A DNA stretch of 64,000 nucleotides from Scedosporium boydii. Lineage: Eukaryota > Ascomycota > Sordariomycetes > Microascales > Microascaceae. How positions within the stretch are numbered: position 1 is the first letter of the stretch; each line of letters begins with the position of its first letter. The notes under the pieces are model-generated. The model worked only from the letters and a program-made list of their open reading frames with translations. It had not been told where the DNA came from and made no database searches. The stretch lies in assembly GCA_002221725.1 (NCBI GenBank), contig NJFT01000013.1:62001-126000 (forward strand). The letters run 5' to 3'. Position numbers and translations under genes: made by a program. Shown piece after piece: positions 1 to 64,000 of the stretch.

Positions 1-1235
1 CAAAAAAAGCAGGTCCGGGGTGAAGGACGGAGGACCCCCACACTTTTTCATTGACAACCCTGCCAACAGTGACTGCTCGAGGTTGTACGAAGTACGTCGC
101 TGTGTCATGGTTCTCACAATCCCAGGTGAATCACACACTCCTTTCTTCACTTCGAGGATTTACCCTTGTTTTTTTCGGACAGCTTTTAAGTAATTGAGAC
201 ATGGAAGCGACTGTCATGCCTCCATGAAGTACTGTGAACCCTCCCAGCACTGCCCTCTGGGGAGGTGGTAGGAACATGTCATCTTGCGAGGGCCATGGAA
301 GTCCACAGCCCGTACTTCGTACGAGACAATCTCAGCGAGTGCGCTCTTGGTCGATGATCCTCGCATACTCATCTCTTGCCTATGGCCTATCCCAACCCTT
401 GCTCCCGGGTGCTTACCCCCTTTACCACTCCCATCTTTTTATCCGCATTCAAAATCTTCTGCAAGTCTGTACGAGACTGGTCCCTGCCCCTGTTTGCCAC
501 CGATTCCAAAGACCCCAGGTGATCAGGCACCTGCGACGCATTCCATTCCATGACCTATTCCTTGAAAGAGGACCTCATTCTAACGCCACCGGGGCACTTC
601 TTCTCTTCCCCCGGCGTGGCCCTCGAATGTGGTTGGTGTTGGGAGGGTGTTGTGCTTCCTACACCAGCACACCATCTGGAATCCCCGTCCCTCCTGCCAC
701 CCACCTTCATCCTCGTGGTCCTGCGTCACCACAATCTCACTTCCTTGCACTTGCCCAGTCTAAGCAGTAGTTGCATGTCTGAACACACAAATCCCAACAC
801 CGGACAGGGTTAGGGTCCTAGCCCAGCTACCTCAAAGAACCCATGCCCGAGACCATTCCCTGTATTATGCCTGCCAGAGCCACGGGTCCGATTCGGGACT
901 AAATACGGGATGAAAATTTCTGTTCTCGACCCTGCCATGATTGGGGTTAATACCTTCGCCTTTGGTTAAATTGAGATTGTCTCCCCCCTCCCCCATTCAA
1001 GTTTATGGACTAAAGCCATCACCCTTCCTTCGGTGCTCCGAGCTACAGCCTTTTCACCTGCCGGGTGTGCCGCCGGGCCTCAACTCGCCTCACACTGCCC
1101 ACTCGCCTTGAATCCCCCAAGCCCTGTTAGGGTATTGAGCCAAGTTTAAGACACCAACTCCCTCAACGCTCGGATTCCCATCTCCAAGAGAGTTCATTCT
1201 CCGTCGTCTAGACCAAGTCTTTTCCCGGCACAGAG
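1..1235. other. Upstream spacer of the aldolase gene
   Basis: I see no convincing gene here. The longest reading frame (about 180 codons from 234) has a composition like pyrimidine-rich fungal leader sequence and no recognisable domain. Two copies of the interspersed 9-mer lie at 86-94 (TACGAAGTA) and 313-321 (TACTTCGTA), each inside a GTAC...GTAC imperfect palindrome. The CT-rich stretch at about 1080-1235 looks like the promoter or 5' leader of the downstream aldolase. Confidence 0.5.
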
Positions 1236-2384
1236 ATGTCTCCCCACAACGATTTGTCCTCCCCTAGGAACAGTTTCCTTGGCGAACTTGTCAATCTCCC
1301 TATTGGGCCCTCTTCAGGCTTGATGGTCGCCAACGGATCCTCTTCTCCTCTCGATAGCTCTTTTGACAGTTCGTCGGTCGACACAGACCTCAACAGATCT
1401 CAGCGCCGCCAACGCCGCCTCCGACCCGGCGTTTACGTTCCCACCGTTTGCTTTTTTGAGCCTGGCACGGAAGACGTCGATGTTGAGACCATTGCTCGCC
1501 ACGCCGTCCGTCTCGCCAAGGCCGGGGTAGCTGGCCTCGCAACACAAGGTTCAAACGGCGAGGCCGTGCACCTGACCCACTCCGAGCGACAGCTTGTGAC
1601 GGCCGCAACACGGAAGGCCTTGAACGAGAATGGGTTTTGTGACCTCCCGGTCATTGTTGGCTGTGGGTGCCAGAGCACTCGCGAAACCATTCAATATTGC
1701 CGGGAGGCATGGGAAGCGGGCGGCGATTATGCTCTCGTGTTACCGCCGTCATACTATGCGCCCCTTTTCGCTCCATCTTCGGAGACCGTGCTCCAATACT
1801 TCCGGGAGGTCGCGGACGCCTCGCCGATACCCATCATGATTTACAACTATCCTGGTGGCGCCGGTGGCCTTGACCTCACGTCGGATGTGATTATCTCGCT
1901 GGCTCAGCATCCCAACATTGTCGGCGCAAAGTTCACCTGTGGCAACACAGGAAAGCTGAATCGAGTCGTCGATGCTACGAGGAATATGTTTCGCAAGTCC
2001 GCAGACGATAGCATGAACGGTGATGTCGCCGATCCCGATTTCCTTGTGCTTGCAGGCTCGGCCGACTTTGCGCTTCAGGCCGCCATTGCAGGAGGCCACG
2101 GTATTCTTGCGGGTCTGGCCAACCTCGCGCCCAAGGCTTGCGTCAAGACCTTAGAACTCTTCCACCAGGGCAGGATTCAAGAGGCCCGAGAGATGCAAAA
2201 CGTGCTCTCGCATGGAGACTGGACTGCCATCCAGAGTGGTGTGGTCGGGATGAAGGCTGGGATGGAATCGTGGTTGGCCTATGGAGGCTTCGCGAGAAGC
2301 CCGTTGCCGAGACCGACGAGTGATCAGGTGGAGAAGTGGAAGGAAGGATTCAGGAATCTCGTGATGCTGGAGAAGAGACTCTGA
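1236..2384 (+). CDS. DapA/NanA-superfamily aldolase (dihydrodipicolinate synthase-like)
   Basis: Intronless, 382 aa. Residues from about 65 form a class I aldolase TIM barrel of the dihydrodipicolinate synthase/N-acetylneuraminate lyase family. Visible landmarks are GSNGEA (105-110), which binds the pyruvate-like carboxylate, the YNYPG motif with the proton-relay Tyr203, and GAKFTC (230-235), whose Lys232 should form the Schiff base. Residues 1-64 are a Ser/Arg-rich low-complexity extension without a clear targeting signal. The first ATG (1236) opens the frame; Met30 is an alternative start. Filamentous fungi make lysine by the alpha-aminoadipate route, so a role in diaminopimelate synthesis is unlikely. 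Known fungal relatives cleave 2-keto-3-deoxy sugar acids (the galacturonate pathway) or 4-hydroxy-2-oxoglutarate. The substrate cannot be read from the sequence. The gene appears intact. Confidence 0.9.
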   Translation: MSPHNDLSSPRNSFLGELVNLPIGPSSGLMVANGSSSPLDSSFDSSSVDTDLNRSQRRQRRLRPGVYVPTVCFFEPGTEDVDVETIARHAVRLAKAGVAGLATQGSNGEAVHLTHSERQLVTAATRKALNENGFCDLPVIVGCGCQSTRETIQYCREAWEAGGDYALVLPPSYYAPLFAPSSETVLQYFREVADASPIPIMIYNYPGGAGGLDLTSDVIISLAQHPNIVGAKFTCGNTGKLNRVVDATRNMFRKSADDSMNGDVADPDFLVLAGSADFALQAAIAGGHGILAGLANLAPKACVKTLELFHQGRIQEAREMQNVLSHGDWTAIQSGVVGMKAGMESWLAYGGFARSPLPRPTSDQVEKWKEGFRNLVMLEKRL

Positions 2385-2884
2385 AGAAGTTTTGGCACGG
2401 TCAACCCTTGGGGGAAATTTGCGCCAATTTAGAGGAAGGCGTTTATAATTTCTCGTTTGTCCGGACATCTGACCCCATATAATCGATTTTACAGAGTATA
2501 CCCCTTTCGGTCGCCAACATAATACCGCACACTAAACTACGTTCACGAATGGCCATGTGCCCGTCCCACGCTACGGCATTTATGGTCTAAGGGGCGTTCG
2601 AATTATTATCTAATTCTTTTCTCGAGGCTGTCTCTTCATTTCTCGGTTTTCGCTTAGACTGAGACATGTCAAATTCGGTACATGTCTTGACACGACCATG
2701 TTTTATGATGAGATTAGAGGGTTTGGGGAAAAGCTCGTCTGGCGTTGTACGAAAAGAAAAGGTCAAAGGGGTGTTGCAATTGCTACTGGATTTCTTAGTA
2801 TTTTCCTAGAATTTTGGTTGTCTCGCTTGATTCAAACAGAGCTGACATGATTGTGTCATCTCTTGGATATTTCAAATTTTGTAA

Positions 2885-2957
<73 letters not shown>

Positions 2958-4111
2958 CTTCGTTTCTTTTCTTTTTCGTTTCTTTTTCCTTCTCCTTTTT
3001 ACAATGTAGAGTTTGATTTTAATCGAAAAGTCGCAGATATTTTTCAACATCATTTCTTCCTCGGAGATCTTACGTTCACGTTCCTTTTCTCCTTTATTCC
3101 AAACTTGGCGGAAAGCCAGGCTGAAGCGATAAGTCGAAGGTTCAAATATTGTACAAACCAAATGGACAGGGTCGACTGATCTTACTGGGAAGAGGTTGAG
3201 CGTGATTTTCCTAGGGCAGGAAACCCGAAAGAACGGGACTTGTTGGGCGGACAGACTGGAAGTCGATTTGTTCGCTTTCGTGCATTCTAGTCGTTCCGTA
3301 GTTCCGGTTTCCTGAAACATAAAACTGGCGCTTACCCGCTATGATAGGGTAGTGGTGATTCTCGACGTTGTGCAACTAGTTTGAGCAAGGGGGAGATTTC
3401 GGAGGCTCCATTTAGAGACGGGTGACGAGAAGGGAGAGAAAAGAGGGGAGATCGGTGCAAAAAGAAACGTTCCGGATCGGCGCAGCGGGTCAGAGTCCGG
3501 CCGGAACTCGGGGTGGGGCCGTGGACACACCTTGAAACACGGACACGGAGCGGGGTCGGGAGCACCAAAATATTTCCCGATTACTTCGTATACCTGGCTT
3601 GGTGCTATTAATATCATACACGGAGGATTTGACCGAGCTCATATGTAAGTAATATTGATGGCCTTAGCTTGGAGCTGTTTACCATTCTCTCTGCTTGTCG
3701 ATGGCAGCCACGCATCGAAGTCGACGACCAGCCTCATCGTACCGCCTGTTCGACACCCACCGGGGCCGTCTATAAATCGACATCAATTGGCCTGCCTCCT
3801 CCGCTGAGTCGTGTTACTGCAGGAGATGAGAGAGGAAACTAACCTCTGCTCGATTTCGAAAATTTAGTAAGATACCTGTCCTTTCTGTATATATGCATTG
3901 CATACTCGGCAATTTCACTAAACGATGTGATGTAATTACAGAAACTATGGCTCCTGGAGGGGCCAACATCCAACATGCGGGCCAAACCGTCAAGTCCCGA
4001 ACGCTCCATTTCCCTATTAGCTTTCGTTCTCTCTTGGGATGCTTTTTCTTGAATCAAAGGCGTAAATTCCTATCTATTCTCATTTCTTATTTTTTTTTCG
4101 AACTCCTTAAC
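2385..4111. other. Spacer with long T tract; no gene seen
   Basis: This is 1.7 kb between the aldolase and the APH pseudogene. It holds the 71-nt T run at 2887-2957, followed by a pyrimidine tract to about 3000, and one TACTTCGTA copy at 3582-3590. A GC-rich patch at 3470-3570 opens a minus-strand frame of about 90 codons (3339-3617), but it is Pro/Phe-rich, resembles no family and is probably chance. A CTATAAATC string near 3771 could be a TATA element for the downstream pseudogene. Confidence 0.5.
2887..2957. repeat. Poly(T) homopolymer, 71 nt
   Basis: There are 71 consecutive T residues, followed by T-rich interrupted pyrimidine sequence. On the minus strand this is poly(A) and could be the tail of a retroposed sequence or a mononucleotide microsatellite. 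I found no convincing target-site duplication. The exact length may be unreliable because homopolymers are error-prone in sequencing and assembly. Confidence 0.9.
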
Positions 4112-5508
4112 ATGCTAGCGGAAATATCGTCGCTCTCGACATATTTCGACGAGATCGCCGAAACGAACGGTGATAACGAATGCAGAGCCTGGCTAAACCG
4201 GCTCATCGATGCAAGGGAAGAGCTGGCGACTTTTGTCGGGAGTCGCCGGCCTGGCGGCGGAACCGGGGCGTATGTGGAGTTTCTGAAAGGCTCATTCAAC
4301 ATGAGCTTCCGCTATAGCTTCGAGGAAGGCCGGATGCCATTATCCGGTTCCCTAAACCAGGACACATAGCTACGGCTTTGAGGGACGAAAAGGTTGCGAA
4401 TGAGATCGCGGTTATCGAGTATCTCCGCCAAAATACCACTATTCCGATTCCGCGTGTGCATAGTTGGGGCTTGACGGCAGAGAGCCCGCAGGGACTCGGG
4501 CCGTTCATCATCATGGACTTTGTTGATGGTGTGCTTCTGTCGAGCGTGCTGAAGACACCGACGGAAAGCGATCAAGACGAGCATGTTTTAAATGCGGATA
4601 TCGATGATGCTGTGCTTGGTAAAATATACTACCAAATCGCCGACTACCTCCTTCAGCTCTCTCAGCTCACATTTTCTCGCATTGGGGCTATTTCGAAAGA
4701 GCGGGACTCTCCCACTGGCTGGTCCGTCACGAAAAGACCCCTAACCTATAACATGAACGAACTGGCGTCCGTTACTACCTACCCATCGGACTAGTTTCCC
4801 ACGGCCCCTTTCGACAACGTAAGAGATTACTTCAAGTACATCGCCAAGGAACACCTGACACATCTCCGGACCCAACGCAACTTCGCCAACAACGAAGAAA
4901 TTGCGCGGAAACGCTTCATCGCCCGCCACAGGTTCGCAAAGCTTATCCCGAAGTACTGCCTCGACGATGAGGGATTCGTCCTTTTCTGCGACGATTTGCG
5001 ACCGGCGAACATGCTTGTCGACCCGGAGACTCTTCGGATAACGGCGCTTATAGATTTCGAGTTTACGAATGCGATGCCAGCACAGCTTGCGCGCGACCCT
5101 CCTTGGTGGCTCTTGTTGTCGGGCCCGGAGTCGTGGCTCGAGAGGGGAGATATGGATGATTTTGTAGCTCTTTACGAGCCGAGGTTGGAACAGTTTCTGC
5201 GGGCACTAGAGCGTGTTGAGCGGGAGTCGCAGTCGTCAAGTCGACGCGGTGAGCTTGCTCTTTCTGCTTGTATGCGCGAGTCCTGGGAGATGGGACGTTT
5301 TTGGTTCGACTATGCAGCGAGGAAGAGCTTCGACATTGATATGGTGTACTGGGCGATGTTGCACAATAGGGATGGCGGTGGCATAGATGAACAGCTATTG
5401 GACGACGAGGCATGCTCTGAGGTGGAGGTGCTGGTTAAAAAGAAGATGGAGCAGCTGGAAGCTTACAGGAAAAAGTGTAATATCGCGTTTTCTTCAGGAC
5501 AAGGATAA
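4112..5508 (+). pseudogene. APH-fold (aminoglycoside phosphotransferase-like) kinase pseudogene
   Basis: The reading can be followed from ATG 4112 to the stop at 5508 as one fungal phosphotransferase-enzyme-family (APH) protein. The N-lobe has a glycine-containing segment ending in GSFNMSFRYSF, then IIRFPKPGH and the helix RDEKVANEIAVIEYL. The catalytic-loop-like DDLRPANMLVD lies near 4988 and the metal-binding IDFEF near 5053. Two lesions break it. There is a one-base frameshift at about 4328-4336: the upstream frame runs past MSFRYSFEEG to a stop at 4367-4369, and the downstream frame carries the IRFPKPGH motif. An in-frame TAG lies at 4792-4794, after TYPSD. Beyond the TAG the frame stays open through the catalytic half. 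CAG to TAG is a C-to-T change at CpA, as RIP produces, but one site proves little. Close relatives of this family are multicopy in Pezizomycotina and mostly uncharacterised. Sequencing error could explain the indel but is less likely to explain both lesions. Confidence 0.8.
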
Positions 5509-5723
5509 TTATCGTGCCGATTACTTGAGCGTACTCGAAAAGTGCTGTCAACTTCCTCTTCGCGTTACACCTCTCCCATGCTCGTCTTCAGCGGACCAGA
5601 CGCGATGTGTCAGCACCAAGAGTAAAGAGACTATAGGACGTGGCCAAGAGAATCCGAGGATGGAGCAGGGGAGGAGGGCTTGGCAATAAAGATGCCGGAA
5701 GAGGGACAGGGTAAATCGAGATG
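5509..5723. other. Tail-to-tail spacer between two broken genes
   Basis: This short spacer separates the convergent APH pseudogene and chitinase. A plus-strand frame overlapping it (5387-5689) is the APH gene read in another frame plus its 3' flank. I do not consider it a gene. Confidence 0.5.
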
Positions 5724-8083
5724 CTACTCACTTATCCTGCCAGAGAAAAGTAAATCTTGTTTCCCCGAAGGAGGGCAGGCCGGATCTTCAGGGAAAGCCG
5801 ACACGGCATCCTTGAATCCATCCAAAATTGCTTTGTCGTTGCGCTTGTAAGGGGACTTAGAATATGCAGTGCAGCATTTGGAACGAGCACCTGTCTTGCA
5901 TCCAGCTTCCTCCATGCCCACACGGATCCTAGACGATGGACACCCGCTCCTACAGGACTGGGGTCCGCTAGGTCCGTCGCCGAGGTGATCGAACCAATCA
6001 CACTCGCCATAATGCCAGTCCTCGTCTTGTTCACAGCAAAAGCTCCTTTGGCCAGTATGGCATTTGGAGCCGCCACTCCCGTCTCCCGTAGCGGCCACGA
6101 GGGTTCCTTCGTCCCCACGGCACTGGTCGTCGCATTGGGGGAAGTTTCCCCAAGCACACTGAGACTGTAATTTCATACTGTTTAGTGACTGGCGGTGGGA
6201 TCCGACACCCGCAACTGTGGCACAGCAGCCTGCTTGGTAACTGCTTGTCTTCAAGCAGTACATGTTGTTGCCGCCGATCTCGATCATATCCGCCGGGCAT
6301 TTCCCATCGCAGTGGCCGTTGTTATACCCGTACCAGCCGCACTGGGGAATTGGGTTCCCAGGAGGACAACAAAAGAGGTGGGCCCCGTGGCCTTCACAGC
6401 CTTGTTCATCGAGCATGATCTCGCCGGCTCGTGCCCCGTCATCCTTTCTCGGGGCAGTAGCCCAGCCAGTGGGACAAGCTATTGCATGCCAGCGGCGAGG
6501 CCCATGAGGTTAGCTAATAAAACAAAGGGACAGGATTCGACAGGTAGGAGGAGAGCTTGAACGAGGAAGAGAGAAGGGGGCTGGCTACCTTGTCCACAAT
6601 TCATCCATTTACACTGGGGCTCGGCGTTAAAGAGTGAAGGCTTCTCATCACCGTCCACATCAGCAAGAAGGATAAAATCGGTAGCCCCTTGGGCGGCAGC
6701 ATGGTGCAGAGACTCGGAGAATTTGGCCTCCTTAGTGTCGTGGGAAATAGCCCACACCATGACGCCTCCCAGGCACTTGTCAGCCGCATACCTTATTTTC
6801 ATGCCCAGCGTCTCTTCATCATCGTACGCTATCCAGTTATCGCCCTTCCATATGACGATCTTGACAGCTGCCGAGCCATCCAGGACTGGAGTGAAATTAA
6901 AGACATTGATGCCCATCTCAATTTCCGAGTTTAACATGACTCCAATCTCGTGGCTACATGGCCAAGCAGGGGTTCCAGAGCCATACCTGCAGCCGGGCGA
7001 CGTGTAACTTGGGCTCTCCGCCACGAAGCTGCGGCCGTAGAAACTCATGCCAAGGTTAAGCTTCTGAGGATCAAGACCGCTGCGCCAGAGAAGGTCTAGT
7101 GCTTGATCGATCTCAGTCAAGTTTGTGTGGGCACTGAGATAAGGACCTGCCAACTTGTTGGGGATGTCCCAAACGCCGTGGAGATCATACGACTTGCTGG
7201 AGTTTTCGTAGAGATGTGAGTATACAAGGTCGTTTTGACATATCTCTCTGCGGTTATTGGGGGGTAAGCTGCTCGCAGCTTAGATGATGCAGGAAATGGC
7301 ACGAACATATTAAACCAGTCTACAATGGGCTCTATCCTCTTAAGATCAAAGTGTGGGAGATACCCTGAGAACAGCCATGGGCTGATAAGCAAATGCGCTC
7401 GAGGATGGAAAAAGCATCACAGAGCTCAAGTCTATACTCACAGGTGCAGGCAGGTATGGTGATGCTCAAACCACCCCTGATGGGAGAAAACGCCAGTGCG
7501 TCTTTGAGTCTCGCCAGGAGGAGCGGGTAATTGGAATAGTCCTCGGGGCTACCACCTCGATCTTCAGCCCCAGGGTACTCCCAGTCGAGATCGACACGTC
7601 GAAGTCATGGGTAGCAATAAAGCGAATGACAGATAAGATAAACTTATTCTGGTTGTCTACGGTGGAAGCAATCTTTGGAAAAACGTGCTGCGTCGGACCA
7701 GGATTGCTGAAGTTCCACCCACCGATTGCGATGAAAATCTTCACTCCAGGGTCCATCTTTTTGCGGTAGATCAACCTCTGATACATGGCGACATCTCCAT
7801 CGGAGTAAGGCCGAACTTCGAGCGTCTCGGGGTCAATAGTGGCAAACGCGAAGTTGATATGAGTGTATACCCCCACGGGGATCTGCTCGGGGTAGAAGGC
7901 ATGGCATCGGCGGCCTGTCGCCCACCCCTCGTAGTATCCAACGACCCGCTCGAAGGCGGTTCGCTTGGCTGAGCAGTCTGGAGACTTGTTGGAACACAGG
8001 CCCGATGCGCTGCAATCTTCGGCGTGAGCGAGAGCTACCAGGAATGAGAAGATCAGTGTCAATAGTTTCATAGAGAGCGACAT
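5724..8083 (-). pseudogene. Secreted GH18 chitinase, frameshifted in the catalytic motif
   Basis: This is an endochitinase-like glycoside hydrolase family 18 protein. Segments on the minus strand are 8083-7442, 7364-7307, 7196-6589 and 6478-5724, separated by GT-AG introns of 77, 110 and 110 nt. The start encodes a signal peptide ending near LVALAHA. Segment one carries VVGYYEGW, the THINFAFA strand and FIAIGGW. The family signature DGxDxDxE should follow IATHDFD, but one base is missing near 7597. The frame therefore shifts just before the WEYPG segment and meets a stop at 7466. All downstream exons are otherwise clean: YDLHG, GMSFYGRSF, AYDDEETL, MVWAISHDT, then a long Cys-rich C-terminal region (about 250 residues, many paired Cys). 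Length and C-terminus resemble the subgroup C ('killer-toxin-like') fungal chitinases, but the usual N-terminal LysM/CBM18 modules are reduced to a short Cys stretch. The 3' end may also be shortened. It is either a recent pseudogene or an assembly indel. Confidence 0.8.
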
Positions 8084-9019
8084 CCCAAAGCCCCCAACGG
8101 ATTGAAGCTAGAAGTGACAAACGGAGGCACAAGAAGAGTGGCTAGTTTGTCCAAGAGAGTGGTCGTTGGAATCTGATTGGAGGAGAAGGGGCAACAGGCA
8201 GAGAGTGAGTGAGAGAGAAAAGCAGCAGGAGAGACGAGAGAGAGGAGAACAGCATACGGAGAAGAAGACGACAATACACGGTGGGGGGAAGAGAGCCTTG
8301 GCGAACAATAACAGGTCCTGTGAATATGTCCGAAATATAAGATTGAAGCTCATGTACCGAGGAAAGGCGCCAAAAGCCGAGTTTGGCATTTAACTGCATA
8401 TCACGTAAATTAGAATAAAATGCATGGGCATCCCATTCATCACCAACTTCATTCCCTACCAAAACAACCCCTAAAACACTCACATTTTCAAGGATTTCTA
8501 TACCTCGAACTTCTGGCCTATGTAGAACTGGATATAGATTGTCAAAGCAGGGTTTGCATGATGGCTGAAGTCATGGAAGTGTGGACGAAAGCAGCTACTA
8601 CTGGATACTGTCATCTTTTTTCCAATATACGGCGTTTGCATTTAAAGTATGAGCCTGACTTTTAGCCCCTGTCCTCGACCATCGACCTCTTTCGTCCGCA
8701 TCCTGCAAGCGCATCGCGTCGATACACATGTCAATCATCGCAGCACTGAGGCTTTCTTCACTCAACCCATCGCTCCCGTGCTAGGCGACTCCATGAGTTG
8801 ATATCCGTCCGTTCATCGGGTTCATTCTCCACTAGCACTCTCCTCTCCCTTGCCTAGGCTCTCCTCCAGCTACCTTCCTTTGTGGCCCCTTCCCCCCAAT
8901 GTCTAGAAACCCGTCACTCCTTTGCGTTGCTCGATATTGTCCGTCCCTCCCCTCCCCTCCTGGATACTCTCCTTGGCTCCCAACCCGAAGTCCTTCAATG
9001 CTTGTCCTGCTTTCTCAGT
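8084..9019. promoter_or_regulatory. Shared divergent promoter region, chitinase and LysM genes
   Basis: About 0.94 kb separates the start codons of the minus-strand chitinase and the plus-strand LysM gene, so the two are head to head. The region contains a purine-rich AG tract (about 8195-8260, GAGAGA-like) and a CT-rich leader just before the LysM start. I see no gene. Divergent pairing of a subgroup C chitinase with a LysM gene is a recurrent fungal arrangement and suggests co-regulation. No specific operator could be identified. Confidence 0.45.
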
Positions 9020-10491
9020 ATGACCAGTCGTTCAGTTAGCGTTTCGGCCTTCGTGGCATTCTTGTGGTCTACTTTGGCAGTCGTCAGGGCCGCATCTGAT
9101 CATGGCCACGGCTTCCACATCTACACTTCGGGTGATCTCGACGGGATCATTCAACCCCTTTCGGGCGGCTGCAAAACAGCCCTCACACAACGCATCGATT
9201 GCCACTCTTACGTTGAAACCTTCGGGCGGCTGCGGTATTATGGGTCGCTCGATAATAGTACCTTGACTAGCCTCGTTTGTGATATTCGCTGTGGTGAAAG
9301 TCTGCAGAGTTGGGTTAATAACGTTGAAGCAGAGTGCGGCCCACCAGCTGCCACCTTCGACGACGGGTCGCTTTTGACACTTATAGGCCGCAGGATGCTA
9401 TCCGCCTATCGCCAAACATGCCTGAAAGATGTGGACTCAGGCCGAAATTGTAATGGTGAGTTAGCTGACCGCTATAGACTATAGACATAGTCATAGATAA
9501 CTTCTATCCTGGACCGGCGTCTTGCTGACACACTGCGCCTCCTGGGGTTACTGCCGTTTTAGACTTAATCGACGGGTTTACTGTTGTCACAGATATAAAC
9601 CTGATGCCCACAGAGGAGATCTGCTCATATTGCTACATCCAGCGCAATGCGATGATGCAAAATGACAGATACTCCATCTACAGTGACTTCTATAAGCAGA
9701 GGCTCGAGTACATCTACTCCCGCTGCGAGGTTACCGGTGATACCGACGTGAAAGAGCCTCCAATCCCACCCACTCAGACGGAAGAGCTCTGCTTCTCCGA
9801 TAAAAAGTATATCACGCAAGAGGGCGACACTTGCGATTCAATCGCGCTCGCCCGCTCTGTTTCCTCCGCAGCCTTGTACATGGGCAACCAGCCTAAGTTT
9901 GCGGACTGCGATGACATCGTTCCCGGACTAGAGCTATGCATTCCGCTAAGTTGTGATTTGGTCTACGTCGTCCAAGCCAAAGATATCTATTTCGGAATTG
10001 AACGCAACCATAGAGCTGAGGGTGTCAAACGCGGCGATATAACCCGCTTTAACCCTTGGGTTAACCCATTCTGCACCAACCTTGTTTCGTGGAGCGATAA
10101 CGTATACGGCCACGTCATTTGCCTGTCCCCTCAGGCGGGCTTCGCAAACGCAACAGTGCCTGGAGGCGGCGGCGTTAATTGGGGCGAGTATACTCCAAGA
10201 CCCCAGGCTGGCTATAGCTGGGGGACGGAACCTACTCCCGATGGTGCGGCTCTCGCGCCGGGGACATCGACTTGGTGTAAGTTGTGGTATGTCGCACGGG
10301 AAGGCGACATCTGTCCCTTGCTAGCATTATTAGGACCAAAGACCATCGACATTCAGCTTCTTGTCAACCCGTCCCTAGGCACTGAATACTCACAGTGTGA
10401 TGGCAACATTGTTCCGGGCTTGACATATTGCGTGCTGCCAACTGTCGGGGCGGGACGATACAAAATCCCAGAGGAGCCGGAACCCTCTTAA
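9020..10491 (+). CDS. Secreted LysM-domain protein
   Basis: Exons are 9020-9455 and 9593-10491; the 137-nt intron has a GTGAGT donor and CACAG acceptor. ATG 9020 is the first Met in frame and starts a signal peptide (MTSRSVSVSAFVAFLWSTLA..VRA). The product is about 444 aa. The N-terminal half is a Cys-containing domain found in fungal LysM proteins that accompany subgroup C chitinases. LysM-like units follow: one beginning KKYITQEGDTCDSIA and ending IVPGLELCIP, a degenerate one beginning LVYVVQAKD, and one beginning KLWYVAREGDICPLL and ending VPGLTYCVLP. LysM domains bind chitin or other N-acetylglucosamine polymers. In fungi they occur in wall-protecting and host-masking effectors and alongside chitinases. 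There is no transmembrane segment or GPI signal at the C-terminus, which ends in a Pro/Glu-rich tail. The gene looks intact, unlike its divergent chitinase neighbour. Confidence 0.85.
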
Positions 10492-10850
10492 AGCTCCGCA
10501 AGCAGTCTCCTACATCCTCATAGATAGCGGAGGAACCCAGCATCGCCATCAAATGTTTTGTTTAAGGGGGGCTATACAAGGTAGCCTCAGTTAACCGAGA
10601 GCGATATGCTGTGGGAATACGGTACACATAGAACGGAAGTCCAGGGAAATGTTGGGAAGGCCAGCCGCAGGGGAAGTCAAAGATGACTTACGAAAGGCAA
10701 GATCCCCAGGGCCATCCCGCTAGCTTAGCAACAAATTCCAAGTTGACTGGTTTTTAACAAGTATCCCTGCGTTTCAAGAGATGATCAGCTGTACTGCATT
10801 GAGGATTACAAGTCGAGAAGATACAGCAAAGCGACAATGACTCTTCATGC
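10492..10850. other. Spacer; no gene seen
   Basis: These 359 nt lie between the convergent LysM gene and the 287-codon unknown gene. I see nothing beyond probable 3' untranslated sequence for both. Confidence 0.5.
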
Positions 10851-11714
10851 TTAAGGCTCTTTGGCAGTCTCTCTCTTCCGCTTGAAAGCAGCGGCATAAA
10901 GTGCATTATCCGCTTGGGCGCAAACATTGACCCACCAGCGAACCTTGCCAAATTTCGTCATGTCCGAATCCTCGGCAAGAATGCCTATCCAACGCGCTAT
11001 GCAATGGCCCTGCGGGCGACCAAACCATAGATCGACAAGATTAACGAGATGAATACGGCACCACGGTCGAAACGATGGGTGGTCCGGTTCCATCCAGCCG
11101 AGTCTAACGGGCGGTTCTCCAGCCTCTTCATCAAGGGTAGTCTCCCTATCTACCAGCCAGACCCAGGCCTTGCCCGTGATTAAAAGTAGATCGCGTTCTT
11201 CTGCTGCTGTCTGCGGGCTGACCGGAGGGACGTCTGGGAGCGCCTCCAGGCTGACAAGAGACCTCTCGTCAATAACAAGACAGTGGTCGTTCCGCACATA
11301 CAGGTCGTCAACCTCCAGGGCATTCTCGTCAACCCAGTCCAGGAATGCAACTCCAACCGGTGTAAAGTTTTCATCCCCTTCTTCGACGTTAAGGCCAGCG
11401 CGGACTTGGTCTCGATCGGGGTAGTCTTCGATCACCTCAAGGTAGAACCGGCGCGCAAGCTCGTCAGAAGGATGAGGCTCCCCTGAGATAGGTAGCTGCT
11501 CTGAGTGATCCTTCACTTCACCCTCACTGAATCCGGGATTGGGCCGAGATCGGGCACTGTTGATTGAGAGGACATTGTAGTATCTCGGGTAAAATGACCA
11601 AGGGTGTGAAGAATGTTTGGGCTTCCCTAACATAAACTGGCGGCGAGAATGAAGTTGAGAGATTGTATGAGAGTGGGTGAGAGCTTGCTTCTCGATGGGC
11701 ACTTTGCGGATCAA
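10851..11714 (-). CDS. Hypothetical protein, 287 aa
   Basis: A single open frame whose composition (acidic, Trp-rich, regular codon use) looks like a real protein, but I do not recognise a family. It has no signal peptide or membrane segment. The C-terminal third contains several Trp residues (WVWLVDRE, LGWMEPDHP, VRWWVNVC) typical of a compact soluble domain and ends in a basic tail (AAFKRKRETAKEP). The first Met is at 11714; Met28 (near 11633) is an alternative start and would remove a low-complexity leader. It lies between the chitinase/LysM pair and the NLR cluster, on the same strand as the NLR. I infer no function. Confidence 0.5.
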   Translation of the reverse strand: MIRKVPIEKQALTHSHTISQLHSRRQFMLGKPKHSSHPWSFYPRYYNVLSINSARSRPNPGFSEGEVKDHSEQLPISGEPHPSDELARRFYLEVIEDYPDRDQVRAGLNVEEGDENFTPVGVAFLDWVDENALEVDDLYVRNDHCLVIDERSLVSLEALPDVPPVSPQTAAEERDLLLITGKAWVWLVDRETTLDEEAGEPPVRLGWMEPDHPSFRPWCRIHLVNLVDLWFGRPQGHCIARWIGILAEDSDMTKFGKVRWWVNVCAQADNALYAAAFKRKRETAKEP

Positions 11715-12300
11715 GGACCTGGATCAAATTTTGAGCGTTGATGGGAATGACAGCCAGTTGAGGCCCCTCGACGATTTGGCGTAGTGCTCGAGCGCTCACT
11801 TGCCCCCGCTCCGATAACCCCTAAAATTACCAGTCTGTCACAGAACAAAGCTTCGGGTTACCCACGGCTGTGTGATTTTACTCCAGTTCATATCAACGTT
11901 CCAACATCAAGTGAGAGTACACTTATACTAGACTCGTTTTCCTCTCTCTTTTCTCCCCTACCTCTAGCCAAGAGTAGGAAAACGAGAGGTAAATCAAGGC
12001 CTAGGTTCTGATACTCGCCAACTGGGGACATGGTTTTTGCCAGCCGCCAGACCAGATTCTGCGACTTATTCGCACTTCCATCTACGTTCGTACCTCGTTC
12101 CTCTTTTTGTATTTGTCAATACTGGCCTCACTCTGATCTCATCTTCGACTTTATATATAGAAGATTTTAGCCATTGCAACTCTATATCAAAGAGTGCTAA
12201 GATATATATTACCGATTACTCTATATTTACACATCCTCTCACGCCTGTCCTATGTAATACTTTTGTAGAAAGTATAATAATATCCTTAACAGCACGTTTA
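11715..12300. other. AT-rich spacer downstream of the NLR
   Basis: No gene seen. The sequence becomes AT-rich from about 12130, with strings such as TATATATAGAAG and AAGATATATATTACC, and merges into decayed ankyrin-coding repeats. The base composition contrasts with neighbouring genes and fits RIP-type decay of former repeat units. Confidence 0.5.
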
Positions 12301-12567
12301 GAACAACCTCATACCCATTCCGAGACGCCGCCATAAACAGTATCCCGCCATCAAAAAACATCTCTCGCCTCATCCATAGCAGTATCTAGCCACCATTATT
12401 GTCTTACACATCGACGCCACCCTCCCCAAGCAGCAACTTGACACTAGCCTTTCGCCCATTCTCAACCACCTCTCTTAGTAGCATCTAACCACCTTTATTT
12501 TATCTTTCTCAAATAGTAGATAAACAATAGCCTCATACCCATTCCTAGCTCCCCATATTAGTAATAT
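12301..12567 (-). pseudogene. Decayed ankyrin repeats beyond the NLR stop codon
   Basis: Read on the minus strand, the sequence just past the NLR stop still encodes ankyrin-like text: LLIWGARNGYEAIVYLL, then LREVVENGRKASVKLLL, then VDV-stop-DNNGG-stop. It is interrupted by stop codons and a frame change. The copy starting near 12523 is in exact 99-nt register with the intact copies at 12622, 12721 and 12820. Compared with those copies, many differences are C-to-T or G-to-A on the plus strand (for example TATCAGCGGTGTCTGACC has become TATTAGTAATATCTAACG). This indicates that the ankyrin array was once longer and has been eroded, probably by RIP. Confidence 0.75.
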
Positions 12568-15207
12568 CTAACGAGAATGACCATCTTCTATCCTCCTATC
12601 AGCTCGTTTCTCAAGCAGCTTAACAATAGCCTCATGCCCATTCCCAGCTGCCCGCCTCAGTGGTGTCCTACCATATCCATCTTTTCCATTAACATCAGCT
12701 CCCTTCTCAAGTAGCAGCTTAACAATAGCCTCATGCCCATGTGTGGCTGCCCATATCAGCGGTGTCTGACCACTATCATCTTTTCCATTAGCATCAGCTC
12801 CCTTCTCAAGTAGCAGCTTAACAATAGCCTCATGCCCATTCCCAGCTGCCCGCCTCAGCGGCGTCCTACCATATCCATCTCTTCCATCAATATCGACCTT
12901 GCCTGTCTCAAGCAGTAGCTTAATAATTTCGTCATGGCCCTTCTCCGCAGCAGAGAGGAATAGCCTTTTAATAATATCATCCGCTGAGCCAACCAGGGTT
13001 CCTTTCGCGAGCAGTGGCTTAAGCACCTCTTTGCGTTCGTTACAGACAGCATAAGATAATGGAGTCCCTCCAATTTTGTCCTCCGCATCCACCCGAGCCC
13101 CTGCTCTAATTAGAAGCTTGACGACGGCGACGTTCCCATTCCAAGCAGCATACGACAACGGCGTTCGACCATCCTTGCTTTGGGCGTCGACATCGGCTCC
13201 AGTCCCAAACAATAGCCTGGGGTCTTCCAGACCAACACTAGCATCCTTGACCAGTAGTTTGACAACTCCGTCAAAGCCATTTCCCGCGGCCCAGGATAGC
13301 GCCGACCTCTGATATGTTGTATCCAGAGAATCGAAGTCGATATCATTTGCCTTACACAAACGCTTCACTGCTGTTCTCAGTCCGAAATAGGATGCAATCA
13401 TGAGGGTAGTGAACCCCTCGGGAAAGTCTGCGCTTGTACCTGTCCAATAGATTCTGAACCAAGTCCAGCAACGCTTTGAGTCTACGTCACAGAGTCCCAG
13501 TATTGATGGCGTCATTGCGTTTTGCCTTCCAGCTTGCATCTCACGGACGTGAAGAGCCCAATGCTTGGCGGAGTAATCGAGAAAAGTGTGACCCTCGACG
13601 TATTGGGATAACGATGCGCTTTCACCGAGGGGATGAGTCTCGAATTCTTGGAGGAGTAGGTACCAGACACAAATCTCGGCAAGAATACGATGAGATTCTC
13701 GCGTCCATAGTGCGTATTTCCATTTGAGATCTCCGGAAATATATTTGGGGAATTTCCTTTTCTTATTCCGAACCAGGAATTCCTTAGCTGTTTGGTGAAG
13801 TAAGTAGATCCTTGAGTCGATGATCGTCACGAAGAGGCCGCAGATGTCTCGTATGTCCTGAGGGAAACGATCTTCGGGTCTGAGATCGAGGTCATCATGG
13901 GACCGATCGCGCTCTCGAAGAGATAATGCCAAGTTCATCTCTCCCAGGGTCAGAGGGCGGGCTGCTGCTACAGTGATATGCAGTATCTTTTTAGCCTCTT
14001 CGGGATCGGAACTTTTAGAGAGTATCCTGTCGTATGCCTCGTCAACTGATTTAGGGAGTTGAGAAGTAGCTTCATCTATGCCAGTTTTACTGCTCTTGAT
14101 GTTTCTCTCAATCAAGTCTAGCGTCAGATGCACCCACAAGTACGTCCTGTTGGGAACACGCATAAGTTCTCCCAAGAGACGGCCTTCCTCCTTTTGTTTA
14201 AGCTTCAGTCGTGCTCCAATATGAGAAACCCTGGCTCTGATGTATATATCGATCTCCTCAGATATCTTTTTCACTTCCTCATCGTTTTCCCCACTCAAGT
14301 GAATTACTGGCAACCCTGACCCTGGGATCATTAAGGGCTCAAAGTCCAGGCTAATATCACCATAGGGTCGGCTTGTAAGGAGAAACTTCAAGTTAAAACT
14401 TCTCTTAGTCTCATACAGTTTGTGTAGAGCTTGGTGGAGCAGCGATCTCCCTCGACTTTCGCATTCGTCAATCGCATCGAGAAGGCAGACGATTTCGCCA
14501 GAGGTCCTGTCTTCTGCAGCATTGATGAGAGCTTTCCAAAGGTCGCTGAATGAGCTGGTGAATTCTTCACCGACGGTATCGAACTGGTCGAGGATCGCAT
14601 CAGAGAGTAGGATGCGCTTGTGCATGAAAAGTTGATAGAGGATACAGCACAGGGCACTAGTCACACTTCTCTGGTCCTCAAAGTCGTCCTTGAAGAAGAA
14701 GTAGCACACGGTTCTGGATTCTGTAGTAGGCAAGACAGAATCAACCAGATGCTTTGCCAAAACCGACTTTCCGCATCCAGGATCTGCAGAAACCCAGAGC
14801 ATTGTCGACGATGTGCTTTCTTGCCAGTCTCGAAAGAGCTTGTGGGACACGAACCATTGGCAAGTCCCCTGGACCCGGGGTGGGTTTCGATTTTTTCGAT
14901 CTTCGTATGGTGATACGTTGAGGCATTTCAGAATCCTTTTTCTCCCCTCTTCCCGGCGGTCTTCCTGGATGCCAATATTCACGGTGCCGATGGTAGCACC
15001 AGAGAACTGGTTTCCACTGCCAGTGTTGTTGTTCTGAATACCATCATAGTTATTAAAGAGTTGGCTGCTGGAAGATGGCCCGGAGGTAAAGTGTCTCGTC
15101 TCGGCATAGGGTCGCGGATTGGGTACAGTAGCGCTTCGCAGTGGATAGACTGCAGCAGTTCGGGGCCGCTGGCGCAAAGTCTCGGTCGCGGAAGCGGATC
15201 CCGGCAT
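12568..15207 (-). CDS. NLR: amyloid motif - NACHT - ankyrin repeats
   Basis: Uninterrupted 879-aa STAND/NOD-like receptor. Residues 1-50 are Ser/Arg-rich. Residues 51-79 are a Gly/Asn-rich motif with core QNNNTGSGNQFSGATIG, shared with the SesA and SesB genes in this cluster. The NACHT NTPase follows: Walker A GCGKS (144-148), Walker B VCLLDAIDEC (240-249), then LLTSRPYGD. A winged-helix-like region comes next, and ankyrin repeats fill about 600-870. The last three repeat units are almost identical at DNA level with a 99-nt period. In fungal incompatibility systems, ligand sensing by the repeats oligomerises the NACHT and exposes the N-terminal motif, which then templates amyloid folding in effector proteins. 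Here the motif sits where NLRs of other classes carry a whole death domain. The array ends abruptly (the last unit lacks one codon and degenerates) and decayed units continue past the stop, so the receptor may be shorter than its ancestor. It is head to head with sesA across 919 bp. The family call is secure; the ligand is unknown. Confidence 0.92.
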   Translation of the reverse strand: MPGSASATETLRQRPRTAAVYPLRSATVPNPRPYAETRHFTSGPSSSSQLFNNYDGIQNNNTGSGNQFSGATIGTVNIGIQEDRREEGRKRILKCLNVSPYEDRKNRNPPRVQGTCQWFVSHKLFRDWQESTSSTMLWVSADPGCGKSVLAKHLVDSVLPTTESRTVCYFFFKDDFEDQRSVTSALCCILYQLFMHKRILLSDAILDQFDTVGEEFTSSFSDLWKALINAAEDRTSGEIVCLLDAIDECESRGRSLLHQALHKLYETKRSFNLKFLLTSRPYGDISLDFEPLMIPGSGLPVIHLSGENDEEVKKISEEIDIYIRARVSHIGARLKLKQKEEGRLLGELMRVPNRTYLWVHLTLDLIERNIKSSKTGIDEATSQLPKSVDEAYDRILSKSSDPEEAKKILHITVAAARPLTLGEMNLALSLRERDRSHDDLDLRPEDRFPQDIRDICGLFVTIIDSRIYLLHQTAKEFLVRNKKRKFPKYISGDLKWKYALWTRESHRILAEICVWYLLLQEFETHPLGESASLSQYVEGHTFLDYSAKHWALHVREMQAGRQNAMTPSILGLCDVDSKRCWTWFRIYWTGTSADFPEGFTTLMIASYFGLRTAVKRLCKANDIDFDSLDTTYQRSALSWAAGNGFDGVVKLLVKDASVGLEDPRLLFGTGADVDAQSKDGRTPLSYAAWNGNVAVVKLLIRAGARVDAEDKIGGTPLSYAVCNERKEVLKPLLAKGTLVGSADDIIKRLFLSAAEKGHDEIIKLLLETGKVDIDGRDGYGRTPLRRAAGNGHEAIVKLLLEKGADANGKDDSGQTPLIWAATHGHEAIVKLLLEKGADVNGKDGYGRTPLRRAAGNGHEAIVKLLEKRADRRIEDGHSR
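12622..12918. repeat. Three 99-bp ankyrin-coding tandem repeats
   Basis: Near-identical units begin at 12622, 12721 and 12820 with AACAATAGCC and encode the 33-residue unit ending GHEAIVKLLLEKGAD. High internal identity points to recent duplication or concerted evolution, as seen in NLRs that diversify their ligand-binding repeats. The first unit has lost one codon, and a degenerate fourth unit in the same register starts at 12523. Confidence 0.85.
14971..15057 (-). other. Amyloid motif segment of the NLR (residues 51-79)
   Basis: Encodes FNNYDGIQ followed by NNNTGSGNQFSGATIG and TVNIG. The core NNNTGSGNQF is identical in SesA and SesB, and the flanking aromatic/glycine pattern (F-N-x-x-x-G-x-Q, then GA-x-x-G-x-V) is conserved in all three. 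The repeated short Asn/Gly units resemble the pseudo-repeats of a beta-solenoid fold. The amyloid role is inferred from the known sigma/PNT-type cluster architecture. Confidence 0.8.
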
Positions 15208-16126
15208 TGTCTGCTCAGCGTGGATAATCGGAGTTGCGCCTGATGAATTTCAGCTTGAGCACGGCGGGCAGGTTCGGGGGCTTTTACCAACACTGGTGAC
15301 AAGGTTGATACTATTCCAGCGAAATGACACAAGTATGGGGGGTGCTGAACCCTCTTCGTCTCTGTTGGGAGGAGGACGAGTATGGGACGAGATGCGAAGT
15401 CTCCAGCAAGAACTGGCGGGCAGCGAAATAAACCAGTGGGATAATATTCCTTCGGCGGTTATCGCGCGGGGCTGGAAGCCAGCACATTGAGGAGGGTGTC
15501 AGCTGGGCGTTACCAAGGGAGCCTTGCAGCTAATATCAGACGGGAACATAGAGGGCACAAATGGAACTCCCGTGGTCACGAAAATAAAAGACAAGTATTA
15601 CGAGAACAACACGTAAAAGTTCGTTCGGAGCCTGGCGGTATTAAGTGTAGACCACTGCAGAGACTCTTGCGATGTCGAAACCGATCCAGCCCCGCTCGCC
15701 ACGACTGGGTTGTTTATAAGTGCAGCCCGCTGAGCAGACACAACATGGGTGTCAGTCTGTTGCAGGCAGCGTTGATTGGTAGCCTGGCCTGGCCCGCATA
15801 TTCCTTCGTGCGTTTCTTTCTGGGTAGACCATTCGGCGCTGGCGATTCGCGCCACAGCTGCACCCAATATCACATTCAAGGAGAGTTTAGAGTAATAATA
15901 GCTACTCGGACACGTAGCCGGATGTGGCCCAACCCGTTCTCGTGATAATATTGGTTAAGGGAAGTTGTGCTGATCTTAGTGGTGGTTTGGCCAGCGAAGG
16001 GAAGGGAACGCAGATCTCTTATTCAAAGCATCCCCCAGCGGCCGTTCCTCACTCTTTCGAGATTCAACCAGCATCTGGCCGCCGTTGCAAGAGAAGGTGT
16101 GTTTTCTAGACAGCGTCAGAGGTAGG
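15208..16126. promoter_or_regulatory. Divergent promoter between NLR and sesA
   Basis: 919 bp lie between the start codons of the minus-strand NLR and plus-strand sesA. A frame of about 150 codons (15487-15945) has no plausible protein features, and I treat the region as a shared promoter. Head-to-head placement would allow the receptor and an effector to be expressed together. No defined binding site was recognised. Confidence 0.45.
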
Positions 16127-16738
16127 ATGACAGTCTCCGACATCAACGACTGGATCTCCGGCACGATCGACATTCTCAAGATCACAACGAAAGCCTACAA
16201 TACTATCAAGGACGATGAACGCCTCCCGGAAACGTTCCATGAAGCGGGTCGAGGGCTAGATCTTGTCGAAGCAGCACTCCATACCGCCCATGAACAACAA
16301 GACGGAGATCTCCAACGCGCCGTGAGCTCGATTAAGGCCTGCAATACAAAAGCAAAGATGTCCCAGGGCATATTCGAGGACGTGGCTCAAGCACCAGAGG
16401 CTTTGAGGTTCGAGCGTTATAAAGCGGCCGTGCGACGAGAGGGCGAAGAAAGCAAGGTGGAAGTCTTGGTGGAGGGGATGATGAAGGACGTGTGTGATCT
16501 GGCCGGGGACGGCGCGGTCGGAGCAGCAATGAAAGATCAATTCAAGGGATTGCGTGATGCGATTGACAAGTTGTCAGCGATGGAACCGTCCGTGCCGAAT
16601 GAGCATGGGGGCGGCTCTTACTTTAATAGTGGCTCTGGCAACCAATTCATCGCCCGCGGGGGTACTCAAAACAACAATACAGGGAGTGGCAACCAATTCC
16701 CTGGGGCTAATTTCACTGGGTCTGTGTCTTTTGGTTAG
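16127..16738 (+). CDS. sesA: SesA-domain effector with C-terminal amyloid motif
   Basis: Intronless, 203 aa. ATG 16127 is the first Met; the frame upstream has only non-ATG codons. Residues 5-158 match the fungal SesA/NACHT N-terminal domain: a helical bundle beginning ISGTIDILKITTKAYNTI, with the LPETFHEAGRGLDLVEAAL helix, FERYKAAVR, EVLVEGMMKDV and the closing helix LRDAIDKLSAMEPSVP. Residues 164-203 are the Gly/Asn motif, here with two visible units: YFNSGSGNQF, then TQNNNTGSGNQF followed by FTGSVSFG at the extreme C-terminus. This domain order (helical effector plus C-terminal motif) mirrors HET-S/SesA-type executioners whose motif is converted to amyloid by a partner NLR. It is convergent with sesB, 223 bp away. 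The assignment by domain is strong; membrane or death activity is inferred. Confidence 0.9.
   Translation: MTVSDINDWISGTIDILKITTKAYNTIKDDERLPETFHEAGRGLDLVEAALHTAHEQQDGDLQRAVSSIKACNTKAKMSQGIFEDVAQAPEALRFERYKAAVRREGEESKVEVLVEGMMKDVCDLAGDGAVGAAMKDQFKGLRDAIDKLSAMEPSVPNEHGGGSYFNSGSGNQFIARGGTQNNNTGSGNQFPGANFTGSVSFG
16616..16735 (+). other. Amyloid motif segment of SesA (residues 164-203)
   Basis: Two successive units, SGSGNQF and TGSGNQF, are separated by IARGGTQNNN. The DNA from about 16659 (GGTACTCAAAACAACAATAC) matches the sesB motif DNA in inverted orientation at roughly 52 of 59 positions by eye, forming an inverted repeat across the sesA/sesB junction. Confidence 0.8.
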
Positions 16739-16961
16739 AACGGTTCTTGCTCCATTATCATGCGCTTCAGTTTACTTGATGTATTTCTTTACGAAGTAAA
16801 CAAAACACTGTCGGGGAAGCGACCGGTGTGAATCGCTTGTTTACACAAGGAGTAGCAGCGAACGAGACATATGATCGCTGGCGAGTCGGTCCTCGGCTCT
16901 AGTTTTCCTTCAATACTACGATGAAATATCTAACAAAAGCACAAAAGCCCAGTCCTGCTGC

Positions 16962-18143
16962 CTAAGGCGGACTCTTGCCGAAGTACACATTTCCAGTGAA
17001 AGTTGCCCCCGAGAATTGGTTACCACTGCCTGTATTGTTGTTTTGAGTGCCCCCAAAACAGTTGAATTGGGGCACAAGATCGTGGTTGTTAGAGAGCGGG
17101 CTGACTGGTTTGTCGACCCGTGCTCCTCCTAGATGAGATGGTGTAGCCTGACTGGCGGTCGAATCCCTGATTTGTGATGTCCATCTGATCAGCTCGCCAA
17201 GCAACCGTTTGAATCCGTTATCTTCCGCGGAGCTAAACCTGACCATATCTCTATGGTTGGCGTGGATGCTGAATGAGCTATAACCCTCGAGAGTGGCTGA
17301 TTCCTTAGACACGACTTCCCCAACCACGGGCAGAGGCAGTTCTTCAAAGAAGCATGTCACCTCAAAAGGCCGGCCGGCTTCTCGCAGTTCCCGTACCATC
17401 GACCAAAACCCCGTTTGAATAGACTCTAGGAGCTGGTTATCCGTCTCTAAAATCTCTAACAGTGGCCTGTTTGTAGATATTATAAGACCAAGAGCCGAAG
17501 CCGGTATCTTAGCCCAGTTGGCCATCCAGGACCCCTTATGAGGAGTTCCCATGAACACGATGCCTTTGGTGCAATTGAATACGTCTCGAAGATGAACCTC
17601 AGGGTTGTTTCGCGAGAGCAGGATGGCCTCCTTGCAGACGAGGCCACCTAGGCTGTGTGCGACGAAGATGAGAGGACGGGATGATGCATCCACGGACGCC
17701 CTGTCCATCGTCAAGTCGTTTAGAAAGTTCGCCGCGTGGTTTACCAGCCGATTTAATGATGCAACCGAGGTTCGTACTCCGTATGCGTCGTACCCATAAG
17801 TGAGCACGCGAGCGGTGCTAAGCCTCGGCGGGAGTAGCTTCTTTGGCCAGGGGGTGGACTGCCCATAGGCGGTCCAGGCGCTATCCCGACCACCTGTCAG
17901 GCCGTGGACAAAACATATATCAACCGTGGCATCCGGAGGGTCGTGCAGTGCTTTAATACCGTCGGGGAAGAGGTCCGGCGGAGGGCGGCCCGGAGACCTC
18001 AGTGGGTACTCTGTCTCGGATTGTGATTGCAGATTCGGTAGGGCAGGGTGGCTGTCGCTTATTCCTCCCGGTTGATCGGCTCCCGGCGTCGTCTCCCGCC
18101 ACCTCCCGAAAAACCGCAAGATAGACCCGGATTTCTTCATCAT
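16962..18143 (-). CDS. sesB: SesB-type alpha/beta hydrolase with C-terminal amyloid motif
   Basis: Intronless, 393 aa. The N-terminal 70 residues are Pro/Ser-rich. An alpha/beta-hydrolase (lipase/esterase, DUF676-like) fold follows: strand and oxyanion region VDICFVHGLTGG (73-84), nucleophile elbow AHSLGG with Ser164, the MGTPHKGS segment, and a probable catalytic His in SIHANHRDM (His294 or His297). Residues 359-389 are the amyloid motif: FNCFGGTQ, NNNTGSGNQFSGATFTG, NVYFG. In Nectria haematococca, sesB is described as a lipase-like gene beside sesA and het-eN in a prion-like sigma cluster. This gene has the same make-up and neighbours. The hydrolase would be recruited or activated when the NLR seeds motif polymerisation. 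Substrate and toxicity are not visible. The gene appears intact. Confidence 0.9.
   Translation of the reverse strand: MMKKSGSILRFFGRWRETTPGADQPGGISDSHPALPNLQSQSETEYPLRSPGRPPPDLFPDGIKALHDPPDATVDICFVHGLTGGRDSAWTAYGQSTPWPKKLLPPRLSTARVLTYGYDAYGVRTSVASLNRLVNHAANFLNDLTMDRASVDASSRPLIFVAHSLGGLVCKEAILLSRNNPEVHLRDVFNCTKGIVFMGTPHKGSWMANWAKIPASALGLIISTNRPLLEILETDNQLLESIQTGFWSMVRELREAGRPFEVTCFFEELPLPVVGEVVSKESATLEGYSSFSIHANHRDMVRFSSAEDNGFKRLLGELIRWTSQIRDSTASQATPSHLGGARVDKPVSPLSNNHDLVPQFNCFGGTQNNNTGSGNQFSGATFTGNVYFGKSPP
16977..17069 (-). other. Amyloid motif segment of SesB (residues 359-389)
   Basis: Encodes QFNCFGG, TQNNNTGSGNQF and SGATFTGNVYFG. The core NNNTGSGNQF is identical to that in the NLR and SesA; SGAT is shared with the NLR and FTG with SesA. 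Confidence 0.8.
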
Positions 18144-21010
18144 TGGAGGTACATTTGATCAATCACCTTCGATCAATCGGAGCGCCAAGGAGAAGAGATG
18201 GAAAATCGCGGTAGTGCTTGACGGATGTAAGCCGGACTAGGGGCCAGCAAGACTAAGGACTCTCCCAAGAAAACACTGGTCGCAAGGTCGGCCTTTCTGG
18301 AAAAGAATATGCGGCGAAGTTGCTGATCGGAAATGAGGCGGCCTGATTGCGGGGTGAAAGCCGCAAGGTATCCACGGCCAGGCTGGCAGATGATGCGCCT
18401 CAAACTGGACGCCAGCCACCCTACCGCCCATGCAGCCTCACCAAAAGACATAGCAATGATAAGCCTTTAGCTGCCAGTCCGCTTCTAATAGCTCGTTGCG
18501 AAAGCGATGTCGAATTCTTTTGAAATGACTCGTGCATCTATGAATTAACCCTCAGAGGAAAACGCAACTGAGCAGTAGACACGTCGCTCAATAGGATCTA
18601 TTTGGGCGCTCAACCCACGGCGTAGTTCCGAAGCTTTTCGGCGCCTGGTGGGATGAGCTCCAAGGCGCAGGGATCCATTTCTCGGATACATTCCCTCGAA
18701 CAGTGACACGAGCACACGAAATATCGTGGAACCGGAAGTCCGTCTCGAGCATGAAGTGCGGCCTGGGCCTGAGGAGCATTCGCCGGGCTTCCTACAGGAG
18801 ATGCATGTCCATCCGCTCGGCGACGAAGAGGTCCCATGACAGCAAAATCCGACGGAGGAACGGGCAGCAGCTGTGACTTCTTGGTAGTGGGCAAATTCTT
18901 CATCATCAACCCTTCTTCTAAAGCAGGTGTGTCAGAAGCAGGAGTAATACCTTCATCCCGGAACTCTCCGCCCATCACTCGAGCTGCAACCAATTCACGC
19001 AGCTCATCGGACGCGTCTGCTCGTCGCGGCCGGGCATCGGCCTTTGCGACGCTTCAGCTTCTTCGTGGCCCCATCGGTCACGTTCGGGTCATGCCGCCCG
19101 ATACTGGATGTGAGTCGAAAATCGCTAATCGACGAACCCCAGCGCCGTGAGGATGCGGCGTTGACCGTTGAAGGGGTGGTCGATAGCATTTTCAAACTTG
19201 AAGGAGATGAAAAGGTCATCAACGCAGCGAACAGAGAGGAACGGAGAGAGGTATAATGGCGTACTTCGTACATCAGACAAAAACCTGCTGTGCCAATACC
19301 AACACACATAGCCGGAGGCATTCGCTTTGCGATCACCTTCCAATCGTGTGTTATACGGAGCCGCGGCGGAGGCGACTACATGACCAAAGGGTGCCTCTTG
19401 AGGAACAAAACGTCGTTGGTTTCCTGGAAGGAAAATCGTCGTATTACTTGCTTTTACTATATTTAATAGCTTAATAATAAGATTACCTATTATCCTTTCC
19501 TCGTCCGAATCGTCTCGCTGTCGGCAGGGGCTTTTGACTTAATTTGATTCTGTGTTTCCTCTTGGACTTTCATACACAGGTATGGAAATGACTCTTTGCC
19601 AGTTTGGTGAGGACCTCGCTGGATTGGTGATTGGCGTTTCTCGGAATTTGCCCTCCCAATGGTCACCAGGCAAGACAGCGTTGGGCTTGGCCTATTAGGT
19701 ACCACCTAATTGCTGCCTCCGCCGACGAATCAAACCATCAATTGTGCACTTCTCCGGAGAGAGCCATCATTCCGGACTAGCTGAATGCTGCCTTCCGGAG
19801 TACGAGGCCCCTGAGGTGCTGTTCCTGCAGCTTACCGTACCAGGGGCTTAGGGGCTAGGGGCAGAGACTGGACCCTGAGCGTTGAGCATTGATGCGACGT
19901 TGCCAACGGCCCCATGTCCCTGTCCACGACCAGATGCCGATCTTGCTTCTTTCTTGAAATTCAGGAGAACTAGCCAAGACTAGCTTCCACTTGCGTTGGC
20001 ACCACAAGCAGGTAGTGCCCTTTCCTCGCCAATGGATTTCGATTTCGTGCCTATTCATCAACCAAACTGCTCTTCAGGGAAATAAACCGTGTTCTCGAAA
20101 CGGCCAAACAGCTTTGCGCACGCTCTGCTTCTTGAGATCAGCATGCTGTTTCTTCCACTCGTGACCTGGACGGTGTGCAGTCCAGCCCAGACATCTGTCC
20201 GCGATCTTCCTCAAATCTCCGAATAGGGTGGTAGCACTGGTAGGACAAACTCTGCTTCTTTATGCCGACCCGGAGACTGGCGGAGGGACATGCAGTACGA
20301 AGTAAGCTTCGACCAGGATTTTCATCATCCTATAAATAGGGTAATGATTTACATTGGACAAAGGGGCCGATGCGGGGGATCCACTCTGCCAGAAGCTTAA
20401 CATCATCCTATGAGGGAACTGCTCACAGGAGTCCTCCGTTCTACCCGGGGAAATCCGTCTCTTCATCTCGTGTTGAGCACTCTGCACGGCCAACAGAGAT
20501 GGGAGGGTTGACACGGACGCAGGAACCCCGGGAATCTCGCCCAATGGTCTGGAGGGTTTTCGGCCTCTTTCTCGACTCCCGGCAGGGCTGGCTTGTTCAT
20601 ATGAGAGGAGGTGGCTGATGGGTCCACGTCATTGGTACACGGATCCGAACCTATCGTTGATTTGGACAGGAGTCTGGTGGTCCAGATCAATTTTAGAACG
20701 TTGTATTCTGCTTCCTGGAAGGGCCAGTTGAGGGATGTATCAATCTCGCTTTTCCGTGCATCTTCCTTCCAGCTCAAAGGGGGCTATGGTGACAGCGGTA
20801 ATATATAGACTTGGGACTTGAGTCCTGCTTCTGTCCTTCTTTTTCCTTTTCTTTCGTTGAGCGTGTTAGTGTTAGCGGTAATGCTATCGCTCCTGCCATT
20901 CGTTTGAACAGTGTCTCCATCGCCGATCTATATTCAGTCGTTTCCGTGTCCTTTTTTCTTCTTTCCTTCGGTCCATCTTTTTTTGGTAAATCGGTTGCGA
21001 GCGGGTCACG
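18144..21010. other. Spacer between the sesB gene and tyrosinase
   Basis: 2.9 kb with no confidently supported gene. The minus strand from about 18610 to 19060 holds an open stretch with protein-like composition (listed separately). Copies of the 9-mer lie at 19262-19270 and 20296-20304. A poly-pyrimidine leader (about 20820-21000) precedes the tyrosinase start. Confidence 0.45.
18610..19062 (-). pseudogene. Possible gene remnant, unknown
   Basis: An open minus-strand stretch reads from just after a TGA near 19063 to a stop at 18610, giving about 150 residues. It includes DASDELRELVAARVMGGEF, then GITPASDTPALEEGLM and a Cys-rich patch YFVCSCHCSREC. The amino-acid balance looks coding-like, but no ATG opens the stretch cleanly and I do not recognise a family. 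It could be an exon of a decayed gene or chance. Confidence 0.2.
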
Positions 21011-23248
21011 ATGTGGTCTCCACAAAAGCTCATTCCTCTTCTGACGCTCTGTCTGGCGTCTCTCGCCTCGGCAAGGATCTCTATCACAGGCGCAACGACT
21101 GGTATCAACCCCGCTAGTGGCGAGGCACCTCCTAGGCTCAATATCAATACTCTGCACAAACAGGGAGGTCCGGCATGGTAAGATGCTCTTTCGGGTGACG
21201 TCAGAGAAGAATGGAACCGTGTTCATGTTCTGAACTGACCACTCTTCGTAGGACACTCTATGTGAGAGCCCTTGCTTCTATGCAAGAGGCGAAGTCGTCT
21301 GATGCTTCGTCGTACTTCCAAATCGCCGGTAAGATAGACCTTGCGAAACAGCCAGCACGGTTACTAATATATCTTGTTCACAGGTATCCACGGACGTCCC
21401 CTCATACCGTGGGATGGTGATGGAAAATCTGTCGGACCCAATGGGTATTGCCCTCACGCGGTATGAGAAAGATCCCGGTTCCGACAACTTGGTATCGATG
21501 GTTGGCGGCTAACTGGAGATGTAGGAAAACTTGTTCCTGCCGTGGCATCGCTCGTACCTAGCACTCTTCGAAGTTGGTGTCTCTCCTTGCTCTCAACGCT
21601 CTCACCGTTCCAAACATTTCCACTCACCAGCCCCATTAGCAAGTACTCGTCCAACACGCCCTCGCCCTCGCCGAAGAGTACCCGGCCAACGTCAGGGCCA
21701 AATACCGCTCCGCCGCGCAAACCCTCCGCATTCCCTACTGGGACTGGGCTGATGATGCCACCATCCCCCCGTCCGTCGGCCAGGCCCAGATTCAAGTCGA
21801 CACGCCCAAGGGCAAGAAGACGATCCGGAACCCGCTATACAGCTACAACTTCCCCAAGGAAGCTGTCGATGGAAAGTATGGATCTATCACTGGTACCCGT
21901 GACCCTACCAAGACAGTGAGGTGTTCCGCTGCCGAGGCGAATGCCCGTATGGCAGGCGTGAACTTCAAGGGCCTTGTCGTAAGTTCCTTTTGTAAGGAGA
22001 ACAATCACACAATCTCCTAGAGCTAACGTTTTGGGAAATTCGTCTAGTACGACGCATTCACTCGGAGTGATACGTTTGCCAAGGTCGCCTCCGTAGGAAG
22101 TGACGGCGTAGTAATGTCCTTTGAACAGCCCCATAACTCCATCCACGTCCGAGCTGCTTGTGGAAACAATTTTGCCTACACCCCGGATTCCGCCTTCGAT
22201 CCTCTCTTGTAGGCCCGCTTCCCCCCTTAGCCAACCCTGTAGGATTCTCTCTTGTTAACCCTTCCAACAGCATGCTCCACCACGCCAACGTCGACCGTCT
22301 CTGGGCCATGTGGGAAGAACTCTACCCCAACCAGAAAGCCCTCTCCCCTCCCTACAAATCCGGCGGCACATTCGCCATCGCCCGCGGCACCACCATTTCC
22401 AACACCTCCCCTCTACTCCCCTTCTACGGCCCCGGCAACAAAGCACACACCAGCGCGTACGTCCAAGGCATCTCTACTTTCGGCTACACCTATCCCGAGA
22501 TCCCCAAGGGCGTCAAGAGCACTACCTCCCGCCGCAACGCCATGAAGGCCACCGTCAACAAGCTCTATGGGCCTGCCGCCCCCAAGCCCAAGACTCGCAG
22601 GGCTCTCGAGTACGTAGACGACATTGTCGACGAGGTTGTTGACACAGTGGCAGACGCTGTCGACGACGTGGTGGACTTGGTAAACGACCTCCTCAACGTC
22701 GAATTCTTCGCGAATATTCGCGTCAACGGAAGCCACATCCCCACGCCCTGCGAGATCAACGTCTACATCGGAGGAAAAGTAGCCGGCAGTTTCGATATCC
22801 TGACGGCGCCCCACGGCGGAGGAATCGTTGAGGGTGAAATCCCCCTCGAGGGTCTCGTCCAGGCCATTGGCCTTGGTGCGATCGCGAAGACGGGCATCCA
22901 GGCCGTTTCTATCATGGGAGAGAACGTCCACGTCGAGATCCTGCACGTAAGTCGTTTTTTTACACAACTTCTCTCGAAAACACACACCATATTTGTAAGG
23001 GTGTTGAAAACAGCTAACCGAGTGTTCTGTAGCCCAACGGAACCGCCATCCCCTACGAACAGTACGACAGCGAATTCGAAATCAACCTCGTCGACATCGA
23101 CGTCACCCTCGACTCCAGCCCCGACGTGTTCCCGCAGTACGGCGAGAGCCGTCACACGCCTGTCCGCGCCAAGCCGGCGCCGCTCCGGAAGAAGTGCGGA
23201 CGCCGAAACCGATATGCGGATATCCCCGGCATTAAGCTCCGAATGTGA
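21011..23248 (+). CDS. Secreted tyrosinase (type 3 copper oxidase)
   Basis: Eight exons inferred: 21011-21177, 21252-21328, 21384-21460, 21525-21572, 21640-21978, 22048-22208, 22271-22946, 23033-23248. All introns are GT-AG, about 55-86 nt, and the frame is continuous to give about 586 aa. A signal peptide opens the protein (LIPLLTLCLASLASA). The CuA site is spread over exons 2-4: IHGRPLIPW, CPHAENLFLPWHRSYLALFE. CuB has HNSIHVRAACG and FMLHHANVDRLW. A C-terminal beta-sandwich region with a DVVDxV-rich linker (VDDIVDEVVDTVADAVDD) follows, as in fungal tyrosinases that carry a C-terminal shielding domain. Such enzymes hydroxylate monophenols and oxidise catechols to quinones in melanin or defence chemistry. 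Exon 4 is only 48 nt, so gene finders could miss it. I see no frame break. Confidence 0.88.
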
Positions 23249-23437
23249 GATGTGGTAGAACCGGGGGGCTGAGAGTAGTTGTTGGTTTTTCTACGGGAGT
23301 CCGGAAGAGATGGATGAGTCGCGCTGCCTGGATTGTAGCGGGGAAATTTTGGTGCTTTTTGCTTTTTTTTTTTTTTTTGCTGATATCCGTTCCTAATATT
23401 ACTGTTCGATTCTCACATGTCATGGGCCCAAAGAATA

Positions 23438-23848
23438 TTATCGGATGAGCAGAGGCGTCTCATTGTTTAGTCCTCCCATGTGATACTGCAGAACAAAAAA
23501 GTCCCTCCCCACAGACCTCGTTTCGAACAGACAGCCTCCCCCAACCTTCTCCTCCCTCAGCTTGACCCAAACATCACCAAGTGCCTCGAAACGCCTCACA
23601 ACTTCAACAGGCCACAAGTGGAAGGCCTCTCCAGGAGAAGGAGGGAAAAGATCTAGATATAATCTGCCAAAATAGAATTCCCACTTCTCCCTCCCCAATT
23701 CCCAAGTTCCCTTTCCCAATGCCCATTTCCTCCACGACTCGTGGTTTGACCAGACCGGGTTCCACGCCGGCGCCTTGCGGAAGTAGTTTGTAAGCAGTGC
23801 GTCTCCGCTCGACCAGTTGAGCTTCCACGAGTCGTCGAGAATCCAGAG
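23438..23848 (-). CDS. Terminal exon of an unknown gene (partial)
   Basis: A clean minus-strand frame of 136 residues follows an ATTTAG acceptor at 23849-23850. It begins LWILDDSWKLNWSSGDALL and runs through RKAPAWNPVWSNHESWRKW and FYFGRLYLDLFPPSPGEAF to LNNETPLLIR and a stop. Its Trp/Lys/Phe-rich globular composition argues for real coding sequence. I could not find a convincing upstream exon with an ATG in the next few hundred bases, so it is either the last exon of a gene whose 5' part I missed or a leftover fragment. It resembles no domain I know. It is tail to tail with tyrosinase, about 190 bp apart. Confidence 0.4.
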   Translation of the reverse strand, partial: LWILDDSWKLNWSSGDALLTNYFRKAPAWNPVWSNHESWRKWALGKGTWELGREKWEFYFGRLYLDLFPPSPGEAFHLWPVEVVRRFEALGDVWVKLREEKVGGGCLFETRSVGRDFFVLQYHMGGLNNETPLLIR

Positions 23849-26800
23849 CTAAATTTTGATTTATATAGGACAAGGACATCTGGGTTTGGATAAAGTGATA
23901 TCCCATCCCATACGACATGCTTTTCAGCAACATTGCTTTTCATTTAGATGAGGCGGTATATTCACATACGTCTAGCATAGGAAAGAGGCCAAAAATATGA
24001 TGTTCCCGCCATGCTAGCTTCATTACCTGTTTCCTCAAAAGACGAAATTACTTCCAAGATCAGCAATGTCTCGTCCTCCCTACACTAAGTCATGGTAACC
24101 GCGACGAAAGATATCATACACTTCGTTCCTACTAGTTTACTCCGTGAGGCGCCCACTTCCGCTTACCAAAATGCCGCAATACACGCTGTGAGGCTATAGG
24201 AGGGAAGTTTCAGGCATGCCCTGTCTCTTACCACTGCCTTACGACTTCGAGCAGGCAACTGGCGCCATTAGACTCGTTTGTTTTCTCTCTGAAGAACAGT
24301 TTAACCTTACTGCGAGGCTCGACTATAACTTTATAGGGACGAGGCCACCCGAAAATGCCGCCAACAGCATTGTTAAGGCTTCTTCAGTTGTCCAATGCTG
24401 CCGAACCGAGCTGAGCTCAGCGAAAGCTTGGACTAGAGTAATAATGCGAATCATGACATCGATATCTCGGCGTTCGTTTTACGCGGAAAGAGTTAGACTT
24501 CACGGGTTGACGTTACTCAGGTCATCTACGAAGCAAGCTACTGCTCTCAAATATATCCAACGCCGAAATGGTGATTCAACGGCACGATCCATTGTGATGC
24601 GCGGCTCAAGTCTGCGGGGTGTTTGGCCCAGGAGCAGCCCCGCTACGTGACATAAGAACCCCAATACTCGAGGCTTAGCGGTAAAATGGTTCGGTCAAGA
24701 TCGACAGACTTACAGCATGTTCACCATATCTTCAGATTTCGGCGGCCCAATGCAAACCCAATTCACAGATTCTCGACGGCGAGCTGCGATTATAATTTAG
24801 TCTGACCAGCGTGGCCCGACTTCGGTGGCTAAGAACGCGACGACCCTTTGAAGCACAAATCGCATGCAAAGGTCTCGCGCCAGCTTGCCGGTTTGGTTAC
24901 TTTCCTAAAGTTCCCGGATGCTGCAGGTAAGGTGGGAAGAATCTCGACAGACCGGCAGGTAGTATACGGTAAATGGCCGGAGAGATGGAGGCCCTGGAGG
25001 GGATAGGTCAGTTCGAGGGCTGTTGGTGTGTGGTTCCCCCACGGGGCTCATGTGTGGCTTTGACCCGAGCTCCAGCTTTTTCGCGTAATAAGATATTCTG
25101 GATTGGCTGTCGGGCATTGATAGTGAGGGTGCCGTGTAACCAGCCTCGAGCATTTGCGGGTACGACTAAGAAGCAGTGGATAAGCGAAAAGGGAAAAAGA
25201 TGACAGTGCGTGCATCATAATCTGCTTGTTTCTGGAACAATCGCATTTTTCTTTATCGCCGTTATCAGCAGACATAAGAGGAGGATCAAGAGATCTCAGA
25301 GCGCCCGTCGGAGTGACGTGGTGCAGCAGAATGGGTCGCACAACTCTGGGCGAAAGTGAAGTGTTCGATCGAGGCTTCGAGGCGTCGTCGTCGTACTCCG
25401 CACTTTGTATGTCGTCCCACCAGCGACCGAAAGCGGAAAAATCGAGATGGAATTGAAGGAAGGTACATCCGTGACCCAAGGTGTGCTCGGTGGGCTATTC
25501 GACCGAATCCCCGTACTTTGTATTGTCGTGGTAATGTTGTCCTGGAACTAAGAAGCATCTCCTGCCTTAGCTCTTACGTGAGTAGTAGGTAAACTTAGCT
25601 TCGATTGCTCGGTCCGAGGTCGCTCAAGCATGGCGAAACAACTCGTCCCTATTTGATGGAGACGATGATGTCGGGGTTGAGGTAACCCTTGCTCTGATTT
25701 GTTCAGTCCTGTGCCGTCCCTGGTCTGCGACTCGAACGCTTGAGATTTATCGACAATCTTGATTCCTGCAACGAGCCACTGGAATGGCGGTGCAATGCAA
25801 TGTAGGTGACTCTATCTCGGTAGGTATATATGTCAATGGGGATGGGATAGCGCTTTGGGTTCTCATCTTCCGACGAAGTATGCTCGGCGCTGCTTGTTGG
25901 AGATTTCCAGAAACCAGGTGTGTGGTGTGGCATCAATTGCCACTTTAGACTGGTGGGAATCCAACCCCGCCATACCCCAACATGCTCCCCATCAGGCACG
26001 TTTTCTGTGTCTGAAGAGGGTAGTTGTCCTCGCATGCCCTGCGCCTGCCTCAGCAAAAGGCAACTACGTCATCGACTGGACAAGGTCCCTAGTCTAGTCT
26101 AGTCCGTCAGGCCAACTCGTCATCGACCGGAAGTCGCTAATTTGCCAATGTACTTGAGCGGTGTACTTGGAGTTTAGCTCAGTCTTGTCCTGCCTCTCAA
26201 GAACAGACTCGTATCTTGTCCGGTGGTTGTCATTGGCTCTGCTGAACTTCTGCATCGACGCATTCGGCTCTGATTAGTCGGCCAAGCAAGTTTATATCAT
26301 CAAACGGACAGAGCGACGGAGGGTACGACCTCGTCGTGCCCCGTTCTCGGCCCTTTGCACCAGTACGCTCCACCAATGCTTGCATGTCGGAGTCGTGCCT
26401 GGCTCTCAATGCCATGCTCCAAGGTCTCCCGCTTTCCCTATCTCAGTCATTATGTATTTTAATCTCCAGAAAACAAGCGGAGATATCCAGAGATAAGGAC
26501 GTTCCCTACTCTTAGTGTGCTTCATAGTGCCTGGAGTTCTTTTGGTGGAGACCCTCTTTTTTTCCCGTTTTACCGTAACAGCGTCTTTTTTTTTCTCATC
26601 TTTTCCCCTTGGAGACCCCAGGATTCAGTTCAATCGTCGCACATTTCGGGAAATATCGGAAGCTGGGGTGCGTTGGCTCGTTTCGGTCCCTCCACTTTGA
26701 TGTTCCTCCCAACGCGCAGGATTATTTTTCAATTTCGATTTTTACGAACTATGTGTGTCCAGAGGAGAAATGTTAAGGGGGTAAGGGGGAGAAAGATGAA

Positions 26801-29800
26801 CCGTTTACAATCAAAGAGTGACGACGTGATTGGGTGGTTTCCTGCTACGATTTTCCAAGTATCTCAGTCCGTGTCAGTCCGTGTCAGCCCGTCTCTCTCT
26901 GATATTTATCATTAGCCTACCCTACCGGGACCCTGCGTCTGGCCAGGTCCGTAATAAGGTCATTGTCATGTTGTCCTCGACAATCGTGGGGCTATGGACT
27001 GTCGCATGCCGTAGGCTTCCCCGCCGCAATTTGATACGGGCGACCGAGAAATCCGGCGAACTAGCGTTGTGTGTCGCACGTTAGCCTCCAATCTAGACTG
27101 CTAACGGCAGTTCTAGATACCCAATCTGGATGTCTCCACTAACACAATCGTACCTTCCAGTTGAATGTCGATGACCGAAGTTTGCCAATTGGCAGAGAAG
27201 GAATGAACCTGACCTGAAGGAACGAAACGAGGACGACCTGGTTTCCTACTCCTTCCGCAAAGCTCAAATGTAAATTTGTAAATTGGATGTTTTCGCAGTC
27301 GTACCTCACACAGGCTCATGGCTTGGGCTGGTCAGTGGTCACACAAGGAAGAAGGTGCGGGCTATATCAATCAAATCTGATCCCATCCACTACGTAATTG
27401 CACGAAGTGCTGAGGAAGACGGATGGATGGCTTGGCACGTGTCTCGAGTTCGCTGCAGTGCGGTTTCTGATCCTCCTGCTTCGTAGTTCATACTTCGTAC
27501 AATTGTATCTAACTTATTACCGACTTACACTGCTTTGGAAAGAGTCTTGAAGCGCTCCTGCCGCCAGTTACAGGCCAGGCGCAAGGAAACAACCTTGAGA
27601 AGCCAAGTGTACTGGTACATTCATCAATTCATTGACCTGATGGCCAGAATAGGTGACGCTGAGTCGCTGACATTAGATGACTGATGATGGGCTGGATGGA
27701 AGGACAATGGAACATTGAACCTTAAGAGGGAGGAAGCATCTTGGCTTCTCCAGCCTCTAGTCCTCCACTCGCCATTCTGATGCCGTAACTGAAATCCCAA
27801 ACCCACCCAGCCAAGGCCAAGATCAGAAAGTCTCCCCATTGCCGGCCCACAAGCCCCGAGGATTAGTGTGCAATAGTGTAGTGTACAAGTACAGGAATAC
27901 AATAATAATCCTCGATGGAAGTCCAAGAACATTATCCCGGCTGGCTGGTACTAGCCATGTACTTCGTACACCCACACCAACCAGCCCAAGGACAACCACC
28001 ACACCTCACCTTGCCTCACTCAACTCCCAAGTGCTCTTTCTCAGACTCCCTGGCACACCACATCACATTCGCTCTTGCTGGCTTCTTCACCAAAACTGGA
28101 GAAGACCGCAGAACCCCGGATTTCTAAACCCCATCCCATTTTTATTTTTATTTTAATTTATATTTTCATTTTTATTTTTTTGCGCCCTTCAACCTACACC
28201 GCACTAATCGGCTTGCCCTGCGCCGTTTGCACGTCACCCCTGCCATCTTGGATGCTCCATGCTCCACGGCACACTGCACTAGACTAACTTTTATTTTCTT
28301 CCTTTTCTCCTTCAGTCTTCGAAGCCACATCACTCTTTCTTTTACCTCACCTTTCCCCCCTTCCCTCCTCCCATTCTCGCATATGCCTCTTCCTGCTCCT
28401 AGCTTTGCCATCCCACCACCTAATCCAGACAGGCACACCCGTATGGAGGAGTGTAAATGCCGACACTAGATGGATTTTGATCAAATGGTTATGATTTAGT
28501 AACTTGGCCTGTACAAACGTCGACTCATTGACTCTCTCGACCCTTGAATGGGGTCCGCCAGTCGAAAGCGTTTGAATAATAATCCAAGGTCCCTCTAGCG
28601 TTTCTGGGACTCTTCATTGCTCTTCCAACTTTGTACAAATACTTTTTCCCGAATCTGCGCTCTGCGCCAGTTTTCCATTTTCTCATTCTTTTATCTCAAC
28701 ACCAGCCGCCATCCCCTGAGATAAGGCAATCTTATCTCTCACTCTTCCGTTGTTATCACTTAAACACACGCCCCCCTTCGTTGTCGTCCTCCCATCAACT
28801 TTTTGACTTTCGTCCTTTCTCGTCTTTTCCCCAACACTTGCTCAAACTATCCGCACGTCATCTCTATCATTGATCCTTTCTCCCTCCCATATTGGACGAT
28901 CCCTTTGGAGACCCCGATGTCTCATTGATCCGATCTGGCCCCCCTGGTCTCACAGGCCCGCAGGACACACCGGTATAAGGCGACTCTTAGATACGCCCAA
29001 ACCACCTTCATCTTCACACACACCCCTCGGATCGATACGGGCCTAAGGGCGCTTGCTTCTCTCGACCATCTATCACGAGTAACCACGTCGCATGGGAATA
29101 CGCATCACCGGTCCACAATAGCTTGCTCCTCCCAGGCCTAACACCACCCTCCTCCCTCCAACTAGCATCTCGGTCTTATCAGACACCCCTGAAGCTCTTA
29201 TCTCGAATTGAGTCTGCGCTAACTGACGCGAGTCGTTCCGCACCCTCGGAGAGCCTCGGTGCCGTGTCTTCCTCCGCTGCGCGTGTAACGCTCTGTTCCT
29301 GCGTTAACAGTTGGGAAGGCAGCCTGCCCCTCTTCACGGGGGAACCTCTACCTTGTGTCGTTAAGACCCCATTTTAATAAACTTGAATTGGAAACTTGAA
29401 TCCTTTTTCCCGTTTCCCCATCAGTATTGACGGGCGTGGGATGCCTGTTGACTGGTCATATTGGGCCAGCATTTGCAAAGAGGAAGAGGACGAAGAAGAC
29501 GAGGAAGAAGAACAGAAAGAAGAAAGGAAGAAAGAGAAGAAGGCCCTAACTTGCCTTTGGTGGAGTACATCTCCCATTCCTCTTCCGAGCCAACCCACTA
29601 CTACTGCTCCTACCACTCCTGACCTATACACACTACCTCTCCGTTGTATCAGCTGGCCAGGTCGGGAAGGGGACTCTCGTCATTTCCCCTTTCTCCCACT
29701 GATATATCAACACTATTACATCATCCTAGCTCCGGAAACAAGAAGAGCTTCTTTCGGGAGCCGCGCTCGGTTGGACTAGTGGGTCCACCAAACTTCTCTT

Positions 29801-30306
29801 CCCCGAGCAACAGGGTTGGGTTTCCCGTCTATACCCTCCCCTCTCTTAAAACCCATACCCCATGGGCATGAGATTAACGCGCACATCTCTAATTACCATT
29901 TTCGGGGACCCTACACCGTGGTTGTAGCATTTCCTGCCAAAACTCTGCGCTACTTGTTATAGCCAGATCTTTCTGAGTAGCAAAGGAAGGGAAGACGTCT
30001 TTCGTCACCTTGCTTTCTACGTCTGTATCTTGTAAGAGATAGCTTGTTTTGGGCTGATTCGCCCATGGACCAATCTGATCCCCCTATCTTTATACAAGGT
30101 GGTGACAAAATTTACTTACCTACAACCTCCGGCCAAGGTTTCTTTGCTTATCCCTTCCTGCACCTGTCGAGCTCCAGCGCCCGCAAGCTCGGCCCCTCGC
30201 CATCCCATTACCGGACGGCCAGCAAATAGCCTTCGATATTCTTGACTGAGAACCCGGTCGGATCGTCGCATATCCCTCCTGCCTTAGATTGGGGCCCTTG
30301 CCCACC
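23849..30306. other. Large gene-poor spacer and leader of the zinc-cluster gene
   Basis: 6.4 kb without a gene I can support. A frame of about 144 codons at 24216-24650 has no recognisable features. The 9-mer occurs at 27491-27499 and 27960-27968. From about 28,000 the plus strand becomes strongly CT-rich, with little G, up to the start at 30307. That is typical of a long fungal promoter or 5' leader, and it includes several short upstream ATG frames. A run of AT-rich T/A blocks lies at 28138-28180. Confidence 0.45.
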
Positions 30307-32938
30307 ATGTCCAACTCCCCCGCCATCCCCAGGACGGCTCCAATCGCCATCGCCCCCAAGCCGGCTGGCCCTGTTACCGCCGCCGCCGCCGTATCTACTT
30401 CCGCACCCTTATCCGGGTCCGCTGGGCGCCGCCAGAAACATCAGCTAGACGGAAACAACAAGTTTGATCTTGCTAAGAGTAGCATGTCATCACTTGACGC
30501 CTCTGCGCCCCACTCCCTCGCTAGCTCCCCTCCAATTCCTTGCGACTCTTGTCGAAGACTTCGCCTCAAGTGCACCACTGCGAGTGACGAAGACGACGGT
30601 TGCATTCCCTGCCAAAGAAGCGGTTCAGAGTGCTCGCTGGTCGTTAGCCCGCGACCTAGGAAACGTAAATTAACCAAGGGAGCTGTCGGTCCGAACGGAC
30701 TGACACAGCGACGCAGGTGAGTCTCGGGGCTTTATCGCCTATCAGTCTGAACAACGGCTCCCTATCTTTCCCTCATTGTTTCGTATCATGAGTATTCGAA
30801 ACGTCCCACCTCGTGCTTGCTCCTCCCCTTTCCAGTCTCCTTGCATATATATGTATCATTCTACATGTACAATTCATACAAATCTCATCTCCCACGCGCG
30901 ATCATATGCATCCCCCATTTCCCCGGGCATGTTTTATGCCTCACGAGCGTAAACAGCCATGAAGATACCTCCTCGATCCCCCACTGCCACCTGTCGTCAT
31001 TGTCACTCTCCTGCCACGCTGGATCCTCCCTCCCCTCGCCATCGTCGTGCTGCTGCCGACATAAAGCATGCCCCCGGCGCCCGACGACGAGAACTAACAA
31101 ACGGTCTGCAATGCAGCTCGCCACTGGTTCAAGACAGCAGGAGAAGGCGCCAGCAGACGGCCTCCGCACTATCTTCGCCATCCACGAGCGCCTCACTCAT
31201 CGAAGAAATGGCCAACGTCGGAGGCCCCACCCTGCTGAAGCGGACGCTGGGTATGCAGGACGACCGGTATAGTCAGTACATCGGGCCCACGACCGACTTC
31301 GAACCGTCCCTCATCAACCTCTCGCCCTTCAATCCCGACGACGAAAGCCTTCTCTCGAGAGGAACGCTGCGCAAAGTTGGCGAAAATGATACCTTCTTGA
31401 TGCTGCCGGATCACAGCACCCCGGGCTATGAACACATGCTCCAGGATGTGGACGAAATCGAGAAGATTGTCGCACCGAACGGCAGGAAACTTATTGATCT
31501 CTACTTTAGGGTCGTCCATCCAGCATTTCCCATCATCCAGAAGGGTGTGTTTTTGGAAAAGTACGAACGATCTTACCGGGAGTTTTCTCCGCCTCTCCTC
31601 GCTGCTGTATACCTTCTTGCTATCAACTGGTGGCACCACTCTGTGGAATTGGCTCCGTTCCCACGCCCTGATATAAGATCACTCGAGAGGCTTATGCGAT
31701 CTACTCTTGCCGACGCGATGTACCGACCGAAGCTATCGACTGTTCAAGCGGGACTGCTGCTGTCGCAACGACCGGAGGGCGATCAGTGGGCACCGACGGC
31801 TCAGCTAGTGGCCATCTCCCAGGAATTGGGGCTGCATCTCGACTGCTCGGCCTGGAAGATTCCTCCGTGGGAAAAAGGTCTCCGGAAGCGGCTGGCATGG
31901 GCCTTGTACATGCAGGATAAATGGGGCGCTTTGGTACACGGGCGGCCGTCTCACATCTTCCCATCGAACTGGGCTGTGCAGCAATTAACAGAGCACGATT
32001 TTCCGGATGTTGACTGGGACGAGAACGATATAGAGGACAGGCGTGAGGTAGAAGCGGGCCGCCTGATTTTTCTCGGTATGGTACGGCTTTCCCAGATTCT
32101 CGCGGAGATCCTCGACACCTTTTTCACCATCCAGGCGATGCAGACGGTGGCCGACGCGGGCTCTCAAGGTACCCATATGGTGTTATCTCTCGCCAAACCC
32201 GTGCAGCTGAAGCTGAAGGAATGGTTTTCGGCCCTGCCGCCGGTGCTTCGTATGGACTCGTCTTACTCGGCTAAGGGGGTCCCTAGCGGGAGACTATCGA
32301 GCGTGGGATATCTCCACCTGGCGTATTTCGCAACGGAAATTACACTCCATCGGCGCATCATTCGGTCGCTCTCAGCAGGAGAGTCCGGCGGAACGGTCGA
32401 CCCTTATCTCCAGCACATTTGCCGCAATGCAGCCAAGGCTCGGCTGATATCAGCCATGGACTTTGTGAACCGTCTCTCGCCGAACCACCTCCGAGCGTTC
32501 TGGTACTTCGCGTCCAAGACGAACTTTGCACTGATAGGAACGTTTGGATCGCTCCTGTGGGCCACGAGTCCCGGTCAGGAGGAGGCAGAATGGTACCGGC
32601 GGCGTCTTGGAGAATATAGATGGACGTTGAGCGTGAGCTCCAAGCCAGGCGGGTCTAGGGGTTTGACAGAGTTTGCCATGACCATGTTGGATATTAGCAC
32701 GGGGTTGCTGAAGAAGCTTCCGGAGAAGCCAACTCTAAGCCGGAGCGGTAGCGTGTCCGATATCGCGGGACTCAACAGCATTGCGCCCCTTTCTTCGAGC
32801 GGCCCGTCGCGGCCTCGAGACTGGTTCTCCCCGGAGGGATTCAGCGGACTCCCGTCGACTGAAGCGAGTGAGGCTGTAAGTCCGAGAAGCGAGAGCGAGA
32901 GCAGCGACGATGATATGTACGACAATACTGCTGGGTGA
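30307..32938 (+). CDS. Zn(II)2Cys6 transcription factor
   Basis: Exons are 30307-30716 and 31117-32938, about 743 aa. The 400-nt intron (GTGAGT...TGCAG) is unusually long for this window. ATG 30307 has a good context (CCACCATGTCC). The zinc cluster has Cys at 79, 82, 89, 99, 102 and 109 (C-x2-C-x6-C-x9-C-x2-C-x6-C) inside CDSCRRLRLKC...CIPCQRSGSEC, followed by a basic linker RPRKRKLTK. The fungal-specific transcription factor middle homology region follows: DLYFRVVHPAFPIIQKGVFL, the EFSPPLLAAVYLLA helix and the RKRLAWALYMQDKWGAL segment. The overall pattern resembles nitrogen-catabolism regulators of the TamA/Dal81 type, but that is a tentative recollection. The C-terminus is Ser/acid-rich (SESESSDDDMYDN), a possible activation region. 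It would act as a nuclear DNA-binding regulator; its targets are unknown. Confidence 0.88.
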
Positions 32939-34784
32939 CGTTCGGGGTCGGAGTCATTAGCATCCTGAAGCTGGCACTTTTGATCATAGCGACGAAAGCT
33001 TCCATGGCGAGTTGCTTAAGAGGTCTTGCCTCGGGTTGCTGTTCTCCGGGGGAAAAGGGAGGATAATGGATCCTCTTGTTAAACTTCTAATTGGTGGGGC
33101 GAAGAGGAGTAGGACATCCAGGTGTTGATCGACGCGGATGATACCCTGAGCGGATGATTATCTAAATTCTTTTCTTTTATGATGGAATGTTTTCGTTTTC
33201 TACATCGCTGCATGTTTATGATGTTATGCCTGGGAAAAAGAAGTGGATTTACGAATGAATAGGGGGATTGGAACGGCAACGGCAGACTGGCACCTTCGAG
33301 GAAGAGGAGAGTTATTTTTTTTCTTTTGATGTCCGCATGTGGTTTTCGACATTGCATTACAATGCCAACATGAATAGACCTGGGCGGCAGCAGCTCTGTT
33401 TCTCGTCTTCTTCTTTTCGGGTTTTTCTTTTAGTGGCGGGCTCAATGATGGTTGGTTTTGGGTAGGAAAAAGGATCGTATCCACTTATCATCTTTGTTTC
33501 TAGTTTGTTCTTCTCGTTGGTCGAACGATCCGAAACGTGATGGTTTCAACCAGCTGGGGACGAGAGAATCCTCTCAACCCGCTACATACGACCAACGTTG
33601 AGGGTTGCCCATCATCGTTGGGTAATACCAATGCCCGATTTAGCGAATGTGTTGCGTCTGGGGAGAAGTTTGCTCGCTGCAGTCCGCCTTCTTACATGTG
33701 TCGCCCCGGATTCTGTCATTCCCAAACGAGACACAACCTCTGACGATCGGATCCGCCTTGGTGATATGGATACGGATGAGCCTACGTGGACCTACATGTA
33801 TTACCACCGCGTACCTATTCTCTAGGCGACACCAAGCGTCGCTCGTGAGAAAAAGCGACTACGAAGTTATGTCATGCTCTCTGGATTTCTCTTCATCAGA
33901 TTCGATCTACTTATCCGAAAAGAGGTCGGCGAACTTGGGCGAGAGAGGATCATCGGTCAATTTCAAAAAAGTAAAGGGTGGCAGGACAGCAAGGCGAACA
34001 CCTGTTGCATTTTATGGAGATACCGGGAACGGCATGAAGATTATGGTCGGCGGAATAATGAAATATAAAGTGTGCCTATAAACCAGATGGCGCGGAGGCG
34101 GGCTGGAAATGCTTAATCTTTCCCGGGTGCAGGGCGATCTTAATATATCCGTCAATGGGGATGGCTTGACAGCTATATGAGTAGTACTGTGTGCCACATG
34201 AGGGCATGGAATTGTGAATATTGCCATACGTTTCGACGAGAGTGAGAATAGTGGGCTAGTTTGCTCACTTTCCAGACTCCACGTCGTGCTTCGTTCGCTT
34301 TCTGTTCTCGTGGGAGAGTACGAGCGAGAATGTTTGACAAGGAACATGGCCGAATGGCATATATCTCGGTATATATATACATATATCAATGGGATTGAAA
34401 AGAAACAAGGATCCTGCCCTCGTTGAAAGGGATTGTTCTCGGTCTTCTTTGTCCATGCCCTGAAGGACATTGAGGCCGTTCGAGTGGGATGCAGCAAAGA
34501 GGCAAGATCGAATGTGTTCTTTCAACTCTGATCCACCGCGACTGGGATATACAAAGGCTGGTTTCCAAGAGTCGGGATACAAACGGGTATAAATATATCC
34601 ATTTCGTCGTTGGTGATGAGCTTGAGATCGCATCGACAAGCATCACGATATCAGCGCTCGTTACACCTCTTATACCAAAGCAATTAGATCCTCTTCACAT
34701 ACTCTCATCCTCCTTCCATTTGGTTTCCAACTTTCCTTTCTTCGCTTCTACTCATCCAGCATCGCATCACTAACATCCTCCACG
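32939..34784. other. Spacer between zinc-cluster and GH16 genes
   Basis: 1.85 kb. No gene seen; several frames of 60-160 codons on both strands look like chance. Probable 3' UTR of the transcription factor occupies the first part. A TATA-like element near 34588 probably belongs to the GH16 promoter. Confidence 0.5.
34588..34598 (+). promoter_or_regulatory. TATA-box candidate of the GH16 gene
   Basis: TATAAATATAT lies 187 bp before the GH16 start codon, a plausible distance for a fungal TATA element plus a 5' leader of about 150 nt. It is called by sequence match only. Confidence 0.4.
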
Positions 34785-35693
34785 ATGATCCTTCCCACCC
34801 TCCTCTTCCTCCTCCCCGGCATCCTCGCCGCCGCCATCTCATCTCCTCCCGAAGGCTACCAAACCACCCTCTTCTACTCCAACTTCACCTCCCCAACAGC
34901 CCTCACAGCCCCCAACTCCTCCTGGATCCTCGACCTCGGAACCTCCTACCCCTCGGGCCCTCCCCAATGGGGCACCAACGAAATCCAAACCTACACAAAC
35001 TCGACATCCAACATCTCCATCCGGAACAACACCCTCACCATAACGCCCCTGCCCCCCAACGGCACAACAACCACGCGAACCTGGACCTCCGCACGCATGC
35101 GTACACACCCCCGCCACGACATCTCCTGCCCCGCCTCCTCCCGCCTCCGCATCTCCGCCAACCTCCGCCTCGGCACAGACCCGGCCGCGCTCCAATCTGG
35201 AATCTGGCCCGCCTTCTGGGCTCTCGGATCAGCCTATCGTGACGTCTACACGAACTGGCCCTCCGTCGGGGAGATCGACATCCTCGAATCCCCCAATGGC
35301 GCAAACGCAACATGGCACACGGTGCACTGTGGTACGAACCCCAAAGGCCCCTGCAACGAACCAGACGGCATAGGCTCCCGCGCGTCCTTTCCCCGAGACG
35401 GCAAGTTCCACGTCGTTTCCGTCGATGTAGACCGCCGCGCTACTTCCTGGCGCGAGGAATCCATCTCCTGGGCCGTGGACGGTAAGGAGACGTTTAGGAT
35501 CACCGGGGCGAGGGTTGGGAATGCGGCGGCTTGGACGGCGCTGGCGCATGAGAGCAAGTTTTTGCTGGTGAATGTTGCTGTGGGGGGAGCGTTTCCTGAT
35601 GCGCTTGCGGGGAGGAGGACGCCTGACTCGAGGACGAGGGGTGGGGTAGGGGCTGCTTTGGAGGTGGAGTATGTGGCTGTTTATCTTTCTTGA
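34785..35693 (+). CDS. Secreted GH16 endo-beta-glucanase
   Basis: Intronless, 302 aa. A signal peptide (MILPTLLFLLPGILAAA) is followed by a glycoside hydrolase family 16 jelly-roll domain. The catalytic motif is GEIDILE, with nucleophile Glu163, Asp165 and acid/base Glu168. Substrate-cleft aromatics are visible in GIWPAFWALG, just upstream. Another conserved block is KFLLVNVAVGG near the C-terminus. Several NxS/T sites early in the protein suggest glycosylation. Family members cleave beta-1,3(4)-glucans of fungal or plant walls. The length fits a single-domain secreted enzyme without a binding module or GPI signal. It is convergent with mcm10. Codon use is strongly C-ending in the first two thirds and shifts towards G-ending in the last third. 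Confidence 0.9.
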   Translation: MILPTLLFLLPGILAAAISSPPEGYQTTLFYSNFTSPTALTAPNSSWILDLGTSYPSGPPQWGTNEIQTYTNSTSNISIRNNTLTITPLPPNGTTTTRTWTSARMRTHPRHDISCPASSRLRISANLRLGTDPAALQSGIWPAFWALGSAYRDVYTNWPSVGEIDILESPNGANATWHTVHCGTNPKGPCNEPDGIGSRASFPRDGKFHVVSVDVDRRATSWREESISWAVDGKETFRITGARVGNAAAWTALAHESKFLLVNVAVGGAFPDALAGRRTPDSRTRGGVGAALEVEYVAVYLS

Positions 35694-36125
35694 GAAATGG
35701 ATGTGGAATGGTTGGTTCGGGCGTTGGGAAAAAAGAGAGAGAGAGAGAGAGAGAGAAGGCTGGGCTATGGGATAGGCATATAGGGCGGATAGGACTTTTG
35801 ATTTGGGGGTATCGGGATGGGAATGGGGAATAGGTATTGGTTTCATGAGTTTCACTTCTGCGAAATATACTCGTCTCAAGTTCTGTGTCGATATGAGGCA
35901 CTGATATATATACGATCGTTCAAGACACAAGTGAAAATGCAGGTCTGCTTGCCTGCCTTCTGAATTCATCAGTGATTCTTTCTCAAGGGGTATTTCTACA
36001 CAAACTCACACAGGCAAAAACCGAGCCCTATGCACCAGCCAAACCCAGGTATACACAAAATAAAACAAAAGAGAAAGCAAGGAGGGCGCTGAGGAAAAAC
36101 GCCCGAGTATTCTTCTTCACCAACT
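35694..36125. other. Convergent spacer GH16/mcm10
   Basis: 432 nt of presumed 3' untranslated sequence from both genes. It contains an (AG)12 microsatellite at 35734-35757. Confidence 0.6.
35734..35757. repeat. (AG)12 microsatellite
   Basis: Twelve uninterrupted AG dinucleotides lie about 40 nt after the GH16 stop codon. It is a simple sequence repeat. Confidence 0.9.
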
Positions 36126-38515
36126 TCACCTGAGGATCACCAACTCGTCGCCGTCGTCGTCATCCAAGATAACCTGCCGACTCATCAGCTCCTCCCCGAG
36201 GCTCTCCCTCCCCGCCTCGCGTATCCCCTTCTCCGTGATGAACCGCGTCTTCTTCTTCACGGGGGATTGCGGCTCTTCCCGCACGAGCTTCTCGCCTTCC
36301 TTCATCCGCGCCAGCTTATCCTTTAGCGAAGTACCCCACCCGAGCGCCGATACAGTCCCGCCACCTGATCGCGAGGACAGGGAACTATCTGTCCGCTTCC
36401 GTTTTATGGGGCTCAGCCGTATGGACGTCTCGGCAGCGCCCTTTGGCGCGAGGAGGCCGAGCTCTCTCGCATCGGGGGGTTTCGTTTCTTGTGTGGATTG
36501 TTGGGTCGAGCACGCCGAGGTCGCCGCGGATGACGACGATATAGCTCCGGCCTTACGTCCCGCGGTGCGCATGTATTCTTGGCCCGTCCCACTCCCGGTC
36601 TTGCTAAGCGCCTTCATAATCTGCTGTTCCTTCTCCCTAGCGATCAGCCTACGCTTCAACGCCTCCTCGCGCTCCTTCCTATCGGCCGCACCATCGATAA
36701 GATCCGCTGCGCTCATCGACTTGGTCGCATACCAATGACTGTGCGTCTCGCGATCGTACGCTCCACGCCGGTTCGACATCGCCATCGGATCGAAATTCTT
36801 CCTAACCGTCGGTTTCTTCCTGTACTCGCTCCCAAAGCCCATCTGGTTAAGCTCGATCCTCGTCGAGCGAGCCTTCCTTACAATCTCGTTGGAGTGAAAC
36901 TCGCAGAATTCCGTCCGCTTCCTATTCACCCACGAGTTGCACAGCTTTCCGTCCTTCTTCATAGATTTGCAAAAGCCCAAGTCCCTCGCTGTTCCGATCT
37001 CGATAATCGTGTCGGCGTCCGAGTTGATGACGAGACTGAATTTGCCCGAATGCGCTCGGGACGCGGGCGGTGGCATGATGGTGGGGTTTAATATGGCAAT
37101 CACGGTTCCCTCAGGGATCTTCCAGAACCGAGTAAATCCCGAGTTGAACAGGAACAGCTCAAGTTCCCATTGGAGATCGACGACTGTGACGACCATGTAT
37201 TTCGTCCGCTCGGGGTTCTTCGTCCCACCATTTTCCGGGGCTTTGTGGGATCGAGGCTCCGATTTGCTAGCAACTATTGCGAAGACGACAATATCCTCTT
37301 CGAGATCCGGCAGCTCATAGTCGGGAGACTTGACCTGTTTTAGTAAGTCTTTGATCCCAAACATCGCCTTCCCTTTGAGGTGTCGCGCGAGAGTTGGGTG
37401 GGGTACAATTCGTTTGGAGAGGTGAAAGGACGAATACACTTCGAAAGACGCGCTTTCGGATTCTTCGGGTTCTGGCTTGTTTCCAGTCATGTTCTTGTTG
37501 GCTATTCCAGACTGTAGTTGTTGCTCCCTCTGTGAAGAGACTCCCGATGTAGTGTTGCTTCTCCTCAAGCCCCCTGCCAGGTTAGACTGTGCACCGAGGA
37601 TATCGGTGCGCGAGAACTCGGGGGGACGTAATTCCTCGTCGGGAATGCTCACTGCGGCCGACTTGTACTTGTCCATTTCGTCTTTAGATATCCCGAAAGC
37701 GTTCGTCCGAATATTCTTTATCCTCTGCTGACGTTCCCGGCGTTCTTCCTCCTCTCCCCTCGCAGCAGCAAGTCTTTCATTGAAGCTCATGGGACGAGGC
37801 GCTTCAATGGAAGACTGAGAAGAATCGTGATGGTTCGTCTTCGAGGTCCTCAGATATTTATTCCCAGTCGCTTGATTTTCGGTAGGCCGTCGCAAGCTCG
37901 GCGCCCGCTTCAACGAAACATCCTTCGCCCTGAGACCCTTGTCGATACCTAAGAGTACTCGGCTCGGAGAAGTTTGCGCAGTTGGCGGCTGGACTCTGCG
38001 AACCGGAGACGCAGGTATAACGGTAGGTACAGATGGTCGTTGTTCCACATCACTTGGTTTCAGCGCTGCCTTGCTTTCCGGTGCGTCGCCCTTCGCGAGT
38101 GGTGGCGCCGAACCTAGGCTTGACGTCGTCGCCGTGCTCCCGCTTGCCGACGACTGGGCGTGCGACTTATCCCTTTGTAGTCTCTTCAGCTTTAACCGAG
38201 CTTGGATCTCCTGTAACTTGAGCTGAAGAGTCTCCTCGTCTTCGTCCTCTTCGTCATCAATCCCGTTCCCTAGCGATAAGGCATTCGATAAGGTCCTTGT
38301 ACTATTCATCGCCCTCGCTTTTCGCAAGGGCGACGGCGATGGTGAGGTCCGCTCGGCCATCCGACGTAGTTTTTCGCGACCACCAGGGGTGCTTATGAGG
38401 GCTTCGTGGGGAGATCGGGGAGGCCATTGCGGCTCGGCGGCGGGTTGATCTGTCCAAGTCAGTGGAAAAGACCGAAGGTAAAATCTCCCGCAGCTTAAAA
38501 CGTACGTGGAGGCAT
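36126..38515 (-). CDS. mcm10: Replication factor Mcm10
   Basis: Mcm10 is a chromatin-bound replication initiation factor that links the CMG helicase with DNA polymerase alpha. I infer exon 1 as 38515-38506 (ten nt, ATG CCT CCA C) and exon 2 as 38449-36126, joined across a 56-nt intron (GTACGT...GACAG), giving about 777 aa starting MPPHQPAAEPQWPPRSPHEA. Reading straight through would add an implausible N-terminus. After a coiled-coil-like segment (about 75-100, ETLQLKLQEIQARLKLKRLQ), the conserved OB-fold lies at about 345-490. Next is the Mcm10 zinc motif C497-x9-C507-x11-C519-x2-H522 (CKSMKKDGKLCNSW...FCEFH) and the basic SEYRKKPTVRK stretch. The acidic C-terminus ends DDDDGDELVIL. It is divergent from RNase H2 subunit B across a promoter with ACGCGT boxes. 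Confidence 0.9.
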
Positions 38516-39193
38516 GACGAAGGCGGTGAGTAAGGTGGGATTTGGAGGTGTCGGCGAGTTTGGCAGGAGAAAAGACCGGGCTCTTTCGAAGCCCTTTGGG
38601 CCGAAATGGCCTCCGCGGCAAAGATTCGAATCTTGTGAGCCCAGATCAAAATGAAGAGGTATGATAGCAGGGTGCCATGATACACAACTCAGACCCTGCA
38701 ATATCCGACCCCGAGAATCGTCGATAAAAGAGAAAGCAAAAACCAGATCTTCTAAAAAGGAGGGGGAGACCAAGGACAGGGATGGCTGTCACTTGCTCTG
38801 CCAGTCGTTCGCAGCAGTGAGTATGGAAAAGAGAACTGAGGAACAAGCGTTTGGCACCAGTCAAGAATATTTCATACAAAGTACGAAGTAGACTTGGCCA
38901 TGCAGTATCAAATGTATCCAAGTGTCACTTGCCAAGTCCCACTCGACACAGCATCTCAAAATTTCCAAGCCTTAACGGTTGCAGTTGCAGCAGCACTGAT
39001 CCACACAAGATAGCAATGGACCGACCTCCCCTCGTAGGCACGTGATACTGGAGCAGAAACGGCTTTCTTCTAGAAAAGAGGCTGTGATGCAATAATCATC
39101 TTGTCTCACTGCAGGGTTATGGATGATGGTCCAATGATTGCCAGATTTCTCCAACGGCGACGCGCGGATCTTTCGTTTCAAGAAACGCGACGA

Positions 39194-39199
39194 CGCGTC
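39194..39199. promoter_or_regulatory. MCB-like site ACGCGT
   Basis: Palindromic ACGCGT, 736 nt before the RNase H2B start and 679 nt from the mcm10 start. A six-base site is common by chance; its weight comes from the second site nearby and the gene functions. Confidence 0.35.
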
Positions 39200-39777
39200 C
39201 AAGTCGCGTTGGGTTAAATTGAAAGCTTAGTCAGCAGAGACATCGGGCACAGTGCTACAATTGTACAATTGTACACCGAAACTGGCAAGCACAATTCACA
39301 ATTCGAGGCCAAGGTCCCTTTAATGATATCGACGCTCACTTCATAGGCTGAGAAAGGGGAAGCTGGTGATATCAGCATGCCATTCATACCTTTCGGTTGA
39401 CAACGAGGAAGAGCAATGGATGGAAAGTTTGACCTTAGTTGCCATTGGCGCTTGAACGCAAGCTGATCCCTCAGCTGGCGGCTTAAGCTCGAGAGGTTCA
39501 CCCGCATCCAAGTAAAAAGAGAGGTGTTCAACAGAAGAAGAACCCTCACTGTGGTCATTTAGATAGAAAACATCGAATTTACTCGTGCATGCACTTAGAA
39601 CCAAATCGAAAACCACAAGCGCAGTCGCATAAATCTCAAGCGTTGGGGGAGGTCTCGTCTGTGGTCGAGGGGGAAATAAGCGTTGCAGGCGTCAGCACTT
39701 TGAAGCCCGCAATTGCCGTCTTCAATCTGCTACGCTGGTGCGCACGAACACACTAACACCAACGGTGCCGACTCCAG

Positions 39778-39783
39778 ACGCGT
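39778..39783. promoter_or_regulatory. MCB-like site ACGCGT
   Basis: Second ACGCGT in the divergent promoter, 152 nt before the RNase H2B start codon. Confidence 0.35.
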
Positions 39784-39934
39784 CTTAGAATTTCGAGTTC
39801 ACCCCGCGACATTGACATTGACCTTCAACAACCACCACTTACAACCATTCTCAACTTCCAATCTGCTTCGTTTACCACCCCGTCTCATTCCATTGAAAAC
39901 AATCTCCACCGTAGCCGTCGCCAATTTCCCTTTC

Positions 39935-41299
39935 ATGGCGAGAACTCGCTCCTCAAAGCCATCGGCCGCCGCCAAAGACTCGGCGCCGGCTGCAGACTCG
40001 AAATCCATCTACACACTTCCTCCTCAGATCCCCAACCCTCCCCTCGCCTTCATACTACCTCGGGCAGCCACGGCTGCAGCGCAGATCGTAACGCTTCCCA
40101 ACCCGCGCTATTCAAAACCTACGCGATACTTAGTATGTCCCGAAACCGGCGTCTATGAATTCACCAGGGTCGCCGCACCGACCGCGACGCCGCGAAGTTG
40201 GTTCTTCGAATCGAAGGAGGCGCCAAATGACGACAATGACAAGACCGCCGATGACAAGACCGCCGATGACAAGACCGCCGATGACAAGACCACCGATGAC
40301 AAGACCACCGAGAACAAGGGACAAAAAATTAATGGATACATGACCAAGAGCTCAGATCTCTTCATCGCGACGCCGTTCGACCCGCTCTTCCTCGTCCTAC
40401 CTGCCCTACTCGAGACAGCCCCAAAGACCGACGCCAAGCGCCTGTTCCTCGCGAGCGATGACCACTTCGACAAGTTGCCCGAGGAGTCGTCTCATTTGAA
40501 CGATGTCCTACGGGAGGAGAAGACGCGCACGTTGTTCGAGGAGAGGATGAAGGCGGTATGCGACATGGTGGAGGCCGGAAGCGAAACCATGTTCCGGATC
40601 AACGAGGAGAAACTATTCCAGGAGATATTAGCCAAGGCGAGGAGGTTTGCGGAGGGATCACTGCCGCGAAGTATGGAAGAGAAATTTGTCACCAAGGCTC
40701 TCCAAGCGCCCATGGTAGCTCGCATCCGGCGAGACGCGCCCTCAGCTGATTCAGGAACATCGACCCCGAGCACCGACTCTGTCGATTCACAAACTTCGAC
40801 GACCACCACAGAAAGCAACGCGAGCTCCCTCGCCTCCCAGGCCTCAACAGCAGCCACATCCATCCCCGAAGACGCAGACGCCATAACCGAAGACCCGATC
40901 ACCACCGCAATGCAAGCCTCGTCCGAAGTCCAAGCCCTCCAAAGGCTACGCGTCTCGTTCGATTTCATCTGCGCCAGCTACATCCCTCCCGCCCTGACCT
41001 CCCGTCTCCGTGAGCAACTAGCGGACAAGAAATTGTCGGGCGCCAACTTCGCCCCGCTGGAGGAATACCTCGCCGAGCTGGCGAAGATCCGCGCGGAGGC
41101 CGTGGCCGTGAGAGGTGGGGGGCAGTATGGTCGGAAACATGCTAGGGATGAGGATGAAGATGCGGCGCAGCAGGAGAAGAAGCGGAAGCTGGAGGAGGAG
41201 AAGAAGAAGAAGTCTATGGAGAGCAGGGGCGTGCGCGAGCTCAGGAAGGTGAACACCTCGGGGATGAAGAAACTCAGCGAGTTCTTCAAGAAGAAGTGA
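39935..41299 (+). CDS. rnh202: Ribonuclease H2 subunit B (Rnh202/Ydr279 family)
   Basis: Intronless from ATG 39935 (MARTRSS), 454 aa. This is the B subunit of the trimeric RNase H2, which removes ribonucleotides and RNA-DNA hybrids. The N-terminal triple-barrel part holds FILPRAATAAAQIVTLPNPR, PETGVYEF, and the wHTH/hydrophobic part GYMTKSSDLFIATPFDPLFL with LFLASDDHFDKL. The central region is Ser/Thr-rich. A helical segment, RLRVSFDFICASYIPPAL, and the C-terminal tail KKLSEFFKKK follow. The tail resembles the PIP-box (hydrophobic-x-x-FF) by which the human B subunit binds PCNA. A five-unit DDKTA repeat at about residues 101-125 expands a loop. The reading frame is open for more than 200 nt upstream, but without an earlier ATG of better context. 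The neighbour mcm10 is also a replication gene. Confidence 0.85.
   Translation: MARTRSSKPSAAAKDSAPAADSKSIYTLPPQIPNPPLAFILPRAATAAAQIVTLPNPRYSKPTRYLVCPETGVYEFTRVAAPTATPRSWFFESKEAPNDDNDKTADDKTADDKTADDKTTDDKTTENKGQKINGYMTKSSDLFIATPFDPLFLVLPALLETAPKTDAKRLFLASDDHFDKLPEESSHLNDVLREEKTRTLFEERMKAVCDMVEAGSETMFRINEEKLFQEILAKARRFAEGSLPRSMEEKFVTKALQAPMVARIRRDAPSADSGTSTPSTDSVDSQTSTTTTESNASSLASQASTAATSIPEDADAITEDPITTAMQASSEVQALQRLRVSFDFICASYIPPALTSRLREQLADKKLSGANFAPLEEYLAELAKIRAEAVAVRGGGQYGRKHARDEDEDAAQQEKKRKLEEEKKKKSMESRGVRELRKVNTSGMKKLSEFFKKK
40235..40309. repeat. 15-bp x 5 tandem repeat in rnh202 (DDKTA/T units)
   Basis: Five units of GATGACAAGACCGCC or close variants encode (N/D)DKTA, DDKTA, DDKTA, DDKTT, DDKTT. 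The period is a multiple of three, so copy-number change would keep frame. It lies in a variable loop between two conserved blocks of the RNase H2B domain. Confidence 0.9.
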
Positions 41300-41536
41300 A
41301 TCCGAAGCCCGGGTTGGTTCACAGGACTCTTTGGTTTATATTGTATCTTGTATTAGATAGCGAGGGTGGCGTAAGGCGTAATGGGTCTTGGAGATTTCTG
41401 TGACATTGGGACCTCAATTTCAACCTGATATAATCAGACACCGAAACTCCTGGTTGTATCATGATATCATTACTCTGCGATTGTCTCTTTTCTTTCTTTT
41501 TTTTTTATTATTTTCTTTCCGCTAAAGCCCCCTTCT
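41300..41536. other. Convergent spacer rnh202/duo1
   Basis: 237 nt, probably 3' UTR of both genes, with a T-rich run near 41490-41510. No gene. Confidence 0.6.
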
Positions 41537-42323
41537 CTATCTCACCCCTCTCCCGCGCGCACCTCTCACAGAACCAGTACCCCTCCCTCTACCAATACCC
41601 GAAGCCCCTCTACTGCTGCCCACGCCTCGCGTGCTGCTTTCACTGTGGTAGCCCAGCGATGAGCTCGTCCCCCTACCGATACCACGTCCCCGACCGCGTA
41701 CTCCGCGGGTCGCCCGAGGCGCGGCGGTAGCGCCAGCCAGTCTCTTCCGCTCCTCTTCCTCTGCGCGCCGCCGCGCTTCCTCGCGCCTCCTCTCTTCTTC
41801 AGCGGCTCTCCGCTCAGCGGCCTGTTGCTTTTGTATCGCCTCGGCCTCGATATCAAGGAGGTCTTGTGATGAGCCTTTCCAGTTCGGGTCTAGGATTAGG
41901 CGTTGGTTGTGTTCGGTTTGGGATAGGATTCGGGTCCAGGTGTTGAGGAGCGCGGATGCGTTAGAAACGGTGCCGGATACAGTCTACGAGCAGGGGAGGG
42001 GGGGGAATGTCAAGTTAGTGTCGCGATCTATCGCGGAATAAGACGAGGGTGCAAGAGAGCACGAGACTCTGAAAGCCACTTACATTCATGTTGCCCTTTG
42101 CGCGTTCAAGGGTTCCAATGAGACCCTCGATTGCATGATTCACGCCTCTAACTCCCTCCAGCTCCTTGCGCAGCGCAGCCTCGTGGTCATAGGTGGGCGA
42201 GGCCGGCCGCGTTGGCGTCTTTGGTGTTTTGGGCCTTTCTGGGGGTTGGTACTGGGTAGGTTTTGTGGTCGTGGGCGAGGCCCAAATATCCTCCGTCAAC
42301 GAGTCATCGGCGGGGTCAGCCAT
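41537..42323 (-). CDS. duo1: DASH complex subunit Duo1
   Basis: Exons on the minus strand are 42323-42084 and 41983-41537, with a 100-nt GT-AG intron (donor GTAAGT, acceptor TCGTAG), giving about 228 aa. The start (MADPADDSLTEDIWASP) is followed by a TP/KTP-rich linker. Then comes the conserved Duo1 helical core: EAALRKELEGVRGVNHAIEG, LERAKGNMN joined across the intron to TVSGTVSNASALLNTWTRI, and LSQTEHNQRLILDPNWKG. After that is a long charged helix of KQQAAERRAAEEERRREEA type. The C-terminus is a Gly/Arg-rich tail (RGRGRGIGRG). Duo1 is part of the microtubule-encircling DASH/Dam1 ring that couples kinetochores to spindle microtubules. The neighbour upstream is divergent and its promoter has ACGCGT boxes. 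Confidence 0.9.
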
Positions 42324-42764
42324 GATGGGTCTGGGGTTAGGCTGTACCTGACACTTTCTCAATGAGGCTGTCTGTGCTGTATGTACGGAACAATATTGGC
42401 GCCGGGGTGTTTGCAGTGCCGTTAAGGCTGAGGCAATGAATGGATGTTGGACTTTGACAGCCAGACTTGGTCTGCGCTTGGTGGGGTCAATGTGTGACGA
42501 CGGAGCAACATTGAAGTCAAACCAAATCGAATGCTGCCACAGTCGAAAGCACAGTTCAAGTTGGGACCTGATTGTGGGGCAATTGAACCATGCGCTGCCG
42601 CCAGGCTTTGCTGGCTGCGAGTTCCACGTCTCGCTGCAGCTAAACTAGCATTGAAGACGCCGCCTGAGATGGGTGGGGTAATAATCTGCTCGACAGTTCG
42701 TATGTACTCCGTGTTATTATTTACTATATAGGCACTGTATTTAGTTATTGCTCCACTGGGAAAG

Positions 42765-42770
42765 ACGCGT
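42765..42770. promoter_or_regulatory. MCB-like site ACGCGT
   Basis: First of two ACGCGT boxes 90 nt apart, 442 nt from the duo1 start. Confidence 0.35.
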
Positions 42771-42854
42771 TGCCGTGGTTGGAAGGGGCAACGACTGCTT
42801 CCCATTGGCCAGTTTTGCTCTGCCAACACGAAATTGGCGCGGAGAGTGCACCGT

Positions 42855-42860
42855 ACGCGT
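42855..42860. promoter_or_regulatory. MCB-like site ACGCGT
   Basis: Second box of the pair, in GTACGCGTTG context. Confidence 0.35.
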
Positions 42861-43541
42861 TGACTGGCTGGGCTGTCCGGAAGTGCAGTCTGCAGGGCCT
42901 CCGCTGCAAAATTCCTGCGCCTAAAGCAAAGGGCTTGCAAAGGAACAAGGTAACCCCGACCCATGCCAACAAACACCAGCCACCAGAGTTGCAGAGTTGC
43001 AGGTCGATGCCACCCACCTCCTCGATTAATCTCCTTATCTGCCTCTGCCGACTCCATCATATTGTTGTACACTTCGTAATGCTTAATGCTTCGGAAATTG
43101 ACTCTCCCCATCCTCCTGCATTTCCCTAGTTATTCTTCTGTTACGACCTAACCTCCTTCATTCTATTTACTATCCCTCTGGAGATATCCCTCAGTCGATT
43201 CCCTCACCGCCTTGTTGACATTTCCGTTGTGTGTTTCATGTGTTTGGAGGCATCGAGAGGGGAAAACTATTGTTCTCCTCACCAACAAGGAGCAGAATTG
43301 AAGTATCACTACAACCCACAAAAGCCAATCATCACCATCGCAAAGGCTCTGGCAATTTGGGCACATTGAGACAAAGGGAGCAGGTCGAACTGTGCAAAGA
43401 GGATAGATCGACCAGTGCAGAGAGTGGCTGTGAACCCAGTTTCTCCCAAACACAGTTACTCATCTTCCTCATTCATCCCCTTTCTACAACCTGCTTGACC
43501 ACCCTCGACCCTTAGCCGACCAACCTGCAACCAAGGACAAG

Positions 43542-44927
43542 ATGCCTCGAGCCATGATGCCTTCGACACCGTCTCCGCCCCCGAGTATTCGGACCCCTCC
43601 CACCCCCAAACACGGCTTCAGCGACCCCTGGGAACCTTACTCCCCTCGAAAATCCGCACGCATTTCCGCCCAGCGCGCTGCAAACCGAACTCCTCCTCCA
43701 CCTTCTTCCCTCGCCAATTCAGATCCATTTGGCCCGACCCCGACCAGGAAGCCACGAACCCACGCTTCTTCCGTCGCTGGCATGGTTTCCCCATTCGAGT
43801 CACCCAAGAAAAAGCCTCGAACGTCCGCCGCCATGGATCCTAACTCTCTTTCCTACACCACCGGTCGCCTAACCGCTGAGTCTTCCTCCAAAGCCGCTTC
43901 GTCGCTCGGATTCGATCACGACAAGTCTTCTACCCATCAAACCTCGACCACCACCATCTCTCGCAGGACCGGAATGCTTCCTACTCCCGCCAAGACGCCC
44001 AAGAAGGCTCCGACAGAGAAGAATCCTGGAATCCAGGCCATCGCTCGAAACCTTTTTGCGACCGAAGAAGAAGTCATGCCCAGCCCCCAGAAGACCCGCG
44101 CCAAGAGATACACGGGTATCTCGCTCGAGAGCTTTACCGCCGAGGATGACGAGGTGCCAATTGAGATTTTTACCGACTCCAATGAGCGTATCCCCCAAAA
44201 GGTCGTGAGCGCCGATAACCCCTTCTACGGAAACGCTGGTCGAGATGTCCAGGAGCCTGCTAGGCGCAGGAGCAAGCGTCACAAGGTTCACGTTCCCGGA
44301 GAAGGTCGCCAGACCATTGAGGAAGTCATGGAACGTGAGGATGGACTAGTTTACGTATTGTGAGTTGAACTCGATCGCCCAGACGATCTTCTACTTCCCA
44401 GCAATGCGATAATAACTAATTCTGTTTCTAGCCGAGGAAAGAGGTTTTTCCGCAAGTTCGCAGAGACAGACCCCGCCGACATCGAAGATAACGATGAGGA
44501 ACGAAGCGGCTCCCCAGTTCGACGAATGACGCGATCTTCCATCAAGCCTCGTCTGCTTTTCCCCACCAAGCCTCAGGAACCGAGCGCCCTCGAGGAGGAA
44601 GAGGCCGATACCGACGTCGAGATAGAGCACATAAAGAAGACGGCCGAACCCCGCAAGAACCCTCGGCCTAGCACTGTTGTGGAAGTGGTCGAGGAGGCCG
44701 AGACCCCCAAGGCTCCCCGTTTCTCACCGATTTCTCCTCCTGATACGCGCCGAGTCACCCGAGCCCAAGATAAGAAGTTCGACGAGCCCAACCCCGCTCC
44801 ACGTCAAGGCAGGACTAGCCCATTCGACTCGTGGCCTCGCGTTAAGAGCAGGTCGGAGAGCAGCCTACCTTCGAAACGACCCGGTTCGAGCCTTAGCTCT
44901 AGCACGGCCAAGAAGGCTCGCCCTTAG
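43542..44927 (+). CDS. SP/TP-rich conserved fungal nuclear protein, unknown function
   Basis: Exons are 43542-44359 and 44432-44927 around a 72-nt intron (GTGAGT...TTTCTAG with a CTAAT branch-like string), about 437 aa. The whole protein is low in hydrophobic residues and dense in SP/TP sites next to basic residues (YSPRKSAR, SPKKKPR, TPAKTPKK, SPQKTRAK), the pattern of a cyclin-dependent kinase substrate. One more ordered block in the middle contains IQAIARNLFATEEE, KRYTGISLESFTAEDD and IEIFTDSNERIPQ, followed by DNPFYG and a basic cluster RRRSKRHKVH. A second block straddles the intron (GLVYVF-RGKRFFRKF). I believe this block is conserved among filamentous fungi but cannot name the family. 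Location and promoter suggest a cell-cycle role; this is inference. Confidence 0.75.
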
Positions 44928-46325
44928 GCGTGTGTGGTCTGCGATACGATTTTCCATTTCTAGTGTTCCATATGGGGTTTCGAGGCCAGGTCGTGATTAG
45001 GCGATGGGCCGTTAGTCATGTCAAACCTTTCTTTCCCGATTCATGGACGAGCCACAGAAGGACCATGATCCTCGATTTTCTTTTTCTGTTTTCTTTTTTT
45101 TTCCGTCTTTTACTAGGGTTTCTTTTTTTGCCGCAGTTCTCGCGCCACTTCTATCTAGGCTAGAAACCCGTTAGGATTGGGGTTCCGGTTTATGATTTTT
45201 GCCTGTGTATATTGGTTTGTTTTTCTTTCCCACCCTCTCTTTTACTTTCTACCAGAAGAGGAACGAAATCAGCGGGGATCTGCCTAGAGGAATGGCTCAC
45301 CCGTCTATTATGCATGGGATCGATGAGAACAAGGTTTATTACGTCTACGCAGGAAGGACAACGGGCGTTCGAGGATTGATGGAATGAAACCCAGGTTGTT
45401 GTTTTTTTACACAAGAGTCGCCACAGGCAGATGAAAAAAGACCCTCCTAACTTGAGGGCAACGTAGTTAGTTATTCAGATACTCAAAATGCGCAAAGGGT
45501 GAGAATAATTCTGCCCAGTTCAGCAGCACTTGATACGACCCGCAGTGTATACCGCTAAAAAAAGGAACATGAGCCGTTGCCCCTGATGCTAGTGAGAGCA
45601 TAAAAATCTCTGATGCTGTGATTGTTGTCTCGATGTAGTCTGACTGGGGCAAACTTGTTTTCCGATTCGAAGAACACGCCAGGCACGCCGTGGTACGAGA
45701 TGGTGCGCCTCCGTAGATCGGATTTAGCCTCGGTGCCCAACTGCCAACAATGCTGAGTCCAGCCAGTGGAAGCAGACTTGGTCAGTTTGTGGCCCGATGT
45801 AGGTTTAACGCTGGCCAGCCAAGAATCCCCTCCCCATTCCCGAAGAAAAATACTTCGTAAAAAAAGAGAAACATTACGTTGAGTCTCGGGGTTTTTGTTC
45901 GTCAAATGGTGGGTTGTTGTCATGCCCCGCCATGGTAACGTAATAATTGCCTTCGGGGAAAGCGGCACCTTTAAGTCGTCAGGAACCCCACCATCGTCAC
46001 TGGTCTCTCTCTTCTTGTTCGAAACCCAACGTTTTTTTGAGAAGCTTCAGTCACGCATTGAGACGGACAGAACCTCGTATCTTGCCGAAAACCCGTGGCA
46101 GATTTTTCGCAAGTTTATACCCTTAGACATTTGGGGCATATATATGCCCCCCGTCCATCCCTAGACCCTCGTTTGTCCATCCCTGTTGGCGCTTTGTAGA
46201 CTCTAGAGAACCCCACCAAGACCAAAGTCAATCTGAAGATCGAAGGTCTCTCTCGACTATCGAAGATCATATCCACTCCTCCCAACTTTTTCAAAGGAAA
46301 CAGCTAAAAGGAGAGAAAAGAGAAA
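44928..46325. other. Spacer upstream of PBY1
   Basis: 1.4 kb. The first 500 nt are T-rich and probably 3' UTR. A 9-mer copy lies at 45851-45859. A minus-strand frame of 137 codons (45555-45968) shows no protein-like pattern and I do not call it. The last 150 nt before the PBY1 ATG look like a leader (CT-rich, then AAAGGAGAGAAAAG). Confidence 0.5.
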
Positions 46326-49084
46326 ATGCACATCCTCTTAACCAACGACGACGGCCCTCCGTCCCCCCACTCGTCCCCCTACATCCGCTGCCTCGTGGAC
46401 ACCCTCCAAAAGGCCGGCCACACCATCTCCGTCTGCCTCCCGCACACGCAGCGATCCTGGATCGGCAAAGCCCACATGATCGGCCAGACCGTCAAGCCCC
46501 TCTACTACCGCCCCAGCGAATCCATCTACGGCGACGACGCCCAAGGCAGCACGCACCACCGCCCCAGCCCCGACGGCTCCGTGGAGGAATGGATCCTCGT
46601 CGACGGAACGCCCGCTTCGTGCGTGCAGATCGGCCTCCACCACTTCTTCCAGGATCGCGGACCGATCGACCTCGTCGTCTCGGGGCCCAATTATGGGCGG
46701 AATTCTACAGCTGTGTTTGCGCTGAGCTCGGGGACGTTGGGGGCGGCGCTTGAGGCGGCTGTTTGTGGGTGGAAGGCCGTGGCGTTGAGCTTTGCTTTCT
46801 TCTCGAGGAATCATGATCCTATTATTATTGAGGGGGCATGTAAGCATAGTGTCCGGGTTCTGGAGGCTATATATAAGCAGTGGCCGAAGGATGGTAGCGT
46901 GGACCTTTACAGCGTCAACGTGCCGCTGGTAGAGGGCGTCGAGAAGAGCAAAGCTTTGTGGACGGGGATGTTGCAGAATTACTGGGGTGGGGGGAGCTGC
47001 TTCCAGGAGGTCGAGGGAAGTATTGGGGATGAGGATGAGGAGGAGGAGAGGATACGTGAGGGTATACTGGGAGAGGTCGTTGGGAAGGCTGGTGCCGTTC
47101 CGGGCCATGTTCATAAGCATTTCAAGTGGGCGCCCAAGTTTGGAGATGCGTATAAGAGCGTCGAGGATGCCGGACCGGGGAGTGATGGATGGGAAGTCAA
47201 GGAGGGCAACACCAGGTACGTCGCGGGTTTTTTCGTTGGCCCATATCGCTGTCTAGAACTTTACCTCTTGCTAACACGTTGTTGAATAGCGTTACACCCT
47301 TGAAGGCAAACTTTTGGCATGCCGCTACGAGTCTGCATGGTAAAGAGTTGGAACTGTAAGTAACAAAATACACGCGCATATCCGTTCACCTACCCGCCTC
47401 TCCTCTCCGTTTCTCAGTACCGCCGTCTCGCCAGATGCCACCATACTACGAACTCCCAAGGACAAGACTTTGATAGGGATGGCATCGGAAGAGACCAAGA
47501 AAGGCATATTACCAAGCATTCTGTAATAGATCATGCATAAGACATCAACATGCGTAGCCCTCTAATGTACATTATCATGCATTAGAGTTACCATGAAGCT
47601 TTTACAATAGATCATAGTCTTACAATTTTTCTTCTCTTTCGAACAGTCCTCCAGCGGCACTTGTGGCCAGCAACCCAGGCACAGCTCAGCTCGCCTCCTC
47701 GCAACATACCGGGAAGACGGGCGCGAAGGAAACAATATACGCCATCGTGGCCTACGAAGACCCATACGTTCAGCCCTTGATTCTAGAGGCGATATCAAAA
47801 CTCTACCCAAACATCAACGTCCTATCCACGCTGCCGCCGACAACGAACGACGGCGAGCCAAACCTCAAAAGCTACCTGCCGACGCCAGGCGTCAAAGTCC
47901 TGAATATCACGTCCTACGAGTCCATCGACTTTGGTTTCGCGAACGATCACCGGGATACGTGCCTCATCAACAGCTACGTGATACGCAAGGCGCTTATACG
48001 AAAACACTTCCTGTCGACGACGGTGGACATTTGGGTGACGAAGCGACCCGAGAGCGTCCTCGGGGACCATGTCAAGAGGAGCGAGGCGTTCGAGGTGGAC
48101 TTTGCAGAGTTTCTGGAGGATGCGCTCGTGGAGGCTTGGGACTTGAGGGAGAGCATGGAGAAGAATGAGGATGGCTCGGGTGAAGTTGAAGCGGAAGAAT
48201 CGGAAATTAGAGAGAAGGGTGGTGATGACGATGAACAAGACGAAGTGGACCTATCAGCAAAGCCACCTCACCAGCGTGAGTGGTGGATACTGAAGCCGTC
48301 CATGAGCGATCGCGGCCAAGGAATCCGCCTATTCAGCACGACGGCCGAGCTTCAATCCATCTTTGATGAGTGGGAACCACCCTCTGATGACGAGGACGAG
48401 GATGCCCATTCGACGGGTGCGGCCGACGATGCTGAGGATGTCCAGGCAACCGCGGGAGATTTCATTACGACGTCTCACCTCCGCCACTTCGTTGCGCAAC
48501 CCTATATCCACCCGCCCCTCCTCGTCGGCGGGCGCAAGTTCCACATCCGGACCTACGTGTTCTGCATGGGTCGATTAAACGTCTACGTCTACAGGCAAAT
48601 GCTAGCGCTCTTCGCGGCCAAGGAGTACTCCCCACCCTGGGAGGAGGACGATCTCGAGAAGCATTTGACAAACACGTGTCTACAATCCACTCCCGACGCA
48701 GCCTCCGTCCAGCTCTTCGGCGCCCTGCCCCTCGACGAGATCGTAAAGAGCAGCGTCAAGAAGCAAATCTTCGACGTGGTGGGCGAGTTGTTCGAGGCGG
48801 CAGCCCTGGGCATGACTGTGCACTTCCAGCCGCTCGCGAACGCCTTTGAGGTTTACGGGTTGGATTTCCTCGTCGATGAGGCGGGGACTGCATGGTTGCT
48901 TGAGGTGAATGCGTTTCCTGACTTTAAGCAGACCGGGGGGCAGTTGAGGGGCGTGGTGGCTGGGTTTTGGGAGGAGGTTGTGAGGATTTCTGTTGGTTCG
49001 TTTTTCGGGGTTGAGGCTAGGGAGGGCGCTAAGAGGGAGGAGGAGGATATGGTGCTTGTGAAGAAGGTTGAGCTACCTCAGTGA
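46326..49084 (+). CDS. pby1: Pby1-type SurE / tubulin-tyrosine-ligase-like fusion protein
   Basis: Exons are 46326-47215, 47290-47355, 47418-47522 and 47647-49084, about 832 aa, with introns of 74, 62 and 124 nt. The N-terminal half is a SurE-like phosphatase/nucleotidase domain: MHILLTNDDG with the metal-binding Asp pair, SGPNYGRN, and SSGTLGAALEA. The C-terminal half is a TTL-like ATP-grasp domain: WWILKPSMSDRGQGI, then FVAQPYIHPPLL, GRKFHIRTYVF, HLTNTC and LLEVNAFPDF. An acidic insert lies between. The order and fusion match yeast Pby1, a P-body protein that binds the decapping machinery. Removal of intron 3 is what joins the two domains, because its first codons contain an in-frame TAA (47524-47526). 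No ATG exists at the start of the TTL part, which supports one gene. Confidence 0.85.
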
Positions 49085-52000
49085 GGAGCCTAGAATGTTT
49101 GGTTTCGAGTGTATATCAAAGCCAAGGGCGCGTAGAAGACCGTTTGCTTCTTGCGGGGGTGGTGTGCGAGATGAAAATCCACAACTTACAAGAAAATACT
49201 AATACGTTTAGAAACAGGAGGGTGCAAATAGACATCTGCCCACCGTTAGCCAATCCCTCGACCTTGTCTCCCGTGAAATTATCTGGAATGGGCAAGTTGC
49301 ATCTTCATCCTCACCTAGCGACTTGTGGGAAAACGCTATCTGCAGGGAGCCAGCTAGCAACGAGGCTTAAATGTCTTGGAAAAGAGGGGTTCGACATGAT
49401 AATTACCGCAAGCCTGTTGCAACTGTGAGACTTTTTGTTTTGACTTGGAATGACTCGAGATATGGACACAAGTGCAAACCATATCTAATCCGGTGGAGGG
49501 AGGAGGTGGACGCTGTTCGAGGAGACTCTAGTGCATGTTGACGATCTTCTTTGATGGCGGCGGGAGTCGGGGAAGCTCTTTTTTTAGTTTACGAATCACA
49601 TGTTCTCGAGATCTATCTATGTGAACCATAGAAAATGCTATGAAACGTTCTTCCCCGACCATTCGAGACGGATCGCCTGCTATTTCGCTATTTTTGTTTG
49701 TACTTTTCTACCCACCGATCTCGTCTTCTCCTAGCATCATTTTATACTCAATGTCCCAGAAGCTCTCATCACCACCAATGTCGCCACTAATAAATCTCGA
49801 TATAGGTTAATCCTAAGGGAGAACGTGTAATCTCATTTGTTTTACCAGTAGGGTTACGACGCGCGGGGGCTTAGACGATAGTTGGAATGAATCAAACGGG
49901 TCGAGCAGAGGAGCAGACTTTACGAAGCAGGCTTTTGTGAAGTATGAACCCACCTTCTAGATCTAATCTTGAAGTTAAGGTTTCTTGTTTTCTTATTACA
50001 AAAGTCCTGAGAAAAAAAGGATACAGAGTTTGTGATTTGAGTATCACCCCGAAGGCATTCATCGAAGCTGCGCGATGGAATCATAGAGGATGATCGGTTG
50101 TGGAGAAAGGGCGTTGATGGTTCGGGCACCGAATACGCCGGAGTAACAACTCCTCAAGCGGAGATTGGGCGAACCGGGTCTGTTTGGCTGAGACAAGGTG
50201 GGATTAGGATGAGATGTGGTGGCTTAGACTGAACGCTGAACACTCAAACTACGACTGTGGACATATTGGACGGGGCCTTTATAAGTATATGACAATATAG
50301 GAAGAAGGAAGATGAGACCCACTTGGGATGTCCTCACGATGTGTTCCTTCAACTCCCATGTCGAGGATAGTTCCCGCGCGACGTCACCGAACATTCACGA
50401 GATCATCGCTGGGAAACGGCCAGGCTTGTCGAAGCCTCCCAAAGGAGCAGGATGATTCTTCATACTTCCACACCCACAGGATCCTTTGTCGATGCCCCCT
50501 CCTTCCAGCGGTGAGCCGCTGATCCTACCTCGTGGCATATTTGGCCTCAAAGTTTGAAGCCCACTCTGACGGGGGCTTAGCACGTCTCGAGTTGCAGCTC
50601 GACAGATTTCCAATTCGCTGAGAGCGAGGCTCGATTTTTTTTCAAGAGAGACTTGCGGCGGTAGAAGGTGTGCCAGTTCGCATTTCGCATAACCCGGAAT
50701 GTTCGATCGTACCGTCCGGGCCCGCCCCAAAATGCCTGGCACTTTTGACTCGAGCTCGGAGCTTATAGATCCCGAGAGGGTCAGGGCCATGCGGCGGCAA
50801 GCCGTTTGGGGGCGAAAAGATCCATTCACGAACTTTCCATGATGCACGCCTAGTGTGCGGCTCATCTCCCGAAGAGCTAGCTTCTACGTACAGCTCGATT
50901 TAGGCTAGATCGGGGCAATGTATTTTCGTAGGCTGCAAGTCTTCCTCGTCATGGACATTTATCCAAAGGAGGACTTGGAAGTGCAACTCTCTTGGTCATT
51001 GCACTCCTTCGCGCCGGGTCAGCATGGGTGATAGGTTTGCAGGGAGCGGCAGCCGTTATTTTTTCTATTACCTTGCCTTGATGGGAAGTTGGAAGTTGGA
51101 TTGAGGCGAAGCACAGCACCGTTGATGTAAGTTCCATTTTTGATGGATCCATTTCCAGAAAACCGCCTATCCATCATCATCACGGGTCAAATCGTACGGA
51201 GAGAAGAATTCTGCCCTGCACATATGCTCTCATCTTCTGCCTGCTTATTTCTCTTAAAACACCTTTTCCCCTTTTGAATTTCACCTCATTTCCCCCCAAA
51301 ATTGTAAAGGGTTATTAAGGTTGGAGCAAGGGGAAGGGTGCACAATCGTGGCATTGCTAAAAATATATATTGGCCCCAAGACCGGATGGAATGCACTCAA
51401 ACCTCGGCCCCCAAAAACGGCACAGCACGGATGCTGTACCTCAGTAGATCGAATCGAAATATGGATATAACATGTACTTAGTCTTTTCCCCGGATTTTGG
51501 TCTCTCCCCCAGGCCGCAGATGTCGGCAGTGTGTAATGTGCGAGGTCGGTTGGCTGCCGGTCGATGTCGTTAGGCGCGGAGTAGGCAAGGCTGAGCTGCA
51601 GCATGACCGTTTTCGTGGAATCAGGTTGGATGGTTTGAGCAATGACCGGAGATATTTTGTAATTCCACTTTGGACGGGTTACCGAAGATGTGGAAGGGGG
51701 GTGTGCTTGGAACTTTAGAGGGAAGGCAAGGCGGACTTCTGTATTGGATGTTCGATTCAACCAGGACGCTCAGACACTTCCATCTTGTCGAATTAAAGTC
51801 TGCGAGCAGTGGAAAGATGAGGCGGGCCGAGGAAGCGTTGGAGCCGCGCCGTTGGTTGCACCCAGGCTGCATGTAAGATGGATGGTGTCGTTCAACGGTG
51901 GATTTACTTCGTATGCTTCGTTATTTTATTGCTGACTCTACTTCGTACACACTACACAGGTAGTTGATTCGTTCATTCGTACTCATACAGAACGACAGTA

Positions 52001-55000
52001 GAGTCCAAGCGGGAGATCAATGCTCGGGTTAAGCGTTTACATTAATATGTCAAGCCAAGACGCTGATAAAGGCATAGAGCGATTACGACGCTGGTTGATA
52101 CCGAGCATGGATGACATCTCAACTCCAAGCACGATGCTGTATATTCTCCCATATATCCCAATATAGAGGGCAAAAGTAGTGCCTTAGAGTCTTACAAAGG
52201 TAGCGGATACTGAAGCCTCAGCTTTTTGTAATCAGTTTTATCTCAACATCGCGTAGCAATCCTAAGGTGTGGTGGAAGACGGAGCCTTCAATGGCCAGTG
52301 ATGCAGAGCTCTCGCCCGACTTTGCGAAACACGCATATCGTAAAAGTGAGGTCAAAATATTAAGTGGGTGCCTTGAGCTGAGCAGTGTCAAGGAGAGTAG
52401 TTTCGTTCATATCGCACGGGATAAGCTTTTTTTTTTCTTCAGTTCGAAACAAGTTCCCCACCGGTGAGGTCTTCGAGAAGGCTGCGCCACGGTCAGGAGG
52501 TTCGATCGCTCTGGCTTGAAAACGGTGATCTGCAGGCAAGGCGTTCTGCGGTATTCTTGCCAAAATGCAACTCGGTATAGGAGGCAAGTCGTTGAGAAGA
52601 GCCCTCAGTGGCTCGGAAGGATACGAGAGCAGAAGAGGACTCGTACTTCGCACACAATTGTGTTCTTGCTGACATGTGACCTCCTACCATGAACATCGTC
52701 AAGCTTTGTGGGGAAGTGGAGTTCTCAGCTCAGGCGTCCTCGGTCAAGGGCGGCAGACATTGATCCCCAAGACCTATAATTACACGTTGATTAGGCAGAT
52801 TGCGTATGAAGAATGCGTGTCCTCGTGGGCGCAGGTGAACCTTGATGCGAGGCTTTTAAAAGTTACCTGACCCTCCGACCCGTACGGAGCAAAGACCGAA
52901 AACAGGGGCTCACCAACCGCTTGGGTCCAATCGGAGAGGCGCAAGCCACTTCGCGCTGTGGCGACGCCGATTTTTCAGCCACTGAGGACACATCCCACCC
53001 AAGCTGGGGCCAATAGAAGTCAATGCCCCGAAGGCTAAAATGCCCCATTGTATGATTACGTAGCCTGGCTGTGCTCAGGGCGCTGTCACAATTCTCAACA
53101 GTTTTTCTGTCCCCCTGATATCGGATGCCTCGCAATATGGAGTACGAAGAATGGCATCGCGCTTCCTCTTTCCAATCGATGTGGCGAAGACCCGACAACC
53201 GTGGCCATGGACTTCGACCGCGGCATTGACAAAAAAAGAAGGCTGTTATCGTGTCAACTTCCCGAACTAGGAGGTACGAGAGTCGAGGTGAGGTGTGGGA
53301 TCAATGTCTTGGCTTAACCAAGCGGGTGGGCGCAATGAGGTAACTCCCATAAGCCTTTGCCTTTACGAAGTACTATTCGTAGAGACAGACCTCCTCCTGG
53401 TTGGTTTTGATGTCTTGCATCATGCACACTTCAGCTTGAATGCCCAGAACAAGATGGTCGGACAGCGATGTCTCCAGATGCCACTCCAGGCGAATGGATA
53501 TTTGAAACGGACTAGCCGTCAGACCATCGATAAGAGCGCGAGGCTTGCGGGACAAGCAGGTACACGAAAATCAATGCCGCTGTGCTGGCCGTCCGTCTGT
53601 AACACTGGTGTGGAGAAGATGCAAAACTGTTAAGGGACTTGGTGCTTGTGATAGATCGCCGTGCTTAGTAGAGGTCCTATTTCGTCAGAACGAAGTATAA
53701 TTGATTGAGTTGACAACAGTTGTTTGTCTGTGGTGTTATGACGGTTCATCAATTTGATGTCCCCTTCCACTTCGAAGTACTCAGTTACCCTTGGTAGGTC
53801 ACCAATCATTGATGCTTGCTCTATGTTTAGCACCCGAGTTGCCTGACAGTGGCAGACTACTTATTGCATAACATTGAAGTAAGGTTATTGTCCTGACTGG
53901 AGATTCGTTGATGTTCATCAACATTTCCCCAGAAAATCCCATCTTGTTTTTATGTTCTAATAATTTCTGATTTGTTTTGTTTCTTTCTGGTTTACCTTCG
54001 TACTTCGCGTGTTCTCGCTATTCTGCAATTCTGCCCTTCCAACACTTTTCAAGACGTGAGATTGCTTCGTCCTTGGTTGATTATCCTTCCCCTGAACTTT
54101 ATTCCACCTTGCTTCGCCTTGGTTACCTCCAATGACAAACCCGGAAAGTACTAGTCTTTGACAGGAGGGTTGATTGCTGTGGCGTTTTCTCGTACTCGTA
54201 ACAATTAAAACTGAAGTACCAGGTACCAGCGGCCATCCGTGCCTGGCTCACAATAGAAGTGCCTTGCCCCTCCACTACCACCCGACTCTAGAACAACTCA
54301 ATCTAAGCCCCCTTCCTCCCTCGAGTGACAGGATTAAACTGACTTTCAAGTCAGGAAGGCGCTGAAACCGCGTGGCAAGTAACTTCATGTCATCGCTCTG
54401 CCCGTCCTTCCACATTTGTCCTCAATGTTTGTCCTCCACTTGCCGCTGCACCTGACTGTTTTGTCCCTTTTCCTTGTCTTGCTTCGAATCTGTGGGAGGG
54501 CGGCGCGAATCGCCACTCGAGGATTTGTGACGAAATCATCGACATTATGCCTCTCTTCAAATACGACGTATTTCCTTCTCTCTTTCATGATTACGGCCAA
54601 GGTCCAGAACCGGCAAGTGCCATTTCCTCCAGGCCCACTCCATATGTGAGGTGGAAGGTGACCCTGCTCAATATAAGCTATGTACGAAGAAGTGGACCGG
54701 GAGACCAGCCAGGAGTCAAAAAATAGGGGCGAGCGCTACCAGCACAGCGATAGTGGAGTGAATAGTGTGTACTTTGGGGTGGACCACGATCATACGAAAT
54801 TGTGTGTTTCTTCGTATATCACAGCAAGGAAAATATCATTGCTCCAATGCTCGTGCAATTGTAGCAGGTAAGTCTAAAAGCGGAGAGCGCAGATCACATC
54901 TCAGGTTTTTCTTCTTCCCTCGTCTTTCCTTTTTGTCCTTCTTGTTTCTTTTCTACTTTTGCTTTGGTCCTGCGCTAGCGTTGCAAACAGAGTAACAAAC

Positions 55001-55986
55001 ACAGGAACTTGGACCCGCTCGTATAAAGAGGTACCAGTCACTCTAGTTCTTGTGAGTCCACCCTAAAACAGAAGGTATTTGCTACAAAATCATCCGCAAT
55101 GCAAGTACAGTCTTTGTTATCAGGGTACATGATGAGACCCATCCATATCAATCTTAGTACTGAAGTACCGCGGTACTTGAAGTTGCGTCTGGTTTACCAC
55201 TTATGGATCTTTCTAGCCAGAAGCGGGTGCTAGTATTGAGGCGACAGGGGTGTATGCATAGTGATTTAGCGATGTCCCGCTCTGCATCCGTTTGTTTCTC
55301 CCGGCCAATTAAGTCCAGCTTGCACAGCCTCAATGGTCCTTCTCCCTCCACTGGTGCTCTGGAGACGGGTCGCTCTGGACATCCTCTGGAGTTGAGACCT
55401 TCCTAACCTTCCCTTTCACTTTTTCGTGTTTCTGTGTTTGGCAATTGGTATTATCGCAAGAGTGCGTGTCTTCCAAATACTAAAGAGAGGCAACCGATGT
55501 TCTTATAGATCGAAACTTCGCCTTCAGCCTCGACTAACGTCAACGAGTCCGTTGATCGACCACGCGCTCTTCGGTACAGCCACACACTCGTCATTGACAG
55601 CGTCTACATTAGCATGAAGTTGGCCTAGCCCATGCTCATGACAGCTGAAGACCTGGCCGTATTCTCTAGGAATCCTTCGCATCGGAGGAGGCCTTGTTGA
55701 TCCAACTTACACCGAGGTCCTGTCCTGACTCCGCCGACTTCTTCACTTCTCTTAAATCGGGAATGGGGACATAGTTTTGCCCTCTCTCTTTCTCCTGTTT
55801 GATATCTTTTTTCTCGTGGAACCCTCTCGTCTCTCGAAATCTCCTTGGCGTCCGCTTCGTCTCCCCTAATCCCAACTCCTTAGCGAACCCTCCTGAATTG
55901 GCAACACTGCAGGCGACGCTACAACCACGAGAAACGAAGTCACCCTGCCTGGACGGCCTTGAGACGAAACCGACCAGGAAAAAAAA
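49085..55986. other. 6.9-kb gene-poor spacer
   Basis: No gene I can support. Minus-strand frames at 50395-50865 (156 codons) and 51281-51760 (159 codons) have no recognisable domain or splice context. The 9-mer appears at 51905-51913, 51939-51947 and 53364-53372, with near-copies nearby. Short T runs (52429-52438) and unremarkable mixed composition fill the rest. The last kilobase before 55987 is CT-rich and likely promoter/leader of the Ca2+-ATPase. It is unusually long for a fungal spacer and could hide non-coding RNAs or degraded transposon sequence that cannot be recognised by eye. Confidence 0.4.
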
Positions 55987-58900
55987 ATGGGTGACAAAAC
56001 CCGTACCCCGGCGGAGGCTGACTCTGGACCAGTAAGGCGGCCAAGAGCGTAGGTTTCCTCTTCTCCTTCGATACGAGCCTTCCCGCGGCTTTTCTTTCAT
56101 TACCCGCGACGTGTCGCCGATTCCGTTGCCGAAACTCGAGCCGGTTTTCACTAACTCTATCTTACAGCCCTACAATCACAATCGATACAGCGATAAACCC
56201 GCCAGACAGCACCCAAGCGCCAGCCCCTGGTGCCTCGGATGCTTCTCCGGTATCTCCCCAGGACGATGGCGGGAGCCCTGCGACGACATCCGGGCTCCAA
56301 CTACGCGATACCGCCTCTTTCGACAGCAAGGATAGCCGACCCACTAGTCCGCACAATGTGTCAAGCATGCTTCCTTCCAGAGGAGCCGATAGATCGGGAG
56401 GAGCGCCAACATTCCTTTCAGTACCCAGCAATCTGCGGTCGAGACAAAACTCACTCGAGTCTGACGACGCGTCGCGGTCAGTTGTATCATCGCAGGGCGA
56501 AACAGTTGTCGCCGCGACCATAACCCCGCCCGTCATCTCTTCGACGAAAAAGAGGCAGTCCAACGAGTTCTCCAACGAAAAGATCATGAACGATCCGGAT
56601 GCCCTAAAGCCCGATCAGGGCCGCGAGGAGGATTTCCAGGTCGAGGACAACCCCTTCGCATTCACCCCTGGTGAGCTGAACAAAATGCTGAACCCCAAGA
56701 GTTTGTCCGCCTTCTACAAGCTCGGAGGTCTCCGAGGAATGGAAAGGGGCCTTCAGACCGACTGCAAGGCCGGTTTGAGCCTCGAAGAAGTGAACGTTCC
56801 GAACAAGGTCTCGTACGCCGATGCTATCAAGGTCGCCGAAGAGAGCGTGGATGGGGCTAAGCCTGTGTCCGACACCATTTCTGTTGCCGAGGGGTTGGTG
56901 GTAGACAGCAAGGAGAAGGAGGGGGATACGCGACCATCTACTGCCCAGTCCCTCCATGCTAGCGGAGGCGATCTGTTTGTCGACCGGAAGCGGGTCTTCA
57001 AGGACAATAGGTTGCCCGAGAAGAAGGGAAAGACCTTGCTCCAGCTTATGTGGATCACGTACAACGACAAGGTCCTCATGCTACTCTCTGCTGCTGCCGT
57101 CGTGTCTCTCGCCATCGGTCTCTACCAGACGTTTGCCCCTAACCCCGGTCACGAAGATGAGCCCAAGGTCGAGTGGGTTGAAGGAGTCGCTATCATCGCC
57201 GCCATTGTCATCGTTGTTGTTGTTGGATCTCTGAATGATTACTCAAAGGAACGCCAATTTGCCCGTCTCAACCGCAAGAAGCAAGATCGTCTGGTCAAGG
57301 TTATCCGGTCCGGCAAGACTCAGGAGATTTCGGTTTTCGATATTCTTGTTGGAGATGTCCTCCACCTCGAGCCCGGCGATCTTGTGCCTGTTGATGGCAT
57401 TCTTATCGAAGGATTCAACGTGAAGTGCGACGAGTCTCAAGCTACCGGAGAATCGGACATCATCAAGAAGCAACCCGCCGATCAAGTGTACGCCGCCATC
57501 CGCAACCATGGTAGTGTCAAGAAGCTCGATCCGTTTATTCAGTCCGGAGCTCGCGTTATGGAGGGTGTTGGTACTTTTATGTGCACGTCTACTGGTGTCT
57601 ACTCGACTTATGGCAGGACCCTTATGGCGCTCAACGAAGACCCCGAGATTACCCCCCTCCAGTCGAAGCTGAACGTGATTGCGACTTACATTGCCAAGAT
57701 TGGTGGTGCCGCTGGTCTCCTGCTCTTCATTGTCCTTTTCATCAAGTTCCTAGCTGGCCTACCCAAGTCCACCGCCACACCAGCCGAAAAGGGCCAGAAC
57801 TTCTTGGAGATTTTCATCGTCGTCGTCACCATCATTGTCGTTGCCGTTCCCGAAGGTCTTCCGCTCGCCGTCACACTGGCCCTGGCCTTTGCCACCAACC
57901 GCATGCTCAAGGACAACAACTTGGTCAGGCATCTCAAAGCTTGCGAAGTTATGGGTAACGCCACGACTATCTGCTCGGACAAGACAGGTACTTTGACTCA
58001 AAACAAGATGCAAGTAGTCGCCGGAACAGTCGGCACGAGCCATCGCTTTGGAGCTAGCGGGCCGGCGACGGTCTCGGGTGAGTCTAACGGGAGCGAATCC
58101 GATGCCGACTCCGTAGAGATGGATCCGAGCGGCGGCGTTTCGCCCAGCGAGTTTGCTTCTGTGCTCTCTGCTCCGGTTAAGAAACTTTTAGTTGACTCGA
58201 TCGCCCTTAACTCCACCGCGTTCGAGAGTACTGTGGACGGCGAGCTGACGTTTATCGGCTCCAAAACCGAAACTGCGCTTCTCCTTTTTGCCAAGCACTT
58301 CCTCGGCATGGGTCCCGTTAGCATTGAGCGGGAGAACGCTACTACTTTGCAACTGATTCCGTTCGATTCTGGCCGCAAGTGCATGGGTATCGTTGTGGCT
58401 CGCGAGAAGGGCAAGGCGCGACTTTACATCAAGGGAGCGTCCGAGATTGTCCTCGGCAAGTGTACGCAGATGATTCAGGATCCCGCTCGCGACTTGGGGC
58501 TCACCAGAATGACCTCGGACCATGCGCGCACCGTCGAACACCTCATCAATCACTACGCCTCCCGGTCTCTCCGAACTATTGGTCTTGCCTACAGGGATTT
58601 CGAGCAGTGGCCTCCTAGGCGCTTCCGACGAAATACCGGCGACGAGAACAGCAATGAGATTCCCTTTGAGGAATTGTTCCATGAGATGGTCTTTGTCGGT
58701 ATGGTCGGTATTCAGGATCCCTTGAGAGATGGTGTGCCGGAGGCCGTGCGCGTATGTCAGAAGGCCGGCGTCGTCGTACGGATGGTTACTGGTGACAACA
58801 AGCTCACAGCCCAAGCCATTGCTCGCGAATGCGGTATCATGCAGCACAACAGTATCGTCATGGAAGGGCCCGAGTTTAGAAACCTGTCGAAGGACGAGCA

Positions 58901-60423
58901 AATGAAGATCATCCCCCGACTCCACGTGCTCGCACGTTCGAGCCCCGAGGACAAGCGTATCCTGGTCAAGCGGCTCAAGGACAAGGGTGACATTGTTGCC
59001 GTCACCGGTGACGGCACGAACGATGCGCCGGCCCTCAGGATGGCTGATGTCGGCTTCTCTATGGGTATTGCGGGAACAGAGGTTGCCAAGGAGGCGTCGT
59101 CGATTATTCTCATGGACGACAACTTCAACTCGATTGTCAAGGCTCTTAAGTGGGGACGGGCCGTCAACGATGCGGTCAAGCGATTCCTCCAGTTCCAGCT
59201 CACGGTCAACGTGACGGCGGTTATTCTTACTTTTGTCTCGGCGGTGGTGAACAAAGACGAGTCCTCAGTGTTGACGGCGGTGCAGCTTCTCTGGGTCAAT
59301 TTGATCATGGACACGCTCGCGGCCCTCGCGTTGGCCACGGATCCGCCGCGCGACAGCGTCTTGAACCGGCTGCCGGAGGCACGAAACGCATCGATCATCT
59401 CGGTCACGATGTGGAAGATGATTCTTGGTCAGGCTGTGTATCAGCTCGCGATTACGTTCCTCATCTACTTTGGGCGCGAGAAAGTTCTTCCCGAGACGGG
59501 CAAATGGGTGCTCGACGATGAGACGATTGGAACGCTGGTGTTCAACACGTTTGTCTGGATGCAAATCTTTAACCAGTGGAAGTAAGTGAAATTTTTTTTC
59601 GGCTATTCACCTCACGGTCCCCTGAAGAATCCGAGATACTAACAATATTTCTAATAGCAATCGACGCCTGGACAACGAATTCAACATCTTTGAAGGTGTC
59701 TTCAAGAACCAAATCTTCCTCGCCATTAGCGCGCTGATGTGCGGTTGCCAAATCCTCATCGTCTTCGTGGGTGGCCCAGCATTCAAAATTAATGACGCAC
59801 CCGAAGGCACGCGAGACCCTCAGGGTCCGGTGCTGTGGGCTGTCGCTATCGTCCTAGGCTTCATCTCTATCCCGTTCGGTATCATCATCCGGCTGATCCC
59901 CGACCGGTTGATCCTCAAGCTGGTGCCGGATTACCTTAAGAGGCGAAGCAGCAATGTTCCAGACTTGACGGTGTCGAACGAGGAGATGTTTGACTTTTAC
60001 CCACCGGCTCTCGCCGACGTGCGAGACGAGCTCGCGTTCCTCAAGAGGATCAAGGGTGGGCGGCTCAACAACCTCAAGTTTGCCATGAGGCACCCGCGCG
60101 AGACGCTGATGTCGCGATCGCGCAGCCCGTCGCACTCGCGCACCAACTCCATCAGACCTCCACGGACGCCGGTCCGAGAAGATAGCTTCGGATCGGTCGG
60201 CGGCACCACGATGCCTCCTTCTCCCGATAACCGCAAGAGGTCGAGGTCGATAAGATCGAGGTCGAACTCGGCGTTGGGCGCGCCGACGGTGATGGCGGGT
60301 ATCGTGGCGGCTGGTGTCGCGGCGGGATGGTCGCCCATCGACCGGTCTACCTCGAGGGAGGATCGCGGAGAAGCTTCTTTGAATAGGGAAGCGTCGTTGA
60401 TTACGCAAAGGACCGAGGAGTGA
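55987..60423 (+). CDS. pmc1: P2B-type Ca2+-transporting ATPase (PMC1-like)
   Basis: Exons are 55987-56048, 56168-59581 and 59658-60423, about 1413 aa. Start ATG 55987 gives MGDKTRTPAEADSGPVRRPR, which reads on in frame to APTITIDTA across the first intron (donor GTAGGT at 56049). A competing GTAAGG donor at 56032 would break the frame. P-type landmarks are complete: ATGESD, PEGLPLAVTLALAFA in TM4, phosphorylation motif DKTGTLT, KGASE in the nucleotide domain, and VTGDGTNDAPAL in the hinge. There are about ten membrane segments. The Ser-rich N-terminal region (about 110 residues) and basic/Ser-rich C-terminus (RSRSPSHSRTNS) are cytosolic and may be regulatory. It exports Ca2+ from the cytosol into vacuole or across the plasma membrane. 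Alternative substrates are unlikely given the PMC1-like TM4. The gene is intact. Confidence 0.93.
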
Positions 60424-63400
60424 GGGAGGAAGAAGGCATGAATCGCTTTTTATGACTGATTTCACAGCACATCCGCACATATACCCAAATCCCACACACT
60501 TGCACATGCGTACCATCCATTACCAATTGCTCATCCAGGAGTTGGTTGTCTCGCTAAGTCTTTTTTGTCGCAAACTTTTTTTTCCCCCTTTTCCGTCGTT
60601 TACATACAACACACCATGCCCCCTTCAGGCCCTGCACCTAGGGTCTTTCCGCGCGAATCCTTGCCCTTGTGTTTGTCTCTTACTATCATTATTTACCTTT
60701 TCTTTTTTTCCTTAAACTCTTGTACGATATAGCACCCCCAGTGGAGCAACTAGACGGGGACAGTGGCCAGTTTTTTATTTTGATTGGTATCTCGCTCGCA
60801 ACACACATAGACTTTCGTTTTTGTATTTTCCTTTTCTGTTTTCTTCGATTTTCTGCCTTGGGGAGTTGGCCTTGATATTTTTATTCTGCAAAAGAGAGAA
60901 ACAAAATACGGAGTGGGCGTTTGGAGAATTGGAATTTCCTGGTTCCGGTTTTCTTGTTGCCTTTTTCCCTTTTTTCGAGAACGGGGGAGTTTGTTATTCT
61001 TGACATAACATTCTTGTGCCTATTATCGCCATATTTTGTTTTAATTCCCTTTTTTGGGAGAGGAGGTGGGAGGGGAGGAAAGGGACGAGGGATCTGTGTG
61101 TATAGTATAGTAGTCGGGAATTTGAATAGAAGACTACACAACACTACAGATTTTGTCTATATATTGGCTGCATCAAAATGTGTGTGTGATGCGATGCCAT
61201 CGATGGTTGATGCCCGAGTTGGTGCGGTGTTTGTGATTTGATGTCGGTGTAAGTGTGTTGCTGCATGCCGTACCTGACTACCTGACGTGGCCATCGCGAT
61301 GTGATGCGATGCGATTGATAGACATGGATGTGGCATGCCCTATCACCGCGCGAGATCCTGGGCATGACCAGGCCATGATCGGCGGATGTTCCGAGTTCAA
61401 CGTTGGTCAGTTCGTTTCGTCATGGTTCCTGTTTGTTAGTCCTATCGTCTGTTTCTAGAAACTCGGAGATTTCCCGGAGTCGACCGAAGCACATCGATTG
61501 ATCGATCCATGTATCCGGGCAGTGGTGTCGGGCAAGTTCGGACATGGCGGATGGAGGATGTTGGATAGCGGATGCGATGGGTTCTTATGGGTTCTCCGTA
61601 GTGGGTTTGCGTTTGCCACGTCGCGGTTTTTAGCGCACTAGATTCTGCGCACTAGATTTTTTTTCTTCGGTTTTCTGACTATTTCTATGTAAGTGCTTGC
61701 ATCGAATCTTGGGACTTGAGGCTTATAAACCGTCGAGACCTATATCCCATATCTTCAGCACAGATACATATAGTCTACGAAAGACTGGCTGCCCCGATCT
61801 AGCGGAATTGATATTGATATTAATTCCTTGGGCAACAGCAAATTTGCAAGAGAATCAACCGATGTTAGATTCGATGTTGGATAGCCACTGTGTTGCTGCC
61901 TATGATCAAGGTTTCTCAAGGTTCCCTGCCTGGCCAAGTACTTGGTATAAGTCTAAGAGAGAGGGAGATACCGAGAGATAGAGCACGCGTGAGAGTTTGT
62001 CTGAGTGACCGAGTGTGCCTAGGACTCGACTGTGATTGAGTGAATGACATCGAGTTGCTCTGTGTTGGCTCGTCCGCCCCAAGCCACGTTTCTTCCTAGC
62101 GTCGTCCGAGAGGTTTACTTGTTTTTAGCCTTCTTCTCTTATTTCCTTTCTTCATCTTCTTCCATTAAATATTTCTAGTTCACCAAGACCAAGACGCACC
62201 ACTGCGTTGTCCATTTACACCAACTGTCTCCTTCTTCTCTATTTTCTTTTTTGTTCACCAGGTTGGCCTATCTCGGTCTAGCCTTGGATATAACCAGATC
62301 TTGGCACATCAAGCTTGATACCATCCGCTCTCCTGCCACCCCTAGGGTCTACTTTTCGAGACTGTTTAGATGTTCCACTAATTCATCAACCATTGTTTGC
62401 ATCAACTGGGCGGCCATATTGAGAGGTCGTGCTATTATCCCCCATCGCACAAAGCGCAAGGAACTACGAAACGCGGGACATAGAACGCGAAACGGGCAGG
62501 CAATCGAAATATAGACGCATCTTCTCCGGTTTCTCCTTTGCGCCTCTCAACTTGTCCCCTTGATCTCTTTTTCTTTCTTGAAATATCAAGGTTTTGGGCT
62601 TGGCTGGAATTCTCTCTCGATCGTTTCGGTTCTGTTCACTTACCAATCGAGGAAGGAGCGAGCACGAGCACGAGCACGAGCAAGATCACGAGAGTGAGAG
62701 GAAGTCGGAGAGCAAGTCTTGAGTCTGATACTGTTTGCAAGTACACAGAAAAGTACTCTCCTGTGTTATCCGACTTACTTTGTATTAGTCGTCCGATTCT
62801 CTTATTCTTCTTCTTATTCTTGTTCTCTAATTCCCTCCCTTGTTCTTTCTCTTCATCCCATCCTATCCACAATCAACATCCACTTCAACCTCAACTCCAA
62901 CCACAACCACAACTACGGCTCTAATTGATTCATTTAATTTCAGCCTGATTCTGCATCTACACGATAGATTCCGCCATCACATTAAACCATCCTCTTTCCC
63001 CTTCGCCTCAACATAGTAACCACAACCCCTTTGTGTCTCCTCCAAACTTTATCTCAACCCTTGGTCCCTGCTCCATCTCATTTGGGGCAACCGCCAATTC
63101 CGATTTTACAACTAATTCGAAAAGGAACCCAAAGCTGGCATCTCAATTCCATCTCAATTCCATAACCGAGAAGCCGGAAACCAGTTGGAGCTAGGAGCTG
63201 GACTTAGCTAGTCTCTCTGAGAATTTATCAACAACTCAACCGAGACTAGAACAAAGCATCAAGATAAACCTCAACTCGCCCACAGGCGACTGGCGCAACC
63301 ACAACATCACACGTTTTTTTGACTTTGACGTGTACTCGGAAACCAGCATAGAACCATCTTTCATCCGCTAGGTTCCTCGACGCGTAACTTCCAACTTCTC

Positions 63401-63599
63401 ATCATCTCGCAACCTATTTTGTCTCATCACTTTCCTCAACTATTTTCCCCCAGTCCATCCTGTTTCACAACCCTCGCCCGAAACCGAAACCTTTTCTTCT
63501 CCTTTGTTTTTCACTATTCATCAACTTTCTTCTCGACTTATCTAGAATCTAATCACACCCGCATCTCACACCCTCACATACCCAGGCCACATCCTCCTC
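60424..63599. other. Long spacer and probable leader of the window-end gene
   Basis: 3.2 kb with no recognised gene. The first part is T-rich 3' flank of the ATPase. GATG/ATGCGATG-type short repeats occur at 61290-61330 and around 61540-61590. A hexamer-like run of CGAGCA/GAGCAC lies at about 62655-62690, and CAACC-type low-complexity sequence at 62870-62920. The region from about 62,100 is CT-rich, with many short upstream ATG frames. It resembles the long leaders of fungal regulatory genes. Confidence 0.45.
62655..62690. repeat. Short (GAGCAC)n-like tandem repeat
   Basis: About four to five copies of the hexamer CGAGCA/GAGCAC in the presumed leader of the last gene. It is a simple low-complexity repeat. 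Confidence 0.7.
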
Positions 63600-64000
63600 A
63601 TGGCCAATTCCAAAACCGCGGCCAAGGCTACGACCGCGGCCCCTTTAACCAAGCACACTCTCCCCACAGAACCCACCACGCGCAAGGGCACCAAGTCGCC
63701 CACGAGCAGCGCCTCGTCCGTGTCGTCGCGTTCATCGCGTTCATCGCGCTCCAAGTCCAAGTCCAAGTCCAAGACAAAGGCGAAGAACAGCAGCAGCACA
63801 AGAACCAAAGCCAAGGCGAAGCCCAGGACGAAGAAACAACCCGCGTCTCGGTCGGCTTCCGCGTCCGATCAAGGTGAGGCTGGGGAGGATGGTGATGATG
63901 AAGGCACCAACAGCAGCAGGGCGTCGGCGTTGCAGGAATTGGAGGATCACATTATTGATGCGTGGGACACTGAGTCAATTTTAGCTGAGGTCATTGAGGG
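63600..64000 (+). CDS. Ser/Lys-rich protein, truncated by the window end
   Basis: The frame from ATG 63600 (context CCTCATGGCC) stays open to the last base, 133 complete codons. It begins MANSKTAAKATTAAPLTKHT and passes through a Ser/Arg then Ser/Lys block (SSRSSRSSRS, SKSKSKTKAK), a Lys/Arg-rich stretch with NLS character, an acidic patch (GEAGEDGDDEG), and a more ordered end ALQELEDHIIDAWDTESIL. The composition suggests a nuclear or nucleic-acid-associated protein. The family is not recognisable from this N-terminus. A GTGAGG at about 63872 could be a splice donor, but the frame continues without it. The total length is unknown because the gene leaves the window. Confidence 0.65.
   Translation, partial: MANSKTAAKATTAAPLTKHTLPTEPTTRKGTKSPTSSASSVSSRSSRSSRSKSKSKSKTKAKNSSSTRTKAKAKPRTKKQPASRSASASDQGEAGEDGDDEGTNSSRASALQELEDHIIDAWDTESILAEVIE

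Follow-up and report, generated by a model that had tools for sequence, protein, structure and literature searches.

A probable sigma-type sesA, sesB and NLR gene cluster in Scedosporium boydii and a second type of sigma motif elsewhere in its genome

Do the three neighbouring genes of Scedosporium boydii that carry one short Asn/Gly motif form an amyloid signalling cluster of the known sesA / sesB / het-eN (sigma) class, and would such a cluster work as a switch? The window, meaning the whole stretch of DNA analysed in this study (64,000 nucleotides of contig NJFT01000013.1, positions 62,001 to 126,000), holds within 5.6 kb three single-frame genes for an NLR, a SesA-domain protein and a SesB-type hydrolase (Table 1), of which the NLR and SesA genes are divergent and 919 bp apart and the SesA and SesB genes convergent and 223 bp apart. 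A sequence-only reading of this DNA had proposed a sigma-type cluster, and the predicted domains agree with that proposal: the Pfam sigma model is found in all three proteins, accompanied by a SesA domain, a hydrolase domain and an NPHP3_N-ankyrin architecture. On the strength of three PF17106 matches together with PF17107, the alpha/beta hydrolase and NPHP3_N-Ank, we consider it likely that the cluster belongs to the known class and works as an amyloid-templating switch.

Table 1. Features of the cluster (window coordinates) and related sequences on other contigs of the home genome (contig:coordinates)
Feature	Location	Strand	Details
NLR receptor: sigma motif, NPHP3_N/NACHT-type NTPase, winged helix, ankyrin repeats	12568..15207	-	879 aa, single frame
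NLR sigma motif, residues 48-79 of 879	14971..15066	-	PF17106 36.0 bits (cut-off 27.6); read as B-A part
NPHP3_N NTPase core, residues 114-280	14368..14868	-	PF24883 139.5 bits
Putative ankyrin-repeat sensor region	12568..13419 (start approximate)	-	Ank_2 185.1 bits; start from alignment with M. ibericus NLR
Tandem array inside ankyrin region	12614-12927	-	99-bp unit, 3.1 copies, 82% matches
Decayed ankyrin-like remnants past NLR stop codon	12301..12567	-	three-frame translation, broken frames
Predicted SesA effector, helical SesA domain (residues 10-125) and C-terminal sigma motif	16127..16738	+	203 aa; PF17107 113.2 bits
SesA sigma motif, residues 164-203 of 203	16616..16735	+	PF17106 53.8 bits; read as A-B-A, fullest of three copies
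Predicted SesB effector, alpha/beta hydrolase and C-terminal sigma motif	16962..18143	-	393 aa; Abhydrolase_6 29.3 bits
SesB sigma motif, residues 359-389 of 393	16977..17069	-	PF17106 50.6 bits
Second sigma motif type, ankyrin NLR	C161:67973-68089		intact frame; genome search
Second sigma motif type, two SesA genes	C48:1806-3773		genome search
SesB-like domains in NPHP3_N frame	C20:95820-97220; C312:17026-18414; C3:365005-366423		genome search
SesB-like paralogues 5' of NPHP3_N	C319:31773-33395; C152:59062-60697		genome search

Each of the three motif copies passes the Pfam gathering score of the NACHT_sigma model on its own, which is the outcome of the search against amyloid motif families that had been proposed as a check. 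With the Pfam limit set at E 1, where the HMMER filters remove most matches above E 0.1, no PP or HET-s model matched the three proteins; besides PF17106, the motif region drew only Pentapeptide_3 in SesB, which stayed under its cut-off (E 0.33). The core NNNTGSGNQF is, as claimed, letter-for-letter identical in the NLR, SesA and SesB, and the Pfam match positions confirm its placement, N-terminal in the NLR and C-terminal in both effectors. The flank described as GA-x-x-G-x-V fits the NLR, but SesA and SesB read GA-x-x-x-G-x-V, a difference of one residue between receptor and effectors to the right of the core. In terms of the published sigma submotifs A (GxGxQFNxx) and B (GGTQNINT) (Daskalov 2012, PMC3321046), we would read the motif of SesA as A-B-A, that of SesB as a worn A followed by B-A, and that of the NLR as B-A only. 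When the home genome (42.9 Mb, 442 contigs) was searched, with only the best candidates being scored, the SesB motif gave three matches with E of 10 or less, and each of them falls within the cluster (1.3e-12, 3.2e-7 and 1.4e-4). Under the same limit the Pfam sigma model gave nine matches. Five of these are above cut-off: the three sites of the window cluster on contig C13, thereby recovered a second time, and a single site each on C48 and C161.

The receptor shows a Walker A-like GCGKS and a Walker B-like LLDAIDE in its NTPase core (read by eye), and the PF05729 NACHT model stays below cut-off in the Pfam scan (20.8 versus 26.7 bits). A scan with NCBIfam models gave only sub-cut-off ankyrin matches in the NLR and no match in SesA or SesB. 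The gene limits of the sequence-only reading agree overall with ours, except that the NLR frame stops at 12568 and leaves 12301-12567 outside; the frame-broken ankyrin-like pieces seen there by three-frame translation are a newly described feature. The RIP indices over 12301-12568 are 0.96 (TpA/ApT) and 1.23 ((CpA+TpG)/(ApC+GpT)), values that point in different directions for the ankyrin tail when set against the thresholds for RIP. Because decayed ankyrin repeats border its 3' end, the NLR may be a shortened or truncated allele, a point that counts against the sigma-cluster explanation. It is thus possible, though in our judgement improbable, that the cluster is of the sigma class by descent while its receptor does not work, the shortened ankyrins binding nothing and the effectors being either relics or a pair that propagates by itself; apart from the remnants past the stop codon, this would fit the longer NLR of Monosporascus ibericus (1076 aa, with 13 PF00023 stretches versus six here) and decay elsewhere in the genome, where C48 carries a sigma NLR with stops in its motif and the SesB pieces on C161 are decayed and cover residues 59-237 only. 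However, a single frame still holds an intact NTPase core, an intact sigma motif and six intact ankyrin stretches, and repeat number varies naturally in fungal NLRs (PMC4986451).

The SesA domain scores far above its cut-off of 26.3 bits, and the predicted structure of the protein is helical (mean pLDDT 79.1), its motif being modelled as unstructured (pLDDT under 50 at residues 160-192) and the remainder well; PDB matches of the model do not tell MLKL apart from other helical bundles. The hydrolase domain of SesB lies closer to its cut-off (also 26.3 bits) and contains a nucleophile-elbow-like AHSLGG with Ser164, in columns that are conserved in an alignment of 35 hand-picked sequences, the window SesB included, while its predicted structure is poor (mean pLDDT 58.3). 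Profile searches of the PDB yielded no convincing match, with a best E of 0.016 in one run and none at E 0.01 in another.

Seeding followed by cell death is a plausible mechanism at this locus, and we infer that the receptor senses a ligand and oligomerises, that amyloid templating follows, and that the effectors then act and the cell dies. The receptor would be kept inactive until its ankyrin repeats bind something, whereupon it would oligomerise through the NTPase domain and gather its N-terminal sigma segments, which could then fold into an amyloid nucleus able to template the sigma tails of both effectors. Once converted, these would be unleashed: SesA, with a helical domain presumed to attack membranes like HeLo/MLKL domains, and SesB, a presumed lipase or esterase, so that the cell would die or growth would stop, as in non-self recognition. 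The shared motif might instead be a static scaffold on which the lipase and the helical protein assemble, with no amyloid templating, as the unstructured modelling of the SesA motif could suggest; nevertheless, low pLDDT in a single chain is expected where folding occurs only upon polymerisation, the motif agrees with the published sigma class in both position and composition, Daskalov 2012 (PMC3321046) mentions unpublished fibrils formed by the motif peptide of HET-eN, and we regard such a scaffold as very improbable.

The sigma-cluster explanation is further supported by the triad of M. ibericus, the linkage of SesA with SesB in other fungi, the covariation of their motifs and the sharing of core codons by the window SesA and SesB, as well as by a contrast with fused, or probably fused, SesB domains within the home genome. 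Among the 37 SesA relatives found at E up to 1e-3, 36 carry both SesA and sigma models, and of the 834 SesB relatives at E up to 1e-20 the sigma model is present in 71 of the best 120, including the top 37; the entry named SesB (Q6PX79) is 65% identical to the window SesB over 90% of the query. The NLR relatives are far more numerous (2,693), and among the 120 matches listed PF17106 was called in six and not in the other 114, which counts against the sigma-cluster explanation. Five of the six sigma-bearing relatives in this list, whose sources include Fusarium, Aspergillus and Cladorrhinum, also have ankyrin models; because PF17106 and ankyrin models are combined elsewhere, a sigma-NPHP3_N-ankyrin receptor is not new.

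Co-occurrence across genomes, which had been named as something that would support linkage, is indeed found. In M. ibericus, consecutive locus tags encode an NLR with ankyrins (DL764_008235), a SesA (DL764_008236) and a SesB (DL764_008237), with identities to the window proteins of 53% over 903 columns, 62% and 80%, respectively. Two features of this NLR count against the explanation: its motif is worn and receives no PF17106 call, and it lacks the roughly 140 residues that separate the NTPase part from the ankyrins in the window NLR. In addition, at least 9 of the 37 SesA relatives match a listed SesB relative in the length of the longest contig, equal length being a proxy for the same contig and the count a lower bound because the SesB side comprises the best 120 of 834; consecutive locus tags agree for three of these pairs (DL764, GIQ15 and DL771). 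The remaining 28 relatives match no listed SesB contig, and 13 of the 37 sit on contigs under 6,000 bases.

Motif covariation was assessed in 8 of the 10 linked pairs (the window plus nine), two having been dropped for a partial SesB with a truncated tail (P0008/P0045) and a lost SesA tail (P0037/P0095). Over 29 motif columns, the mean SesA-SesB identity was 0.737 within loci versus 0.649 between loci, and the within-locus value was reached in 2 of 40,320 permutations (2 of 5,040 without the closest relative), statistics that take no account of phylogeny among the eight loci; a first run on 50 columns including the linker also gave 2 of 40,320. On the motif columns, the own pair was more alike than the average comparison with SesA motifs from elsewhere in 6 of 8 loci, and than that with SesB motifs from elsewhere in 5 of 8. 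Once the linker columns were included, SesA-SesA similarity between loci (0.604) was higher than SesA-SesB similarity within loci (0.532), and the nearest foreign SesA was closer than the own SesB in 8 of 8 loci, both of which count against the explanation. Locus-wise covariation therefore backs the sigma-cluster reading in a supportive role only, since phylogeny among the loci was not removed. SesA and SesB have 9 of 11 core codons in common, where codon usage in four long frames of the window predicts 5.1. Recent exchange would fit this excess, as would a common origin not long ago. The NLR has 5 and 6 of 11 in common with the effectors, about the chance level, and this counts against. A chance resemblance between low-complexity Asn/Gly segments can practically be dismissed, for although the motif is rich in N, G and Q, the three separate matches over the Pfam cut-off, the three home-genome matches of the SesB query, the conservation in relatives and the locus-wise covariation all tell against it.

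The home genome also contains a second motif type, new in this study, which is carried by the NLR on C161 and the two SesA proteins on C48, on contigs other than that of the window. Smith-Waterman scores between motifs are 86-124 within the C13 triad, 110-141 between the C161 NLR and the C48 SesA pair, and 50-88 between C13 and the C161/C48 group, ranges that overlap slightly (86 within C13 versus 88 for C13 SesA against the first C48 SesA, no significance having been computed). The C161 motif lies about 26 kb from the nearer contig end and the C48 genes only 1.8-3.8 kb from theirs; the first C48 SesA is spread over two frames, with either an intron or a break between them, and the second scores below both Pfam cut-offs (24.8 and 20.4 bits). 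A tentative and somewhat doubtful possibility is that the genome has at least two sigma channels, the second being split in trans between the C161 NLR and the C48 SesAs and rewired after complementary loss of local partners, SesB beside the C161 NLR and an NLR beside the C48 SesAs, with C13 insulated. A sigma protein away from any NLR gene has already been mentioned (Daskalov 2012, PMC3321046), and 17 sigma motifs have been reported in Fusarium oxysporum Fo5176 (PMC12261475). As sigma is among the least tested of the fungal amyloid signalling motifs, a genome in which a triad with intact motifs and domains coexists with another motif type offers a ready cross-seeding matrix. Two divergent SesA-domain genes on C86 (C86:138218-140622; L024 4219-4815 and 5922-6623) carry a third, weaker motif variant below cut-off, with a score of 94 between the two.

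SesB-like sequences account for 58 match rows in the home genome, two of which belong to the window cluster. Five of the other 56 were compared for their position relative to NPHP3_N, using flanking sequence for C319 and C152 and coordinates for C20, C312 and C3; coordinates were also compared for C161. On C20 (1643 aa), C312 (1610 aa) and C3 (1030 aa), a SesB-like domain and NPHP3_N share one open frame, and the two best SesB paralogues, on C319 (65%) and C152 (59%, with one stop inside the match), lie immediately 5' of an NPHP3_N domain with the same orientation. These SesB-like domains appear to be, or probably are, SesB receptors in cis, and the sigma-model search of the home genome gave no sigma match at any of the five loci. 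The sigma motif is thus seen with a separate effector gene and not where the effector is fused, or probably fused, a pattern that would be expected if the motif replaces covalent fusion and that lends supporting evidence. The NPHP3_N repertoire is large, with 152 match rows in the home genome (the best 150 of 197 candidates being scored), and the genome search shows a sigma motif ahead of NPHP3_N at just three of its loci, on C13, on C161 and in the C48 gene that is decayed.

Compared to published systems, neither the receptor type nor the two-effector layout is new. The sequence-only reading had taken the Nectria receptor for a WD-repeat protein and the window cluster for a variant with a different sensor; the first claim is contradicted by the text of Daskalov 2012 (PMC3321046), where HET-eN displays ankyrin repeats, and the second falls with it, so the idea of a new sensor was dropped. 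The words ankyrin and het-eN are not found in the main text of Graziani 2004 (PMC516043), and the statement on ankyrin repeats is therefore taken from Daskalov 2012 only. Likewise, two effectors for one receptor, which had been singled out as of interest, have already been published, both for sigma and for the Chaetomium globosum PP cluster (PMC5485727). The sesA - sesB - het-eN cluster of Nectria haematococca / Fusarium has the same three gene types, motif placement and NACHT-ankyrin receptor (PMC3321046), whereas the window NLR frame includes the motif without a 5' intron (compare PMC3321046). The M. ibericus triad is alike in gene content but differs in its longer ankyrin array, worn NLR motif and missing middle stretch. 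HELLP - SBP - PNT1 of C. globosum also pairs one NLR with two effectors, one of them SesB-like (PMC5485727), but has a PP motif and a TPR receptor (PMC5485727, PMC7889193), and in het-S / nwd2 of Podospora anserina an N-terminal NLR motif likewise templates a C-terminal effector motif (PMC3321046), but with the HET-s motif, one effector and WD repeats (PMC5485727, PMC3321046). More broadly, the literature (PMC3321046, PMC9815663, PMC5485727, PMC4986451, PMC7889193, PMC12261475, PMC12881547, PMC12258605, PMC516043) describes ses-linked receptors as differing in repeat type and motifs as grouping by cluster, and a 2021 review calls the evidence for the sigma motif carrying the infectious element 'yet indirect' (PMC7889193).

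Among the neighbouring frames of the window, a 290-aa frame close to the 3' side of the NLR (10851-11723, minus strand) has no Pfam match at E 0.01, and 9529-10491 and 5724-6509 have none at 1e-5. In the stretches 5724-8107 (minus strand) and 8858-10491 (plus strand), a GH18 chitinase is split over the frames 6479-7279 and 7466-8107, and the frames beside it look secreted and LysM-like by eye.
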